From Mesorhizobium sp. SARCC-RB16n (GTDB lineage Bacteria > Pseudomonadota > Alphaproteobacteria > Rhizobiales > Rhizobiaceae), in contig NZ_ML703284.1 of the NCBI RefSeq assembly GCF_008520305.1, forward strand, positions 80,248 to 144,247: a stretch of 64,000 nt of DNA, written 5' to 3'. Shown here piece by piece: positions 1 to 64,000 of the stretch. The notes beneath the pieces are model-generated. The model saw nothing but the letters and a program-made list of their open reading frames with translations. It was not told the DNA's origin and did no database searches. How positions within the stretch are numbered: position 1 is the first letter of the stretch; every line of letters begins with the position of its first letter. A program made the translations under genes and the position numbers.

Positions 1-119
1 TCGGTGGTCACTTCAACCAGCGTGCTGTCCAAGTTCTGCACGGTATCGCTGGCCATCCGGTAGGCACCGCCTTTGACAGGCAAAAGCACCTGATAGACTT
101 TGATTGACTGGATACGCAT
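1..119 (-). CDS. Mandelate racemase/muconate lactonizing (enolase superfamily) enzyme, N-terminal fragment
   Basis: Only the first 39 or so codons lie in the window; the gene runs off the left edge. The start reads MRIQSIKVYQVLLPVKGGAY, which resembles the N-terminal capping strand of enolase-superfamily racemases and dehydratases, including the proline betaine and hydroxyproline betaine epimerases. It begins 52 bases after the stop of the flavin oxidoreductase on the same strand, so it is probably the next gene of the same operon. The substrate is inferred from the neighbours only. The catalytic barrel is outside the window, so active-site residues cannot be checked. Confidence 0.6.
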   Translation of the reverse strand, partial: MRIQSIKVYQVLLPVKGGAYRMASDTVQNLDSTLVEVTT

Positions 120-171
120 TCAGACATTAGCCCCGTTCATGCCTTGCCTGGTCCGGCGCCTTTCGCGATCG

Positions 172-2154
172 TCAAAGTCCAAGCGCCACCTTGCGCCCGT
201 CATGAATGGCAAATGCCGCCTGTCTGGAGGCGGTACAATCGCCGATGGAAGTATGCGCAATTCCGCGCCTTTCGAGTTCGATGGACAGGCTGTCCTGCGC
301 CATGCTGGTGGCGGCGAAGACCAAAGCGTCGGCTTCGGCCTCTTGCTCGGTCCCGTCGAGCAGCGAAGCGATCCTGGCCGTCTTGCCATCCCAATGCACG
401 ATGGCGCTTTCGGTCACAAACCGAACGTTCAGCTTGGCGAGTGCCCGACGCAGCGGCGCGTCGACGGCCATTCGCTGAAGCTCTTTGCCAACCAGGGCGT
501 CCGGTGTCACAAGCGTCACATTGTGACCGTCCTCGGCGAGTTTCCAGGCGGTGCCGCACCCTTTCCAATTGCCGCCATCGTCCAGCAAGAGAATATTTTT
601 CCCCGGCCGCGCCTCACGGGCCATCACCGCTTCGGCCGAGAGCACCGGCCCGCCGCCTGGAATGCTTTCCCAGTGCGGCAAGGCCCGCTGGAAAGCGCCG
701 TCCGGCGGCATCGAGCCGGTGGCGACGATGACATGATCCGCGCCTTCGCGCTCGACATCGTCGGCTTCGACATACTGCCCGTAGCGGATGTCGACCTGAA
801 GCTGGCCGAGCTGGCGCTCGTACCAGTCGATCAGGTCCAGAATCTGGGCGCGACGCGGCTGCAATCCGGCAAGACGGAACTGCCCGCCGAGGCGGTCGGA
901 TGCCTCGGCCAGTGTGACGCGGTGACCGCGCTCGGCAGCTGCGCGCGCCGCTTCCAGACCGGCTGGGCCACCGCCGACGACCAGCACGCGCTTCGGCTGG
1001 CCGGCCGGAGCGAAGCGATCTCCGCCCCACTCCCATTCGCGGCCCGCGGAGGGATTGATGACGCAGCTGATCCAGTAGTCGCGGCTGCGCCGGCCCCAGC
1101 ACATCTGGTTGCAGGACAGGCAGCCGCGAATGTCCTGCGGCCGTCCGGCGGCGGCCTTTGCGGCCAGATGCGGATCGGCAATCTGCCCGCGCACGATGGA
1201 AACGAGATCGGCGCGGCCTTCGCTCAACACGCTCTCGGCGTTCTCGGGTGTGCGGATATGGCTCTCGGCGGTGATCAACGCGTGACGCACGGTGGATTTG
1301 AGCACGGACGCCAGGTCGGCACCGAGCTTCTCCGGGTAAACAAAGGTCGGCATGATCTTGTAGAAATCGAAGTAGGAACCCGTTCCGCAAGTCACATAGT
1401 CCATCAAGGTATCGCGGTCGTGGAGGTCGATTATCTCGGCCAGCGCTTCGCGCTTCAGTGCCACCTCGACCTCGGGCTCATCGTTGACCGCAAGACCGAT
1501 GATGAAATCATCCCCGCATTCCCGGCGAATCCTGGTCGTCACCTCACGGCTCATCCGGGTGCGGTTTTCGAGGCTGCCGCCCCATCGGTCGTCCCGGCGG
1601 TTCGACCAGGGGGTCCAGAACTGGTCCAGCATCGAATGGTACGCCGCCCAGACCTCGACGCCGTCGAAGCCGGCCTCGCGGCAACGGCGCGCCGCCTGGA
1701 CAAAGCCGTCGATCGTTTCTTCAATCTGGGCTTCGGACATCCGATGCGAACCGTCGGAGTCGTGGTAGCTCGGCAGGCCGGAAGGCGACCAACCGGCATG
1801 GAATGAGTTGTCCGCGTCCGCGTGCTGACCAACATGGTAGAGCTGCTGGATGGCGACGGCGCCGTTGCCGCGGATTGCGTCAGTTACTTTGCGAAAATAC
1901 GGTACCACGCTGTCGTCACAGGGGCGAAAATTACCGCGTGTCAGCACCGCAGCCTGATGCACAGGCATCGGCTCAACCACGATCATGCCAGCTCCGCCGA
2001 TCGCGCGTTCGGCGTAATAGCCGACATGGCGTTCGGTTGGCAGCCCACCCTCGGCCATGTTCGCGGTATGGGCTCCAAACACGATCCTGTTGCGCAATGT
2101 CTTGCCACGCAACATTGCCGGCTCGAACAGACGCTTGAAGACCCGCTCAGACAT
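172..2154 (-). CDS. NADH:flavin oxidoreductase, trimethylamine-dehydrogenase/stachydrine-demethylase type
   Basis: A 660-residue protein with the three-part layout of trimethylamine dehydrogenase and 2,4-dienoyl-CoA reductase. Residues 1-330 form an old-yellow-enzyme-like FMN barrel. A 4Fe-4S motif follows with Cys345, Cys348, Cys352 and Cys364 (spacing 2-3-11). From about residue 388 there is an FAD/NAD Rossmann region with VVGGGPAGLEAA. Family members remove N-methyl groups oxidatively or reduce enoyl substrates. Next to an MttB homologue and a racemase, an N-methylproline or betaine demethylase is the best guess. I chose the ATG at 2154 because GGGAGAG lies just upstream; a longer reading frame to 2217 has no such support. 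The gene follows the solute-binding protein by 74 bases in the same operon. Confidence 0.8.
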   Translation of the reverse strand: MSERVFKRLFEPAMLRGKTLRNRIVFGAHTANMAEGGLPTERHVGYYAERAIGGAGMIVVEPMPVHQAAVLTRGNFRPCDDSVVPYFRKVTDAIRGNGAVAIQQLYHVGQHADADNSFHAGWSPSGLPSYHDSDGSHRMSEAQIEETIDGFVQAARRCREAGFDGVEVWAAYHSMLDQFWTPWSNRRDDRWGGSLENRTRMSREVTTRIRRECGDDFIIGLAVNDEPEVEVALKREALAEIIDLHDRDTLMDYVTCGTGSYFDFYKIMPTFVYPEKLGADLASVLKSTVRHALITAESHIRTPENAESVLSEGRADLVSIVRGQIADPHLAAKAAAGRPQDIRGCLSCNQMCWGRRSRDYWISCVINPSAGREWEWGGDRFAPAGQPKRVLVVGGGPAGLEAARAAAERGHRVTLAEASDRLGGQFRLAGLQPRRAQILDLIDWYERQLGQLQVDIRYGQYVEADDVEREGADHVIVATGSMPPDGAFQRALPHWESIPGGGPVLSAEAVMAREARPGKNILLLDDGGNWKGCGTAWKLAEDGHNVTLVTPDALVGKELQRMAVDAPLRRALAKLNVRFVTESAIVHWDGKTARIASLLDGTEQEAEADALVFAATSMAQDSLSIELERRGIAHTSIGDCTASRQAAFAIHDGRKVALGL

Positions 2155-2228
2155 ACGCCCTCTCTCCCTTAACGCGCGACCGGCACCTAGAGAGGTGCCG
2201 GCGCATTTTTTTGCCAAGTCCTGGGGAG

Positions 2229-3878
2229 TTACGCGTCGAGCCAGACGTTCTGGAGATCTATTTCGTAGGTCTGGTGCATGCCGTAGTTCTTCACCTTCTT
2301 GCTCATGTGGCAGTAGAGCTTCTGCCAGAATGGCTGGATGATGACGCCGGAGTCCTGCAGGATCTGCTCGACATCCTTCATGACCTCCTTGCGCTTGGCG
2401 ACATCACTCAGGGCCAGCGCTTGCTTGAGCTTGGCATCGAATTCCGGATTGGAATAGGCCGTCTCATTCCAGGCCTCGCCCGTGCGGTAGCCGAGCGCCA
2501 GCACCTGCACGCCGAGCGGGCGCATGTACCAGATCGTCATGGAATAGGGATATTTCGTCCAGTCGTTCCAGAAGGTCGAGCCAGGCAGAACGGTACGCTT
2601 CACCTTAATACCGGCTTCACGCAACTGGCCGGCGATCGCGTCGCCGGTGTTCTTCTGCCATTCGTCCTCGACGGTGATCAGTTCATGCTCGAAGTTGGCC
2701 TGTCCAGCGTCGGCCATCAGCTTCTTGGCGCCCGCCATGTCCCGCGTCTTCTTGGGCAGGGGATAGTATTCCGGATGGATCGGGCTGACATGGTGGTTTT
2801 CGCCGACCGTGCCGCGGCCATTATAGCCCAGTTGCAGGACGGCGTTGTTGTCGACAGCCATTTGCAGCGCGTTACGGACCCGCTGATCGTCGTAGGGCTT
2901 GTGCGTGATGTTGGTGCGGGCCACCAGCGTGGTCGCCGTCGCGACTTCCGATTTCACGAGGTTCATCTTGTCGAGGATGTCGATGAAATCGGCCGGCGTC
3001 TCGAAATCGACGTCGATCTCGCCTGAGTCGAAGGCGCTCACCGTGGCGTTGAAATCGGTGCCGTAGTCGATGAATTCGGCACCGTCGAGCGGCGCCTCGC
3101 CACCCCACCACTTGCCGTTCTCGCGGCGCTTGACGACCGCCTTTGTCCCGACAGCGTAGGACACCAGTTCGAAAGCTCCGGTACCGACCGGCTTCTTGAT
3201 CGGGTCGGCGCCGTCCTTGTCGAAGTCGCGATGCACGACGAGCGCCGGATAGTCGGTGAAATTGGGGATGATCGAGATGTCGGGTTCGGAAAGTTTCAGC
3301 TTCACTGTGTGGTCGTCGACCTTGGTAATGGCGCCGTCCTTCGCCTTACCGGTCTTGGCGTCGATCAGCCCGCCGACGCGTGCCGCCATGGAATTGCCGG
3401 AGGCGCCCTTCTCGCACCAGCGGTTCAGATTGACGATCACATCGTCGGCGTTGAAGGCATCGCCATTGTTCCAGGTGACGCCCTTGCGCAGGTGCAGCGT
3501 ATATTCGGTGGCGTCGTCGTTGATGTCCCAGCTTTCCAGCAGCACCGGCTCGAAAGTGAACTGGCGGGTATAGCGAACGAGCGGCTCCAGCCAAGTGCGA
3601 GTGACGTTCGCCATCTCCGTCCAGTCATAGGTGCGCGGATCCTTCTGCGCCTTGACCGACATCGCGACATGCAGCGTTCCGCCCTTCTTCGGCTCATCGG
3701 CAAGAGCCTTTGTCGGAACCGCGAGCCCGATCATGCCATAGGCAACAGCCGTTGAAGCGCCGAAGGCGCTCGCCAGCGCCAGGAACTCGCGCCGGTCCAT
3801 GCGGCCAGCGCGGGCCTCTTCGGCCATCGCCTCGATGGCGGCCGGGACGCGATCGCCGTTGCTTCTAAAAATCGCCAT
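2229..3878 (-). CDS. ABC transporter family 5 substrate-binding protein (DppA/OppA type), Tat-exported
   Basis: A 549-residue periplasmic binding protein of the peptide/nickel/opine family (SBP family 5). The N-terminus carries a twin-arginine signal, [12 protein letters not shown], with the arginines at residues 29-30 and likely cleavage after ALA60. This implies export in folded form, which is common for this family in rhizobia. The ATG at 3878 is preceded by GGGAGAAAG; a TTG further upstream at 3926 would overlap the methyltransferase stop and is less likely. No permease or ATPase gene is present here, so they probably lie beyond the left edge. The ligand is inferred to be the methylated compound handled by the flanking enzymes. 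Confidence 0.85.
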
Positions 3879-3922
3879 TTTCTTTCTCCCATTGGTTCCG
3901 TCGGGTCTTCGCCCGTTTTCTT

Positions 3923-5473
3923 TCAACTAACGCTATCCGGCAGTTTTTCCTCGCGCCGCGCGATCAACTCCTTGAGACCGTCGGCAATGCCCTCGTCGAG
4001 TTTCGGCTCCTCATAATCCGCGAGCATGTTGCGCGCCTTCTCGCGGCCGCGCGTGTCGTGGTCCTTCGCCCCTTCCGCCTTCCATTGTTCGTAGGAGTTG
4101 AAGTCCATGATACTCGGCATGAAGAAAGCCTTCTCGAAATGCTCGAGCGTGTGCTGGGTGCCGAGGAAATGGCCCTGCGGGCCGACCTCGCGGATCGCCG
4201 CCATCGCGTCCTTGAAATCGTCGAAAGGCAACCCGCCCGCGTATTTGTACCAGCCGACGAGCTGTTCGCAGTCGGTGGCGAATTTCGAGTAGCCGCAGGT
4301 GAGACCCGCTTCCAGCCATCCGGCCGAATGCCAGATGTAGTTGGCGCCAGCGAGGATGGCGGCATGCATCAGCATGTTCGCCTCATAGCCGGCCTGGGCA
4401 TCGTTGAGCTTCGAACCGACGTGGAAGCCTGACGTGCGCCACGGCAGTTTGTATTTCCGCGCCAGCGCGCCCATCAGATACATCATCTGGGCGGCCTCCG
4501 GCGTGCCACCCATGGGCGCGCCGGTCTTCATGTCGACCGTGACCATGAACTGACCGTAGATCTGGGGTGAACCAGGACGAATGAGCTGGGTGAAGGCCAC
4601 ACCGGCAAGCGCCTCGGCATTGACCTGCGCCACCGCGCCGACGGCCGACGCCGAGGTCGAGGCGCCGCAGAGAGCGAAGGGCGCCAGGATCAGCGGCTGG
4701 TTGTGGCGCGCATACACCCTCATGGCGTCCAGCATGGTCGCGTCCCAGACCAGCGGCGAATTGCAGTTGGTGATTGCCACCAGCACCGGATTGTCGCGGA
4801 CGAACTCCTCGCCGAACACGATTGCAGCCATCGCCATCGTGTCTTCCGCCCGCTCCTTGGACGTCACGATGCCCATGAACGGTTTGTCGGAATATTTCAG
4901 CGCCGAATGGATGATGTGCAGGTGCCGCTTGGGCACTGCAATTTCCATCGGCTCGCAGATGATCGAACTCGACGAGTGCAGCGCCGGGGCCATGTAGGCG
5001 AGCTTGTGGAAATTGTTGAGGTCGGCAAGCGTGCCGTAGCGCCTGTTGTTGTCGAGGTCGCGCACATAGGGCGCGCCATACATCGGCACGAAGATCGAGT
5101 TCTTGCCGCCGACCCGTACCGTGCGCTCGGGATTGCGTGCGTTGAGCGTGAACTCGGCGGGAACCTTTGAGACGAGTTCCATCAGCAGCGCGCGATCGAT
5201 GCGCACCCGCGTTTCCCTGACATCGGCACCGGCGGCCTTCCACAAGGCGATGGCCTCGTCGTCGCGGAACTCGCAGCCAACCTCTTCCAGGATCGACAGC
5301 GACTCTTCGTGGATCAACTCCACCGCCTCGTCGGGAACCATCTGGTACACCGGGATCTGACGAACCAGGGTTGGGAACGACGCGATCGGTGCCCCACGAA
5401 GCGCCTTGCGCCCGAGACGGCCACCGCCACGGCGATGGGTTTGCTCGGTCAATTCAGCGGCCGGTGCGTTCAT
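3923..5473 (-). CDS. MttB-family (trimethylamine methyltransferase-like) protein without pyrrolysine
   Basis: A 516-residue member of the MttB superfamily, whose characterised members move a methyl group from a quaternary amine (trimethylamine, glycine betaine, proline betaine, carnitine) to a corrinoid protein. The conserved core includes [18 protein letters not shown] (residues 347-364) and the frame has no internal UAG, so this is a non-pyrrolysine member. It is the first gene of the operon and is followed by the binding protein, the flavin demethylase and the racemase. No corrinoid protein or reductive activator is encoded nearby, so the partner must be elsewhere or the chemistry may differ. 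The divergent LysR gene is the likely regulator. Confidence 0.85.
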
Positions 5474-5552
5474 GGAGCCTCCATCCCTTCGATCCCGGTC
5501 AGCTTAGCGAGGCGAAATACGGCTGTGACGTTGGAAAATCCTGATCTCTTGT

Positions 5553-5567
5553 ATAAGCTGTGCTTAT
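5553..5567. promoter_or_regulatory. Candidate LysR operator overlapping the regulator start codon
   Basis: ATAAGCTGTGCTTAT is a perfect inverted repeat with 6-base arms and a 3-base centre. It contains the T-N11-A core typical of LysR-family binding sites (T at 5554, A at 5566). It lies in the 92-base divergent region between the mttB-like gene and the LysR gene and runs into the regulator's ATG at 5566. Binding there would suit autorepression and control of the divergent catabolic operon. Confidence 0.5.
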
Positions 5568-6468
5568 GCGAAACCTGCGCCATCTCTTGCCCTCCGCCGG
5601 CAGCCTGATCGTCTTCGAGGCGGCGGGCCGGTTGTCGAGTTTCACCGCCGCCGGGCGCGAGCTCGGCATGACCCAGGCTGCCGTTTCCTATGCGGTGCGG
5701 GGCCTGGAGGAGCAGCTCGGCGCCCAGCTGTTCCAGCGCCGCCACCGCCAGGTCAGCCTGACCGAGGCCGGCGAGCGCTTCCATGCCGACGTCTCGCTCG
5801 GTCTTTCCCACATCCGCAAGTCGGCGGAGGACCTACGCCTGCAGGCGACCGGCGGCCATGTGACGCTCGCCGCCTCGACGGCCTTCGGTTCGTTCTGGAT
5901 GATGCCGCGCCTGCAGCGGTTCCGCGACGAACTGCCGGGCATCGATCTTCGCATCCAGACCGGCGACCGCGATCTCGACATTATCGCCGAAGGCATTCCG
6001 CTGGCCGTGCGCGGAGGCGTGCCACGCGACTGGCCGGACTACCACTCGCTATCACTCTCCGATGAAGAGATTTTCCCGGTCGCGGGTCCCAGCTATCTGA
6101 CGAAATTCGGCCGACCTGAAACCGTGGAGCAACTGGCGACACACCGCCTCATTCATCTGGAGGAGCCCTATCGCGAGGCCCCGAACTGGGACGAATGGTT
6201 CCAGTCGGCCGGCGCCAGCCTCCGCAATGCGGAGCGTGGCTTGCGCATCAATGACTATGCGATCGTGATCCAGGCGGTCATGGAAGGGCAAGGCATTGCG
6301 CTCGGCTGGCGCCACCTTGTCGAGCGACTGCTGTCGACCGGGCTGCTGGTGCCGGTAACGGACCACGTGATGAAGACGGGCACCGCATTCTACGTCATCT
6401 GGCCGAAGAACCGCGAGCTCTCTGACAATGCCCGCAAGGTGCGCGACTGGCTGGCCGCGCAGGCTTGA
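5566..6468 (+). CDS. LysR-family transcriptional regulator (GcvA-like)
   Basis: A 300-residue LysR protein. The N-terminal winged helix-turn-helix spans about residues 8-66 (FEAAGRLSSFTAAGRELGMT, then AVSYAVRGLEEQLG). The C-terminal half is the effector-binding fold of the GcvA subgroup. A GTG two codons upstream at 5560 is an alternative start, and neither has a clear ribosome-binding site. The gene is divergent from the methyltransferase/demethylase operon and probably controls it in response to a pathway compound. A palindrome overlaps its start codon. Confidence 0.88.
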   Translation: MRNLRHLLPSAGSLIVFEAAGRLSSFTAAGRELGMTQAAVSYAVRGLEEQLGAQLFQRRHRQVSLTEAGERFHADVSLGLSHIRKSAEDLRLQATGGHVTLAASTAFGSFWMMPRLQRFRDELPGIDLRIQTGDRDLDIIAEGIPLAVRGGVPRDWPDYHSLSLSDEEIFPVAGPSYLTKFGRPETVEQLATHRLIHLEEPYREAPNWDEWFQSAGASLRNAERGLRINDYAIVIQAVMEGQGIALGWRHLVERLLSTGLLVPVTDHVMKTGTAFYVIWPKNRELSDNARKVRDWLAAQA

Positions 6469-6513
6469 GGATATCAGAGTGGCAATGCCGGATCGCGCGT
6501 GATGTAATATGGA

Positions 6514-6822
6514 TCAGACCGAGCCATCATTCTTGAGGCCGAGCACATCGATCTTGTCGATAGTGGGCGGGCCGGCAAACAGCGTTGCGGCATTGGCCAT
6601 CAGCGCCTTTGCGATTTCGCCGGTGAGATGCGCCTGGCGCCCGGCCTCATCGTGGAAAGCGTCGAACACACCAAAGACGCTTGGAGAAAGCTGCAGGGCG
6701 AACCAGATCGGCGTCCCCGCTTCCTGGTTGGCGAGTTGCAGACCGGTCTGCAGGAAAGCGGCGACATCGTTCTCCTTGCCGGGCTTGGCCTCGAAGCGTG
6801 CGAACAGGGCAAGCTTGATCAT
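6514..6822 (-). CDS. Antibiotic biosynthesis monooxygenase (ABM) domain protein, putative quinol monooxygenase
   Basis: A 102-residue single-domain protein of the ABM dimeric alpha/beta-barrel family. The start MIKLALFARFEAKPGKENDV and the segment GVFDAFHDEAGRQAHLTGEI are typical. Such proteins are small cofactor-free monooxygenases (YgiN type) or stress proteins. The ATG at 6822 has AAGGAG upstream. The gene is divergent from a GlxA-type regulator 109 bases away, a common arrangement in which the regulator controls the small enzyme. Substrate unknown. Confidence 0.8.
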   Translation of the reverse strand: MIKLALFARFEAKPGKENDVAAFLQTGLQLANQEAGTPIWFALQLSPSVFGVFDAFHDEAGRQAHLTGEIAKALMANAATLFAGPPTIDKIDVLGLKNDGSV

Positions 6823-6931
6823 TGTCTCATCTCCTTCGTTGCGCGGCCAGATCGGCCATCGAGGATGAGAATCGCAGCATCGATGGGAAAACCGTATTGG
6901 CAGAAACGACTTCTTTGATATCATTCTTGCC

Positions 6932-7894
6932 ATGAACATTTCCGTGCTTGTTCTTGACGGCGCTTTCGATACCGGGCTCGCCACGGTGCTCGATGTGTTC
7001 GGCACCGCCAATGAGCTCGCCGCCATGCTTCCTGCTGCGCCCAGCCGCTTCGTCACAACCATGGTCGGGGTCTCGGACAGCGTGCACACCGCACAGGGAT
7101 TAGAGGTGCCTGTAACGCCGATCGGCAACGAACCGGCGCCCGACTGGCTGCTGATCCCTGCTCTCGGCCAGAAGATGCCGGAGCCGCTCGGAGCGGCGCT
7201 GCAACGCGATGATGTGGCGGCAGGGGTCGGCGCGCTCCTTGCCTTGGCCGAGGCCGGCACGCGCATCGGCGCCGCCTGCATCGGCACCTTCGTACTCGCC
7301 GAATCCGGCCTGCTCGACCGGCGGCCGTCGACGACCACATGGTGGCTGGCGCCGATGTTCAGGCAGCGCTATCCGCGGGTGCGGCTCGACGCCTCGCGCA
7401 TGCTGGTCAATGACGGGCAGTTCGTCACCGCGGGTGCGGCGCTTGGCCATATCGACCTCGCCTTGCTGGTGATCCGGCAGGCGAGCCCGGAGCTTGCGGC
7501 GCTGACCGCGAAATATCTGATCGTCGACAGCCGGCCGCTGCAATCGGCCTATGCGATCCCGGACCACCTCGCCCATTCGAACCCACTGGTCGAGCGCTTC
7601 GAACGCTGGGCGCGCGGGAGGCTTGCCGAGGGCTTCAATCTCGATGAGGCGGCGGCGGCACTCGGCGCCAGCAAGCGCACGCTGGCGAGGCGCGTCAACG
7701 ATGTGCTCGGCAAGACGCCGCTCTCCTATTTCCAGGATCTGCGCGTAGAGCAGGCGGTGCATCTGTTGAAGACAACGTCGGACAGCGTCGAGGAGATTGC
7801 CGCCAAGGTCGGCTATGGCGACGGGGTGACGCTGCGCAATCTGCTGCGACGGCGGCTACGCAAGGGCGTGCGCGAGATCCGCGCCGCCGGCTGA
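6932..7894 (+). CDS. GlxA-family transcriptional regulator (DJ-1/PfpI domain plus AraC helix-turn-helix)
   Basis: A 320-residue protein with an N-terminal DJ-1/PfpI glutamine-amidotransferase-like domain (about residues 1-190; conserved segment [19 protein letters not shown]) and a C-terminal AraC DNA-binding domain with two helix-turn-helix motifs ([20 protein letters not shown], then [20 protein letters not shown]). The first domain is thought to sense a ligand. No clear ribosome-binding site precedes the ATG, so the start is moderately sure. It probably controls the divergent ABM gene. Confidence 0.87.
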
Positions 7895-7955
7895 TCCACA
7901 ACCACCATCATTCTGCCTCTCCCCGACGAGATGCGAATCCGCCTATAGTACCTGC

Positions 7956-9845
7956 ATGCCCATCCGCCAGCTATCCGAAACGATGATCAATCAGATCGCC
8001 GCCGGCGAAGTCATCGAGCGTCCGGCGAGCGTGGTCAAGGAACTGGTCGAGAACGCGCTCGACGCCGGTGCAAGCAAGGTAGAGGTCGTCACATCGGGCG
8101 GCGGGCTGAACCTGATCCGCGTCACCGATGACGGTTCTGGTATTCCAGAGAAAGAGCTTTCTCTGGCGATAGCGCGCCACTGCACCTCCAAGCTTGCCGA
8201 AGATATTCACGATATCCGCTCACTCGGCTTTCGCGGCGAGGCGTTGCCGTCGATCGGCTCGGTGTCGCGGCTGTCGATCCGCTCGCGCACGGCTTCGGGC
8301 GACAGCGCCGCCGAGATCGGCATCGAGGGCGGCCGCGTCCTGCCGGTCCGGCCGGCGGCGGCCAATCGCGGCACCACGGTCGAGGTGCGCGACCTGTTCT
8401 TTGCCACGCCGGCACGGCTGAAATTCATGAAAGGCGAACGCGCCGAAAGCTCGGCCATCAGCGACATCGTCAAGCGCATCGCCATCGCCTTCCCCACAGT
8501 GCGTTTCACGCTGGCCGGGTCCGACCGCACGACCCTGGAACTGCCGGCGACCGAGGACAGCGCGGACGGCAGCCTGCGCCGTGTCGCGCAGGTAATGGGC
8601 GCCGACTTTCCCGACAATTCCATTGCCATCGACGCGATGCGCGAAGGCGTGCAACTGACCGGCCATGTGTCGATCCCGTCCTTCACCCGCGCCAACGCGC
8701 TGCAGCAATATGCCTATGTCAACGGCAGGCCGGTGCGCGACAAGCTGATTGCCGGGGCCATCCGCGGGGCCTTCGCCGATGTCCTGCCGCGCGACCGCCA
8801 TGCGGTGACAGTGCTGTTCCTGACGCTCGACCCGGCCACCGTCGACGTCAACGTCCATCCGGCCAAGGCCGATGTCCGCTTCCGCGATCCGGGCCTCGTG
8901 CGCGGGCTGATCGTCGGCGCGATCCGGCAGGCGTTAGCCGATGCCGGCATCCGTTCAGCCACCACGGGTGCCGCCGGTATGATGGCTGCGTTCCGGCCGG
9001 GCGCCGCATCCTATGATCACGGCGGCCCGACAAATGGCCATCGCAGCTACGAAGCGGCTTTCCGTGCGTCCGGCTCGGCCGGCTTCGACCCTTCGCGCTC
9101 GCCGCAGCGGCCACTCGACATGCAATTCGCAGGCGCCGGCTTTGAACGCGGCACCGCAAGAACCGGCGGCTTCGGTGAACCCGACCAGGCGGCATTCGAT
9201 GCCGGCCCGCTCGCCAGCGCCGATGCGCGCGCCGGGCAGAATGAGGCAACCGAGACGCTGCTCGGCGCGGTGCTGGGGGCTGCGCGAGCGCAGGTGCACG
9301 AGAACTACATCGTCGCCCAGACCAGGGATTCGCTCGTCATCGTCGATCAGCACGCGGCGCATGAGCGGCTGGTTTACGAGGCGCTGAAGAACGCCCTGCA
9401 TTCGCGGCCGGTCCCCTCCCAGATGCTGCTTTTGCCCGAGATCATCGACCTGCCGGAAGAGGACGCCGAGCGGCTCGCCATGCATTCCGAAACGCTCGCC
9501 CGCTTCGGCCTCGGCATCGAGCGTTTCGGCCCGGGCGCCGTCGCCGTGCGCGAGACGCCGTCGATGCTGGGCGAAACCAATGTCGGTCAACTGGTGCGCG
9601 ACCTCGCCGACGAGATCGCCGACAACGACACAGTCGAGACGCTGAAAGAACGGCTGGACAAGATCGCGGCGACCATGGCCTGCCACGGCTCGGTGCGTTC
9701 CGGCCGGCTGCTCAAGGCCGAGGAGATGAACGCGCTGCTGCGCCAGATGGAGGCGACGCCAGGTTCCGGCACCTGCAATCATGGTCGCCCGACCTATATC
9801 GAGCTCAAGCTGGCCGACATCGAGCGGCTGTTCGGGCGGAGGTGA
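7956..9845 (+). CDS. mutL: DNA mismatch repair protein MutL
   Basis: A 629-residue MutL. The N-terminal GHKL ATPase motifs are all visible: [14 protein letters not shown] and [15 protein letters not shown] variable Gly/Ala-rich linker spans about residues 330-440. The C-terminal dimerisation domain carries the endonuclease motif DQHA-x2-E-x4-E ([12 protein letters not shown]) with the supporting motifs [10 protein letters not shown] and CNHGRPT. It is therefore the nicking type of MutL, as expected for a bacterium outside the MutH-containing enterobacteria. It stands alone on the plus strand, converging with the EamA gene. Confidence 0.97.
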
Positions 9846-9881
9846 ACCGGCTCCCAACGAGCCAGTGCAAGGCGCTTTGAT

Positions 9882-10775
9882 TTACCGCCTCAAATTCACC
9901 ACGATGACGCCGCCGAGCGCCAGCGCGCCGCCGAGGATGCCGAGCAACGTCGGCACTTCGCCCAGCCAGAAGAAGCCGATCAGCGCCGACATCGGCGAGA
10001 CCAGGTACAGAAAGTTCGAGGCACGCGCCGCCGGCAGGCGCGACAACGCGGTCGCCCAGGCCGCATAGGCGATCAGGCTCGGCACGATGCCGAGATAGAT
10101 GACGGCGCCGAGGCCGGCGGCGTTGGCGACAGTCGCTTGCTGGAGAGCGGCGGGCAGGAAGGGCGCCAGGCAGAGCGCGCCGAGCACCATGTTGGACGCC
10201 GCGATGGTCAGCGGATGGTGGCGGGCAAACAGTGGCTTCTGGACGATGGTGTTGACGGCCGAGCAGAGCGCCGAGCCAAGCACCAGCAGCGCGCCGGCAT
10301 TGAAATGCAGGCCATGCCCGTCGGCGACGGCTATGATGCCGATGCCGGCGAAGGAAATGACGGTGCCGATCCAGGCCAGGCCGGAGAAACGCTCGCCAAG
10401 CAGCGCCATCGCCATGATGGCGGTGAAGATGGGGCTGACATTGATGATGAAGCCGGCTGCTCCGGCCGAGACGGTCAGCTCGCCGAAATTGAGCATCGCC
10501 GTATAGAGCGCGACGAAAATGGCGCCGCCGAAGGCGAAGCGCCACCAATCGCCGATCCTAGGCAGCGCCGGACGCTTGACGGCAAGGTAGATCGCCGCCG
10601 GCACGGCGGCGATGGCAAAGCGCAGGGCGCCAAGCTCCAATGGCTGGAAAGCGGCGAGCCCGGCCCGGATCGCCGGGAAAGCGGAGGCCCAGCCGATCAC
10701 CGTCAGCGCCACGGCGATGGCGGCCGTGGTGTCCATTCGCTGTGTCGAATTCAACGTGCCTGTCGTCGCGCTCAT
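9882..10775 (-). CDS. EamA/RhaT family drug-metabolite transporter (DMT superfamily permease)
   Basis: A 297-residue inner-membrane protein with two EamA repeats and about ten hydrophobic segments. Typical pieces are [20 protein letters not shown] near the start and [20 protein letters not shown] in the second repeat. Family members export amino acids, metabolites or toxic compounds; substrate unknown. The ATG at 10775 is preceded by GAGG. A LysR gene starts 89 bases away on the opposite strand and is the likely regulator. Confidence 0.87.
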
Positions 10776-10864
10776 CTCATTGCCTCGGATTCTTCAGTCT
10801 CGGCAGCAGAAAGCGCCTTTCCAGGTCGATTGACAAACGACCAAATCGAGGGTCACCTGTGAGC

Positions 10865-11791
10865 ATGGATCACAGCTCGAACAGCCTGCTGCCGCTGGAG
10901 ACCTTGCGCGCTTTCGACGCGGCGGCGCGCACGGGAAGCTTTTCGGCCGCCGCTGAAAGGCTCAACCTTACCCATGGCGCCGTCAGCCGGCAGATCGCCA
11001 AGCTCGAGGACTGGCTTGGCCTCAAGGTTTTCGAACGCGGCGCGCGCGGCGTGACGCTAACCAACGAAGGCAATCGCCTGCATCTCAGGACCACCGAAGC
11101 CTTCGCCCTGATCTCGGTCGATTCGGACCGCTGGGTGGAGCCGCGCGGCACCGCAGTGGTGCGCCTGGCCTCCATTCCCTCGGTGAGCGGCCTGTGGCTG
11201 ATGCCGCGCATGGCAATGCTGGAAAACGACCCTACCCGCCTGCGCATCGTGCTCGACGTCGACAACCGTCAGGCCGATCTCGCCGATGAAGGCATCGATC
11301 TGTCAGTCCGCTGCGGTCGCGGCCGCATCCCGGGCCGTGTCTCGGTGCAACTGTTCGAGGAACATCTCTTCCCTATCGCCTCGCCGGGCCTCGCGCGAGA
11401 GATCGGTAGCGGCGATCCGGCCCGGCTGCTCAAATTCCCGCTGATCAACGATTCCGACGCTTCAGGCTGGCGCGCCTGGTTGGCAGCGCAGGACATGGAC
11501 TACCGGCCGCGCCCGCAAGACCGCCGCTTCGAGGACTACAATCTGGTGCTCGATGCCGCAGCCCATGGCCTCGGCATCGCACTGGCGCGGCCGCCGCTCA
11601 CCGAGCACCAGATACAATCGGGGCGCCTCGTCGCCGTCGACGATCGCACCGCGCTCAATCCGGTGTCCTACTGGCTCGACCGGCCGGTCGGCCGGCCGCG
11701 CGCCGCCGCGGCCGATCTCGCCCGGCGCATCGCGACACAGGCTGGGCTGGCCGCAGAAAAGGTCGACCAGTTCATCGAAGCCGAGAGTTAG
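10865..11791 (+). CDS. LysR-family transcriptional regulator (GcvA-like)
   Basis: A 308-residue LysR protein. The helix-turn-helix lies at about residues 10-70 (LRAFDAAARTGSFSAAAERL and AVSRQIAKLEDWLGLKVFER), followed by the GcvA-type effector domain. A GTG two codons upstream (10859) could also be the start; upstream residues read like untranslated sequence. It is divergent from the EamA exporter gene and probably regulates it. It is similar in type to the regulator at 5566 but clearly a separate gene. Confidence 0.88.
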   Translation: MDHSSNSLLPLETLRAFDAAARTGSFSAAAERLNLTHGAVSRQIAKLEDWLGLKVFERGARGVTLTNEGNRLHLRTTEAFALISVDSDRWVEPRGTAVVRLASIPSVSGLWLMPRMAMLENDPTRLRIVLDVDNRQADLADEGIDLSVRCGRGRIPGRVSVQLFEEHLFPIASPGLAREIGSGDPARLLKFPLINDSDASGWRAWLAAQDMDYRPRPQDRRFEDYNLVLDAAAHGLGIALARPPLTEHQIQSGRLVAVDDRTALNPVSYWLDRPVGRPRAAAADLARRIATQAGLAAEKVDQFIEAES

Positions 11792-11850
11792 GTTCTTGAT
11801 CTTTGGGCAATTCCGGACGGAAAACCGCTGGGTACTTTTCCTGGAATTGC

Positions 11851-12450
11851 TTAGCTGAACATCCGCAAGGCCAAACCGAATGCCGCGGCCCCGAGCAGGC
11901 CGGCGGTTGCCGAGACGAAGGCAACCTTCAGCAACAGGCGCTCGGAATTCTGCTCCGGCATGCCGTTTGGCCGGGAAGTGGTCTGCCCTCGCTTGGCCGG
12001 GATATTCTGGTTGGATGCCTGGCGCCAGGCCGGAGCCATTGGCGTCACAGCCGCCGGCCCTGCCGCCGCCGGGCCGCCGGCCTGGTCGCCGTTCTCGGCT
12101 TTTACCAGAGGTACCGTCAAACCTTTTTGCGCCTCGACGTCCTGCGCGGACCGCCTTGCCACGGCAGCGGCCGTGGGGGTCGCATCGGCGCCATCGGCGG
12201 GTTCTGCCTGAGCCAGATAAGCCTCGACAATCCCGGCCGAAGCGATCTGCTGCACTTTGGCGGCCATCGCCGTTGAAGGCAGGGCCAACAGTACCGGCGC
12301 CGTCTGTTGTGCCAGCAGAGACGGCGCCGGCGGCTGGACCAACGCCTTGACCAGAGCCGCCTTGGCCGGATCGGCTTTCGCCGACGGCACAGCCTGCGGT
12401 GTCATCGTTTCCACCAGCAAAGACGCCAGCCGTGCAGAAGAAATATCCAT
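11851..12450 (-). CDS. Conserved hypothetical protein with C-terminal membrane anchor
   Basis: A 199-residue protein that I do not recognise. Residues 1-170 are rich in Ala, Pro and Gln and look largely disordered. A single hydrophobic segment (VAFVSATAGLLGAAAFGLAL) ends the protein, suggesting a tail-anchored or C-terminally anchored inner-membrane protein. The ATG at 12450 has GAGGGTGG just upstream; a longer frame to 12498 lacks support. It lies between a LysR gene and DUF2093, convergent with the LysR gene. No function is proposed. Confidence 0.6.
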   Translation of the reverse strand: MDISSARLASLLVETMTPQAVPSAKADPAKAALVKALVQPPAPSLLAQQTAPVLLALPSTAMAAKVQQIASAGIVEAYLAQAEPADGADATPTAAAVARRSAQDVEAQKGLTVPLVKAENGDQAGGPAAAGPAAVTPMAPAWRQASNQNIPAKRGQTTSRPNGMPEQNSERLLLKVAFVSATAGLLGAAAFGLALRMFS

Positions 12451-12564
12451 GCCACCCTCAAAACTGCCGTTTCCGATTGTTCGATAGCAGCTCTGCATTG
12501 CGCCAAGCTTGACCTTCCGTGCGATTTATGGCGATGACATCTTCATGAAGCTCGGCACCACCGC

Positions 12565-12798
12565 ATGATGAACCGTTTCGAAGGCCCCGGCGGCAAGGAA
12601 GCCCGCATCCGCTACCTCGATGGCGATTTCCAGGTCACCAGCCCCGGCTCGTTCGTGCGCTGCGCGGTGACTGGCGAAAGCATCCCCCTGGACGAGCTGA
12701 AGTACTGGAGCGTCGCCCGGCAGGAGCCTTACGCCAACGCCACCGCATCGCTGCGCCGCGAAATCGAGGTCCATCCGGAGTTGAGAAGCCGGCGATAA
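12565..12798 (+). CDS. DUF2093 domain-containing protein
   Basis: A 77-residue protein matching the small alphaproteobacterial DUF2093 family: MNRFEG near the start, ARIRYLDGDFQVTSPGSFV, then CAVTGESIPLDELKYWSV. A Cys and other polar residues are conserved but no activity is known. In related genomes I recall this gene lying beside lpxK; here a metallo-hydrolase and LysR pair of about 1.8 kb separates the two. Confidence 0.85.
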   Translation: MMNRFEGPGGKEARIRYLDGDFQVTSPGSFVRCAVTGESIPLDELKYWSVARQEPYANATASLRREIEVHPELRSRR

Positions 12799-12840
12799 GG
12801 TTCGCTGCGCGAAAGCCCTCGCGCGTCGCGCTCCTTCGCC

Positions 12841-12885
12841 CTCTCTGTCCTCCCGGACATCTCCCCACTTGGGGTGAAATTGGAT
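12841..12885. repeat. Degenerate rhizobial intergenic repeat
   Basis: In the 119-base gap between two convergent genes, the segment GGACATCTCCCC-ACTT-GGGG resembles a dispersed palindromic element frequent in Mesorhizobium intergenic DNA. The stem here is only CCCC/GGGG (12864-12867 and 12872-12875), so the copy is decayed. It marks the edge of a possibly inserted gene pair. Confidence 0.4.
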
Positions 12886-12917
12886 GTGATTGCGGCTTTC
12901 GCCAATCGCCATCGTTG

Positions 12918-13736
12918 CTAACCAGCCGATACGACCTGCCGGTTGACAAGGCGGAGACCCGATTCCGGATCATGCGTCGGCAGATAGATTGTCGGACGGC
13001 TTTGCGCAAAGGTCTTGATGGCATCAAGCGTGGCTTTTGCGATACCGTCACCGGCGCTCACCCCGTCGACCGTTCCTGAAAGCATGAGCGCCTGATTGTA
13101 GGAAGTGTCGCCGGCGAGGAAAATCGCGGTGTCGCCATCCTGAACAACGACAGACATATGGTTTGGTGTGTGTCCAGGCGTTGCTACCGCAACAATGTCG
13201 CCCGCCATTGTTAGCCGCTGGCTGCGCTTGAACGAGCCAAATTGTTCCAGTGGCAGTTCGACCGGCGTTGGGTCGAACCAAGTGGGCCAACGATGGGGAA
13301 GGTATCCCCGCACCCGCCCGAGCAATCCGCGAGCCTGCGCGAGTTCACCGGCTGGGACAATGATTTCGCTATTGGGGAAGTGCGCAAGGCCCCCGTCATG
13401 ATCCATATGAAGATGAGTGAGCACGACTTTTTTTATGTCGCGCGGACCGATCCCCAAGGCCCGGAGCTGCGGCCCAATCTCGTGCTCGCGCTCGATTTGG
13501 AAGCCGACTTCCCATCTCACATAGGGATTGAGCTCACGCGAATGCTCCAACAGATGTGTCCCTTGGCCGCTGTCGACGACAATGACGCCTTCAGGATGCT
13601 CGATCGCCCATGCGAATGTCGGCACCCAGTCGGTCCAATTCGGATCGAGGAATATATCAATGAGGCCGTGGCCTCGGCCTTTGACCTGGGCGGTTTTGAT
13701 TTTGACTGTCCCTGTCTGGATAGCATGGATGCGCAT
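12918..13736 (-). CDS. Metallo-beta-lactamase-fold hydrolase, N-acyl homoserine lactonase-like
   Basis: A 272-residue MBL-fold protein. The zinc motif HxHxDH is present as THLHMDHDGG, with a downstream TPGHTPNHMS histidine motif, the Asp in FLAGDTSY, and a late histidine in PTHDPESG. Length and layout match the AttM/AiiB group of acyl-homoserine lactonases, which open quorum-sensing lactone rings, but related members hydrolyse other lactones or esters. The ATG at 13736 has CAGGAG upstream; a longer frame to 13868 would cross the divergent regulator's start. It is divergent from a LysR gene. Lactonase activity is inferred from motifs only. Confidence 0.78.
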   Translation of the reverse strand: MRIHAIQTGTVKIKTAQVKGRGHGLIDIFLDPNWTDWVPTFAWAIEHPEGVIVVDSGQGTHLLEHSRELNPYVRWEVGFQIEREHEIGPQLRALGIGPRDIKKVVLTHLHMDHDGGLAHFPNSEIIVPAGELAQARGLLGRVRGYLPHRWPTWFDPTPVELPLEQFGSFKRSQRLTMAGDIVAVATPGHTPNHMSVVVQDGDTAIFLAGDTSYNQALMLSGTVDGVSAGDGIAKATLDAIKTFAQSRPTIYLPTHDPESGLRLVNRQVVSAG

Positions 13737-13806
13737 CTGGGTTTCTCCTGAAAGCGTCGGTGGACCCAAAATACGCCCTCCTCCGGATGAACGGAATTGT
13801 CGAAGC

Positions 13807-13828
13807 TTCTTGAGTAGGTATACAAGAA
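13807..13828. promoter_or_regulatory. Inverted repeat next to LysR start, candidate operator
   Basis: TTCTTG and CAAGAA form perfect arms separated by ten bases, ending three bases before the LysR ATG at 13832. The site lies in the 95-base region shared by the divergent metallo-hydrolase and LysR genes, where a LysR autoregulatory site is expected. Confidence 0.4.
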
Positions 13829-13831
13829 TGC

Positions 13832-14722
13832 ATGGACAAGAATCCAAGCTGGGAACTGTATAGGTCATTTCTGGCGGTCCTGCGCGAGGGGAGCCTCTCG
13901 GGTGCCGCGCGCTCCCTCAACCTCACCCAGCCAACCGTCGGTCGGCACATCCGTGAGTTGGAGGCCACTCTCGGTATGCCGCTTTTCACGCGCGCCCAAG
14001 ATGGGCTGAGGCCGACCGCGGCGTCCGTCATTGCGCAGCCGCACGCCTTGGCCATGGCCGCCGCCGCCGAAACGTTGCAGAGAGCGGTTTCGAGCAAAGC
14101 GGGCCAGCCCCGCACAGTCGTCCGCCTCGCGGCCTCCGAGATCGTTGCGACGGAGATTCTTCCGCCAATTCTTACTGAATTGGAGCGAAGCCAGTCGGGA
14201 TTGGTCGTCGAGATCTCCGCTTCTGACCGGCTGGAAGACCTATTGCGGCGGGATTGCGATATCGCCATTCGCATGGTGAGGCCGACACAGGCCGATCTCG
14301 TCGCGCGCAAGGTGGGTCAGGCTCGGCTGGGATTCCATGCTCACATGGACTACTTGGAAAAGAACGGCAAACCCGCCAATTTACGCGAGCTGAACCGGCA
14401 TTGCCTGGTGGGCTTTGATCATGAGACCTCTGCTGTCCGAGCCGTGCATCGGCTCGGTCTGCAATTGAGGCGGGACGACTTTACACTGCGGTCCGACAGC
14501 GCTCTTCTTCAGTTGGCGGCCATTAGGGCGGGATTCGGAATTGGAATCTGCCAACGCGCGGCAGTGCGCGAGGACGCCCGACTAGTGCATCTCCTACCTG
14601 AAGAATTTTCACCGAGCCTCGACGTCTGGGTCACGATGCATCAGGACTTGCGCAATAGTGCGCCCATGAGATCAATGTTCGACCATTTGGTAGAAGCGTT
14701 GAAACTTGTCTACGGGTCATGA
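13832..14722 (+). CDS. LysR-family transcriptional regulator
   Basis: A 296-residue LysR protein with a helix-turn-helix at about residues 8-66 (YRSFLAVLREGSLSGAARSL, then TVGRHIRELEATLG) and a LysR substrate-binding domain. Divergent from the metallo-hydrolase, which it probably controls. Base composition of this pair looks less GC-rich than the flanking lpxK and mutL genes (for example around 14340-14560), consistent with acquisition by transfer, though I did not compute it. Confidence 0.87.
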   Translation: MDKNPSWELYRSFLAVLREGSLSGAARSLNLTQPTVGRHIRELEATLGMPLFTRAQDGLRPTAASVIAQPHALAMAAAAETLQRAVSSKAGQPRTVVRLAASEIVATEILPPILTELERSQSGLVVEISASDRLEDLLRRDCDIAIRMVRPTQADLVARKVGQARLGFHAHMDYLEKNGKPANLRELNRHCLVGFDHETSAVRAVHRLGLQLRRDDFTLRSDSALLQLAAIRAGFGIGICQRAAVREDARLVHLLPEEFSPSLDVWVTMHQDLRNSAPMRSMFDHLVEALKLVYGS

Positions 14723-14747
14723 TGAACTTGACGCAATGCTTCGAAAC

Positions 14748-15776
14748 TCACCCCCGCATCTTACGCTGGCGCCACGCATCCAGCGTTTCGTCGATGATGC
14801 GTTCGGGCACGTGATCGAGTTCGAAGACGGCGTCGATATCGAGCACGTCGAGGAGATCGAGGAAGCCCGCCGGCGTCGCGCCGTGGCGCAACCGGGCGGC
14901 GTCCTTGGCGGTGGTGATCAGGCCAAGGCTTTCGGACCGCGCCGTCGCGACCAGTTCGGCCAGTTCGTCCTCGGCGTAGAAGTGATGGTCCGGAAAGGGC
15001 CTGGACAAGACCACTTCGCCACCGGCCCCACGCACCGTGTCGAAGAACTTTTCGGGATGGCCGATGCCGGCAAAGGCCAGAAACCGCTTTCCGGCGAGCC
15101 CTGCCTTGCTGCTCGGCTCAGTATGCGCCTCGAAGATCGCGCGGCCGGCACGCGCTGCCTGACGGACCACCGTGTCCGCGGCCGTGCCCTCGCCCATCTT
15201 CAGCAGGCCGCTGGTGAAGACCAGCTGGTCGACGATCCTGGCCCTGAGCGGACCGCCCGGAATGACGCGGCCGTTGCCGATCCCATAGCGGGCATCGACG
15301 ACCACCAGCGCATAGTCGATGTGAATGCGCGCACTCTGGAAGCCGTCGTCCATGATCAGGAAATCGCAACCGTGTCTTTCCAGCAGCAGCCGGGCGCCGG
15401 CGGCACGATTGGGCGTCACCGCCACCGGAGCATGTTCGGCCAGCAGCAGCGGTTCGTCGCCGACATGTCTAGCGCTGTCATGGCTGACATCGACGACATG
15501 CGGCTCGGCAAAGGAGCCGCCATGGCCGCGCGACAGGAAGCCGGGCTTCAGCTGCATGCGCTTGGCCTGTTGGGCGAGCGCGATCGCCACCGGTGTCTTG
15601 CCGGTGCCGCCAACAGTGAAATTGCCGACGCACAGAACCGGCGCCTGGATCTTCTCGCGCCGGGCTCGCCGCATGCCGCGACCGGCGACCAGCGCGTAGA
15701 CAGCCGACAGCGGCGATAGCGCCAGGACTTTCCAGTCCGGCTCTTCCCACCAGAATGGTGGTGCTTCCGAGGCCAC
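14748..15776 (-). CDS. lpxK: Tetraacyldisaccharide 4'-kinase LpxK
   Basis: A 342-residue LpxK, which phosphorylates the 4'-position of the lipid A disaccharide at the inner membrane. The P-loop VGNFTVGGTGKTPV sits near residue 50 after a short hydrophobic N-terminus, and the family motif DDGFQS follows. The start is GTG at 15776, one base after the waaA stop, so translation is probably coupled. It is the last gene of the lipid A/Kdo operon and converges with the LysR gene. Confidence 0.95.
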   Translation of the reverse strand: MASEAPPFWWEEPDWKVLALSPLSAVYALVAGRGMRRARREKIQAPVLCVGNFTVGGTGKTPVAIALAQQAKRMQLKPGFLSRGHGGSFAEPHVVDVSHDSARHVGDEPLLLAEHAPVAVTPNRAAGARLLLERHGCDFLIMDDGFQSARIHIDYALVVVDARYGIGNGRVIPGGPLRARIVDQLVFTSGLLKMGEGTAADTVVRQAARAGRAIFEAHTEPSSKAGLAGKRFLAFAGIGHPEKFFDTVRGAGGEVVLSRPFPDHHFYAEDELAELVATARSESLGLITTAKDAARLRHGATPAGFLDLLDVLDIDAVFELDHVPERIIDETLDAWRQRKMRG

Positions 15777-15777
15777 G

Positions 15778-17094
15778 TCAGCGCCCGTTGGCGCCCTTCA
15801 GGCGCGCCTTGACCACCAGCGGCTGGATATAGGGTTCGAGCGATTTGAGCGTGCGTGCCAGCGCGCCGCGCATCTCATCGACAGTCGCGATCCCCGCCGC
15901 CATCATCTCGTGGCGCGCCACTTCATTGGTCAGGAGGAAATTGACAGCGCCAGCCAGCATGTCGCGGTCGCGCACCAGCTTGGCGCCGCCGCTATCGAGC
16001 AGGCGCTGATAGGCCTCGCGAAAATTCTGCACGTTGCGCCCGGCGAGAACGGCGGTGTCGAGCATGGCCGGCTCGAGCGGATTCTGGCCGCCTTCGGAGG
16101 TCAGCGAGCGGCCGACGAAAGCGATTTCGGTCAAGCGGAGATACAAGCCCATTTCGCCGATCGTATCGCCAAGCAGGATATCGGTGTCGGGCCCGATACG
16201 GTCGCCCTTGCTACGCCGCGCAACTGTCAGCCCCATTCCGGAAATCTCCCCGGCAAGGGCTTCGGCCCGATCGGGATGGCGCGGAACGACGATCGTCAAA
16301 AGGCCGTGGTGACGCTTGTGCAACGTCGCATGGACTTCCGCCGCGACCACTTCCTCGCCATCATGGGTCGAGATCGCCGCCCAAGTCGGGCGACCGCCGA
16401 TCTGCCGCTGCAAACTGCCAAGCGCGCGATCGTCGACCGGCGGCGGATTGGTGTCGACCTTGAGATTGCCCGACACCGTGACCGGTCGGGCGCCGAGCGC
16501 GCGAAAACGCTCGCCGTCGACATCGGACTGGGCAACGACATGGGCCAGGTTCTCGAACAGCGCCTCGGCGATGTTGGCCCGCTTCTTCCACGACGTGAAG
16601 GAGCGATCGGAGAGCCTGCCATTGACCAGCACCTGCGGCACGCGGCGTGCACCGAGTTCGAGGATGGTCATCGGCCAGATCTCGGATTCGGCGATGATCG
16701 CCAGATCGGGTTTCCAGTGATCGAGAAAGCGGCTGACCGCCGGCTTCAGATCGAGCGGCACATATTGGTGGATGATGCGATCACCGAGCCGCTCGTCGAC
16801 GACCTGGGCAGAGGTCACCGTGCCGGTTGTCAGCACGATGTTGACGCCGTAGTCGAGGATGCTTTCGACCAGCGGCACGACGGCCAAGGTCTCGCCGACG
16901 CTCGCCGCATGGATCCAGATCACCGGTCCCTCGGGGCGCGGCCGGCCGGCGACGCCATAGCGCTCGCGGCGGCGGTTGCGGTCTTCCTTGCCGCGCGAGG
17001 TGCGCCAGGCGACGTAGGGCCCGACCAGCGGGTAGGCAACGGCGCCGGCAAAACGGTATGCCGACAACATGGTACGCGCCCAGCGGCCGCTCAC
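15778..17094 (-). CDS. waaA: 3-deoxy-D-manno-octulosonic acid transferase (Kdo transferase)
   Basis: A 438-residue WaaA (KdtA) that adds Kdo to lipid IVA at the cytoplasmic face of the inner membrane. A membrane-anchoring N-terminus (LSAYRFAGAVAYPLVGPYVA) precedes the GT30 domain with WIHAASVGETLA and later GRSLTSEGGQNPLEPA. I prefer the GTG at 17094, which overlaps the acyltransferase stop as GTGA; an ATG eight codons later (17070) is possible. It sits directly upstream of lpxK. Confidence 0.93.
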   Translation of the reverse strand: MSGRWARTMLSAYRFAGAVAYPLVGPYVAWRTSRGKEDRNRRRERYGVAGRPRPEGPVIWIHAASVGETLAVVPLVESILDYGVNIVLTTGTVTSAQVVDERLGDRIIHQYVPLDLKPAVSRFLDHWKPDLAIIAESEIWPMTILELGARRVPQVLVNGRLSDRSFTSWKKRANIAEALFENLAHVVAQSDVDGERFRALGARPVTVSGNLKVDTNPPPVDDRALGSLQRQIGGRPTWAAISTHDGEEVVAAEVHATLHKRHHGLLTIVVPRHPDRAEALAGEISGMGLTVARRSKGDRIGPDTDILLGDTIGEMGLYLRLTEIAFVGRSLTSEGGQNPLEPAMLDTAVLAGRNVQNFREAYQRLLDSGGAKLVRDRDMLAGAVNFLLTNEVARHEMMAAGIATVDEMRGALARTLKSLEPYIQPLVVKARLKGANGR

Positions 17095-17882
17095 CGCGAA
17101 CCATCCACGAGACGGTACGCCTCGGCGGTCGCGGCGTTGAGGGCAGCCGTCACTTCCTGGCGCTTGCGCTCCATTTCGGCATCGTCGGCATCCGCCGCCA
17201 CAAAGATCGGCGTGCCGATGGTCACCGCGGAGCGGCCGAAGGGCAGGTTGATGGTGGTCTTGTCCCAGCTCTTTTCCAACACCTTGCGGCGGCTGGTGGC
17301 GATGGCGACGGGCAGCAGCGGCCGGCCGGAGAGGCGTGCCAAAAGAACGATACCGAGCCCTGCATCGCGCGGGGTACCGTGAGGAATGTCTGCGATCATG
17401 GCGACGTTCTTGCCTGCGGTGAGCGACTTTTTGAGGGCTATGAGCGCCTTGGCCCCGCCCTTGTCCAGGTGCCTGGCATTGTCGCGTCCTCCCGACCCGC
17501 GCACCGCCTCGATGCCGAATTTCTCCAGCATCAGCGCGTTGAGTTCGGCATCGGCGCTGCGCGACACCATGGCGACCAGAGGCTTGCGCTTGGGGTAGTA
17601 GGCCGGCGTCAAAAGATGCTGGCCATGCCACAGAGCAATGATCCCGGGCTCGAACTCGGCATAGGCGCCGCCCGAAAAGCGCGCCGATCCGGCGACCAGC
17701 GGGCTGGTCAGGCGAACCAGCCGCACGAACTGCGCGAGCAGGCTGGCGATGGCGTTCTTGACGAATCGGGACTGCGCGAGCGGTTCGCGTATCCTGCGCC
17801 AGAAGGCCTTGGTCGTGCGGCTGCCGCCCCTGCCGGTGGGCGCGGCATTGCTGGCTGGCTCTTTCGCCAGATCATGCTCCAT
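17091..17882 (-). CDS. Lysophospholipid acyltransferase family protein (DUF374)
   Basis: A 263-residue protein of the DUF374 branch of the PlsC-like acyltransferases. ALWHGQHLLTPAYYPKR, PLVAMVSRSADAELN and IADIPHGTPRD are family landmarks. Its place between DUF4170 and waaA suggests acylation of a lipid A or other envelope lipid; this type is usual in rhizobial waaA operons. The ATG at 17882 is five bases after the DUF4170 stop; a TTG at 17891 overlapping that stop is an alternative. Substrate unproven. Confidence 0.85.
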   Translation of the reverse strand: MEHDLAKEPASNAAPTGRGGSRTTKAFWRRIREPLAQSRFVKNAIASLLAQFVRLVRLTSPLVAGSARFSGGAYAEFEPGIIALWHGQHLLTPAYYPKRKPLVAMVSRSADAELNALMLEKFGIEAVRGSGGRDNARHLDKGGAKALIALKKSLTAGKNVAMIADIPHGTPRDAGLGIVLLARLSGRPLLPVAIATSRRKVLEKSWDKTTINLPFGRSAVTIGTPIFVAADADDAEMERKRQEVTAALNAATAEAYRLVDGSR

Positions 17883-17887
17883 CGAAG

Positions 17888-18133
17888 TCAACCGGCGGCC
17901 TTGCTATCGGGATCCAGCAGACGGTGCAGATGAACGACGAAATAACGCATATGGGCATTGTCCACGCTGGCTTGCGCCTTGGCTTTCCACGCGGTGTGCG
18001 CGGATTGATAGTCAGGATAGACGCCGACGATGTCGAGCGCGTCGAGATCCCGGAACTCGGTACCGCCGAGCTTCTTGAGTTCGCCGCCGAACACCAGATG
18101 CAAAAGCTGTTTCTTTCCGTCTTCCGCGGCCAT
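17888..18133 (-). CDS. DUF4170 domain-containing protein
   Basis: An 81-residue protein of the small alphaproteobacterial DUF4170 family (LLHLVFGGELKKLGG, AHTAWKAKAQASVDNAHMRY, HLHRLLDPD). No function is known. AAGGAC precedes the ATG at 18133. It lies 76 bases after cysQ and directly before the acyltransferase in the lipid A/Kdo operon. Confidence 0.85.
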   Translation of the reverse strand: MAAEDGKKQLLHLVFGGELKKLGGTEFRDLDALDIVGVYPDYQSAHTAWKAKAQASVDNAHMRYFVVHLHRLLDPDSKAAG

Positions 18134-18209
18134 GTCGGTCCTTCACATATCGTGAGTTTGTGACAGGTCTAGACCAAAGCCGCAGACTTTGGAACCGTCG
18201 AAAACGCTT

Positions 18210-19013
18210 TCAGCCATCCAGCCCGGCGATGACATCGACGAGCACCGCCAACAGGTCCCCGCTGCCGGCCGCGAGCGCGCCGTGGCGGATCACCTCGCCG
18301 GCATAGAGCGGGGCGCGGCCATTGGGGTCGAGCAGCTGGCCGCCCGCCTCGCGCAGGATGAGATCGGCGGCGGCGATATCCCAGTCATGCGCGTTCGGCT
18401 TGACGAACGTTGCGTCGAGCGTCCCGTTGGCGATCATCGCCAGGCGGTAGGCGAGCGAGGGGATGTAGGGTGCCCGCTGCAGCCGCTTCTGCCAGCCGGC
18501 AGGCACCAGGTCGATCAACTGCTTCAATCCTGAAATTTCAGCCTTGTCCCCAGGCTTGCGCACCGCGATGCGCTTGTCGTTGCGGAAGGCGCCCTGGCCG
18601 GGCAGCGCCCAGTAAGTCTCATCCATCGCCGGACATTCGAGCACGCCGGCGAGCGTGCGGCCATTCTCGACGACGGCAACGCTGACGCACCATGTCCTCT
18701 GGCCTTCGAGGAAGCCGCGCGTGCCGTCGATCGGGTCGACAACGAAGGTACGGCGCGCCGAAAGCCGCACCGGATCGTCGGCCGTCTCTTCCGACAGCCA
18801 GCCATAATCCGGCCGCGCCGCAAGCAGCGTCTGCCGCAGATACGCATCGGCGGCATGATCGGCTTCGCTGACCGGCGAAGTGCCGCCCTTCATCCAGACT
18901 TGGGGACTGTTGCCGAAGTAGCGCATGGCGATGAGACCCGCCTCGCGGGCGGCGTCGCGCAGCAGCGGCAGGTCCAGATCGGCACTGGCAATGATCAGGT
19001 CATGCTCCGGCAA
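18210..19013 (-). CDS. cysQ: 3'(2'),5'-bisphosphate nucleotidase / inositol monophosphatase family protein
   Basis: A 267-residue member of the Li-sensitive magnesium-dependent phosphatases. The metal-binding motifs are visible: SEETAD, DPIDGTRGF and, near the C-terminus, AHDWDIAAADLILREAGG. CysQ proteins hydrolyse 3'-phosphoadenosine 5'-phosphate; other members act on inositol phosphates. The only usable start is TTG at 19013, with GAAGG seven bases upstream, inside the end of pmbA (14-base overlap). This cysQ position beside pmbA and waaA is usual in rhizobia. Confidence 0.85.
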   Translation of the reverse strand: MPEHDLIIASADLDLPLLRDAAREAGLIAMRYFGNSPQVWMKGGTSPVSEADHAADAYLRQTLLAARPDYGWLSEETADDPVRLSARRTFVVDPIDGTRGFLEGQRTWCVSVAVVENGRTLAGVLECPAMDETYWALPGQGAFRNDKRIAVRKPGDKAEISGLKQLIDLVPAGWQKRLQRAPYIPSLAYRLAMIANGTLDATFVKPNAHDWDIAAADLILREAGGQLLDPNGRAPLYAGEVIRHGALAAGSGDLLAVLVDVIAGLDG

Positions 19014-20343
19014 GGGTCATGCCTTCGATCAGGAGCGTCGGGGCGGCGGTGCCGAAATTGCGGTCGAGGTCATTCGCCGGCACCATGTTGAGGAACATCG
19101 CCTTCAGGTTCGAGGCGATGGTCACCTCGGCGACCGGATAGGCGAGCGCCCCATTTTCGATCCAGAAGCCGGAGGCGCCGCGGCTGTATTCGCCGGTGAG
19201 CATGTCAACGCCCTGGCCAAACACCTCGGTGACGTAGAAGCCGGACTTGAGCGAGCCGATCAGGTCTTCCGGCGAGCGCTCGCCCGCCTCGATGGCGAGG
19301 TTCGTCGACGACGGCGAGACGGAGGAGCCGCCACGCGTGCCGCGACCGTTGGTGACGAGGCCGAGTTCCCGGGCCACCGATGTCGACAGGAACCAGTGGT
19401 TGAGGACACCCTTTTCAATCATCAGGAGCTTCTCGCCCTCGACGCCCTCGCCATCGAATGGGCGTGAGGCCTGGCCACGGCGCCGCAGCGGCTCGTCGGT
19501 GACTGTGATGCCGGCAGCGGCCACCTGCTTGCCCATCATGTCGCGCAGGAACGAGGTCTTGCGTGCGACGGAAGCGCCGTTGATGGCGCCGGCGATGTGG
19601 CCGGCAATGCCGCGCGCGACGCGCGGATCGAACACCACGTCGACCGGTCCGGTCGCCGCCTTGCGCGCGCCAAGGCGGCGCACGGCCCGTTCGCCGGCCA
19701 TGCGGCCAATATCCTCGGGCGCGTCGAGATCGGCAAAATGCTGGCGCGAGGAGTATTCATAGTCGCGCTCCATGCCGATTCCCTCGCCGGCTATCACGCT
19801 GGCCGAGCGCGAAAAGCGCGAGGCGACATACTGGCCGAGAAAGCCGTGCGAGGTGGCCAGAACCAGCCCGCCCAGCCCGGCGCTGGCATTGGCGCCTGAC
19901 GAATTGGTCACGCCCTTGACGGCAAGAGCCGCCGCTTCGGCCGCAAGGGCTGCTTCCTTCAACTGGTCGGCCGACACTTCCGTCGCGTCGAACAGGTCCA
20001 GATCGCGCGTCTGCCTGGCGAGCAGCGCAGGGTCGGCAAGACCCTGGTAGGGATCCTCTGGAGACACCTTGGCCATGGCGACGGCTCGCTCGGCAAGCGC
20101 CTTCGGATCGGACGCGGCGGTGGCCGATACGCTGGCCACACGCTGGCCGACGAAGACCCGCAGCGAAACGTCGTCGCCCTCGGACGCCTCGGTGTTTTCG
20201 ACCTTGCCAAGCCGCACCGAAACGCCGGTCGAGCGGCCACGCACCGCGACGGCGTCCGCGGCATCGGCGCCGGCGCGTTTCGCGGCCTCGACCAGGGCCG
20301 CGACGCGGTCCGTCAATTTCGCGGCGTCGAGCTTGTCGGTCAT
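19000..20343 (-). CDS. pmbA: TldD/PmbA family protein, PmbA
   Basis: A 447-residue PmbA (TldE) homologue. With TldD this family forms a metalloprotease that trims unfolded peptides such as modified peptide precursors. PmbA is the subunit lacking the HExxxH zinc motif, and none is seen here. Landmarks are DPRVARGIAGHIAGAINGAS, GEKLLMIEKGVLNHWFLSTS and GVDMLTGEYSRGASGFWIEN. It heads the minus-strand operon; AGGATCAAG precedes the ATG at 20343. tldD is not in the window. Confidence 0.92.
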   Translation of the reverse strand: MTDKLDAAKLTDRVAALVEAAKRAGADAADAVAVRGRSTGVSVRLGKVENTEASEGDDVSLRVFVGQRVASVSATAASDPKALAERAVAMAKVSPEDPYQGLADPALLARQTRDLDLFDATEVSADQLKEAALAAEAAALAVKGVTNSSGANASAGLGGLVLATSHGFLGQYVASRFSRSASVIAGEGIGMERDYEYSSRQHFADLDAPEDIGRMAGERAVRRLGARKAATGPVDVVFDPRVARGIAGHIAGAINGASVARKTSFLRDMMGKQVAAAGITVTDEPLRRRGQASRPFDGEGVEGEKLLMIEKGVLNHWFLSTSVARELGLVTNGRGTRGGSSVSPSSTNLAIEAGERSPEDLIGSLKSGFYVTEVFGQGVDMLTGEYSRGASGFWIENGALAYPVAEVTIASNLKAMFLNMVPANDLDRNFGTAAPTLLIEGMTLAGA

Positions 20344-20517
20344 GCACTTGATCCTGTTTCTTCAGCCTGTCCGGAAGGCAGGTGCTGCCGCACCATCTAT
20401 TGTTCCAATGCCGCTTGTGCAATGGCAGAAGGGCAATCAGGATGCCGCGACCAAATCGCCATCGAAGCGCCCGCAAAGAGCGGACGCCGCAGCTTTTGCC
20501 TATCTGGAGCCCTCGCC

Positions 20518-20934
20518 ATGACGCCTTTCCATCTTGCCTTCCCGGTTCGTGATCTCGATGAAACCCGAACTTTCTATGGCGATGTGCTGGGCTGCGCGAT
20601 CGGCCGCTCGTCGGCAACCTGGGTCGATTTCGACCTTTATGGCCATCAGATGTCGGCGCATCTGCGGCCGCAGGCCGCGCAAGCCGCCAGCGACGGCAAG
20701 GTCGACGGTATCACCGTGCCGATCCCGCATTTTGGCGCTGTGCTCTTGATGGACGACTGGCAGCGCCTGGCGGACCGGCTGGAAGCACGCGACGACATAG
20801 ACTGGCTGGAGCGGCCAATGGTCCGTTTCACGGGCGAGCCCGGCGAACAGGCGACATTGTTCATCCGCGACCCCTCGGGCAACGCCCTGGAATTCAAGGG
20901 TTTTCGCTCACTGGAGCAGGTTTTCGCGCATTGA
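20518..20934 (+). CDS. VOC family protein (glyoxalase/dioxygenase superfamily)
   Basis: A 138-residue vicinal-oxygen-chelate fold protein beginning [20 protein letters not shown]. Two beta-alpha-beta-beta-beta modules are recognisable, ending [15 protein letters not shown]. The metal positions typical of the fold (His in HLAFPV and Glu in LEFKGF) are present. Substrate unknown. It is divergent from pmbA and converges with epmA. Confidence 0.85.
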
Positions 20935-20951
20935 ATGAGGTCTGGCCTCAT

Positions 20952-21998
20952 TCAAGATGCCGCGACCGGCGTCCAGATCACATCCTCGATCTTCTGCGCA
21001 CCCGTCGCCAGCATCACCAGCCGGTCGAAGCCAAGCGCGATGCCGCTGGCCTGCGGCATGACGGCAAGGGCGGCGAGAAAATCCTCGTCCAGCGGGTAGC
21101 GCTCGCCATAGATGCGCTCTTTCTCGTCCATCTCGATGATGAAGCGCCGGCGCTGCTCGGCCGCGTCGGTCAACTCGCCAAAGCCGTTGGCGAGCTCGAC
21201 GCCGCAGCAATAGAGCTCGAAACGTTCGGCGACGCGGGGATCCCCGGGACTCGGCCGGGCAAGTGCCGCCTCGGCGACCGGATATTCGCACAGGATGGTC
21301 GCCCGCCCCTGCCCAAGGAACGGCTCGACCTTTTCCACCATCACGCGGCTGAACAAATCCGCCCAGTTGTCATCAGGCGCTGTGCGCAGGCCGGCCTGGA
21401 CCAGTGCGGCGTGAAGCGCGTCCCGGTCCGTGCCGCCGTCGACGGCGACCGTGGCCAGCAGGTCGATGCCGGCATGGCGGCTGAAGGCGTCCGCCACGGT
21501 CAACCGCTCCGGTTCGGCGAACGGATCGCAGTCGCGGCCCCGGAAGGAAAAGTGCGTGGCCCCTGCCCGCGTCGCGGCCAGCGCCAGCAGATCGGCGCAG
21601 TCGCGCATCAGGCTTTCATAGGTCTCGCCCACCCGATACCATTCGAGCATGGTGAATTCGGGATGATGCAGGGGACCGCGTTCACGGTTGCGGTAGACCG
21701 GACCCAGACTGAAAATGCGCGGTTCTCCCGCGGCAAGCAGTTTCTTGCAGGCAAATTCCGGCGAGGTATGGAGATAAAGCGGCGAGCGGACGCCATCCGG
21801 CCCTACCGCTTCCGTGGCGAAAGCCGCCAGATGCGCCTCGTTGCCGGGCGAGATCTGCAGCGCGGCCGTCTCCACCTCGATGAAATCGTTGCCGGCGAAC
21901 CAGTCGCGCAAGGCGGCCGTCAGCCCGTTGCGCAGCAGCAGGCGCGGACGGCGGTCGGCGTGGACATGCGGCGTCCACCAGGGCGACGCGGCGGTCAT
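20952..21998 (-). CDS. epmA: Elongation factor P beta-lysine ligase EpmA (GenX/PoxA)
   Basis: A 348-residue class II lysyl-tRNA-synthetase-like protein without an anticodon domain, as in EpmA. Catalytic motifs include [20 protein letters not shown] and [12 protein letters not shown]. It attaches beta-lysine to a conserved lysine of elongation factor P. The efp gene starts 165 bases away in the opposite direction, which supports the call. The aminomutase EpmB, which makes beta-lysine, is not in the window. Confidence 0.93.
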
Positions 21999-22163
21999 GA
22001 GCGGAAAGGCATGCCGGTGCGCCCCATGTCAGTTCGCTCCGCCCCAGTTCGCCCCAGCCAGTTCGCATTGGGGGGCTGGCGGTTCGCGCCAAGATGCGCT
22101 AGGCCCCCATCCAGCGCCGCACAAGCCGGCAAACGCCAGTCAACTCTCGCAGGATTTAAAACC

Positions 22164-22733
22164 GTGGTGAAAGTCATCGCCAGTTCGCTCCGCAAAGGCA
22201 ATGTCGTCGACAAGGACGGCAAGCTTTATGTGATCCTCTTTGCCGAAAACATCCACCCAGGCAAGGGCACGCCCGTAACGCAGCTCGACATGCGGCGCAT
22301 CGGCGACGGGGTGAAGGTGTCGGAGCGCTACCGCACCACCGAACAGGTGGAGCGCGCCTATGTCGAGGAGCGCGAGCACACCTTCCTCTACGCCGACGGC
22401 GAAGGCTATCACTTCATGAACCCGGAAACCTACGACCAGGTGGCGGTGTCCGAAGCCGTGGTCGGCGACGCGGCGCCCTATCTGAAGGAAGGAATGCCGG
22501 TCCAAGTCTCCCAGTTCAACGGCATCGCGATCGCCCTGGTGCTGCCGCAGCGCGCCACCTTCGAAGTGGTCGATACGGAGCCGACGACCAAGGGCCAGAC
22601 GGCGTCGTCCTCCTATAAACCGGCCGTGCTTTCCAATGGCGTGCGCACCACCGTGCCGCCGCACATCGCGCCTGGCACCCGCGTTGTGGTGATGACGGCC
22701 GACGGGTCCTATGTGGAGCGGGCGAAGGACTGA
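22164..22733 (+). CDS. efp: Elongation factor P
   Basis: A 189-residue EF-P, which relieves ribosome stalling at polyproline. The modification loop reads [11 protein letters not shown] with Lys34 at the tip, the residue targeted by Epm[17 protein letters not shown] and the end SYVERAKD are conserved. The start is GTG at 22164 (product [13 protein letters not shown]); the long in-frame upstream stretch reads antisense to epmA and is not coding. Divergent from epmA. Confidence 0.96.
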
Positions 22734-22776
22734 GGGCAAGCCTTCGCAGTCTTGCTGGCGGAATCTCTGACAGCGA

Positions 22777-23649
22777 TCACGTCTTGGCTGGTGTTTTTGT
22801 TCTTTTCGCTTTGTCCTTGGCGGAGCGCTGTTCAACTGCGGCCTCCACCTCCCGCTTCAGCCGATCCTTGATTTCAACCGTCTCGTTCATCAAGGCGTCG
22901 ATCTTCAGGAAATCGAGCACCCGGTATTTCGACACTGCCGGACGGACCAATATGTCGGGCTGGCATTGTTTCAGCTTGTTGGCGATGATCGACTGCATCA
23001 TCAGCTGCGTGGCGCCGAACATCAGGTCGACTGAGGTGGGCTGCTTGCGGTCGGCCTCTTCGGGCGCGCCGACCACGTCGACGCCGATGATGATGTCGGC
23101 ATCCTTCTCGATCAGATCGAACGGCACGGGGTTGTAGATGCCGCCGTCGATCAGCAGCCTGCCGTCGCGCGTCACCGGGCGGAAGACGGCGGGGATGGCG
23201 GCCGAAGCGGCAAGGGCCGAGTGCAGGTCGCCGTCGTCGAAGACAGCGAGCTTGTGGCCGAAATAGTCCGTCGCCGTCACCTTCAGCGGGATTTTCAGCT
23301 CGGCGAAGGTCTCGGGGATGGCCTCGGGCAAGAACGCCTTGAGGATGCGCTCGACATTGAACTGGCTAACGCGGATGCCATTTTGCATGGCTTCCGCGAT
23401 CGTGCCTGGCCGCGCCCGCCACATGCGGCTCGCAACCTCGGCGCGCCGGCCAAGGATCGAGCGGGCATAATCGTGAATGTCCTTGCCGGTCATGCCGGAG
23501 GCCATGCCGGCGCCCATGATAGCGCCAATCGACGAACCGGCTATCGCCACCGGCTTGATTCCGAGTTCGTTAAGCGCCTCGATGACATGGATATGCGCCA
23601 GGCCACGCGCGCCGCCGCCGCCGAAAGCTATGCCGAAAGTCGGGCTCAT
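22777..23649 (-). CDS. Patatin-like phospholipase / RssA-type serine esterase
   Basis: A 290-residue patatin-domain protein. The oxyanion motif GGGGARG is at residues 10-16, the nucleophile elbow GSSIG near residue 39, and the catalytic Asp in DGGIYNP. No signal peptide is seen, so it is probably cytosolic, like RssA-type proteins. A Lys/Arg/Glu-rich tail ends the protein. Its ATG overlaps the upstream peptidase stop as ATGA, so it forms an operon with the two M16 peptidases. Substrate unknown. Confidence 0.9.
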   Translation of the reverse strand: MSPTFGIAFGGGGARGLAHIHVIEALNELGIKPVAIAGSSIGAIMGAGMASGMTGKDIHDYARSILGRRAEVASRMWRARPGTIAEAMQNGIRVSQFNVERILKAFLPEAIPETFAELKIPLKVTATDYFGHKLAVFDDGDLHSALAASAAIPAVFRPVTRDGRLLIDGGIYNPVPFDLIEKDADIIIGVDVVGAPEEADRKQPTSVDLMFGATQLMMQSIIANKLKQCQPDILVRPAVSKYRVLDFLKIDALMNETVEIKDRLKREVEAAVEQRSAKDKAKRTKTPAKT

Positions 23650-25049
23650 CCCTTGCCGGCTCCCGCCAGCGGCGGTCCCACCACCATGATGGTCGGTTCG
23701 GCCGTCAGCAGCTTCTTCGCCGCGGCCTTGACCTGATCAAGCGTCACCGCGTTGATATAGCCGGCCCGGCGCTGCATGTAGTCGATGCCGAGATCGTCGA
23801 GCTGCAGCTCGACCAGCGTCGCGGCGATGGAAACCGACGAATCCAGATTGTTGATCGCATAGGCGCCGATCAGATATTTCTTGGTCGCCGCCAGTTCGGC
23901 CTCGGTCGGGCCGTCCTGCGCCAACCGCTTGACGACGTCGCGCACGATGCCGAGGGTCTCGGCGGCGCGGTCGGAACGCGTTCCGGTGGTGACGATCAGC
24001 GCGTCGGCGTGGTCCTGGTTTACCAGCGAGGAATTGACGCTGTAGGCAAGCCCGCGCTTTTCGCGCACCTCCTGGAACAGGCGCGAGGTGAAGGTGCCGC
24101 CGCCAAGGATTTCGTTCATCAGCGCGGCGGGGAAGAAATCCACCGCCGTGCGCTTCACGCCCGGCCAGGCGAGCTGCAGCGAGGTCTGCGGCAGGTCGTA
24201 ATTGACCTCGATATGCTGCGCCAGCTTGGGCTCGATATCGGCGACGGTGGCGAGCGCCTGGTTTGGCGGCAGGTCACCGAACACCATGTCGAGCTTCTTC
24301 TTCAGCGTCTCGGCGTCGATGGCGCCGACCACGGCGACATGCAGGCCGCCGCGCGCAAACACCGCCTTGTGCAGGGCCCTGAGATCGGCCTGCGTGATGG
24401 CGGCGATGCTCTGTCTGGTGCCCTGATCGGAGCGCGAATAGGGATGGTCGCCATAGACGGCGCGCGCCCACCGGTTCTGCGCCACCGTGTCTGGATCGTT
24501 CTCGTTGGCGATGATGCCGGACAGGACCTGGGCGCGAATGCGGTCGATCGGCGCCTCGTCGAAGCGCGGCTCGTTGACCGCCAGCCGCAACAGGTCGAAG
24601 GCTTCGTCACGCTGTTCAGCCAGCATGCGCATGGAGCCGTAGATGCCGTCGCGGGTCTCCTCGAAGCTCATCTCGGCGCCGGCATCGTCGAGCTTGATCT
24701 GGAAGGCTTCCGAATCGAGCGGGCCAGCGCCCTCGTCGAACAGGCCGGTCATCAGATTGGCCAGCCCTTCCTTGCCCGGCGGATCCTGTGTCGAACCACC
24801 ACCGAAGACGAAACGGATGGCGACAACCGGCACGGAATAGTCCTGGACCAGCCAGGCCGTGACACCCTTCGGCGAGGTGACGGACTGGATCTCCATGGCG
24901 CGGGCGGCAAGCGCCGGCAGGATCAGGAAGAGAATGGAGAGGAGCAGGGTTGCGATGGCGTGCAGGGCCTTCCCTTCTCCCACAACAAGGGGAGAAGGGG
25001 GAGCCTGGCGGGGAGAAGTCAACGCGCCGCTAAACTGGTTCGTCATCAT
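23646..25049 (-). CDS. M16 family peptidase-like protein, non-catalytic partner subunit
   Basis: A 467-residue M16 protein. A hydrophobic signal (LLLSILFLILPALAARA) directs export. The region aligned to the zinc motif reads GKEGLANLMTGLFDEGAG, with no HxxEH, so it cannot bind zinc normally. It keeps the Arg/Tyr pair of substrate-binding partners (SRLFQEVREKRGLAYSVNS). It is therefore the inactive half of a two-subunit peptidase with the next gene upstream. The ATG at 25049 overlaps the upstream stop as TGATG. Residues before the signal (SPRQAPPSPLVVGEGK) are encoded by a palindromic repeat. Confidence 0.87.
   Translation of the reverse strand: MMTNQFSGALTSPRQAPPSPLVVGEGKALHAIATLLLSILFLILPALAARAMEIQSVTSPKGVTAWLVQDYSVPVVAIRFVFGGGSTQDPPGKEGLANLMTGLFDEGAGPLDSEAFQIKLDDAGAEMSFEETRDGIYGSMRMLAEQRDEAFDLLRLAVNEPRFDEAPIDRIRAQVLSGIIANENDPDTVAQNRWARAVYGDHPYSRSDQGTRQSIAAITQADLRALHKAVFARGGLHVAVVGAIDAETLKKKLDMVFGDLPPNQALATVADIEPKLAQHIEVNYDLPQTSLQLAWPGVKRTAVDFFPAALMNEILGGGTFTSRLFQEVREKRGLAYSVNSSLVNQDHADALIVTTGTRSDRAAETLGIVRDVVKRLAQDGPTEAELAATKKYLIGAYAINNLDSSVSIAATLVELQLDDLGIDYMQRRAGYINAVTLDQVKAAAKKLLTAEPTIMVVGPPLAGAGKG
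24972..24999. repeat. REP-like rhizobial palindrome inside a coding region
   Basis: CCCTTCTCCC and GGGAGAAGGG form perfect 10-base arms around an 8-base loop, followed by GAGCCTGGCGGGGAGAAG. This matches the type of dispersed palindrome common between rhizobial genes. Here it lies within the first 27 codons of the second M16 gene, ahead of the signal peptide. Confidence 0.65.
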
Positions 25050-26431
25050 CAATTCCCCGCCTGTTGCTGCGGCAAGAGATAGCCGGTCGTCGAACGGGCC
25101 AGCACCAAATAGCGCGCGGCAACGGCCTTGACCTCGTCGGTCGTGACCTTGCGGATGCGGTCCGGCCATTGCTGCACGTCCTGCACATTGCCGCCGGTGG
25201 CGAGCGTCGAGCCATAGATGTTGGCCATGGAGTCCTGCTTGTCGCGGGCAAAGATCATCGACCTGACATAGCGGTCCTTGGCTTTCTCGAGCTCGTCGGG
25301 GGTCACGCCGTCGCTCACGATGCGCGCCACCTCGGCATCGACCGCGGCTTCGACATCGGCCAGCTTGGCGTCGCCGCGCGGCGCGCCATAGACGGTGAAA
25401 TTGGTGTCGTCGAGCATGGTGCCCTGGAAGTACGCGCCGGCGCTGGAAGCGATGCCCTGCTTGACGACAAGCGCCTGGTAAAGCCGGCTGCGGTTGCCGC
25501 CGCCAAGGATCTCGGCCAGCAGGTCGAGCGCTTCGGCTTCGCCGGGCTTGGCGGTGTGGTAGGAGGGCACGACCCATTGCGTCGAGAAACTCGGCACGCT
25601 GACGCGGGCATCGGAGAGCGTGACGGTGCGCTTGGTGTTCTGATCCGGTTCGACCGGGCGGACGCGCGGCGGCAGATCCGGCCCGCGGGCCACCTTGCCG
25701 TAGGTCTTCTCGGCCAGCGCCTTCACCGTTTCCGGTTCGACATCGCCGGCCACGATCAGCACGGCGTTGTTGGGCCGGTAGTATTTGTTATAGAAGGCGA
25801 CGGCGTCGGTGCGGTTCAGTTGCTCCATCTCCTGCATCCAGCCAATGACCGGAATGCGATAGGGCTGGTTCTGCCACAGCGTGGCATCGACCTCCTCGTC
25901 AAGCACGGCTTGCGGATTGTTGTCGATGCGAGAGCGGCGCTCCTCCAGGATCACATCGCGCTCGGTCTTGATGACGTCATCGGTGAGGATGAGGTTGCGC
26001 ATGCGGTCGGCCTCGAAGCTCATCATCAGTTCGAGCGCGGACGGCGCCACCGTCTCGTGGAAAGCCGTGTAGTCGTAGGAGGTGAAGGCGTTGTTGGAGC
26101 CGCCAATGTCGGAGACGGCGCGGTCGAACTCGCCGGCTTCATGATGGGCGGTCGCCTTGAACATCAGATGTTCGAAGAAATGAGCGATGCCGGATTTGCC
26201 CGGAGGCTCGTCGGCACTGCCGATCTTGTACCAGACCATATGGGTGACGATCGGCGCGCGATGGTCGGGAATGACCACCACTTCCATACCGTTGTCGAGC
26301 AGGAAATCCGTCACCTTGAACTCGGCCGGCACTGTGTCAGGCAATACGGGGCTGTCCGCCAGGACAGGGTCGGTCATGAACAGCGACGTCGCCAGCAGCG
26401 TTGCCCTCAGCCACTCAGTCCTGGATGTCAT
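25049..26431 (-). CDS. M16 family zinc peptidase, catalytic subunit
   Basis: A 460-residue periplasmic M16 peptidase. The signal peptide ends near [11 protein letters not shown]. The inverted zinc motif HFFEH is intact, and the third ligand region is [20 protein letters not shown], with EERRSRID further on. Together with the downstream non-catalytic partner it resembles the paired half-size M16 peptidases of Gram-negative bacteria. The ATG at 26431 has CGGAG upstream. It precedes the partner and patatin in an operon, 118 bases after rsmD. Confidence 0.9.
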
Positions 26432-26549
26432 CGATGGCTCCGGTTCATGCAGCGACGATAGGCAAGGCGCTGGCGACAAGCAAAGTGAATTGTTGCTCAT
26501 GTTGCCGGCAAAGGCGGCGGCAAAGAGGCCACTGCTGAAAGCAGGCGTA

Positions 26550-27104
26550 TCAGGCAGCCTCGATGAATCGGATCACGGTCTCGCCATAGTTGCGCTCATC
26601 AAGCACGGAAAAGCCCGGCCCCGGCTCGAAGGGAACCGCCGCCGTCTCCTCTACCACGCAGAGCGCGCCTGGTCGCAGCCAGCTGCCGGCCATGGCCGAG
26701 CGCAGGGCGCGCTCGCCAAGACCCTTGCCATAGGGCGGATCGGCAAAGACGAGGCCGAACGGCGCCAGCGTGCCCGCCTCACCCAGGCCCGTTGCATCGC
26801 GGCGGAAGATCTTGGTGCGTCCGGTCAGGCCGAAGGCCTCGACATTGTCGCGGATCAGACCCCGGCCTTCGGCCGATTCCTCGATGAAGACGCCATAGGA
26901 TGCGCCGCGCGACAGGGCTTCCAGACCAAGCGCACCGGTGCCGGCGAACAGGTCGAGCACGCGCGCGCCCTCCAGTTGCCCGGCAAAGCGATGCGCCAGA
27001 ACGTTGAAGACGGCCTCGCGGGTGCGGTCGGTCGTCGGGCGGATGGCGCTGCTGCGGGGCGTCGCCAACGGACGCCCGCGAAACTCACCGCCGACGATCC
27101 TCAT
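26550..27104 (-). CDS. rsmD: 16S rRNA (guanine(966)-N(2))-methyltransferase RsmD
   Basis: A 184-residue RsmD that methylates G966 of 16S rRNA. The SAM-binding motif [18 protein letters not shown] and the catalytic motif DPPYGKG are clear, and the start [11 protein letters not shown] is characteristic. Its ATG overlaps the stop of the pseudouridine synthase gene as ATGA, a usual pairing of two rRNA-modification genes in rhizobia. Confidence 0.95.
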
Positions 27105-29188
27105 CTTGTCCGTGGGCCCTTGGGACCGCGCGGCCGCTCACCGCCGCCGGCGCCCCCCGGACGCTCGCCACGCGGCTTGCCGAATGGCTTTGCGTCACCT
27201 GGTTTGCCGGCGGGCTTGCCATAAGACGGCTTGAACGAGGCCTTGCGCGCCTTGGCCTCGGCCGCCTTGGCCGCATCGGCCTCCGCCCTGCCCTTGCCGA
27301 TCGGCCGGGCTCCCGGCGCCATCCAGACATTGGCCTTGCGCTGCCCTGGCGGCTCGATCGGCCGCTGCTCGCGTTCGGATTTCTTGCCGCCGCCCCGAGG
27401 TTTGTCACCGAAGCCGCCGCGCGGCTTGTCGCCAAAACTACCACGCGGCTTATCACCAAAGCCGCCTCGCTCCGGTCGCGGACCGCGTTCGCCGAAGCTC
27501 TTTTCTGGTCTCTCGCCTCTGTCGGGGCTTGTCGACAGTTTGCCGAGCGCCTCGTCGCGGCTGCCTTCCCGGCGCTTGCGGTTCTTGATCAGCCCGCCCT
27601 CGCCGATCGGCCGCCGCTCGCCGTCTCGCGTAAACTTCGGCCGTTCGGGCTCGGCCTCACGGACCTCGGTACGTCGCACCGGCTGATTGGAAAACGGTTT
27701 TGTTATCTCGGCGTCGAAATTGGCGCCGGATTCCTCGACCAGGCGCTCGCCAAGCTGGTCGCGCAGCACCCGGCCCTTGATCTCCAGCACGTGACCTTCG
27801 GCTAAATCCTCGAGCTGGAACGGGCCGTAGGAGATGCGGATCAGCCGCGTGACGTCGAGGCCGAGCGCGCCGAGGATGTTCTTGACCTCACGGTTCTTGC
27901 CCTCGCGCAGGCCGATCGTCAGCCAGGCGTTGGAGCCCTGCTCACGGTCGAGGCTCGCTTCGATGGCGCCGTAGAAGACGCCGTCGACGGCAATGCCTTC
28001 GCGCAGGCCGGCAAGCGCGCTTTCCTCGACCTTGCCGTGGACGCGCACGCGGTAGCGGCGCAGCCAGCCGGTGGCGGGCAGCTCGAGCACGCGCGACAGG
28101 CCGCCATCATTGGTCAGCAGCAGCAGGCCTTCGGTGTTGATATCGAGCCGGCCGATGGTCATCAGCCGTGGCAGTTCGGCCGGCAGCACGTCGAAGACGG
28201 TCTTGCGGCCTTCGGGGTCGCGGTTGGTGGTGACGACGCCGGCCGGCTTGTGGAACAGGAACAGGCGCGTGCGTTCGATCGGCGGGATTTCCATGCCGTC
28301 GAGATGGATGATGTCATTGGGCATGACGTTGAACGCCGGCGAGGCCAGCACCCGGCCATTGACCTTGACGCGGCCGGCGGCGATCAACTCCTCGGCGTCG
28401 CGGCGCGAGGCGAGCCCAGCACGTGCCAGGCGCTTGGCGATGCGCTCGCCGGCTTCTTCAGTTGCTTCGGTCGATCGCGGACGTGGCTTGAAACCGCCCG
28501 ATGCGCCTTGGGGCCGATCACTGAAATCACGCTTGGGTCTGTCGCCGCCAAAGTCGCGCTTCGGACGGTCAGAGAAGTCCCGCTTCGGACGATCTGCGAA
28601 ATCACGCTTGGGACGATCGAAGCGCTTTTCGCCACCCTCCGCCGAAGCAGAAACCGGACGGTCGCCATGTGGCGCGTAGGGCTTGCGTGGCCCTTCACGC
28701 TTTTCATACGGCTTCCGTTCGCCTTCGGCCGCCATTGGACGATCGCCGCGCGGGGCGTAGGGTTTGCGCGGCCCCTCCCGCTTCTCATACAGCTTGCGTT
28801 CGCCTTCGGCCGTCATTGGACGGTCGCCACGCGGGGCGTAGGGCTTGCGTGGCCCTTCGCGCTTCTCGTACGGCTTGCGCTCGCCTTCGGCCGTCATTGG
28901 ACGGTCGCCACGCGGGGCGTAGGGCTTGCGTGAGCCCTCGCGCTTTTCATAGGGCTTGCCTTCGGGGCGCGGTCCCTTGCGGAACGGCTTGTCGCCGCTC
29001 TTGAAGTCGCGCTTCGGGCGCTCGCCTTCAGCGGCTGCCGGCCGGTCGCCCCGTGGTGCATAAGGCTTTTTCGCACCAAAGGACGGCTTCCCGCCCTTGC
29101 TGGCATCTCGGCCACGTGCACCTGCCGATTTCGGGCCACTCCTGCCCGGACCCTTTTGGCGCGGAGATTTCTTGTCGTTGTCGTCCAT
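27101..29188 (-). CDS. rluB: Large RluB/RsuA-type ribosomal pseudouridine synthase with repetitive basic extensions
   Basis: A 695-residue protein, more than twice the length of E. coli RluB (about 290). The enzyme core has an S4 RNA-binding domain (RIAKRLARAGLASRRDAEEL, about residues 240-300) and the catalytic segment GRLDINTEGLLLLTNDGG with the active Asp. The first 235 residues are a low-complexity basic tail with four 27-residue repeats (KPYAPRGDRPMTAEGERK, then PYEKREGPR) and RPKRDFSD copies; the C-terminus has RGGFGDKP repeats. Both ends look disordered and RNA-binding. I chose the ATG at 29188 because the sequence further upstream is repeat DNA. rluB is the best family label; the target uridine is not proven. 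Confidence 0.88.
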   Translation of the reverse strand: MDDNDKKSPRQKGPGRSGPKSAGARGRDASKGGKPSFGAKKPYAPRGDRPAAAEGERPKRDFKSGDKPFRKGPRPEGKPYEKREGSRKPYAPRGDRPMTAEGERKPYEKREGPRKPYAPRGDRPMTAEGERKLYEKREGPRKPYAPRGDRPMAAEGERKPYEKREGPRKPYAPHGDRPVSASAEGGEKRFDRPKRDFADRPKRDFSDRPKRDFGGDRPKRDFSDRPQGASGGFKPRPRSTEATEEAGERIAKRLARAGLASRRDAEELIAAGRVKVNGRVLASPAFNVMPNDIIHLDGMEIPPIERTRLFLFHKPAGVVTTNRDPEGRKTVFDVLPAELPRLMTIGRLDINTEGLLLLTNDGGLSRVLELPATGWLRRYRVRVHGKVEESALAGLREGIAVDGVFYGAIEASLDREQGSNAWLTIGLREGKNREVKNILGALGLDVTRLIRISYGPFQLEDLAEGHVLEIKGRVLRDQLGERLVEESGANFDAEITKPFSNQPVRRTEVREAEPERPKFTRDGERRPIGEGGLIKNRKRREGSRDEALGKLSTSPDRGERPEKSFGERGPRPERGGFGDKPRGSFGDKPRGGFGDKPRGGGKKSEREQRPIEPPGQRKANVWMAPGARPIGKGRAEADAAKAAEAKARKASFKPSYGKPAGKPGDAKPFGKPRGERPGGAGGGERPRGPKGPRTR
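28663..28960. repeat. 81-bp in-frame tandem repeat inside the rluB-type gene
   Basis: Four near-identical copies lie at an exact 81-base spacing; the landmark GCGTAG occurs at 28674, 28755, 28836 and 28917. Each copy encodes 27 residues of the basic N-terminal tail. Differences are few (for example Leu for Pro in one KLYEKREG), pointing to recent expansion by slippage or recombination. Copy number may vary between strains. Confidence 0.9.
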
Positions 29189-29210
29189 GTGGCCTTTGTC
29201 CGTTTGCGCT

Positions 29211-29255
29211 GCTACAGCGTGGCGCATCCGTTCGGCGCGCAACGAACGCTGTAGC
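29211..29255. repeat. Rhizobial intergenic inverted repeat (GCTACAGCGT arms)
   Basis: GCTACAGCGT and ACGCTGTAGC form perfect 10-base arms around 25 bases that themselves contain CGTT/AACG. Elements with CTACAGCG ends are dispersed in Mesorhizobium and Rhizobium genomes. This copy lies in the 180-base divergent region between the pseudouridine synthase and tadA, just upstream of the synthase start. Confidence 0.6.
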
Positions 29256-29281
29256 ATTTTTGATTTGGCGCATGATCTTTT

Positions 29282-29305
29282 CCGAAAATCGAGTCCGATT
29301 TTCGG
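29282..29305. repeat. Short perfect hairpin in rhizobial repeat mosaic
   Basis: CCGAAAATCG-AGTC-CGATTTTCGG is a 10-bp perfect stem with a 4-base loop. It follows GCGCATGATCTTTTC, a sequence commonly linked to this hairpin in rhizobial repeats, and sits 26 bases after the CTACAGCG element. No T-run follows, so it is unlikely to be a simple terminator. Confidence 0.55.
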
Positions 29306-29368
29306 GCTGATGGGCTCCATAACAGGATCGCCGCCGGGTGGCGAGGAGATAATGGGAAGGCAAACCGC

Positions 29369-29818
29369 TTGAGTAGGCCGGATTTCATGGCCCTGGCGCT
29401 GCAGGAAGCCGAAGCGGCAGCCTTGCGCGGCGAAGTGCCGGTCGGCGCCGTGATCGCCAACGGCGGCACGGTCATTGCCAGTGCCGGCAACCGCACGCGC
29501 GAGCTTGCCGACCCGACGGCCCACGCTGAAATGCTGGTGATCCGTGAAGCCTGCGGCAAAATCTCAAGCGAGCGGCTCACCGGCCACGATCTCTATGTGA
29601 CGCTGGAACCTTGCGCCATGTGCGCCGGGGCAATCTCCTTCGCCAGGCTGCGCCGTCTCTATTTCGGTGCCGCCGACGAAAAGGGCGGCGCCGTGGTCAA
29701 CGGTGTGCGCTTCTTCGCTGCACCAACCTGCCATCACACACCCGACATCTATCCGGGCATGGCCGAGACCGAAGCGGGCCTGCTGCTGAAGGATTTTTTC
29801 AGGGGACGTCGAGACTGA
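29369..29818 (+). CDS. tadA: tRNA-specific adenosine deaminase TadA
   Basis: A 149-residue cytidine/adenosine deaminase-fold enzyme converting A34 to inosine in tRNA-Arg(ACG). Zinc and catalytic motifs HAEM and PCAMCAGA are intact. The start taken is TTG at 29369, preceded by GGGAAGG at eight bases; the resulting MSRPDFMALALQEA N-terminus matches the length of rhizobial TadA. An ATG at 29387 is an alternative that would shorten helix 1. Divergent from the pseudouridine synthase. Confidence 0.92.
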   Translation: MSRPDFMALALQEAEAAALRGEVPVGAVIANGGTVIASAGNRTRELADPTAHAEMLVIREACGKISSERLTGHDLYVTLEPCAMCAGAISFARLRRLYFGAADEKGGAVVNGVRFFAAPTCHHTPDIYPGMAETEAGLLLKDFFRGRRD

Positions 29819-29861
29819 GCCAAGGCCGCTGCAAGACTAGGCGGCGCGACTGTTGTTACAG

Positions 29862-30533
29862 CTACTGCAACCAGTCGAACCAGCCGCCCTTCTTGCCTTC
29901 CGCCTTTGCCTTGAGGCGGCGTTCCTTCTTGTACTCGTCTTCGCCGAGTTCGTTCTGCGGCGCGGCATCGGAAGCGACACGGTAGGCCAATGGCGGCTCG
30001 CTGAGGTATTTGCGCGTGTTCGGGTCGCCCTGCTTGCTTTCGGCAAGGCGGCGCTGGATCTCGGCAGCGCGGCCCTTGTCGGAATCAGCGGGTTTCCATG
30101 CCGGCGGGTGGCTTGAACCGGAATCTTCCATCGCCTTCTTCACCGAAGCGGGATCCGTCTGCACGTCATCGACGATCTCCGACTGGTAGGCCGGGTCATT
30201 CTGGTGGGCGGTGGCGTCGGCGCGCAGGCGCGCGCGGCGCTGCTCGGGCGATTCGGGCCAGCCGGCGTTTGCCGTCTGGATGCTTTCCTGCGGCGCTGGC
30301 AGCGCTTCCTTCTGGCCAGGTGCCGGCTTCACCAGGGTAGGACGGGGCTTATAGTCGATCGGGTCCTTGCGCTTCGGCGCGAAGGAGACGGCGCCTGTAA
30401 GATCGCCGGCCAGCTGTTCGGCGGCGGTCTTGTCGGTGCCATAGGTCGGAGAGCCCATGCAGCCGGACAAAGCGAGGCCCGATGCGACAAGCGGCGCCAG
30501 CAGCGCAAGGCGCGCGTTATATCTCTCGGTCAT
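29862..30533 (-). CDS. Uncharacterised lipoprotein
   Basis: A 223-residue protein with a lipoprotein signal (ALLAPLVASGLALSGC) whose Cys at about residue 25 would be lipidated. The rest is hydrophilic and Pro/Lys-rich, likely extended or disordered, ending KAKAEGKKGGWFDWLQ. I do not recognise the family. It lies downstream of ileS on the same strand, 204 bases away, and converges with tadA. The start at 30533 is set by the signal peptide; no strong ribosome-binding site is seen. Confidence 0.7.
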   Translation of the reverse strand: MTERYNARLALLAPLVASGLALSGCMGSPTYGTDKTAAEQLAGDLTGAVSFAPKRKDPIDYKPRPTLVKPAPGQKEALPAPQESIQTANAGWPESPEQRRARLRADATAHQNDPAYQSEIVDDVQTDPASVKKAMEDSGSSHPPAWKPADSDKGRAAEIQRRLAESKQGDPNTRKYLSEPPLAYRVASDAAPQNELGEDEYKKERRLKAKAEGKKGGWFDWLQ

Positions 30534-30737
30534 GCCAAAAAGTCCCACTCTAGACAGCCTCTCGATCGCACCGGCCTTGTGTCCGGTCCCCATCGTGCAA
30601 GCACTTGCGACGGGAATCCGGCGACAATTTGTCTTCCGGAGTTTCGCGTGTTTACCTCAACCACTCGTTAAGGGCAACGCACGGGCGGATTTGCACCGCC
30701 CGGCGTGGCATTTGTGCACTGCTTTGGACGACAGGCA

Positions 30738-33722
30738 CTAGAGCCTTCCCAGCGCTTTCAGTTCGTGCAGCACGGCGGCATCACGTGCCGAAACATCCGG
30801 GAACTCCGGATCCTGCCCGACATCGGCCGTGTAGCGCCAGGACCGCGCGCATTTGACCAGGCCGCGATCCTCGGCTTTCTCGACCACCACGGCGACGCCC
30901 TTGACGTCGTCGAGGGCAAAGGCGGTTTGCGGCGCCTGGCCATGGGCAATGACGAGATCGCTGGTGATCGCCATTTCAGCCATGTCGACGTCCGATATCG
31001 CCGCCTCGAGCGCCGCGTCGTTGATCGTGACCACCGGTACAGCCTCCAGAGAGGAGCCGATTACCTTCTGGGCACGGGCGATCTCGAGCGCGCCGGTGAC
31101 GACGCGGCGCACCTGCCTGACCTTGCGCCATTTCTCCGCCAGCGCCTCGTTCTTCCAATCCGCCGGGATTTGCGGGAACTGGTCGAGATGCACCGAGACC
31201 GCGTCGGGATGGCGGTCGAGCCAGGCCTCTTCCATGGTGAAGGGCAGCATCGGCGCCAGCCATTTCACCAGGCAGTCGAAGAGATGGCGCACCACCTGGA
31301 CCGAGGCCTTGCGCTTCACGCTCGACGGGCCGTCGCAGTAGAGCGCGTCCTTGCGGATATCGAAATAGAAGGCTGACAGTTCGACCACCATGAAATCGAG
31401 CAGTGCACGCGTTATGCGCTTGAACTCGAAGGCGTCGTACCCCTGCCGCACCACCTCGTCGAGCTCTGCCAACCGGTGCAGCATCAGCCGCTCCAGCTCC
31501 GGCATCGTCTCCAGCGGAACGTCCGCGCCATCGTCATGGGCCAGCGTACCCAGCATCCAGCGGATGGTGTTCCTGAGCTTGCGATAGGCGTCGATGTTGG
31601 TCTGCAGCACGTTCTTGCCGAGCCGCTGGTCTTCCCAGTAGTCCGTCGTCACTACCCAGAGCCGCAGGATATCGGCACCGGACTGCTTGATCACATCCTG
31701 CGGCACGACCGTGTTGCCGAGCGATTTCGACATCTTGCGGCCATCCTCGTCCATGGTGAAGCCATGGGTGACGACGGTGTCGTAAGGCGCTCTGCCCCTG
31801 GTGCCGCAGCTTTCGAGCAGCGAGGAGTGGAACCAGCCGCGATGCTGGTCGGAGCCTTCGAGATAGACGTCGGCCGGCCACTTCAGATCAGGCCGGTCTT
31901 CCAGTGTGAAGACGTGTGTCGAGCCCGAATCGAACCAGACGTCGAGAATGTCCATCACCTGCCTCCATTTGGGGGCATCGTGATTGCCGAGGAAGCGCTC
32001 CTTGGCGCCGGGCGCGAACCAGGCGTCGGCGCCCTCCGCCTCGAAGGCGTCCATGATGCGCTGGTTGACCGCCTCGTCCTTCAGCACATTGCCATCCTCG
32101 TCGGCGAAGACGGCGATCGGCACGCCCCAGGCACGCTGGCGCGACAGCACCCAGTCGGGGCGCTCCTCGATCATGGCGCGGATGCGGTTCTGGCCGGCGG
32201 CCGGGACAAACCGCGTCTCGTCGATCGCCTTCAGCGCGCGGCTGCGCAGCGTGGTGCCGTCGCCGAGATCCTTGTCCATGTAGACGAACCATTGCGGCGT
32301 GTTGCGGAAGATGACCGGCTTCTTCGAACGCCATGAATGCGGATAGCTGTGCTTCAACCGGCCGCGCGCGAACAGCGCGTTGCGCTTGATCAGCTCGTCG
32401 ATGACCGCCTGGTTGGCGCCGCCCTTCTTGCCGTTGTCGTCGATGACGCGCGCCGGTCCGCCTTCGCGGTCCGGGCCAAAGCCCGGCGCGTCCTTGGTGA
32501 AGAAGCCGGCATCGTCGACGGTGAACGGGATTTCAGTGTCGATGCCGCGTTGGCGCAGCGCGGGCGCGGCATCCATCCAGGCATCGAAATCCTCGCGACC
32601 ATGGCCGGGAGCCGTGTGCACGAAGCCCGTGCCGGCATCGTCGGTGACATGGTCGCCGGCAATCATCGGAACCGGGAATTCGTAGCCGCCACCGAGGTCC
32701 TTGAAGGGATGCGAAAGCACAAGATTTCCAAGCTGTTCGGCGCTGATGCCGTGAAGGCGCTTCAAGGTGACCTTGGCCTTGGCCTGGCTTTCCTCGGCCA
32801 GGGCATCGGCAAAGATCAGCTTCTCGCCCGGCTGCGGGCCAAAGGCATTTTCGGCCGCCGTCACCTCGTAGAGCCCATAAGCGACGCGCGGCGAATAGCT
32901 GACGGCGCGGTTGCCCGGGATGGTCCATGGCGTCGTCGTCCAGATGACGACATGGGCATCCAGCAGGTCAAGCGAGCGCCCACTCAGGTCCGGATCGAGC
33001 TCCGCCGGCTGCCCGTCCACGACACTGGCGAGGACGAGATTGGCCACCGGAAACTTCGCCCAGATCGTGTCGGACTCGTAGTCCTGGTATTCGATCTCGG
33101 CCTCGGCGAGTGCCGTGCGCTCGACGACGCTCCACATCACAGGCTTCGAACCGCGATAGAGCTGGCCAGACACGGCGAATTTCAGCAATTCGCCGGCGAT
33201 GCGCGACTCGGCGTGGAAGGCCATGGTCGTATAAGGGTTCTTGAAGTCGCCGATGACGCCGAGACGCTGGAACTCGCCGCCCTGCACGGAGATCCAGTGC
33301 GCGGCGAACTCACGGCATTCCTTGCGGAATTCGTTGACCGGCACCTCGTCCTTGTTCTTGCCCTTGGCGCGGTACTGTTCCTCGATCTTCCACTCGATGG
33401 GCAGGCCGTGACAATCCCAGCCCGGCACATAGTTCGAGTCATAGCCGCGCATCTGGAACGAGCGGGTAATGACATCCTTGAGGATCTTGTTCAGCGCGTG
33501 GCCGATGTGGATGTTGCCGTTGGCGTAGGGCGGACCGTCATGCAGCACGTATTTCGTCCGGCCCGCCGCGCTCTCGCGCAGCTTGCGGTAGAGGTCCATG
33601 TCCTGCCAGCGCTTGACCAGCACCGGTTCCTTCTCGGGCAAGCCGGCGCGCATCGGAAACTCCGTCTGCGGCAGGTAAAGCGTCTTCGAATAGTCGATCG
33701 TTGATTGGTTTTCGTCGGTCAT
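30738..33722 (-). CDS. ileS: Isoleucyl-tRNA synthetase
   Basis: A 994-residue class I synthetase. The HIGH motif is in [13 protein letters not shown], the KMSKS motif in [13 protein letters not shown], and the editing domain lies between. The length is slightly above E. coli IleS (938), as in other rhizobia. The C-terminal zinc-ribbon type cysteines of the E. coli form are not evident. In many alphaproteobacteria lspA and a lipoprotein follow ileS; here lspA is absent from the window. Confidence 0.97.
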
Positions 33723-34004
33723 TGGTCTGCCATGTGCATGCCGGGCCAGTGGCCTGCGGCGTGGAATTCTACTTCATACGCATGCCGTTCTCCCAACCGG
33801 GCCACTTCTGGGCGACATGCCTTGATGATCTGGAAAAGCGCGAGAGGCCGCGCGCAACAGTCCCGGCGGCTCCGGCAGCCTTCAGGCTGCTGGGAACACC
33901 GGGCTGGTAATTCGTATCGTCGGCGCGTAAAGGCGCGAAAAGCTCGTCATTGCTGGGCTTTTAGCGGAGAAGAGCGCAGGAATAAAGCGTCTCCTTCGAT
34001 TCAC

Positions 34005-34817
34005 TTACATCTTGAAGTCGAAACGATAGGTGGTCGACACGCCGACCATGAACTGGTTGCGGTCGCCACGCTCCTTGACTAGGCTGGAATCGGCCGCCGG
34101 ACCCTCGAGGCGCGAATATTCGCCAAACAGGCTGGCGGTCATCGGATCGGTCACCTTCCAGGTCACAGCGCCACCAAGGCCGACGGATTTCAGGCCGCCG
34201 CCGGGATTGTACTGGCTGAGCCCCGAGGCCACGGCTTCCTGCGCGTTGACGCCATAATAGGCATCGAAATAGTTCGCCGAGGCAAAGGACACGCGCGGGC
34301 CACCCGAAATCCTGACGGTTGGCGTCACGTCGTAGAAGGCATCGGCGGCGATGTCGGCGACAAAGCCGTTATGGGCACGGATGCCATGCCGCAATTCGGC
34401 ACGCGCGCGCATCCAGTCCGTCGGATAGAATTCAAAGAAACCCCCGACTTCGCCACCCCAGCGAACAGGATCGAGACCCCTAAGTTCGTCGGCATTGCCG
34501 TCGTCGCGCGAGAACAGGAACTTGCCGGTCAGGCCGGCGCGAACGCTGCCATCGTCGACAAGCGCCAGCGAAATGTTGTCGTTGCGGGAGGTGAAGCGGG
34601 CAGCAGGGCCGGCCTTGCCCAGCGAAATAATGGGCTGGGCGCTCAGCATGTATTTTTTGCCGCCTTCGAAATTCGGCGCCACCAGGCCGGTCGCGCCGAC
34701 CGTCAGATACCAGTCGCCGGACAGCCAGCCGAAAGCGCCGTCGCCGGCCTCGGCCGCGCCCGACGTAGCCAGCACGACGGTAGCCAAGGCTATAGAAATC
34801 TTCCCGACCCGACTCAT
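34005..34817 (-). CDS. MipA/OmpV family outer-membrane protein
   Basis: A 270-residue outer-membrane barrel. A Sec signal (ISIALATVVLATSGAAEA) precedes alternating beta strands such as GDWYLTVGATGLVAPNFEGG, and the protein ends in FDFKM, close to the aromatic end typical of barrels. MipA/OmpV members act as porins or scaffolds for murein enzymes. GGAG precedes the ATG at 34817. It is monocistronic and divergent from the HdeD-like gene. Confidence 0.85.
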   Translation of the reverse strand: MSRVGKISIALATVVLATSGAAEAGDGAFGWLSGDWYLTVGATGLVAPNFEGGKKYMLSAQPIISLGKAGPAARFTSRNDNISLALVDDGSVRAGLTGKFLFSRDDGNADELRGLDPVRWGGEVGGFFEFYPTDWMRARAELRHGIRAHNGFVADIAADAFYDVTPTVRISGGPRVSFASANYFDAYYGVNAQEAVASGLSQYNPGGGLKSVGLGGAVTWKVTDPMTASLFGEYSRLEGPAADSSLVKERGDRNQFMVGVSTTYRFDFKM

Positions 34818-35005
34818 GGCCACTCCACTAACACGATACAACTGTCCTGCGGCGACAGCTTTGACGAGGCTTTGGTAAAATTTGATTTAAGGGCGAGACA
34901 TCTGGCGCGTATTGCCTGCGCCATCGCACCCGCCGTCGGCTGGACGCGGGTCTGCGCCGAGGATAACCTCCCCGTATGCTGGCGGTCTTCAATAGAGGTG
35001 GCGAC

Positions 35006-35560
35006 ATGACCTTGCACGGCGATACACTGAAGAACGCGATCGGCCAGACGCGCGACAAATGGGGATGGTTTGTCGGCCTGGGCGTGGTGCTGCTGGTCCT
35101 CGGCGGCATCGCCTTCGGCAATCTGTTCATCGCCACGGTGGCTTCCGTCTATGTCGTGGGATGGCTGATGCTGGTGGCCGGCATCATCGAGATCATGCAC
35201 GCTTTCGGGGTCAAGACCTGGGGACGCTTCTTCTACTGGCTGCTCAGCGAACTGCTTTATGCGGTCGCCGGGTTCTTTGCTTTCGACAATCCGCTGCTCG
35301 CCTCGGCGGTGCTGACCTTCCTCCTGGCCGTCGCCCTCGTCGCTTCCGGCGCGCTGCGGGCCTGGGTCGGCTACAGCCATCGTCCGGAGCGCGGCTGGGG
35401 CTGGATTGTCGCGGCAGGCGTCATCAGCGTGCTTGCGGGCCTGATCATCGCCATGGGCTGGCCGGTCAACAGCCTGTGGGTGCTCGGAATGTTCTTGGCG
35501 ATCGACCTGATCTTCCAAGGCTGGACCTTCATCGCCGTCGGTCTTGCGTTGAAGAAATAG
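35006..35560 (+). CDS. HdeD family acid-resistance membrane protein (DUF308)
   Basis: A 184-residue protein with six predicted membrane segments (FVGLGVVLLVLGGIAFGNLF, VVGWLMLVAGIIEIMHAFGV and others), matching the HdeD/DUF308 family. In E. coli HdeD contributes to acid resistance at high cell density; the role here is unknown. GAGGTGG precedes the ATG at 35006. Converges with ribF. Confidence 0.87.
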   Translation: MTLHGDTLKNAIGQTRDKWGWFVGLGVVLLVLGGIAFGNLFIATVASVYVVGWLMLVAGIIEIMHAFGVKTWGRFFYWLLSELLYAVAGFFAFDNPLLASAVLTFLLAVALVASGALRAWVGYSHRPERGWGWIVAAGVISVLAGLIIAMGWPVNSLWVLGMFLAIDLIFQGWTFIAVGLALKK

Positions 35561-35585
35561 CGACTCGTTCCCCCTTTTCGGGGCT

Positions 35586-36566
35586 TCAGAATGCCACCGC
35601 GGCGTCCAGACTGGATAGTGGCTTGACGCCGCCAAGCAGCGCGCGTGCCTCGGCTTCATCGCGCTTCATCTGCGCCACCAGTGCATCGAGCCCGTCGAAC
35701 TTGATCTCGCTGCGCAGGAAGCCGAAGAACGACACCGCGCAAGTCTCGCCATAGAGATTGCCGGAAAAATCGAAGACGAAGGTTTCCAGGAGCGGCGCGC
35801 CATTGTCGTCGACGGTCGGGCGGCGGCCGAAGCTGGCGACGCCGTCGTACAGCGTGCCGTCGGCCCGCCGGAAGCGGACGGCGTAGATCCCTTCCTTGAG
35901 CGTGGCTGCCGCCGGAAGCCTCATGTTGGCTGTGGGAAAGCCGAGCGTTCGCCCGAGCTGTTGGCCGCCGACAACCTCGCTTTCCACCGTGAAGCGATAG
36001 CCGAGCAGACCGGCGGCCTCAGCCACGTCGCCCTCGCAAAGCAAGGCGCGGATACGGCTCGACGAAACCACCTCGGCGCCTTCGTCGCGAAAGGCGTCGA
36101 CGAGGGTGACGCCGAAGCCGTGGCGCTCGCCGGCAGCCATCAGATAGGCCGGCCCGCCCTGGCGGTCCTTGCCGAAATGGAAATCGAAACCGGTCACGGC
36201 GTGGGTGATGCCCAGCGTGCTCTCCAGCACATCGGTGACGAAGGCTTCAGCCGACAGCGAGGCGAAGTCGCGCGTGAAAGGTTGCTCGACGAGCCCGGCA
36301 AAGCCCAGCAGCGACAGGAGCCGCGCTTTCATTGGAGGCGGCGTCAGCACGAAAAGCGGCAAATCAGGCTTGAAAACCGTTCGCGGGTGCGGCGCGAAGG
36401 TCAGCACCAGCGCCGGCACGCCTCGCCTCGTGGCCTCCGCCAATGCCCGTTCGAGCACGGCCTGGTGGCCACGGTGGACACCGTCGAAATTGCCGATCGC
36501 CACGACCCCGCCCCGCAGATCGGCGGGCAGCGGTGCCGTTGTCGCAAGATGCTGGAACGCGCCCAT
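35586..36566 (-). CDS. ribF: Bifunctional riboflavin kinase / FAD synthetase RibF
   Basis: A 326-residue enzyme making FMN and FAD. The N-terminal FAD synthetase has the nucleotidyltransferase motif GNFDGVHRGHQ and a later RIRALL(C) segment. The C-terminal kinase domain has GRTLGFPTANMRLP and the ending ETFVFDFSGNLYGE. The ATG at 36566 has TAGGTG just upstream; a GTG two codons earlier abuts the upstream stop but lacks a binding site. It follows the HAD gene closely. Confidence 0.95.
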   Translation of the reverse strand: MGAFQHLATTAPLPADLRGGVVAIGNFDGVHRGHQAVLERALAEATRRGVPALVLTFAPHPRTVFKPDLPLFVLTPPPMKARLLSLLGFAGLVEQPFTRDFASLSAEAFVTDVLESTLGITHAVTGFDFHFGKDRQGGPAYLMAAGERHGFGVTLVDAFRDEGAEVVSSSRIRALLCEGDVAEAAGLLGYRFTVESEVVGGQQLGRTLGFPTANMRLPAAATLKEGIYAVRFRRADGTLYDGVASFGRRPTVDDNGAPLLETFVFDFSGNLYGETCAVSFFGFLRSEIKFDGLDALVAQMKRDEAEARALLGGVKPLSSLDAAVAF

Positions 36567-36572
36567 TGTCAC

Positions 36573-37433
36573 CTACTGCAGCCGTGCGATGACGGCCACC
36601 GGACGATAGCCGTGCCGCTCCAGGAAGAGCCCGAGCCTTGCCGGATCCGGCCGGGATGGATCGCCGTAGTCGCGGGCATGAATGCCGCCGGAGACATAGA
36701 GGATGTCGAAACCGTTGTCGGCCGCGCCCTTGACGTCGGTCATCATGCCGTCGCCGATGGCCAGTATTTGCGAACGCTCAACCGGCCGGCCGAGGATCTC
36801 GGCCACCTCCTTCATCGCGACCTCGTAAATCGGCGAGTAGGGTTTTCCGGCGATCAGCGTGCGACCGCCGAGCTGCGCGTAGTCGCGCGCGAGCGCACCG
36901 GCGCACCAGATGATCCGTTCCCCGCGTTCGACCATGATATCTGGATTGGCGCAGATGAATGGCAGGTTCCTGGCGCGCAACCGGCGCAGCAGTCCCGTAT
37001 AGTCATCAGGTTTTTCGACCTCGTCGTCGAACAGCCCGGTGCATACGACGCCGGCGGCCTCGAACTCCTCGACCAGTTCGACATCGAGGCCATCATAAAG
37101 GGTCAAATCGCGGTCGGCGCCGATGTGGAAGACTTTGCGTGGACCCTCCGCGATCAGGTCACGGGTCACGTCGCCCGAGGTCACCACACGGTCGTAGGCT
37201 GACGGCGGAACGCCGATCACGCTCATCTGGGCCACGACATCGGCCCGGCGGCGCGGCGAATTGGTGATCAGAACGACAGGGGTGCCGGCCGCCCTTGCCG
37301 CCGCCAGCGCGGCCGCGGCCGCCGGAAAATGCCATTCGCCATTGTGCACCACGCCCCAGACATCGCAGAGAATTGCCGAATAGGCTTTCAACACGTCTTC
37401 GAGCGAGCCGACGATTTCGGGCGAATCCGCCAT
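36573..37433 (-). CDS. TIGR01459-type HAD-superfamily hydrolase (NagD-like)
   Basis: A 286-residue HAD class IIA phosphatase. The nucleophile motif is ILCDVWGVVHNG (with Trp rather than the DxDGT form), then ITNSPRRR, the Lys in IAGKPYSPIYE, and the acidic pair in IGDGMMTDVKGA. The family occurs next to ribF in alphaproteobacteria and may dephosphorylate a flavin intermediate or sugar phosphate; the substrate is unknown. AAGGAAA precedes the ATG. Operon with ribF. Confidence 0.88.
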   Translation of the reverse strand: MADSPEIVGSLEDVLKAYSAILCDVWGVVHNGEWHFPAAAAALAAARAAGTPVVLITNSPRRRADVVAQMSVIGVPPSAYDRVVTSGDVTRDLIAEGPRKVFHIGADRDLTLYDGLDVELVEEFEAAGVVCTGLFDDEVEKPDDYTGLLRRLRARNLPFICANPDIMVERGERIIWCAGALARDYAQLGGRTLIAGKPYSPIYEVAMKEVAEILGRPVERSQILAIGDGMMTDVKGAADNGFDILYVSGGIHARDYGDPSRPDPARLGLFLERHGYRPVAVIARLQ

Positions 37434-37692
37434 GCCGTTTCCTTCAGTATGATCGTTGCGGGTGCGGCGGTCGACGGGTCGCCGCAGCCGGTTCGAATTA
37501 TCCGAACAGGCCCATGCTGTCACCAGCTTTCGCCTTGATCGGCACGAATTGCGGCGCAAGCCGCGGCCTTGATTGGTTAGCGGTTGGTGAAGCGCCGACC
37601 AAGCAATAGAGCGGTTTCTCAAACCCGTCCTTCAGCGTTTTGTGGAAAGCTGGCGCCGACCGAGAATTCGTCGGCGGGGGCCGCTTCAAGAC

Positions 37693-39678
37693 ATGCATGA
37701 AATCTGGCGTCAGTTCCGCCGCGACAGGCGCGGCAATTATGCTCTTATGACGGTTGTGGCGATGGTGCCGCTGATGGGCGGCCTGGCGATCGCTGTCGAC
37801 TTCACGGAAATGAACCGTGAAAAGCAGATGGTAATGAACGCGCTCGACGCCGCCAACTTCGCCACCGCCCGCCGGCTGACGGAAGGCGCGACCGACGACC
37901 AGTTGAGAGCGTATGCGCTCGACTTCTTCAACGCCAATCTGAACGATATCGATCCCGCCAGCGCGACGCTCAACGTCACCTTGCCGAGCAACACCAGTGG
38001 CGGCGGCCTGCTCACCATGACCGCGCAGCTCAACTACAAACCTTATTTCTACCCCGCCTTCGCCCAACTCGTCGGTAAATCGGCGACCGATGCGAACCAG
38101 AAACTCAGCTTCAACGTCACCTCGCAGGTGCGGCTGAAGAACACGCTGGAAGTAGCCCTGGTGCTGGACAATTCCGGATCGATGACCACGCTCGGCACGG
38201 GTTCGGGGCAAAAGCGCATCGACCTTCTCAAGACGGCTTCCAAGCAACTGGTCGACACGCTGGCCCAGCAGGCGGTCATGATCAAGCAGATCGACAAGCC
38301 GGTGCAATTCGGCCTCGTGCCTTTTGCCGCCTCGGTCAATGTCGGCCCCGGCAATGGCAATGCGTCGTGGATGGACACCGAAGGGTTGTCGCCGGTGTCG
38401 AACGAGAATTTCGACTGGTCGACGCTGAACGCCGCCAACAAATACGCTCAGCAAGTCAACGGGATCTGGTACAAGCGTGGCACTGGCTGGGGAACCGGGG
38501 AAGGCCAGATGTTGACCCGGTTTTCGCTCTACCGCGACATGCAGGTCGTCACCAACCACGAGCGTGTCGTCAACAGCAAGCGCGTGGTCTGCGACGCATA
38601 CAACTCCAACAACACCTGCAAGAGCAGCCACAACGAATATGACTATATCGATACCTACGGGCCGTTCGCCAGTTGGCAAGGCTGCGTCGAGGCCCGGCCC
38701 TATCCATACAATGTCAACGACGCCGTGCCGTCCGGTGGCTCGGCCAACACCGGAATCGGCGTCGGCGATCCGGCAACGATGTTCGTGCCCATGTTTGCTC
38801 CTGACGAACCCGGCAATCATTGGAAGCTCACCCAAGACCCCAACGAAGCCGCGCCGGTAACCTATGGCGCCGTCAACAGTTGGTGGAACGACGATCCATC
38901 GAGCAGCACAGGTCAATCGCGGCTGCGCAACATGGCCAAGTATTTCCAGCCGCGGCCTATCGATGCGCCGGCGCTGCCGGCAGGCAACGGACCGAATTAC
39001 AGCTGCACCACCAACCCGATCACGCCGCTGACCGATGTCAGCGTCGCCGACGGGCTCACCTCGATCAAGGCGGCGATCGACCTGATGCAGCCGAACGGCG
39101 GCACCAACGTCCCCGAAGGCATGGCCTGGGGCTGGCGTGTGGTTTCGAGCGGAGAGCCGTTCACGCAAGGGCGCCCGGAAACGGAGAAAGGCAACGACAA
39201 AGTGGTGATAGTGCTGACCGACGGCGCCAACACCTACTACACGCCATCCTCGCTGGGCTACTCGGATCCCGCCAGTTCGAAATCGACCTATGCGTCCTAT
39301 GGCTATCTCAACCCCGGCTACAACGGCACCTCGGTCGGCCGCATGTTCATGGGCACGTCGAGCGCCATCGGCCGGTTCGACTATTCGAACGGCAACTACA
39401 CCAACGCGCTCAACGAGCAGATGGCAACGCTTTGCAACAACGCCAAGGCGGCCAACATCCTGGTGATGACGGTGGCACTCGACCTGTCCACCACCAAGAC
39501 CGCCGACATGCAGGCAATCAACGCGCTGAAATCCTGTTCGTCCGACTCGCGCTTCCGCAAGGACCCGACGGACCCGAGCAAGCCGGCCAAGCTGTTCTGG
39601 AACGCGACCGGCGCCAGCCTGTCGAACGATTTCAAGGAAATCGGCGACGAACTGTCGAACCTGCGGGTGGTCGGCTAG
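37693..39678 (+). CDS. TadG-like pilus/surface protein with von Willebrand A domain
   Basis: A 661-residue protein of the TadE/TadG group. A TadE-like N-terminus (RRGNYALMTVVAMVPLMGGL) gives one membrane helix. A vWA domain begins with the metal-binding motif LVLDNSGSMT near residue 160 and continues with VVIVLTDGANTYY; a large Asn/Ser/Tyr-rich insert with four or more Cys lies between them. Such proteins assemble with Flp/Tad pili or reach the cell surface. GGGGG lies 12 bases before the ATG at 37693. No other tad genes flank it. Confidence 0.85.
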   Translation: MHEIWRQFRRDRRGNYALMTVVAMVPLMGGLAIAVDFTEMNREKQMVMNALDAANFATARRLTEGATDDQLRAYALDFFNANLNDIDPASATLNVTLPSNTSGGGLLTMTAQLNYKPYFYPAFAQLVGKSATDANQKLSFNVTSQVRLKNTLEVALVLDNSGSMTTLGTGSGQKRIDLLKTASKQLVDTLAQQAVMIKQIDKPVQFGLVPFAASVNVGPGNGNASWMDTEGLSPVSNENFDWSTLNAANKYAQQVNGIWYKRGTGWGTGEGQMLTRFSLYRDMQVVTNHERVVNSKRVVCDAYNSNNTCKSSHNEYDYIDTYGPFASWQGCVEARPYPYNVNDAVPSGGSANTGIGVGDPATMFVPMFAPDEPGNHWKLTQDPNEAAPVTYGAVNSWWNDDPSSSTGQSRLRNMAKYFQPRPIDAPALPAGNGPNYSCTTNPITPLTDVSVADGLTSIKAAIDLMQPNGGTNVPEGMAWGWRVVSSGEPFTQGRPETEKGNDKVVIVLTDGANTYYTPSSLGYSDPASSKSTYASYGYLNPGYNGTSVGRMFMGTSSAIGRFDYSNGNYTNALNEQMATLCNNAKAANILVMTVALDLSTTKTADMQAINALKSCSSDSRFRKDPTDPSKPAKLFWNATGASLSNDFKEIGDELSNLRVVG

Positions 39679-39803
39679 CCCAGGACCGTCCCTCTGGCGC
39701 AACGCCTGGCGCCGTGAAGCCCTTGCGGGCGCCTGCCGTGACCGGCACAGATTGACCGCTCGCGCGGTCCCTTCATTCATCGCGGCACGCTGGGGAACGA
39801 ACA

Positions 39804-40436
39804 ATGCCCGACACCGCCAACCATTTCGCCTTCGCGCTGGTCTGCCTCGGCATGGTGCTGACGCCGGGCCCGAACATGATCTACCTGATCTCGCGCTCGC
39901 TGTCGCAAGGGCCGAGGGCCGGACTGATCTCGCTTGGCGGGGTTGCGGTCGGCTTCCTGTTCTACGTGCTGTCGGCGGCGTTCGGCATCACCGCGCTGCT
40001 GCTCGCCGTGCCATTCGCCTACGATGTGCTGCGCTTTGCCGGCGTACTCTATCTCCTGTGGCTGGCCTGGCAGGCCGTAAAACCCGGCGGGCGCTCGCCA
40101 TTTCAGGTGCGCGACCTGCCAAAGGACGGGCCGCGCAAGCTGTTCGCCATGGGGCTGATGACAAACCTGCTCAATCCCAAGGTGGCCGTTCTCTATCTGT
40201 CACTGCTGCCGCAGTTCATCAGCCCCGGCAAGGGTCACGTCCTGTCGCAGCTCCTGGTGCTAGGCGCGACGCAGATCTCGATCAGCCTCAGCGTCAATGC
40301 CGTCATCGCGCTGACGGCCGGCTCGATCGCCACCTTCCTCGCCGGGCGACCGCTATGGTTGGTGATCCAGCGCTGGATGATGGGAACCGTGCTGACGGCG
40401 CTGGCGCTGAAGATGGCGACCGACGCGCAGCGCTGA
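39804..40436 (+). CDS. LysE/RhtB family amino-acid exporter
   Basis: A 210-residue inner-membrane protein with about six hydrophobic segments and the family signature GMVLTPGPNMIYLISRS near the start, followed by GLMTNLLNPKVAVLYLSLLP. LysE/RhtB proteins export amino acids or analogues; the substrate cannot be read from sequence. It follows the TadG-like gene by 125 bases on the same strand but is probably an independent unit. Confidence 0.9.
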   Translation: MPDTANHFAFALVCLGMVLTPGPNMIYLISRSLSQGPRAGLISLGGVAVGFLFYVLSAAFGITALLLAVPFAYDVLRFAGVLYLLWLAWQAVKPGGRSPFQVRDLPKDGPRKLFAMGLMTNLLNPKVAVLYLSLLPQFISPGKGHVLSQLLVLGATQISISLSVNAVIALTAGSIATFLAGRPLWLVIQRWMMGTVLTALALKMATDAQR

Positions 40437-40447
40437 GGCCGCATGGG

Positions 40448-41359
40448 TCAATCGCCGAAGGCCTGCTTCAGGAAGGCGTGCACGTCGCTTTCGGATCGAT
40501 CGGCCGCGGCCGCATTGTACTCCACCCAGTGGCCGTAGGCCTCGACGCCGGTCTTGAACTCAGGGGCGTCGAACGCGTGATGGGCACCCTCGTAGACGTC
40601 GAGCTGCACCGGGCTTCCCTTGCCCGTCCGATGCGCCATCATCTCCCGGCATTTCTGGACGGGGCTGAAATCGTCAAGCTCGCCGATCAGGATCAATGTC
40701 GGCACGGCCATGTCGCCGCTCGCTACCTAACAGTTCGGATAGTAGGCGATCGCCACGCTGAATTTGTGGTCCATGAGCCGCTCCGCGCCACCAAGCTGTA
40801 CGGCTTCGAGCGTCGCGATGCCGCCGGCGGAGAAGCCCATCAATGCGACGCGCCGCGGGTCGACAGAACTGTCTTTCGACAGGAACTCCAAGGCGCCATA
40901 GGCATCATAGACGCGATCGGAGAGGAGGCTGTGGCAAGTATCCTTTATGCCACGCGTGCCGAAGCTGTCGACAACGAGAGCGACATAACCCCAGGAAGAC
41001 AGCCGCTCGAGCCAGACTTCCCTGTCGTTCGAGAGCACACCAGCGCATCCGTGCAAAACGACTATAGCCGGGAATGGGCCCTCACCCGGAGGGCGTGTCA
41101 GGTATCCCCGTAGCGGAATGCCGGGAACAGGTTTCGCTATCTCGCCTCTTTCTTGCGCATTGCGTTCCTGAAGCTGTGTCGGCTTCACGGTCGCGCTTTC
41201 AAATTGCACCACCTCGTCTGCCAGGGCAGACGCCGCATCGAGGCAGCCTCCAAGGTAAAGGCACGCCAAGCCGACTCCTTTGAGCAAATCCACCACTTTG
41301 CTCAGCCAAGCCTCGGTTTGTCCTTTGAGAGCTTTGGGCCGGGCCGGACGCTTGCTCAC
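40448..41359 (-). pseudogene. Dienelactone hydrolase family protein interrupted by an in-frame amber codon
   Basis: The frame encodes a signal peptide or lipoprotein signal (GLACLYLGGCLDAASALA), an alpha/beta-hydrolase with nucleophile GFSAGG, then YYPNC followed by TAG at 40727-40729. Reading on in the same frame gives VASGDMAVPTLILIGELDDF with the expected catalytic Asp and, at GAHHAFD, the catalytic His. One base change thus splits an otherwise intact gene of about 303 codons. The truncated 210-residue product lacks the Asp and His and should be inactive. A separate start at MAVPTL (40711) is unlikely to make a working protein. The ATG overlaps the DUF2189 stop as ATGA. Confidence 0.8.
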
Positions 41360-42180
41360 ATCGGACGGCGGGGTGGCCGGATCTGGGCCGGCTCGACCAC
41401 CTTGCGGTAGAGGTGCCAGGTGGCGTGGCCCAGGATCGGCATGACGACAGCGAGACCGGCAAACAGCGGGATCGAGCCGATCACCAGCAGCACCGCGACG
41501 ATCAGACCCCAGAGCGCCATCTGCAGCGGATTTGCCATGACCGCGCGCGCCGATGTCTCTATTGCCGAAACGGCGCCGACATCACGATCGAGCAAGAGCG
41601 GGAAGGCAACGACCGTGGTCGCCAGCACGATCACCGCGAAGACCAGGCCAGCCACGTTGCCGAGAAGAATCAGCGTCCAGCCCTTGCGGGTCGTCAGCAC
41701 ATCGCGCAGGAAGGCCCCGACCGAAGCCGGCGGCTCGCCGCCAAAAAGGCTGGTGTAGATCGACTGCGCCGTGAACAGCCACAACAGGAACAGCGCGAAC
41801 AGCATGATGCCGATGACCGCTATCGAGGGCAGCGCCGATGAGCGGCGGACATCGAGCGCATGTCGCCAGTTGGTGTTCATGCCGAGCTCGCGCCGGCGGC
41901 TGATCTCATAGAGTCCGATCGCGGCGAACGGACCGACCAGAGCAAAGCCCGACATCAAGGGATAGACGAGCTGGATGGCGTTGGAGCCGGACGTCCACTG
42001 TGTCAGGATCAGGCCGACGATCGGATAGATCAGGCACAGGAACACGTAATGCGAGGGCTTGGCCCAGAAGTCCTCGGCGCCAAGCCTGAGCGCGTCCCAG
42101 AGGTCCGCCGTGGAAATGCGGCGGACCGCTGGTTGCACATGCATCCCATAGGCGTCCGCCATGACATGAAAGCCAGCCAT
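41356..42180 (-). CDS. DUF2189 domain-containing integral membrane protein
   Basis: A 274-residue protein with about six membrane segments matching DUF2189 (ISTADLWDALRLGAEDFWAK, then LMSGFALVGPFAAIGLYEIS). Function unknown; it has been seen near respiratory genes in other alphaproteobacteria. A strong GGAGGAAGG site precedes the ATG. It is translationally coupled to the interrupted hydrolase gene. Confidence 0.87.
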   Translation of the reverse strand: MAGFHVMADAYGMHVQPAVRRISTADLWDALRLGAEDFWAKPSHYVFLCLIYPIVGLILTQWTSGSNAIQLVYPLMSGFALVGPFAAIGLYEISRRRELGMNTNWRHALDVRRSSALPSIAVIGIMLFALFLLWLFTAQSIYTSLFGGEPPASVGAFLRDVLTTRKGWTLILLGNVAGLVFAVIVLATTVVAFPLLLDRDVGAVSAIETSARAVMANPLQMALWGLIVAVLLVIGSIPLFAGLAVVMPILGHATWHLYRKVVEPAQIRPPRRPM

Positions 42181-42427
42181 AACCTTCCTCCGTTTTTCGG
42201 GGGGCGGTCACCGCCTAGGGTGGCCGCCCGTAGCTGCCACTTCAAGAACGCTGGCATCATAGCCGATCTTCCCGGAATTGTCGCCGCATCTCATCGGGAT
42301 TGCCGGGCGGCCTTCGTTTGGCGCACCACCGAGTTCACTTGGAATGTGGGCATTTTAGTTATTGCTTAAATTACTCGTAGAGACCCAGGGCTTATCACCT
42401 GAGCTTTACAAATCTTGGCGAGGGGCG

Positions 42428-43651
42428 ATGTTCGGATTGAAGGGCTTCTGGTCTTCGGAGCGCGGCAATTTTGCCATGGCGACTGCCATAGCGATGCTGC
42501 CGATAATGGCTGTCATCGCCGGCACCCTCGATCTGACAGGCACGAGCGACGACGCCGCGCAATTGCAGAACTCGCTGGACGCGGCTGGGCTTGCCGTCGG
42601 CACCAAGTACCTGCCCAGCATGAGCGCGAGTGATGTGCAGGGACTTGGGCTGACATTCTTTGCAGCCAACATGAGCGTCGCCGACCAGCAGGAATATTCG
42701 GGCAGCGTCTCCGCCTTTTCGGCCACCGCCAGCGGCGATCCGAACGCCTATTACATCTCGCTTTCGTCCGGCATCAACCGTCCGAGCTTCATCAACGGCG
42801 CTGCCGCCTGGCCAGCTCACAGGTCGGCGACTGTCAAGATGCACCCGGGTGCACAGGCCTGTGTGCTGGCGCTCGATCCGCATGCGTCGGCCGCGGTAAG
42901 CCTGCAAGGCTCAACCAATGTCTCGATGAGCAATTGTGTGATCGCGGCAAACTCGGACGCGTCGGATGCCGTCAGCAGAGGCGGTTCGGCACAGGTTTCG
43001 GCGGGCTGCGTCTCGACGGTCGGCGGCACTTCCGGGCTTTCGCCACCCAATGCCAATCTCACCTGCGGCTCGCCGCTCGTACATCAATATGCTTCCTTCG
43101 ATCCCCTGGCGGACATCGTGCCTCCCCCTTACACATTCTGCCTGCCAGTGCCGAACGGCAAAACCTACACGCTGTCGCCCGGCACCTATTGCGACAAGAC
43201 ATTGTCAGGAAACATCACGCTCAACCCAGGCGTCTACATCCTGCGCGGCGTAACCCTGAAGCCGGGCGGGAACGGCAGCCTGAGCGGCCAGGGCGTGACC
43301 ATATTCCTCGTAGAGGGAGCACAGATCTACATAAACGCCAATGAAACGGTGAACCTTTCGCCGCCAACCAGCGGGCCTTACGCCGGCATCACCATCTACC
43401 AGAGCCGCGGGAACACATCGGCCTTGACCCTGAATGGCGGCGCAAATTCCGTGATCAGCGGATTCGTCTATGCGCCTGACGCGGCCGTTTCGTTCGCCGG
43501 CAACTCGGATATGAGTGGCCAGGGCGACTGCCTGAGGCTTGTTGGCTTGACCGTGCAGATGACAGGCAACTCATCCATCAAGACCGACTGCACGGCCGTG
43601 TTCGGAAATCGCGAGATGTACTCCAGCCGCCTCATCACGCTTGTGAACTAG
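42428..43651 (+). CDS. TadG-like protein with Gly/Ser/Asn-rich putative beta-solenoid
   Basis: A 407-residue protein. The N-terminus (ERGNFAMATAIAMLPIMAVI) is a TadE/TadG-type membrane segment. There is no vWA metal motif. Residues 150-400 are rich in Gly, Ser, Asn and Thr with spaced hydrophobics (YTLSPGTYCDKTLSGNITL, LNPGVYILRGVTLKPGGNG), which suggests a right-handed beta-helix like a surface adhesin or polysaccharide-active fold. GAGGGG precedes the ATG at 42428. It is the second TadG-like gene here, 2.7 kb from the first, and shares only the N-terminal pattern. Confidence 0.75.
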   Translation: MFGLKGFWSSERGNFAMATAIAMLPIMAVIAGTLDLTGTSDDAAQLQNSLDAAGLAVGTKYLPSMSASDVQGLGLTFFAANMSVADQQEYSGSVSAFSATASGDPNAYYISLSSGINRPSFINGAAAWPAHRSATVKMHPGAQACVLALDPHASAAVSLQGSTNVSMSNCVIAANSDASDAVSRGGSAQVSAGCVSTVGGTSGLSPPNANLTCGSPLVHQYASFDPLADIVPPPYTFCLPVPNGKTYTLSPGTYCDKTLSGNITLNPGVYILRGVTLKPGGNGSLSGQGVTIFLVEGAQIYINANETVNLSPPTSGPYAGITIYQSRGNTSALTLNGGANSVISGFVYAPDAAVSFAGNSDMSGQGDCLRLVGLTVQMTGNSSIKTDCTAVFGNREMYSSRLITLVN

Positions 43652-43727
43652 CCGCCAACTGCCCTTCGATTCGAAATTTCACCGCCCTGCCCGGCAAAAG
43701 CCATGATCGCGATCGAGTCAGGCACGC

Positions 43728-44243
43728 ATGACCACTTCGAAAATCGATTGCGATCGAACCGCGAACTTGAACAGGCGCACCTGGCTCATAGCGGCTGGCC
43801 TGGCGGCCTTGCTCGGGCTTGCCGCCTGCAGCACCGTCTCGCTGCCAACAGGGCAAGGCGCCGGGGTTTCCTCCTCGGCAACCGGTACGCTGGCGAGCCT
43901 GCGCGCCTCGTCTGGGCTCGGTCCGCTGGTCCCCGATACACAGTTGGAGCAAGCAGCGCTCCAGCAGGCCAGCTACATGGCGTCGCGCGAGCACATGAGC
44001 CACACCACCGGGTGGGGCAAGGATTTCGCCTCGCGCATGAAGGATAACGGCGTACACGGTGCCGCGGCCGAGAACATCGCGGCCGGCCGCTTCGATCAAC
44101 AGAAGCTGTTCGACATCTGGATGCATTCGCAGGGACACCGGCGCAACATACTCGATCCGGACTTCAGCCGCTTTGGGCTTGCCTATGTCCGTGACGGCCG
44201 CGACCCCAACCTGCGCTACTGGTCGCTGGTGCTCGGCAGGTAG
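43728..44243 (+). CDS. CAP/SCP domain lipoprotein
   Basis: A 171-residue lipoprotein with a lipobox at LGLAAC, followed by a CAP (cysteine-rich secretory protein/PR-1) domain: LEQAALQQASYMASREHMSH, ENIAAGRF and MHSQGHRRNILDPDFSRFGL. Bacterial CAP proteins such as YkwD-type proteins are periplasmic or surface proteins of uncertain activity. It lies 76 bases after the TadG-like gene and converges with the emrB-like gene. Confidence 0.87.
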   Translation: MTTSKIDCDRTANLNRRTWLIAAGLAALLGLAACSTVSLPTGQGAGVSSSATGTLASLRASSGLGPLVPDTQLEQAALQQASYMASREHMSHTTGWGKDFASRMKDNGVHGAAAENIAAGRFDQQKLFDIWMHSQGHRRNILDPDFSRFGLAYVRDGRDPNLRYWSLVLGR

Positions 44244-44289
44244 CAAAGCTATCGCCGGCGGCGGGCACCCTTGGCGAGCAGCCGCTACA

Positions 44290-45825
44290 TCAGTCCATAT
44301 GGGCAGCAGGCGCAGCGCCGCCAGCCGGACCGGCCTTCGGCTTGCGCAGCAGGAATACAAACGGGATGGCGACCAATGTCATCATCATCAGTATTTTGAA
44401 GTCGTTGACGTAGGAGATCATCATCGCCTGGAGATTGACCATGCGATCGACCTCCGACAGCGCCGTCGGGTCGCCGCCGGCAGCCGCCGGCGAGACCGCC
44501 CAGAGATTGGGATTGAACGGGTTGATGAAGGCGGAAAGCTCGGCATGGTTGATCTGCGTGTTGCGCACCAGCAGCACCGTCACCACCGATACGCCGATCG
44601 ACGAGCCGAGATTACGCACCAGGCTGAACAACGAGGTAGCATCGGTGCGGTAGCGGGCGTCGAGCGTGGCGAAGGCAACCGTCGACAGCGGCACGAACAC
44701 CATTCCCATGCCCAGGCCCTGGATCACGCCGGAGCTGAGGATCAGCCAGTTGTCCATCTGCGGGGTGAAGCTGGCCATGGTGTAGAGCGACTGCGCGGTC
44801 AGGAGGAAGCCGATGACGACGAGAATCCTGGCATCGATCTTGCCCATGATGCGCCCGACGACGAGCATGGAAATCATCGTGCCGACGCCACGCGGCCCGA
44901 TGACGATGCCGATGGTGACGGTCGGATAGCCGAAGATGGTCGACAGCATCGGCGGCAGCAGCGACATAGAGGCCAGGATCAGCACGCCCATGACGAAGAT
45001 GAACGCCAGTCCGGTCACGAAATTGCGGTCGAGGAAAATCTTCGGATCGATGAAGGGATGTTCCGATGTCACGGTGTGAATGATGAACACCCAGAAGCCG
45101 GTGATCGAAAGACCAAGCTCGATCCAGATCTCGACCGAGGAAAACCAGTCGACCTCGCCGCCGCGATCGAGCATCAGCTGCAGGGCGCCGACGCCGAGTG
45201 ATATCATGGCAAAGCCGAAGAAATCGAAGCCGCGCACCCGACGGGCAACGGCCGGCAGATAGGCGGCCATGCCGAGGAAGGCGAGGATGCCGACCGGCAG
45301 GTTGATGAAGAACACCCAGCGCCAGTTGAAATTTTCGGTCAGCCAGCCGCCAAGCGTGGGGCCGAGGATCGGTCCCAGCATGATGCCGGCGCCCCATATG
45401 GCCATCGCCTGGCCATGGCGCTCCTTGGGGTTGATGTCCAGCAGGAAGGTCTGCGACAGCGGCACGATCGCGGCGCCGAACACACCTTGCATCAGCCGGA
45501 AAAGCACGATGGTTTCCAGGCTCCACGCCAGGCCGCACAACATCGAGAAGATGGTGAAGCCGACCACCGCCGTCAGGAACAGTTCCTTGCGGCCAAAACG
45601 GTCGGCGAGCCAGCCGGTGACGGGCGTCATGATGGCGGCGGCGACGATGTAGGAGGTCAGCACCCAGTTGATGTTGTCGGGTGAAGCGCCGAGATCGCCC
45701 GTCATGGTCGGCAGCGCGACGTTGGCGATCGTGGTGTCGAGCGCCTGCATGACCGTCGCCAGCATGAGCGCGACCGTAATCAGGCCACGATGCGGCACTT
45801 CTTTGAACGGTTCGGACGTGCTCAT
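44290..45825 (-). CDS. DHA2-family MFS multidrug efflux permease (EmrB/QacA type)
   Basis: A 511-residue permease with about 14 membrane segments. Landmarks are MQALDTTIANVALPTM (motif D1), GWLADRFGRKELF (motif A) and GPTLGGWLTENFNWRWVFFI (motif C). With the membrane fusion protein upstream it should form a tripartite drug pump that works with an outer-membrane TolC protein encoded elsewhere. A MarR gene heads the operon. A folded element lies in the 304-base gap between it and emrA. Confidence 0.92.
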   Translation of the reverse strand: MSTSEPFKEVPHRGLITVALMLATVMQALDTTIANVALPTMTGDLGASPDNINWVLTSYIVAAAIMTPVTGWLADRFGRKELFLTAVVGFTIFSMLCGLAWSLETIVLFRLMQGVFGAAIVPLSQTFLLDINPKERHGQAMAIWGAGIMLGPILGPTLGGWLTENFNWRWVFFINLPVGILAFLGMAAYLPAVARRVRGFDFFGFAMISLGVGALQLMLDRGGEVDWFSSVEIWIELGLSITGFWVFIIHTVTSEHPFIDPKIFLDRNFVTGLAFIFVMGVLILASMSLLPPMLSTIFGYPTVTIGIVIGPRGVGTMISMLVVGRIMGKIDARILVVIGFLLTAQSLYTMASFTPQMDNWLILSSGVIQGLGMGMVFVPLSTVAFATLDARYRTDATSLFSLVRNLGSSIGVSVVTVLLVRNTQINHAELSAFINPFNPNLWAVSPAAAGGDPTALSEVDRMVNLQAMMISYVNDFKILMMMTLVAIPFVFLLRKPKAGPAGGAAPAAHMD

Positions 45826-45865
45826 GGCCTAGAACTTCCAGAAGGTAACAGAAACGTGTACAACG

Positions 45866-45986
45866 GGTTTCCGGGCGGCAAAGCCTTCCGTTGAGAGACC
45901 CTCATCGCGGTGGGACGCGATTATCGATGTGGGGGTTACATCGACCGAACGTCTCTAGCTGAGCGGATGCCTGCCGCCCGGAAACC
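45866..45986. ncRNA. Candidate structured RNA or leader element between emrA-like and emrB-like genes
   Basis: The 304-base gap 45826-46129 has no reading frame of note but is highly symmetrical. Arms 45866-45880 (GGTTTCCGGGCGGCA) and 45972-45986 (TGCCGCCCGGAAACC) pair perfectly over 15 bases. Inside are TCCG/CGGA (45887-45890, 45964-45967), AGAGAC/GTCTCT (45894-45899, 45951-45956), and two perfect hairpins at 45904-45921 (loop GTGGGA) and 45924-45944 (loop GGGGGTT). This is a branched fold. On the minus strand it would be the emrB leader, ending 40 bases before the ATG. No T-run follows either arm, so it is not a plain terminator. Confidence 0.5.
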
Positions 45987-46129
45987 TGAGGACCGACGGG
46001 GCCGTGTCGAAGGTTCAGATCTTGGACAGCCACGCGGCTCGGCCCAAACATTGATCCTTCCCACCCCTCCCATCGGACCAATCCTGCAACTCGCTTCCAC
46101 CCGCGTGGTCCCCGCGGGCTTCCGCTGAC

Positions 46130-47308
46130 TTACTGCGCGGGCTCGCCGGCCGTGGCGTGGCCGAAGATCGACGGCCAGCCGCGCGCGACGCCCGTATCGA
46201 CGGTAACCGAAGCACTCATGCCGGTGCGCAGCGCCATCTTGGCATCGGGGTCGGTCAGTTCCAGGCGCACCGGAATGCGTTGGGTGACCTTGACCCAGTT
46301 GCCCGTGGCGTTCTGGGCGGGCAGCAGCGAGAAGTCCGCGCCGGTGCCGGCACCAATAGCCTTGACGGTCGCCTCGAAGGTCCTGCCCGGATAGGTATCG
46401 ACCACGATCTCGGCCTTCTGGCCCTGCTTCATGTTGGTGAGTTGGGTTTCCTTGAAATTGGCGTCGATCCAGGTGTCGCCGGTCTCGACCAGCGCAAACA
46501 GCGGTGTCCCGGAGCCGACATACTGGCCGACCTTGAAGGAGGCGGCTTGATAGACGACACCATCGGAAGGCGCTTTCACCGTGGTCTGCGCCAGATCGTA
46601 AGCAGCCTTGTCGCGCGCGGCGAGCGCCGACATCACGGTCGGATGCTTGTCGGTTTCGATGTCGGGGTTGCCGCCGAGCGCGGCCTTGGCGCTGATGATG
46701 CCCTGCTGGGCGACGGCGACTTGCTGTTTTGCCTTGTCGAGGTCGTTGCGGGCCTGATCCAGCGACGACTTGGCGTTGATGCCCTTCTGCGCGAGATCGG
46801 CGGCCCGGTCGTACTGCGACTGGGCGTAGTCGACCTCGCTGCTGGCGGACTTCTCCTGCGCCATCGACTGACTGTAGGCGGCACGCAGCTGCTCGACATT
46901 GAGGCGCGCGGCCGCCACCGCGGCATCGGCCTGGGCAAGTGCGATCCGGTAGGGCTCGGGGTCGATGGCGAACAGCAGATCGCCCTGCTTCACCGTCTGA
47001 TTGTCCGATATGGCGACATGGACGATACGGCCGGCCGTGTCAGAGGCGATCGACACCTTGGCCTGCTGCAGGTTGGCGTTTTCCGTTTCCTGGTAGCGCC
47101 CGCCCGTCACCCAGACATAGCCTCCGCCGATGATCAGTGCCGCCGGCAAGGCGAACATCAAGAAGAGGCGGCCGATGCGGCGCTTCTTCTTCGGCGCCGG
47201 GAGCGGCTGCACGGGAGCAGCGACCGCGACGGGTGTGGCAGCCGGCTGGGCCGGCGCTTCCATCTCCACCTTGGGAGCGTTTTCTTCTACCTTGGCTACC
47301 GCGTTCAT
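46130..47308 (-). CDS. HlyD-family membrane fusion protein (EmrA-like)
   Basis: A 392-residue periplasmic adaptor. A Pro/Ala-rich cytoplasmic start leads to one membrane helix (IGRLFLMFALPAALIIGGGY), a biotinyl-lipoyl half (NANLQQAKVSIASDTAGRIV), coiled coils (residues about 125-220) and the second lipoyl half (TTVKAPSDGVVYQAASFKVG). It links the EmrB-like permease to the outer membrane. Its ATG overlaps the marR stop as ATGA. Confidence 0.92.
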   Translation of the reverse strand: MNAVAKVEENAPKVEMEAPAQPAATPVAVAAPVQPLPAPKKKRRIGRLFLMFALPAALIIGGGYVWVTGGRYQETENANLQQAKVSIASDTAGRIVHVAISDNQTVKQGDLLFAIDPEPYRIALAQADAAVAAARLNVEQLRAAYSQSMAQEKSASSEVDYAQSQYDRAADLAQKGINAKSSLDQARNDLDKAKQQVAVAQQGIISAKAALGGNPDIETDKHPTVMSALAARDKAAYDLAQTTVKAPSDGVVYQAASFKVGQYVGSGTPLFALVETGDTWIDANFKETQLTNMKQGQKAEIVVDTYPGRTFEATVKAIGAGTGADFSLLPAQNATGNWVKVTQRIPVRLELTDPDAKMALRTGMSASVTVDTGVARGWPSIFGHATAGEPAQ

Positions 47309-47784
47309 GCTGCCGCGCCTTCCGCACTCTTGATCTTTTCCATCGACGAAGCTTCGCCATCCGTCAGATTCTGCACGATTACATCCAGCGCCCGGATCAG
47401 GACGCGCCGATCTTCCGGCGAAACGCCGCTGAGCGACTCCTCATAGACCTCGCCAGCGAGGCTCTTGACGTCCGCATAGGCCGCGTTCGCCTTCTCGGTT
47501 GGGAAGATCATCCGCACGCGCCGGTCGGCCGCGTCGGAGCGGCGTTCGATCCAGCCGCCCTCCTCCATCCGGTCGACCAGTCGTGAGACGCTGATCGGCT
47601 CGATTTCAAGCAGTTCGGCGAGCCGCGCCTGTGCAACGCCCGCTTCCTTGGCAACGCGGACCAGAAGCCGCCATTGCGCCGAAGAGAGGCCGAGTCCGCT
47701 GGCGCGCGCCTCAAAGCGCTTGCGCATCAGGCGCTGCACGTCGTGGATCAAAAATCCCAATCTGTCGATGCCATCTGAAACCAT
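47305..47784 (-). CDS. MarR-family transcriptional regulator of the efflux operon
   Basis: A 159-residue MarR protein: LSSAQWRLLVRVAKEAGVAQ and LAELLEIEPISVSRLVDRME form the winged helix, and DAADRRVRMIF the wing. As first gene of the operon it probably represses its own promoter until a drug or metabolite binds. The ATG at 47784 has no ribosome-binding site and the likely -10 box lies only six bases upstream, so the mRNA may be leaderless. Confidence 0.88.
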   Translation of the reverse strand: MVSDGIDRLGFLIHDVQRLMRKRFEARASGLGLSSAQWRLLVRVAKEAGVAQARLAELLEIEPISVSRLVDRMEEGGWIERRSDAADRRVRMIFPTEKANAAYADVKSLAGEVYEESLSGVSPEDRRVLIRALDVIVQNLTDGEASSMEKIKSAEGAAA

Positions 47785-47790
47785 GAGCGA

Positions 47791-47819
47791 TACATATAAT
47801 AAGCGTGCTTACTATTCAA
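47791..47819 (-). promoter_or_regulatory. Promoter and operator of the marR-emrA-emrB operon
   Basis: Read on the minus strand, TTGAAT, 17 bases, then TATGTA fits a sigma-70 promoter. The spacer holds the inverted repeat TAAGC-AC-GCTTA (47800-47811), a likely MarR operator that would block RNA polymerase. Outer bases (47796-47798 with 47813-47815) extend the symmetry. Confidence 0.5.
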
Positions 47820-47945
47820 GATGCCATGTCACGATGAAAGCCGGCAAAATGCGCATGGCAGGCCTGCAACGCGATCCTGGTTAGCAACAGGTGAACGCCG
47901 CACCCATGCGCAACACCCGCGCGGAAGGGCACGAAGACGCCGTCT

Positions 47946-48995
47946 TCAGAGGCGGTTCCGGACAACCATGGTGACGACGAAGAATGCGCCGAGCGAGCTG
48001 GTGATGACGCCGATCGGCAGCTCCTGCGGCGGCAGCAAGGTCCGGGCCAGAAGATCGCTTGCCAGCAGCAACACCGCCCCGAACAGCGCGCAACTTGCGA
48101 TCAGGCGCAGATGCAAGGGGCCGGCCAGCGGCCGCGACAGATGCGGGATCATCAGTCCGACGAAGCCGATGACGCCAGCGACCGAGACGAGGATCGCGGT
48201 CGAGAAAGCGGCCACGAGAAATGTCGCTCTGCGCATGCGGGCGACCGGAATGCCAAGACTCTCGGCGGCGCTTTCACCGGCCAGGAAGGCATCCAGCTTG
48301 CGGTGGTTCCACAACCCGTAGGCCGCGATCGTGCCAGCGCCGACCGCACCCAGCCACACATTGTCCCAGCGCGCCAGTCCGAGCCCGCCCATGGTCCAGA
48401 ACAGCACCGAATGGGCCGCGCGCTGATCGCCGGCAAAGACCAGGTAATTGGTCAAGGCCGTGAACATAAAGGAGACGGCAAGGCCGGCGAGGATCAGCCG
48501 CTCAGGACCTTGCCCTCTCACCCGCGCCACCAGCAAAAGCACGATAGTGGCGGCGAGTATTCCGCCGGTGAACGCGGCCACAGGCAAGGTCCAGATACCG
48601 AAACTGTCACCAAGGACGGTGATGACGGAAACGGCGCCGGCAGCCGCCCCCGACGACAGGCCGAAGAGGAAAGGGTCGGCAAGGTCGTTGCGGGTCACCG
48701 TCTGCAAAAGCGCGCCGACGATACCCAGGCCGCCGCCGACACAGATCGCCAGGATCGTGCGCGGCAGCCGCAGGTCGACGACGATCTTGCCGACCGGGCC
48801 CGATATCCGAGGCTCATCCAGCCCGACGGCACGGCCAAGTGCCGCGACGACATCGGTTAGAGGTATCAGCGTAGAGCCGTAAGCGATCGACAGCAGTGCG
48901 AGAGCGACGAGCGCCACCGCGCCCGCCGTCATGGCCAGCGCGAAGGCCTTGTGCCCTGAAAGCGCGCCGGATTTGTGCTCTCGGGCAAGATCCAT
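47946..48995 (-). CDS. FecCD/BtuC-type ABC transporter permease (cobalamin or metal chelate)
   Basis: A 349-residue permease with about ten membrane segments. Landmarks are DLRLPRTILAICVGGGLGIV near residue 75, FGLSSGAAAGAV, and GVIGFVGLMIPHLSRPLAGP, the EAA-like loop that docks with the ATPase. Such permeases carry cobalamin, haem or iron-siderophore. The ATG at 48995 overlaps the binding-protein stop as TGATG. A cobalamin riboswitch at the head of the operon points to cobalamin or a cobalt compound. Confidence 0.9.
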   Translation of the reverse strand: MDLAREHKSGALSGHKAFALAMTAGAVALVALALLSIAYGSTLIPLTDVVAALGRAVGLDEPRISGPVGKIVVDLRLPRTILAICVGGGLGIVGALLQTVTRNDLADPFLFGLSSGAAAGAVSVITVLGDSFGIWTLPVAAFTGGILAATIVLLLVARVRGQGPERLILAGLAVSFMFTALTNYLVFAGDQRAAHSVLFWTMGGLGLARWDNVWLGAVGAGTIAAYGLWNHRKLDAFLAGESAAESLGIPVARMRRATFLVAAFSTAILVSVAGVIGFVGLMIPHLSRPLAGPLHLRLIASCALFGAVLLLASDLLARTLLPPQELPIGVITSSLGAFFVVTMVVRNRL

Positions 48996-49942
48996 CAGAA
49001 CGCTTCCGGATGCATCGCCCTGGCAATCTTGCCGATGGCTTCGATGTTCGCCGGTCCTGGCGTCAGCTCGGCATAACGAAGCGCGACGAAGCGCTCGTTC
49101 TTGACCGCGTCCGTTTCTTTCATCGCCGGGTGCGCCTTCAGGAAATCGAGCAGTTTCCTGTAGCCGCCGCCGTCCTGATAATCGAGCAGGATGAGGAATT
49201 GCGGATTGCGCGCCGCCACCGTTTCCCAATCCGTGTTGCCCCAGCTCGTTTCCATGTCGGCCATGATGTTGTCGCCGCCGGCTGCCGATATCATGGCGCT
49301 GGGGATGGCGAATTTTCCAGCGGTAAAGGGCTTGTCCTCGCCGGAATCGTACAGGAACACGCGCGTTCCCTTGGCGCTGCCGACCTTGGCGGTGATATCG
49401 GCGAGTTGCGTCTTCCAGCCGGCAACCAGCTTCTCCGCTTCTGCCTCCTTGCCGAAGATCTTGCCCAGCTTTTCGACGTCGCCATAAAGCAGGTCCATGG
49501 AGGCGGCCGGACGGCTCTTGTCGAGATGGACGCAGCTTTCGGTCAACACCAGCGTCTTGATGCCGTGCGGGGCGAGCGTGTCGGGGGTCACGTCGCCGCC
49601 GGGCTTCATGCCGTAGTACCAGCCGGCGAAGAAGAAATCGGGCTCGACGGCAACGAGATTCTCCAGCGTCGGATATTTCGGTGCCAGTTCGGGAATAGAA
49701 CCCTGTTCGGCCTTGAATTCGGGGCCGACCTTGTACCATCCGGTGATGCCCGTCAGGCCGACGATCGATGGCTGCAGCTTCAGCGCGAAGGCCATTTCGG
49801 CCATGTTGAGATCATGGATGACGGCGCGCTTCGGCGGCGCGTCGAAGGTCAGCGGCTTGCCGCAGCTGTCGACCGTGACGGGAAAGGCAAAGGCCGTCGA
49901 GGCCAGCAGCGAGAAGACGAGGGAAAGGGCGAGGCGTTTCAC
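48995..49942 (-). CDS. Periplasmic binding protein of FecB/BtuF type
   Basis: A 315-residue protein with a Sec signal (residues 1-19, ending ASTAFA) and a class III binding-protein fold. Family pieces are PPKRAVIHDLNMAEMAFALK, YPTLENLVAVEPDFFFAGWY and the C-terminal helix. It delivers the ligand to the FecCD-type permease. Under riboswitch control a corrinoid ligand is likeliest, though the family also binds siderophores. It follows the ATPase by 46 bases. Confidence 0.88.
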   Translation of the reverse strand: MKRLALSLVFSLLASTAFAFPVTVDSCGKPLTFDAPPKRAVIHDLNMAEMAFALKLQPSIVGLTGITGWYKVGPEFKAEQGSIPELAPKYPTLENLVAVEPDFFFAGWYYGMKPGGDVTPDTLAPHGIKTLVLTESCVHLDKSRPAASMDLLYGDVEKLGKIFGKEAEAEKLVAGWKTQLADITAKVGSAKGTRVFLYDSGEDKPFTAGKFAIPSAMISAAGGDNIMADMETSWGNTDWETVAARNPQFLILLDYQDGGGYRKLLDFLKAHPAMKETDAVKNERFVALRYAELTPGPANIEAIGKIARAMHPEAF

Positions 49943-49988
49943 GGATTTGCTCCTTGGTTGAACTGTGTCGGATAAAGTGCGGGTTTGA

Positions 49989-50777
49989 TCAGGACGGGGG
50001 CGCGGCGCGGTTCGGAAGATCGAACACCGTCAGTTCGCGGTCCTCGGTGGGGTGGCGCAGGCGCAACACGTCGACGCCGAAAATCTCGCGGATCAGTTGC
50101 TGTGTCAGCGCCTCGTGCGGCGGCGCCAGCGCCTGCAGCCGGGCCTCGTTCATCACCGCGACCCTGGTGGCGAAAGGCGCCACCAGGGTCAGATCGTGCA
50201 GCACCGCGATCACGGTCATGCCGAAGCCGGCCACCAGTTCGAGCAGTTCCGCGCGTGCGCGAGGGTCGAGGTGGTTGGTCGGCTCGTCGAGGAACAGGAT
50301 TTTGGGCTCCTGCGCGATGGCGCGCGCAAGCTGGGCGCGCTGGCGTTCGCCACCAGACAGCGAACCGATGGTGCGGCCGAGCAGCGGCAGGAGACCGGTC
50401 CGGCGCAGCGCGTCCACGACAATGTCGCGTTCCTCGCCGCGACGCCTCAGGCCGGCATGCGGGACGCGGCCAAGCTCGACATAGTCGATCACCGCCAGCC
50501 GTGGGTCCGGCTGGTCTGTCTGGCCCACGACGGCGATATGCAAGGCGCGCTCGGCGGGCGAAATCCTGTCCAGGCGTCGCCCGCCAAGCTTCACCTCTCC
50601 GAAGCTCGGCCGGAGCATGCCGGACAACATGCGCAGTAGCGTGGTCTTGCCGGCGCCGTTGGGGCCAATGATGGCGAGTCGGTCGCCCGATGTCACCGAC
50701 AGGCTGACCGCGTGGACCAGATTCCGGCCATTCGCCATCGCGCTCAAGTCACGCGCATCGAGAAGCGACGTTGTCAT
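49989..50777 (-). CDS. ABC transporter ATP-binding protein (FepC/BtuD type)
   Basis: A 262-residue ATPase with Walker A GPNGAGKTT, signature LSGGERQ, Walker B ILFLDEPTNHLD and the switch His in VLHDLT. It energises the FecCD-type permease. Its ATG overlaps the DUF1636 stop as ATGA, which fixes the start at 50777. Confidence 0.92.
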   Translation of the reverse strand: MTTSLLDARDLSAMANGRNLVHAVSLSVTSGDRLAIIGPNGAGKTTLLRMLSGMLRPSFGEVKLGGRRLDRISPAERALHIAVVGQTDQPDPRLAVIDYVELGRVPHAGLRRRGEERDIVVDALRRTGLLPLLGRTIGSLSGGERQRAQLARAIAQEPKILFLDEPTNHLDPRARAELLELVAGFGMTVIAVLHDLTLVAPFATRVAVMNEARLQALAPPHEALTQQLIREIFGVDVLRLRHPTEDRELTVFDLPNRAAPPS

Positions 50778-51151
50778 TGGTTGCCATCCGCCGGTTTGCC
50801 CGGTGCCGGGATGCGGGCCAGCGTCTTGCCGGCTAGGCGCGGCGGACGTTGTCCGGAATTGCACCAGCCGTCGGCAAGCGAAGCGTAGAGCCTGGCGAAT
50901 CGCACGAGATCGGTAGCGTCGGCCTGGGCGTCGATCGACCCGAAGAGATAGGCGGCCTTGCCTGGCGCCTGGAAAGCCACCGCCAGGGGGCGTGCGCAAC
51001 CGGCCATGCAAGCTACGCCTTCAACCGTGAAACCATGCGCCATGTCAGGCTGGGCCGAGAGGCGGGAGCGCAACTCGGTGCACAAACTTTCGCCCAACCT
51101 GACGCCGGTCGGCACGTCGCGGCAAAGGGTGCACACGATGATTTGGTGCAT
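50774..51151 (-). CDS. DUF1636 family protein (putative ferredoxin-like metal-binding protein)
   Basis: A 125-residue protein with four or five conserved cysteines: IIVCTLCRDV at the start, VEGVACMAGCARPLAVAF in the middle and WCNSGQ later. DUF1636 resembles thioredoxin-fold 2Fe-2S ferredoxins and is known from cobalamin- or cobalt-related loci. The ATG at 51151 lacks a clear ribosome-binding site; a TTG at 51187 preceded by GGGAAG would add 12 residues. First gene after the cobalamin riboswitch. Confidence 0.8.
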   Translation of the reverse strand: MHQIIVCTLCRDVPTGVRLGESLCTELRSRLSAQPDMAHGFTVEGVACMAGCARPLAVAFQAPGKAAYLFGSIDAQADATDLVRFARLYASLADGWCNSGQRPPRLAGKTLARIPAPGKPADGNQ

Positions 51152-51292
51152 GGGGCTGGGCTGAATACGATCGATTGCGCCGTCCAACTTCCCGTCACTT
51201 TCAAAACTGGCGACGGAAGGATGTTGGTCGACCGGCCGACAAGACCGATGTCCACGTTTCCTCCCGGCACACCCCGTCCGGTCAACTCAGCG

Positions 51293-51472
51293 ATGGCAGG
51301 TCTCCTGGCTCACGGGTCTCTGCGCAATCCTGCCTTCCCAGCCTTGCCGGCCAGTGGCATTCCGGATCTTGCTCGCCGCTTACAGTTGCGGGGGCAGCCG
51401 CGGCCTCGACCTGAAATGGGGTCTCACCGCGTTCCCTTTTCACCCCTCGCCTTTCGGCTCGGGGACCATCAC
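51293..51472 (-). promoter_or_regulatory. Cobalamin riboswitch
   Basis: Read on the minus strand, the region contains the hallmark segments in order: GTGAAAAGGGAACGCGGTG, then GGCTGCCCCCGCAACTG with TAAGCGG, a variable arm, and the 3' closing sequence GCCAGGAGACCTGCC at 51295-51309. This is the B12-sensing aptamer. It ends about 140 bases before DUF1636; expression platform not resolved. It should switch the four-gene transport operon off when adenosylcobalamin is plentiful. The whole non-coding stretch 51152-51691 is accounted for by leader, aptamer and two divergent promoters. Confidence 0.95.
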
Positions 51473-51520
51473 GAGTCGCAGCCTAGGCCGCGAGCGGTTT
51501 CGAGGCAAGGCAATCGTTTT

Positions 51521-51538
51521 GTTTTGTTATAACAGAAC
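51521..51538. promoter_or_regulatory. Imperfect 18-bp palindrome upstream of riboswitch
   Basis: GTTTTGTTATAACAGAAC is symmetrical except one base pair, with the perfect core TGTTATAACA. It sits 49 bases before the 5' end of the riboswitch, where the minus-strand promoter should be; TATAAC on the minus strand could be its -10 box. It may bind a repressor of the transport operon or of the divergent AraC gene. Confidence 0.4.
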
Positions 51539-51691
51539 TAGAACGAGAGCAAGCCTGTCGTCAGCAAGGGCAAGCACGGACTTTGCGTCCACCGCCTAAC
51601 ATTGCCGTTTCGATTTTGCGCCAGGCGCAATTTCGATCAAACTGGCCGGGCAACGAGGCGCCAGAGTAAGGACGCCACATGCGAGGAACAC

Positions 51692-52525
51692 ATGAACCCG
51701 ACCGAGAAAGCGCTATGGTTTGTCGAAAGCCATCTGCCGGAGGCTGTTACGCTCGACGACGTTGCCCAAAGCAGTGGCGTGTCGCGCTTTCATGTGACGC
51801 GCGCCTTCGGTGCCGCCACCGGCCGGTCAGTGATGGGTTATATGCGCTCGCGCCGGCTGACCGAGGCGGCGCGCAGGCTCGCCGGCGGTGCGCCCGACAT
51901 CCTCTGCGTCGCGCTCGACGCCGGCTACAACTCGCATGAGGCTTTCAACCGCGCCTTCCGCGACCAGTTCAGCACCACGCCGGAACTGGTGCGCGCGCAA
52001 GGTTCGACCAAGACACTCGATCTCGTGGAGCCTATCCTGATGGACCATTCCCTGCTCACCAGCCTCGAACCACCGCGCTTCGAGACCAGCCGACCCTTTC
52101 TCGTCGCCGGCTTCGGCGAGCGCTACAGCTGCGAATCGAGCGCCGGCATTCCAATGCAGTGGCAGCGTTTCAGCCCTTATATCGGCAACATCCCCGGCGA
52201 AGTCGCCGGCGTTTTCTACGGTGTCTGCCTCAATGGCGACGATGCCGGCAATTTCGACTATATCGTCGGCGTCGAAGTGCGCGACTTCGCGGATCTGCCG
52301 AAGGAATTCTACCGGGTGCGGGTTCCGGCGCAGAAATACGCCGTTTTCACGCATCGCGAGCACATCTCGACCATCCGGCGTACGATCAACACGATCTGGA
52401 ACAGCTGGCTGCCCGCCTCCGGCCATGAAATTGCCGACGCGCCGGAATTCGAGCGCTACGGGCCCGAATTCGATGCCCGCACCGGCAATGGCGGGCTGGA
52501 GATCTGGGTGCCGGTCAAGGCATGA
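51692..52525 (+). CDS. AraC-family regulator with GyrI-like effector domain
   Basis: A 277-residue protein. The N-terminal AraC domain has two helix-turn-helix motifs (LDDVAQSSGVSRFHVTRAFG and LCVALDAGYNSHEAFNRAFR). Residues about 115-277 form a GyrI/SOUL-like small-molecule-binding domain (Rob/BmrR effector type; FYRVRVPAQKYAVFTHREHI). It may sense hydrophobic or cationic compounds. GAGGAA precedes the ATG. Divergent from the cobalamin transport operon. Confidence 0.87.
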   Translation: MNPTEKALWFVESHLPEAVTLDDVAQSSGVSRFHVTRAFGAATGRSVMGYMRSRRLTEAARRLAGGAPDILCVALDAGYNSHEAFNRAFRDQFSTTPELVRAQGSTKTLDLVEPILMDHSLLTSLEPPRFETSRPFLVAGFGERYSCESSAGIPMQWQRFSPYIGNIPGEVAGVFYGVCLNGDDAGNFDYIVGVEVRDFADLPKEFYRVRVPAQKYAVFTHREHISTIRRTINTIWNSWLPASGHEIADAPEFERYGPEFDARTGNGGLEIWVPVKA

Positions 52526-52532
52526 CACGCCG

Positions 52533-53483
52533 TTACAGCTCCAGATCCCAGTTCTGTCCAACCAGATCCTTGCCGAAGGAATGGTGTGGCTCTTCCTCGA
52601 TCAGCTTGAAACCGGCCGCCTGATAGATGTGCCGGGCCGCGGTCAAAATGTCGTTGGTCCATAGGGTCAGCGTCTTGTATCCCCTGGCGCGGGCAAAGCC
52701 GATGCATTCCTCGACCAGGCGCTTGCCGATGCCGAGGCCCCGCGCCGAAGGTTCGACATAGAGCAGCCGCAGCTTCGCCACCTGATCCGACTTGCGCACG
52801 ACGAAGACCGAGCCGACGACCTCGCCTTCCCGCTCGGCGATCCAGCCGCGCTCCCATTTCGGGTCGAAGGATTTTACGAACGCAGCGAGGATTTCGGCGA
52901 CCAGCGCCTCATAAGTTTCGTCCCAGCCATAGTCCTGCGCGTAGAGCATTCCTTGCCGGCGGGTGATCCAACCGATGTCACCGACCTGCAGCGGCCTCAG
53001 CAGATAAGGGATTTTCGGTTCGGCATTGTCATCCAGCAGACGCTGCACCGTGCGCATGGACTTGACCAGCCGCTCCTGCTCCGACGCGGGCAGCCGACCG
53101 AGCAGCGCCGCGACCTGGTCGTGCGAATCCTTGTTCAGCGGCGCGAAGGCGTCCCTGCCCGCCGGAGTCAGCGCGATCGACGATTGCCGCGCGTCCGAAA
53201 CCAAAGTGACCCTTGAGATCAGATGAAGGCGCTCGAATTTCTTCAGCAAACGGCTGACATAGCCGGCATCGAGACCGAGATCGCGCCCGAGATCGGTCGC
53301 GGTCAGTCCCTCACGATGCGCCAACTCGTACAGCACGCGCGCCTCGGTCAGCGAGAATGCGCTCTTCAGCAGCCCTTCGTCGAGCAGTCCGATCTGACGG
53401 GTATAGAAGCGGTTGAACGCCCGCACCGCATCGATCAAATCCTTGTTGGGCGCAGCCTTGTCGGGCTGATGATGGATTGTCAT
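52533..53483 (-). CDS. MarR-GNAT fusion: regulator with acetyltransferase domain
   Basis: A 316-residue two-domain protein. Residues 20-150 are a MarR winged helix (SLTEARVLYELAHREGLTAT, DLGLDAGYVSRLLKKFERL). Residues 165-316 are a GNAT acetyltransferase with the acetyl-CoA loop EPSARGLGIGKRLVEECI. This fusion is widespread but the substrate is unknown. AGGAGAT precedes the ATG at 53483; an upstream start at 53516 would lie in the operator. It has its own promoter although it follows the DSD1-type gene. Confidence 0.9.
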   Translation of the reverse strand: MTIHHQPDKAAPNKDLIDAVRAFNRFYTRQIGLLDEGLLKSAFSLTEARVLYELAHREGLTATDLGRDLGLDAGYVSRLLKKFERLHLISRVTLVSDARQSSIALTPAGRDAFAPLNKDSHDQVAALLGRLPASEQERLVKSMRTVQRLLDDNAEPKIPYLLRPLQVGDIGWITRRQGMLYAQDYGWDETYEALVAEILAAFVKSFDPKWERGWIAEREGEVVGSVFVVRKSDQVAKLRLLYVEPSARGLGIGKRLVEECIGFARARGYKTLTLWTNDILTAARHIYQAAGFKLIEEEPHHSFGKDLVGQNWDLEL

Positions 53484-53520
53484 CGAGTCATCTCCTGCCA
53501 GCACAGGATCAATCATTTAC

Positions 53521-53533
53521 TTGACGGAGTCAA
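53521..53533. promoter_or_regulatory. Candidate MarR operator upstream of the MarR-GNAT gene
   Basis: TTGAC-GGA-GTCAA is a perfect inverted repeat 38 bases before the ATG. The minus-strand copy reads TTGACT, so the operator may contain the -35 box. Binding by the encoded MarR domain would give autorepression. Confidence 0.45.
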
Positions 53534-53557
53534 CTATATAAGAGGTGACCGTGACGC

Positions 53558-54703
53558 TTACATCATCGGCAGCACCGGCCAGCGATCGACGATCCTGCCA
53601 CCGGAAAGCACCGCGATCGCCCCGAGTTGCTGCAGCACGGCTTCGCTCTGCGTCGGCCGCAGGAATGCGTAGTCGCCGGGCCTGACGACGGCCCCGGCGG
53701 GCAAGCCCATGAATTGCTGGTTCGAGGACAAGCCGAGCAGGCTGTTCGTCGTCATGCCTTCGGGAAACACCGGTTCGGCCATCCATTTGCCGCCGTAGAG
53801 ATAGCAGCCCTTGCGCGGAAACCTGCCCAGCGCCTGGAGCAGACGCGAGACCGCCGGCGGGCCGGGCAGCATCGGCTCGACCACTTTCAGGATCGGTGTC
53901 GCGATGAAGGCGGCCGGCTGGAAGCCTCCGAGGCCTGGCGTATCGAAATCGCCGGGCAACACGAAGGCCGACCCCATCGACACTTCATTGGCAGCGCCAC
54001 CATGATGAAGCAGCGCGGTCTTGCTGCCACCAATGTTCAGGATATGGCGCTGGTCCATGCCGAGGCGAGCCACGAAAGCAGCGGCCCGTTCCGAAGCTTG
54101 CGTCAACGCCTTGGCGGGTCCACCGAACAGGCCGGGTATGTGCGGCGCATGCGCTTCATAGGCCATGACTCCTTCGCAGCGCAGCCCTTTATGGGCCGGC
54201 AGCGCCTTCAGCGCCTGCGAGAGAGCTTCCGGTTCGGCAAAGCCGCCGCGATGCAGTCCGACATCGACCTCGAATGCGATGCGCAGCTCTACGCCCAGTT
54301 CGTCGGCGAGCGCACCATATTCCGCCAGCCTCTCATGGGTATCGATCAGCCAGCATACCCGCGACCCGGCTGCGTTCCCCTTAGAAAGCGCCGCCCTTGC
54401 CGCGCCGACCGGCATCGGTTTGCCGTACAGCAGATCCGCATCCGGAAACGCGCTCAACACCGCCTCGCCGATCGGCGGATGGAAGGTCATGAAGCGGCGG
54501 GTTCCAAGCGCCTTGCCGATATGGGCAAGCAACGGCAGGCAAGCGAGCGACTTGTCGACCAGCCGAACGGCAAGGCCGGGATCGAGCCTTTGCTTCACCA
54601 GGGCGATGTTGCCATCCAGCCGATCGAGGTCGAGCAGCAGGCAGGGTTGGAAAATGCCCGCCTGCTTCAACGCATCCGAAAGCGTGGCGAAATAGGCTTT
54701 CAT
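53558..54703 (-). CDS. DSD1-type fold III PLP enzyme (D-serine dehydratase/D-threonine aldolase family)
   Basis: A 381-residue alanine-racemase-fold protein. Lys51 in RLVDKSLACL is the expected PLP lysine, and RIAFEVDVGLHRGGF is a family landmark. The C-terminal metal-site region reads SSNQQFM and LRPTQSEA, without the His and Cys that hold zinc in eukaryote-type D-serine dehydratase, so its activity may differ. It starts two bases after the flavoenzyme stop and ends the MFS-flavoenzyme operon. Confidence 0.82.
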   Translation of the reverse strand: MKAYFATLSDALKQAGIFQPCLLLDLDRLDGNIALVKQRLDPGLAVRLVDKSLACLPLLAHIGKALGTRRFMTFHPPIGEAVLSAFPDADLLYGKPMPVGAARAALSKGNAAGSRVCWLIDTHERLAEYGALADELGVELRIAFEVDVGLHRGGFAEPEALSQALKALPAHKGLRCEGVMAYEAHAPHIPGLFGGPAKALTQASERAAAFVARLGMDQRHILNIGGSKTALLHHGGAANEVSMGSAFVLPGDFDTPGLGGFQPAAFIATPILKVVEPMLPGPPAVSRLLQALGRFPRKGCYLYGGKWMAEPVFPEGMTTNSLLGLSSNQQFMGLPAGAVVRPGDYAFLRPTQSEAVLQQLGAIAVLSGGRIVDRWPVLPMM

Positions 54704-54705
54704 CG

Positions 54706-56001
54706 TTAGATGCCAAAAGAACTGGGTTCGATGCCTAACAGGTCGGCCATGTACGGCGAGACGAAACGGCTCTGCGGATCGATGTCGCGGCGCACCGCCA
54801 TCGCTTCGTCCCAGCGCGGATAGAGCTTTTTCAGGTCGGCGGCTTTCAGGCTGTGCATCTTGCCCCAGTGCGGCCTGCCGCCATGTACGCGGAAGATCGG
54901 CTCGGCCGCGCGCATGAACGGCAACGGATCGTTCGCCGCATCATGGTGGATGGCGATGGAACAGGTCGGCCTTTCGTAGAATGGCGAGAGCCAGAACCGA
55001 TCGGACGCAACGCTGCGCACCTCGATCGGGAAATAGACCTCCGGAAAATGCTTCTCGGTCAGATCGATGATCTCGGCCAGCGCTTTCGGACCCTCCTCGA
55101 AGGGAAGGTGGTATTCCATTTCGTTGAACCTGGTCTGCCGGTCGCTGGCATAGACGTTAAGCCAGTCCTGCACATAGTCCTCGGCCGACACCTTGGCGAC
55201 GGCGCCACGGATCAACCGGCGGCGCAGAGACGGCAACCAGGCAAGCCCGGTGCGCAAGCGGCGCAACGTGCGCAAGGAGCCCTCGTCATCCTCGGTCGGG
55301 CGCGGGTTGGTGGCTTCGGTGCTGAAGTCGCTGGCGATGAACTGCGCGTAGCCGGAGAAGGGAATGTAATAGAATTCTGCCGAGCGATGGGCGGCCATCA
55401 TCGTTTCGAAATCGCGCAGCATGTCGGCGATCGGCAGCACCCATTTGCGGCGGCGCAGCCGGTAGGTCGCGATGTTGTTCAGCGTCACTTCACTGAGCAC
55501 ACCGAAGGCGCCGAGTGCGACACCGATGGCATGGATCGTCTCCTGATCCCCTTCCCGCTTGAATTCGCGGACCTTGCCAAGCCCATCGACGATCTGCACC
55601 GTTTCCAGTTGCGTGTGATAGGCGCCAAGCGTCGGCCCCGAGCCATGGGTGGCGGTGCCCAGCGCGCCGCCTATCGCCTGGCGGTCGATGTCGCCCATGT
55701 TGGGCAGGCCCTGGCCAATGCCTTGCAGGATGTGCATGAGCGGACCAAGCCGGGTCCCTGCCCGTACGCGGGCCTGATGTTTTTTCGCGTCATGCGAAAC
55801 CAGGCCTTCGAGCTTCTCCAGCGACAGGATCGTGCCTTGCGACTTCACCAATGGGGTGAAGGAATGGCCGGCGCCGACGACGCGGACTGGACCCGGTGCG
55901 GTGCGAATGAGATCACCGAGTTCACCAACGTCGGCGGGGCTGGCAAGCAGCCGCGGCTCGGCGGTGACAAAACCCGACCAGTTGCTCCAACTGTTCGACA
56001 T
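54706..56001 (-). CDS. FAD-linked oxidase of D-arabinono-1,4-lactone oxidase (ALO) type
   Basis: A 431-residue flavoprotein. The FAD domain has PVRVVGAGHSFTPL and GTATHGSGPTLGAYH, and the C-terminal ALO domain has GGRPHWGKMHSL. The family oxidises aldonolactones or sugar alcohols, passing electrons to oxygen or a dehydrogenase partner. It starts five bases after the MFS stop. Substrate not known; with a PLP enzyme acting on D-amino or hydroxy-amino acids, a polyol or aminosugar-derived compound is possible. Confidence 0.88.
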   Translation of the reverse strand: MSNSWSNWSGFVTAEPRLLASPADVGELGDLIRTAPGPVRVVGAGHSFTPLVKSQGTILSLEKLEGLVSHDAKKHQARVRAGTRLGPLMHILQGIGQGLPNMGDIDRQAIGGALGTATHGSGPTLGAYHTQLETVQIVDGLGKVREFKREGDQETIHAIGVALGAFGVLSEVTLNNIATYRLRRRKWVLPIADMLRDFETMMAAHRSAEFYYIPFSGYAQFIASDFSTEATNPRPTEDDEGSLRTLRRLRTGLAWLPSLRRRLIRGAVAKVSAEDYVQDWLNVYASDRQTRFNEMEYHLPFEEGPKALAEIIDLTEKHFPEVYFPIEVRSVASDRFWLSPFYERPTCSIAIHHDAANDPLPFMRAAEPIFRVHGGRPHWGKMHSLKAADLKKLYPRWDEAMAVRRDIDPQSRFVSPYMADLLGIEPSSFGI

Positions 56002-56006
56002 GGTGC

Positions 56007-57194
56007 TCACGCAACCACGCGGCGACGCCGCACCACGAGGACAAACAGACCGAGCAGCGCCACGCTGGCGACGGCACTCGCGGCGGCGAATTCCGGAACC
56101 GCGCGAAAATCCTCGCCGTCGATGAGCAGCGACGCCGCAACCGGTCCGATCGCCAGGCCGAAAAGCTGGGCGGCCGGTACCAGCAGCACGGCGGTGCGCG
56201 TGCCATCGGCGGTGATCGCCAGCCGGATCTGGTAGGGCACGATGAACAGCAGGATAAAACCCATGACCAGGGCGGCGACCCAGAATGTCGTGAGGCCAGG
56301 TCCGCTGGCAAGAACGAGCGAGGCGAAAAATGCGACGATGCCTATCGCGGCGATGGCGAAGCGATAGTCGATGCGCGCCTCGAACACGGTCGCCGTCATC
56401 GCGCCCAGAACCTGCACCGCGAGGCTGGCCGAGACGATCAGCCCGACGGTGCGGCCATCGATGCCGAATTGTGCGCCGAGCGGCTCCAGAAACGCCCAGA
56501 CCGCGCCAAAGAACATGAAGTAGCAGAAAACCGACAACAGCGCGGTGACTGAAGGGACTGTCATCACATTGGCCAGGTTCTCGTCCTTCGGCAGGTCGGC
56601 ATAGTCGGCGGGAACAATAAAGGCGACCACCAGCGACAAGACGCAGACGACCGCGAGAACGAGGAAGCCGCCCGCCGATCCGGCGGCGGGGATGACATAG
56701 AGCGCCAGCAGCAGCGCAAGAGCGCATTGCGCCATGGTCTGCATGGTGACGAAATAGCCGCCGATGCGTTCGGCGCGCCGCGAACGGGCGATCAGTTCGG
56801 TGGCGACCGCGACAAGACCGCCTTCGGCAAGGCCGGCCAGCGCGCGAGCCGCTATCAGCGTCTTGGCGCCGCCGGCATAGGCTGTCCAGACGTTGGCCAG
56901 CGCCAGCAGCAGCAGGAGGGCGGCACTTTTCCAGCGCATGTTGTGGGCGGAAAGCAGCATCGCGACGGTCGCCGAGCCGATCGCGATAGCGATCATCTCG
57001 GCGGTGGCGACCAGTGCCAGCTCGTCGCCACTGACATGGCCCTCGGTATAAAGGGCGCCAAGCAGGACGGGCTGCAGACCGAGAATGAGCAGGCCGACCG
57101 ACCCTATCCACAAGGCCGAGGCAAGCTGTCCGCCGGTCGGATTGCCGACCAACCAGTCGCCATCGCCCTGAAGACCGGTGCTTGTCGAAGTCAA
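56007..57194 (-). CDS. MFS transporter
   Basis: A 395-residue carrier with about 12 membrane segments, including LWIGSVGLLILGLQPVLLGA near the start and ARALAGLAEGGLVAVATELI. The start is TTG at 57194, supported by GGGAGG six bases upstream. It is the first gene of the MFS-flavoenzyme-PLP enzyme operon and so likely imports the pathway substrate. The TetR gene is divergent. Substrate unknown. Confidence 0.85.
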   Translation of the reverse strand: MTSTSTGLQGDGDWLVGNPTGGQLASALWIGSVGLLILGLQPVLLGALYTEGHVSGDELALVATAEMIAIAIGSATVAMLLSAHNMRWKSAALLLLLALANVWTAYAGGAKTLIAARALAGLAEGGLVAVATELIARSRRAERIGGYFVTMQTMAQCALALLLALYVIPAAGSAGGFLVLAVVCVLSLVVAFIVPADYADLPKDENLANVMTVPSVTALLSVFCYFMFFGAVWAFLEPLGAQFGIDGRTVGLIVSASLAVQVLGAMTATVFEARIDYRFAIAAIGIVAFFASLVLASGPGLTTFWVAALVMGFILLFIVPYQIRLAITADGTRTAVLLVPAAQLFGLAIGPVAASLLIDGEDFRAVPEFAAASAVASVALLGLFVLVVRRRRVVA

Positions 57195-57230
57195 AGGCGC
57201 CTCCCAACGTCCTTGCCGCGCGGCAGAAAA

Positions 57231-57247
57231 GCTGACAATCTGTCAGC
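57231..57247. promoter_or_regulatory. Perfect TetR-type operator between the MFS operon and tetR
   Basis: GCTGACA-ATC-TGTCAGC has perfect 7-base arms with a 3-base centre, the usual form of a TetR operator. It lies 36 bases from the MFS start and 71 from the TetR start in the 124-base divergent region. It should let the TetR protein control both directions. Confidence 0.6.
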
Positions 57248-57318
57248 ATTTCAGAACCTGATACTTGATCATATTTTTTGTCAACCGGAATTTGGGAACC
57301 CGTACGAAAGATCGGTGC

Positions 57319-57945
57319 ATGACGGAAGCAAGTCGAACGGCCACCGAGCCCAGGCGTAGGCCCAAGCAGGAGCGCAGCCGCGAACGCATCGACGCCATCC
57401 TGTCGACCACCATGCGGCTGATCGGCGAGAAGGGCATCGACGCCGTCACCATGAAGGAGGTCGGCATGCTGGCTGGAGGGCCGATCGCCACCGTCTACCA
57501 CTACTTCCCCAACAAGTCGGCGATCCTGGCGATGCTCTATGAGCGGTTCTCGGAGGTCAGCCGGGCGCGCTTCGGCGCGATCATCGCCGAAATCCAGGGG
57601 CTGGGCGACGTGACCGGTGCCGCGGACCGCCTGCTCGACGACTACTACAGCCGTGTCGCGGCTGACCCGGCCATTCAGGACCTGCAGAATGCCATCCAGG
57701 CCGACAAGGCGCTGCAGCATCTCGACATCGCCGAGACGAGACATCAGTCGAAGATATTGTGCGACCACGTCGGTCCGATGCTTCAGGCGGAGCAGCGCGA
57801 GGCGTTCGCGCGTCTGGTCTTTCTCATCTTCCAGCTTGCCGGCGGCGTCGTGCGCCTGGCTCTGACGCAAGATGAGGAAGAAGGCCGGCGCACGATCGAG
57901 GACTACCGCTCGATCATCCACACACAGTTGCGAGTGTTCTTGTAA
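57319..57945 (+). CDS. TetR-family transcriptional regulator
   Basis: A 208-residue TetR protein: RERIDAILSTTMRLIGEKGI and VGMLAGGPIATVYHYFPNKS form the DNA-binding domain, followed by the helical ligand domain. The ATG at 57319 was preferred to an upstream start at 57265 because the helix-turn-helix lies at a normal distance from it. It probably represses the divergent MFS operon. Confidence 0.88.
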   Translation: MTEASRTATEPRRRPKQERSRERIDAILSTTMRLIGEKGIDAVTMKEVGMLAGGPIATVYHYFPNKSAILAMLYERFSEVSRARFGAIIAEIQGLGDVTGAADRLLDDYYSRVAADPAIQDLQNAIQADKALQHLDIAETRHQSKILCDHVGPMLQAEQREAFARLVFLIFQLAGGVVRLALTQDEEEGRRTIEDYRSIIHTQLRVFL

Positions 57946-58009
57946 GCCCTAATGATGATAGCCACGCCGAATAAGAGGGTGACTGCCGACATGAATGTCA
58001 GGACGCCGG

Positions 58010-58861
58010 TTATGTGACCTCGCGGATGAGGCCTTCGAAGCCGTCGGCAAGATTGGCATTGCCGGCGGCGAGAAAGGCAGAAAGATTGCGGGCGCCGCCG
58101 GGTGTCTTGTTGGCGTCGAGTAGCACCGCCTTGCCCTCATGCATGACAAAGTCGAACTTGCCGTAGTCAAAGCCAAGTTCGCGCCGCAGCGCGCGAAGCT
58201 CCTCGGGAACCGGAACCGGCTCACGACGGATCGTGTCGTCGCCCTTGACCAGGCTTTGTGGCGAAACATGGCGGGTGCAGCGCTCGCGCTCCCCGCAAAA
58301 TATCCAGAAGCGGGCGCCAAAGCCGTCCGGTTCCGGCTCGGGAATGAACTTTTCGACGACGAGATCCCTGCGGTCGAACACCGCAGGCGCTACATCCGAA
58401 AGGGACGTACAGACGCGGTAGCCCTCGATAAGCTCGGCGCCGGGAAATGGCTCCGGCTTTTCGGCACGTCGCGATCGCCGGTTAAGCGACTGCTCACGCA
58501 TTCCCAGATTGTTGAGATTGCTCTTGACGATGACCGGCCCTGGCCAGTCGTCATCCCTGCCGACCACGGCGCCGCTGACACGGCGCTTGGAGATGTCGGC
58601 TGCCCCGACGTTCAGGCAGAAGGGAAAAGCGCGCGCATATTCGACATATTCGGCTGGCGTCACGGTCGCATCGACATGCAGCACCGCTATATCGGCCTCC
58701 GGCTTCGCCGACGTTCCTGAGAGTATGCGGACGGAATGGCCGCGCCGCTTCAGTTCTTCCAGCAAATCAAAGAGCATGTAGGGACTGTCGCGGCGCAATA
58801 GCGGGCCGCGCCAGCGTTCGAACCTGTCGAACTCATGTGTGATAACCGCGATGCGAGTCAT
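58010..58861 (-). CDS. ATP-grasp-like protein of unknown function
   Basis: A 283-residue protein starting MTRIAVITHEFDRFERWRGP. The middle has PVIVKSNLNNLG and the end VLLDANKTPGGARNLS, the D-x-N-x-x-P type motif seen in the ATP-grasp metal site. Such folds join a carboxylate to an amine. I do not recognise a closer family. The gene is divergent from a methyltransferase, suggesting a small modification unit. There is no nearby transporter or structural peptide gene. Confidence 0.6.
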   Translation of the reverse strand: MTRIAVITHEFDRFERWRGPLLRRDSPYMLFDLLEELKRRGHSVRILSGTSAKPEADIAVLHVDATVTPAEYVEYARAFPFCLNVGAADISKRRVSGAVVGRDDDWPGPVIVKSNLNNLGMREQSLNRRSRRAEKPEPFPGAELIEGYRVCTSLSDVAPAVFDRRDLVVEKFIPEPEPDGFGARFWIFCGERERCTRHVSPQSLVKGDDTIRREPVPVPEELRALRRELGFDYGKFDFVMHEGKAVLLDANKTPGGARNLSAFLAAGNANLADGFEGLIREVT

Positions 58862-58934
58862 GCGCCCCCCGCACTTGGTTTCATTAGCGTCCTCGATTAT
58901 GCGTTTGAATACAATACCGGCTCGGGGGCCAGCG

Positions 58935-59729
58935 ATGACTGATCATTGGAATGCCATTCGAGGGCACTGGAAGTTGCTCGGACCACCGCTGCGGCCGCCC
59001 GCGGAAGCGGTGGAAACCTACCATCGCGAGCTCGACCTTTCGAAGGCGCATGTCGTTCTGCTCGGCGTGACGCCGGAACTCGCCGGGCTCGGCGCCACCA
59101 TGATGGCCGTCGACGAATCCTCCGACATGATCGCTGGAATCTGGCCAGGTGACACTGCGTCGCGAAAGGCCGTCAAAGGCGACTGGCTCGACCTGCCGGT
59201 TTCCGGTGCAAGCGTCGATGCGGTGATCGGCGACGGCTGCCTGTCGGTGCTCGGGCTTTCAACCGCCCGCCGAGCGCTGTTCGCGGCAATCGCCCGCGTG
59301 CTGCGCCCTGATGGCCGCGCGGGCCTGCGTCTCTTTGCCAGTCCCGAGACACCGGACGATCCGGCAGCGGTGCAGGCGCTTGCGCTTTCTGGCGGTGTCT
59401 CCACTTTCCACGAGCTCAAATGGCGCGTCGCCATGACCGCGACAGGCCGCGCTCCCGACCATGCGATTCCAGTCAGGACGATCGCGGAAAGGTTCGATGC
59501 ACTATTCCCTGATCGCCAGGAGCTTTCCGCGCGTACGGGCTGGGAATTGCCGGTCATCGCCACTATCGATGTCTATCGGAACTCGCCGGCCATCTACAGT
59601 TTTGCGCCGCCCATGGCGCTCATCAGCGAGGCGGAAGCGTTCTTCAGTAACGTCCGCATTGTTCCAACCGGCAGCTACGGGCTCGCCGAGCGATGCCCGC
59701 TTCTGGTGCTGCGGTCGCCGAGGGGCTGA
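58935..59729 (+). CDS. Class I SAM-dependent methyltransferase
   Basis: A 264-residue Rossmann methyltransferase. VVLLGVTPELAGLGATMMAV is motif I and the acidic end, VIGDGCLSVL follows, and RVLRPDGRAGLRLF is the post-catalytic strand. The atypical motif I (GVTPEL instead of GxGxG) is that of a small subgroup. GGGGG precedes the ATG at 58935. Divergent from the ATP-grasp-like gene with 73 bases between. Substrate unknown. Confidence 0.82.
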   Translation: MTDHWNAIRGHWKLLGPPLRPPAEAVETYHRELDLSKAHVVLLGVTPELAGLGATMMAVDESSDMIAGIWPGDTASRKAVKGDWLDLPVSGASVDAVIGDGCLSVLGLSTARRALFAAIARVLRPDGRAGLRLFASPETPDDPAAVQALALSGGVSTFHELKWRVAMTATGRAPDHAIPVRTIAERFDALFPDRQELSARTGWELPVIATIDVYRNSPAIYSFAPPMALISEAEAFFSNVRIVPTGSYGLAERCPLLVLRSPRG

Positions 59730-59832
59730 ACGACCTGATGAAATTCTTCGCTTTTGCGACCGGTAACCGCCGCATTCTTCGCCACGATGCAGCGAGAGCA
59801 AAATTTCGCGCGATCGAGCACTTGCGCGCGCC

Positions 59833-59861
59833 TTGACTCTCGCAGGTCGGCGGCCTATTTC
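59833..59861 (+). promoter_or_regulatory. groESL promoter
   Basis: TTGACT, a 17-base spacer, and TATTTC form a sigma-70-like promoter directly before the CIRCE site. The start CTTGAC and CCTATTT also suit an alphaproteobacterial RpoH promoter, so dual control is possible. Confidence 0.6.
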
Positions 59862-59870
59862 AGCGCCACG

Positions 59871-59897
59871 TTAGCACTCGCCATTGGCGAGTGCTAA
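59871..59897. promoter_or_regulatory. CIRCE operator (HrcA site)
   Basis: TTAGCACTC, nine bases, then GAGTGCTAA: a perfect match to the CIRCE consensus. HrcA binds here and represses groESL until heat shock. It starts 10 bases downstream of the -10 box and ends 64 bases before the groES ATG. Confidence 0.95.
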
Positions 59898-59960
59898 CTA
59901 CGTGTCCGGCGCCGCCGGATGGAGGAACTGTTTCTCACCGTTCTCATCGAGGAAGAAAAA

Positions 59961-60257
59961 ATGGCAAAGTCGAAGTTCCGCCCGCTTCATGACCGCGTGG
60001 TCGTTCGCCGGGTCGAATCCGAATCCAAGACCGCCGGCGGGATCATCATCCCGGATACGGCGAAGGAAAAGCCGCAGGAAGGCGAGATCATCGCCGTCGG
60101 CTCCGGCGCCCGCGACGAAGCTGGCAAGCTGGTTCCGCTGGACGTCAAGGCCGGCGACCGCATCCTGTTCGGCAAGTGGTCGGGCACCGAAGTCAAGCTC
60201 AATGGCGAAGACCTTCTGATCATGAAGGAATCCGACATCATGGGCATCATCGGCTGA
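59961..60257 (+). CDS. groES: Co-chaperonin GroES
   Basis: A 98-residue Gro[22 protein letters not shown], the mobile loop [16 protein letters not shown], and the end [12 protein letters not shown]. The ATG at 59961 has GAGGAA upstream; a frame to 59919 adds residues not found in GroES. First gene of the CIRCE-controlled operon. Confidence 0.97.
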
Positions 60258-60318
60258 TCATCGGCCTCACCTTCAACTTGAATTTTCAGGCTCTATCCGA
60301 GCCCCTGCCAGGAGCTAA

Positions 60319-61977
<1,659 letters not shown>

Positions 61978-62002
61978 TCCAACCACTTTGCTAAGCTTAC
62001 GG

Positions 62003-62030
62003 AAAGGGCGGCCCATGGGTCGCCCTTTCT
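62003..62030 (+). terminator. Rho-independent terminator of groESL
   Basis: AAAGGGCG and CGCCCTTT pair, with GCCC/GGGT closing the inside, giving a 12-bp stem with one G-U pair. It starts 26 bases after the groEL stop and runs into TTTCTCGTT. Confidence 0.8.
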
Positions 62031-62060
62031 CGTTGGAACTTACCTATTCAGTTTGCTTGC

Positions 62061-62669
62061 TTAGACAGCGGCGTCAGCGTGCTGCGCCACCTTGCCGGCG
62101 AGCACCGCCTGCTCGATAAGCGCAGCAACTTCGTCGGCCACGGCATTGAGTGACGAGCGATCGCGAGTGGCGCGGGCAATCACCATCAGGCCTTCAAGCG
62201 AAGATTCGACCAGCAGCGCCAGCGCGTGTGCGCGACGTTCAATCACCCCTGCCCTGACGAATGCCTGCCGCAGCAAGCCGATCCACTGCTCGAAAGCCGA
62301 GCGGCAGATCTCCTCGAGTTCAGGCACGTCGTTCGGCGCGTCGAGTACGACCGGCGCGATCGGGCAGCCGAGCGAAAACTCGTTGTCCTCCAGCATACGC
62401 GCCACCGACTGATAGATGTGGTGGACGGCGACAGCCGGGTCGCTTTCCCCCGCAAGCGCTGCGCCGAGCCGCTCGGTCACGTCGGCCACGCTGGCGCGCG
62501 TCACTTCGATGACCAGTTGGTCCTTGCCGCCCGGGAAATGGAAATAGAGCGAGCCGCGCGGCGCGCCGCTGGCACCCAAAATGTCGTTGAGCGAAGTGCC
62601 GTGATAGCCGCGCTGCCGCAAAAGCAGCGCCGTCGCCTCGATCATCCGCGTGCGTGTGTCCGTCGCCAT
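62061..62669 (-). CDS. TetR-family transcriptional regulator
   Basis: A 202-residue TetR protein of the YcdC/AcrR subgroup: RMIEATALLLRQRGYHGTSL and ASGAPRGSLYFHFPGGKDQL make the DNA-binding domain. The ligand domain has GCPIAPVVLDAPND. AGAGG precedes the ATG. It is divergent from a quinone-reductase-type gene, probably its target. Confidence 0.88.
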   Translation of the reverse strand: MATDTRTRMIEATALLLRQRGYHGTSLNDILGASGAPRGSLYFHFPGGKDQLVIEVTRASVADVTERLGAALAGESDPAVAVHHIYQSVARMLEDNEFSLGCPIAPVVLDAPNDVPELEEICRSAFEQWIGLLRQAFVRAGVIERRAHALALLVESSLEGLMVIARATRDRSSLNAVADEVAALIEQAVLAGKVAQHADAAV

Positions 62670-62718
62670 GTCAACCTCTGTCAGGAATGTGCATTATAGG
62701 GCTTGCCCCAAATATGAC

Positions 62719-62754
62719 AATCGGTCTACATAATATGTAAATCGGTCTACATAT
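62719..62754. promoter_or_regulatory. TetR operator region with direct and inverted repeats
   Basis: AATCGGTCTACATA occurs twice (62719-62732 and 62740-62753), 21 bases apart, that is two helical turns. The second copy is inside a 22-bp inverted repeat with arms ATATGTA and TACATAT. It lies between the TetR gene and the dehydrogenase gene and should bind TetR dimers. Confidence 0.6.
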
Positions 62755-62766
62755 TTAGGAGCAGCA

Positions 62767-63780
62767 ATGCAGAGATATCGGTTGGAAGGACAGGACGGCG
62801 GCCTCCACAGGCTGGTGATGCGCGAGGAAGCGGTCCTCCAGCCAGGTCCGCATCAGATCCTGATGCGGGTGCGCGCCACCTCGCTCAATCGCCGCGACAC
62901 GATGATCCTCAACGGCACCTATCCGCTGACGCCGCGGGCCGGCATCGTGCCGCTGAGCGATGGCGCCGGTGAAGTGATGGCCGTCGGCGATGGTGTCACC
63001 CGCTTTGCCGTCGGCGACCGTGTCACCGGCAGCTATTTCGCCCACTGGATCGACGGCCGCATCCATGCCGGCCTGATCGACCAGCTCGGCTGCACGCTCG
63101 ACGGCATGCTGGCCGAATACGCCGTCCTCGACGAACAATGGGCGGTGCGCTTGCCCGATCATCTCGACTGGCGCGAGGCGGCGACGGTGACCTGCGCTGG
63201 CGTGACCGCCTGGAATGCAGTGACGGGACCCGGAATTCCGAAGCCCGGCCAATGGGTTCTGGTCATCGGCTCGGGCGGCGTATCGCTCTTTGCACTGCAG
63301 TTCGCCAAGCTGCTCGGCTGCCGCGTCGTCGCCGTTACCTCACGGGGCGAGAAAGGCGACAGGTTCCGGGCACTGGGCGCCGACCTCGTGATCTCAAATT
63401 CGGACACGCCTGAATGGGGTGCGATCGTTCGCGAGCAGACCGGCGGCATCGATCTCGTCATCGAGACCGGCGGTCCGACGACCTTCGCGCAGTCACTGAT
63501 TGCCAGCACGCTCTACGGACACATCGTGCTGCTGACGCTGCAGGATGCGAAAGGCCGGTCGATCGAGATGCCGGCGGCGCTCTACCAGCGTAGCCTCGCC
63601 ACCATCAGCCGCCTTTTCGTCGGCAGCCGCACCAATCTCGAAGCCATGCTGAGCGCCGTCTCGCAGCATCGCCTGCGCCCCGTCATCGACAAGGTCTTTG
63701 CCTTCTCCGAAGCCGGCGATGCCTACCGCTATTTCCAGCAGGGCGACGTGTTCGGCAAGGTCATCATCGACGGCGCCTGA
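62767..63780 (+). CDS. NAD(P)-dependent medium-chain alcohol dehydrogenase / quinone oxidoreductase family
   Basis: A 337-residue medium-chain dehydrogenase without the zinc Cys ligands of ADH. Landmarks are VRATSLNRRDTMILNG, GAGEVMAVGDGVTRFAVGDR and the nucleotide motif VLVIGSGGVSLFALQFAK, where the GxGGVG motif reads GSGGVS. AGGAG precedes the ATG. Likely induced when TetR is released. It precedes an OsmC gene by 34 bases. Substrate unknown, perhaps quinones or unsaturated carbonyls. Confidence 0.9.
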   Translation: MQRYRLEGQDGGLHRLVMREEAVLQPGPHQILMRVRATSLNRRDTMILNGTYPLTPRAGIVPLSDGAGEVMAVGDGVTRFAVGDRVTGSYFAHWIDGRIHAGLIDQLGCTLDGMLAEYAVLDEQWAVRLPDHLDWREAATVTCAGVTAWNAVTGPGIPKPGQWVLVIGSGGVSLFALQFAKLLGCRVVAVTSRGEKGDRFRALGADLVISNSDTPEWGAIVREQTGGIDLVIETGGPTTFAQSLIASTLYGHIVLLTLQDAKGRSIEMPAALYQRSLATISRLFVGSRTNLEAMLSAVSQHRLRPVIDKVFAFSEAGDAYRYFQQGDVFGKVIIDGA

Positions 63781-63813
63781 GCCTCCATTTCATCAACCAG
63801 AGGAAAGAGAGCA

Positions 63814-64000
63814 ATGACAATTCGCGACGCATCGGCCGAATGGCACGGCACACTCAAGGAAGGATCCGGCCGGCTCAGGCTGGGCAGCGGCGTTTTCGAG
63901 GGCGCCTACTCATTCCCGTCCCGCTTCGAAAACGGCCCCGGCACCAATCCGGAGGAACTGATCGCGGCCGCTCATCAGGCAACCTCACGATTGCGTTGAA
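63814..64000 (+). pseudogene. OsmC-family protein, partial and apparently frameshifted
   Basis: The start [20 protein letters not shown] and [21 protein letters not shown] match OsmC. After CAT at 63973-63975 the frame reads QATSRLR and stops at 63999. Restoring one base there gives AAHAGNLTIAL, which aligns with the usual AAHAGCFTMAL of OsmC, with Asn in place of the peroxidatic Cys. A one-base deletion or a sequencing error is likely. The rest of the gene is outside the window. Alternative: a true short OsmC remnant. Confidence 0.6.

Follow-up and report, generated by a model that had tools for sequence, protein, structure and literature searches.

A conserved candidate RNA element, probably derived from a dispersed repeat, between the adaptor and permease genes of two unrelated efflux operons in Mesorhizobium

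An open question about multi-protein pumps is how a single mRNA can yield their parts in suitable proportions. It is raised by a folded element between the two pump genes of an efflux operon in Mesorhizobium sp. SARCC-RB16n. The element occupies 121 bases (45866..45986, minus strand) of the 64,000-nucleotide stretch of contig NZ_ML703284.1 analysed here, which we call the window. It lies in a presumed operon on the same strand that begins with a gene for a MarR-family regulator (47305..47784) and continues with emrA, encoding the periplasmic adaptor (46130..47308), and emrB, the downstream cistron, encoding a DHA2-family MFS efflux permease (44290..45825), all assigned by profile search. The names emrA and emrB, given in a first-pass annotation made from the letters alone, hold: the permease exceeds the cut-off of TIGR00711 (EmrB), and EmrA/EmrK (TIGR00998) is the top NCBIfam match of the adaptor, though below cut-off, with TIGR01730 (RND_mfp) above its own. 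The emrA stop codon and the element are separated by 143 nt, and a 40-nt spacer (45826..45865) leads from the element to the emrB start.

Read as RNA from the minus strand, which is the sense strand for these genes, the element is predicted to fold into a Y whose long outer stem closes an inner stem and a pair of apical hairpins. Inverted-repeat analysis delimits the outer stem P1, a 5' arm (45972..45986) and a 3' arm (45866..45880) of 15 nt that are 100% complementary, as the annotation had described. Its inner stems and two hairpins are likewise recovered in the minus-strand fold: the apical hairpins P4 (45923..45945, loop AACCCCC) and P5 (45904..45921, loop UCCCAC) both sit inside shorter stems. 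The CCCCC of the P4 loop is also kept in the divergent copies printed. The minimum free energy of 45866-45986 is -66.8 kcal/mol (z -7.83) for the minus strand; for the plus strand it is -64.3 kcal/mol (z -5.48). None of 200 shuffles was as stable on either strand. The strong fold is real, and the earlier view that it would hardly arise by chance was right. No coding signal had been reported either, and none of the 37 ORFs of at least 80 aa listed for 42000-50000 overlaps the element; a leader peptide in the gap was rejected on this ground and because indels are not multiples of three, as judged by eye.

Part of the stretch that separates emrA from the element (45989..46084, minus strand) is taken up by a second, weaker conserved hairpin block of uncertain role. 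It has a near-invariant base and a variable upper part. Among 34 sequences chosen for folding out of 78, the same base was seen by eye in 26, L035 and L042 being exceptions. Its covariation is weak, paired positions not rising above shuffles, and the block is not seen in the RND gaps described below. A kissing interaction of the P5 loop with an upstream G-rich block was also considered by eye and dropped, since clades do not all share the match and such a block is missing from the RND gaps.

The element does not correspond to a described Rfam RNA. No covariance model matched it at the gathering threshold, nor did any match appear up to E 10 for 45780-46150, in agreement with the annotation, which had recognised no class. 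A search of ten loci with relatives returned a single tRNA only. Elsewhere in the window an ordinary cobalamin riboswitch (RF00174, 128 bits) lies at 51278-51485 on the minus strand. Simple consensus searches of 45700-46250 gave no terminator- or promoter-like site, and an intrinsic terminator or attenuator was rejected, as no GC-rich stem with an immediate T run was found on either strand.

Conservation was assessed at emrB loci, the best 80 of 291 related ones being examined; 77 of the 80 are recorded as Mesorhizobium. In the alignment, 77 of the 80 carry a full-length element before emrB. There are three exceptions: L078 has the element without its 5' outer arm, L080 has none, with emrA and emrB 21 nt apart (to an in-frame ATG), and M. 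prunaredense (L046:3987-4001) has an emrA-emrB gap of only 13 nt in a genome that retains the RND copy. Since emrAB is kept there at a 13-nt gap, the element is dispensable at that locus. P5 is absent from the emrB copies of about 100 nt in divergent genomes (folds of L107 and L110, sequence of L196).

Divergence was measured in an alignment of 74 sequences (A1; 2701 pairs) that excludes L080, L078 and identical rows. In the bin of 1352 pairs with a mean four-fold divergence of 0.341, divergence was 0.010 in the outer stem, 0.016 in the P4 stem and 0.007 in the P4 loop, 0.145 over the entire element, 0.456 in the flanking gap 5' of it and 0.209 in that 3' of it. Stems and loops thus evolve much more slowly than four-fold sites, which indicates selection on sequence besides pairing. 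The element is under strong, sequence-specific selection that goes beyond pairing alone.

The distance to emrB does not share this constancy. The spacer measures 37-47 nt in most loci but 98-306 nt in 16 of 77, where 58-266 extra nt precede emrB, so that the distance from the element to the start codon is not fixed. In five of the six long spacers printed (L015, L022, L048, L051 and L059) a partly palindromic insert directly follows the 3' side of the element, the element and the emrB-proximal stretch being intact; in L071 the insert is nearer emrB. This bears on the proposal of the first-pass annotation that a riboswitch or attenuator controls emrB separately from emrA, in this case by sensing a ligand. 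High conservation of sequence and structure, a multi-helix junction and a sense-strand position adjoining a transporter gene would suit such a device. It is nevertheless quite improbable given the variable spacer, which leaves no expression platform at a fixed distance, the failure to find a terminator in the region searched or an Rfam class, the position within the operon, downstream of the adaptor gene, and the presence of the same element in the operon of an unrelated pump.

Covariation depends on which copies are compared. Within the emrB copies alone, none of 36 pairs shows changes on both sides, which is the outcome that the annotation had named as telling against its reading. Once the copies from the RND operon and the divergent L193 are added, two-sided change appears in 14 of 45 pairs, against 5.8 ± 1.7 in shuffles, none of 500 of which reached 14. 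This alignment (A5) consists of 40 chosen copies; those omitted include divergent copies from RND operons (L098, L099, L117, L120, L194 and L195) and the emrB copies of about 100 nt. In it 90.7% of cells pair, and controls with slid pairing give 3-8 two-sided pairs.

The direction of single changes provides a further indication. Parsimony on the emrB tree counts, on the sense strand, 41 changes from Watson-Crick to G-U pairs against 10 to A-C and 10 to other mismatches; in P1 alone the figures are 10, 0 and 2. After removal of two doubtful and three G-U-rich pairs, 22 changes to G-U remain against 7 to A-C (two-sided binomial about 0.008), with the caveat that obtaining the structure from the sense strand in itself favours G-U pairs. 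The excess of G-U over A-C, reversed on the other strand, makes the structure look selected as sense RNA, and these sequence comparisons point to selection on the RNA structure of the sense strand. The annotation's placement of a structured RNA on the minus strand, on the emrB side and in a position where permease could be separated from adaptor expression, is upheld. Co-directional genes and a sense-strand RNA structure, both found here, are what is expected of an intercistronic element for differential expression, the operon itself being presumed.

A covariance model built from the emrB copies (R1) revealed a second site in six of the eight genomes first searched; among these eight, the genome of L046 (G007) has the second site only and G006 no real site. 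The second site lies in an operon of the order tetR - RND adaptor - RND permease, on the sense strand and again between adaptor and permease genes. Classification of the strong sites gave 20 at emrAB, 33 at distinct RND adaptor-permease gaps and one at neither (L179); six of the 20 emrAB sites overlap with the 80 fetched emrB loci, and the identical sites L090/L100, L092/L094 and L093/L095 were each counted once. In RND operons 14-66 nt separate the adaptor stop codon from the element, and about 38-165 nt lie between the element and the permease start, which is inferred from alignment and in some operons is not an ATG. Element boundaries coincide with stem ends. At L179:4001-4125 the element stands alone, with outer-stem mismatches, emrAB being missing; this relic adjoins the CAP-type gene found downstream of emrB in the window. 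Weak R1 sites outside efflux operons are those in L101 (E 0.009) and L091 (E 6.9).

The element is widespread in the genus, with an R1 match at E 0.01 in 136 of the 146 Mesorhizobium genomes searched. A model trained on efflux copies only, without repeats (R3), found two sites in each of 23 genus genomes, both above 90 bits in 22 of them, contexts being checked for part. It also gave a weaker third site of about 105 nt in nine of the 23. A repeat-like third site lies just 3' of a gene for an oligopeptide-binding-type protein, in reverse orientation to the gene, and occupies the same place in eight Mesorhizobium genomes (L101:2546-2651; L224-L230, 3001 to 3105/3106). The ten genomes with no R1 match at E 0.01 measure 3.3-4.8 Mb. 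Three of them have an orthologous RND operon whose adaptor-permease gap is exactly 34 nt and contains an AAGAGG-type ribosome site; in these element-free operons the identity is 84-86% for the permease and 57-65% for the adaptor. The simplest reading of these sequences would be that the element was gained twice, in both cases in the gap separating an adaptor gene from a permease gene.

In both operons the stems and loops are conserved in sequence, as would also be expected of a binding site for an RNA-binding protein whose main purpose is regulation, for instance if both pumps were under one stress regulator and stoichiometry were secondary. We consider this fairly improbable: no candidate protein emerged, and divergent RND copies differ in the P5 loop. 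A trans-acting sRNA, cut from or ending in the emrA 3' region and pairing through its C-rich loops with G-rich mRNA sites, appears unlikely, though less so. Few parts vary as little as the loop AACCCCC, the folded unit has clean ends, and the second site could encode a sibling. Yet neither an own promoter nor a terminator was detected by simple consensus in 45700-46250, and the element stays in the gap between an adaptor and a permease gene. As weak evidence, the main text of a published M. huakuii sRNA screen, in the parts available, contains none of the terms emr, efflux, multidrug and MFS, its table naming flanking genes by tags.

The origin of the element is suggested by weak R1 matches outside the genus list, which are palindromes of about 105 nt at assorted intergenic places. 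A covariance model of eight such repeats, with no element copies in training (R2), was applied at E 0.05 to five genomes that bear the repeats and gave 120, 103, 42, 12 and 10 matches. The genomes G208, G169, G057, G197 and G037 carry the repeat family of about 105 nt, several copies being located at contig ends. At E 1e-6, 62 of 297 family genomes have R2 matches, at most 13 candidates being scored per genome. Common to these repeats are GGTTTCC-type ends and a C-rich apical loop, and six loci with repeat copies had no Rfam match. Plain alignment of repeats against the element gives z values of 0.5 to 10.8 for repeats chosen by R1, and -1.2 to 7.1, a weak likeness, for those chosen without it.

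More telling is the behaviour of R2 on the efflux loci. Of 27 loci, 18 have a sense-strand match of R2 to the element with E at or below 0.01, the top match being L014 (E 1e-6). Within the window the element is the highest-ranking R2 match (27.3 bits, E 7e-4); no off-element match at E 0.01 occurred in 219 kb of efflux loci. Seven of the other nine loci have weaker sense-strand matches, with E greater than 0.01; L099 matches on the other strand only and L195 not at all. In the reverse direction R3 matches repeats in G037, G169 and G208 (three of 397 genomes, E 6e-6 to 5e-5). Positions were obtained for R2 matches up to about E 2e-5; beyond these, there were single matches in G003, G004 and G005 (E 0.0119, 0.0409 and 0.0023) and two in G256. 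The matches located in G001, G002, G006 and G007 lie at other sites. The best R2 match in 200 kb of S. meliloti pSymB reached only E 0.17, which is not significant. The E-values of R2 and R3 are rough, and palindromy may raise scores. Recognition of the element by a model that has seen repeats only argues for descent from such repeats, and common ancestry of the element and the dispersed 105-nt palindromes is likely on this comparison.

The annotation had named dispersal as a simple repeat as an observation that would tell against a regulatory RNA. Dispersal is what is found for the relatives in other genomes, whereas in Mesorhizobium the element itself has a low copy number, two sites as a rule, unlike the many-copy repeats. 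A palindromic DNA repeat, mobile or structural and without RNA function, would account for the palindromic form, the boundaries at stem ends and the kinship with repeats dispersed in other genomes. As a full explanation it is very improbable, since the element has few copies in the genus, a constant position among classified sites, slow evolution and strand-asymmetric G-U changes. No DNA match of the element was found on the plasmid or phage sequences searched; a search of viral contigs with EmrA gave three distant matches.

The explanation that we favour, with about even confidence, is that of a cis-acting, repeat-derived intercistronic RNA of the presumed marR-emrA-emrB mRNA, which would set permease output relative to the adaptor. 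A repeat copy would have inserted between the adaptor and permease genes and moved the latter gene away from both the former and its old ribosome-binding site, and the element would now determine permease yield relative to the adaptor. Two routes, alone or together, may lead to such a change of ratio: the upstream adaptor mRNA could be protected from 3' decay, or permease synthesis could be lowered because the tight coupling and the former ribosome site were lost. The presence of the same element in the same gap of an unrelated second pump suggests that it probably helps to set part-to-part output. What the two operons have in common is their architecture, adaptor first and permease second, rather than a protein family, so that either route fits both. 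In such pumps adaptors outnumber permeases, six to three in RND pumps. An adaptor excess would explain the identical site in both operons, whatever the pump exports. The positional case rests on two acquisitions only.

Structure alone is not sufficient, since a pure stability hairpin would be expected to drift with compensation, and the stems hardly change. The constancy of stems and loops therefore suggests a trans-acting partner, for which the invariant C-rich loops might be the landing site. A bolder version, possible but on balance doubtful, is that the repeat was domesticated twice in unrelated tripartite pumps, as a portable ratio-fixing RNA module read through its C-rich loop by one trans-acting RNA-binding regulator or sRNA. 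The natural controls available, namely element-free operons, one deletion and one relic, make the question of pump ratio directly testable. The importance of the case lies in one RNA element found in the same gap of two unrelated pumps across most of a genus, and in a genome-wide repeat that seems to have been recruited as a regulatory RNA under selection.

In the parts of the literature covered on EmrAB and efflux, intercistronic, palindromic and Mesorhizobium topics, no treatment of the element was found. The available parts of two sRNA screens describe RIME and other repeats being set aside (PMC2245857, PMC2573895), and those of another study deal with programmed decay within operons (PMC5927463); further related material is contained in the parts seen of PMC1273637, PMC10459465, PMC2267715, PMC5596092 and PMC3927594. 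Like the Rfam riboswitches and cis-regulatory motifs, the element has a conserved sense-strand fold adjoining a transporter gene, but it differs from riboswitches in having no family match, no expression platform found and a position internal to the operon. It resembles the rhizobial palindromic repeats of the RIME and Bru-RS type, imperfect intergenic palindromes of about 105 nt with a long outer stem and a C-rich apical loop, and is unlike them in its two Mesorhizobium sites as a rule, its slow evolution and its extra side hairpin; the repeats related to it are not equated here with RIME or Bru-RS, which are compared by name only. Intercistronic repeats of the REP/BIME type, as between malE and malF, stabilise the upstream mRNA. 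In a comparison made without sequences, the element shares with them a stem-loop between the genes of an abundant periplasmic and a less abundant membrane product in one operon, but it is larger, is not repeated genome-wide in Mesorhizobium and has conserved loops. In the puf operon of purple bacteria, intercistronic mRNA hairpins bring about differential expression. Compared likewise without sequences, these hairpins concern other genes, and the likeness lies in differential expression within an alphaproteobacterial operon.
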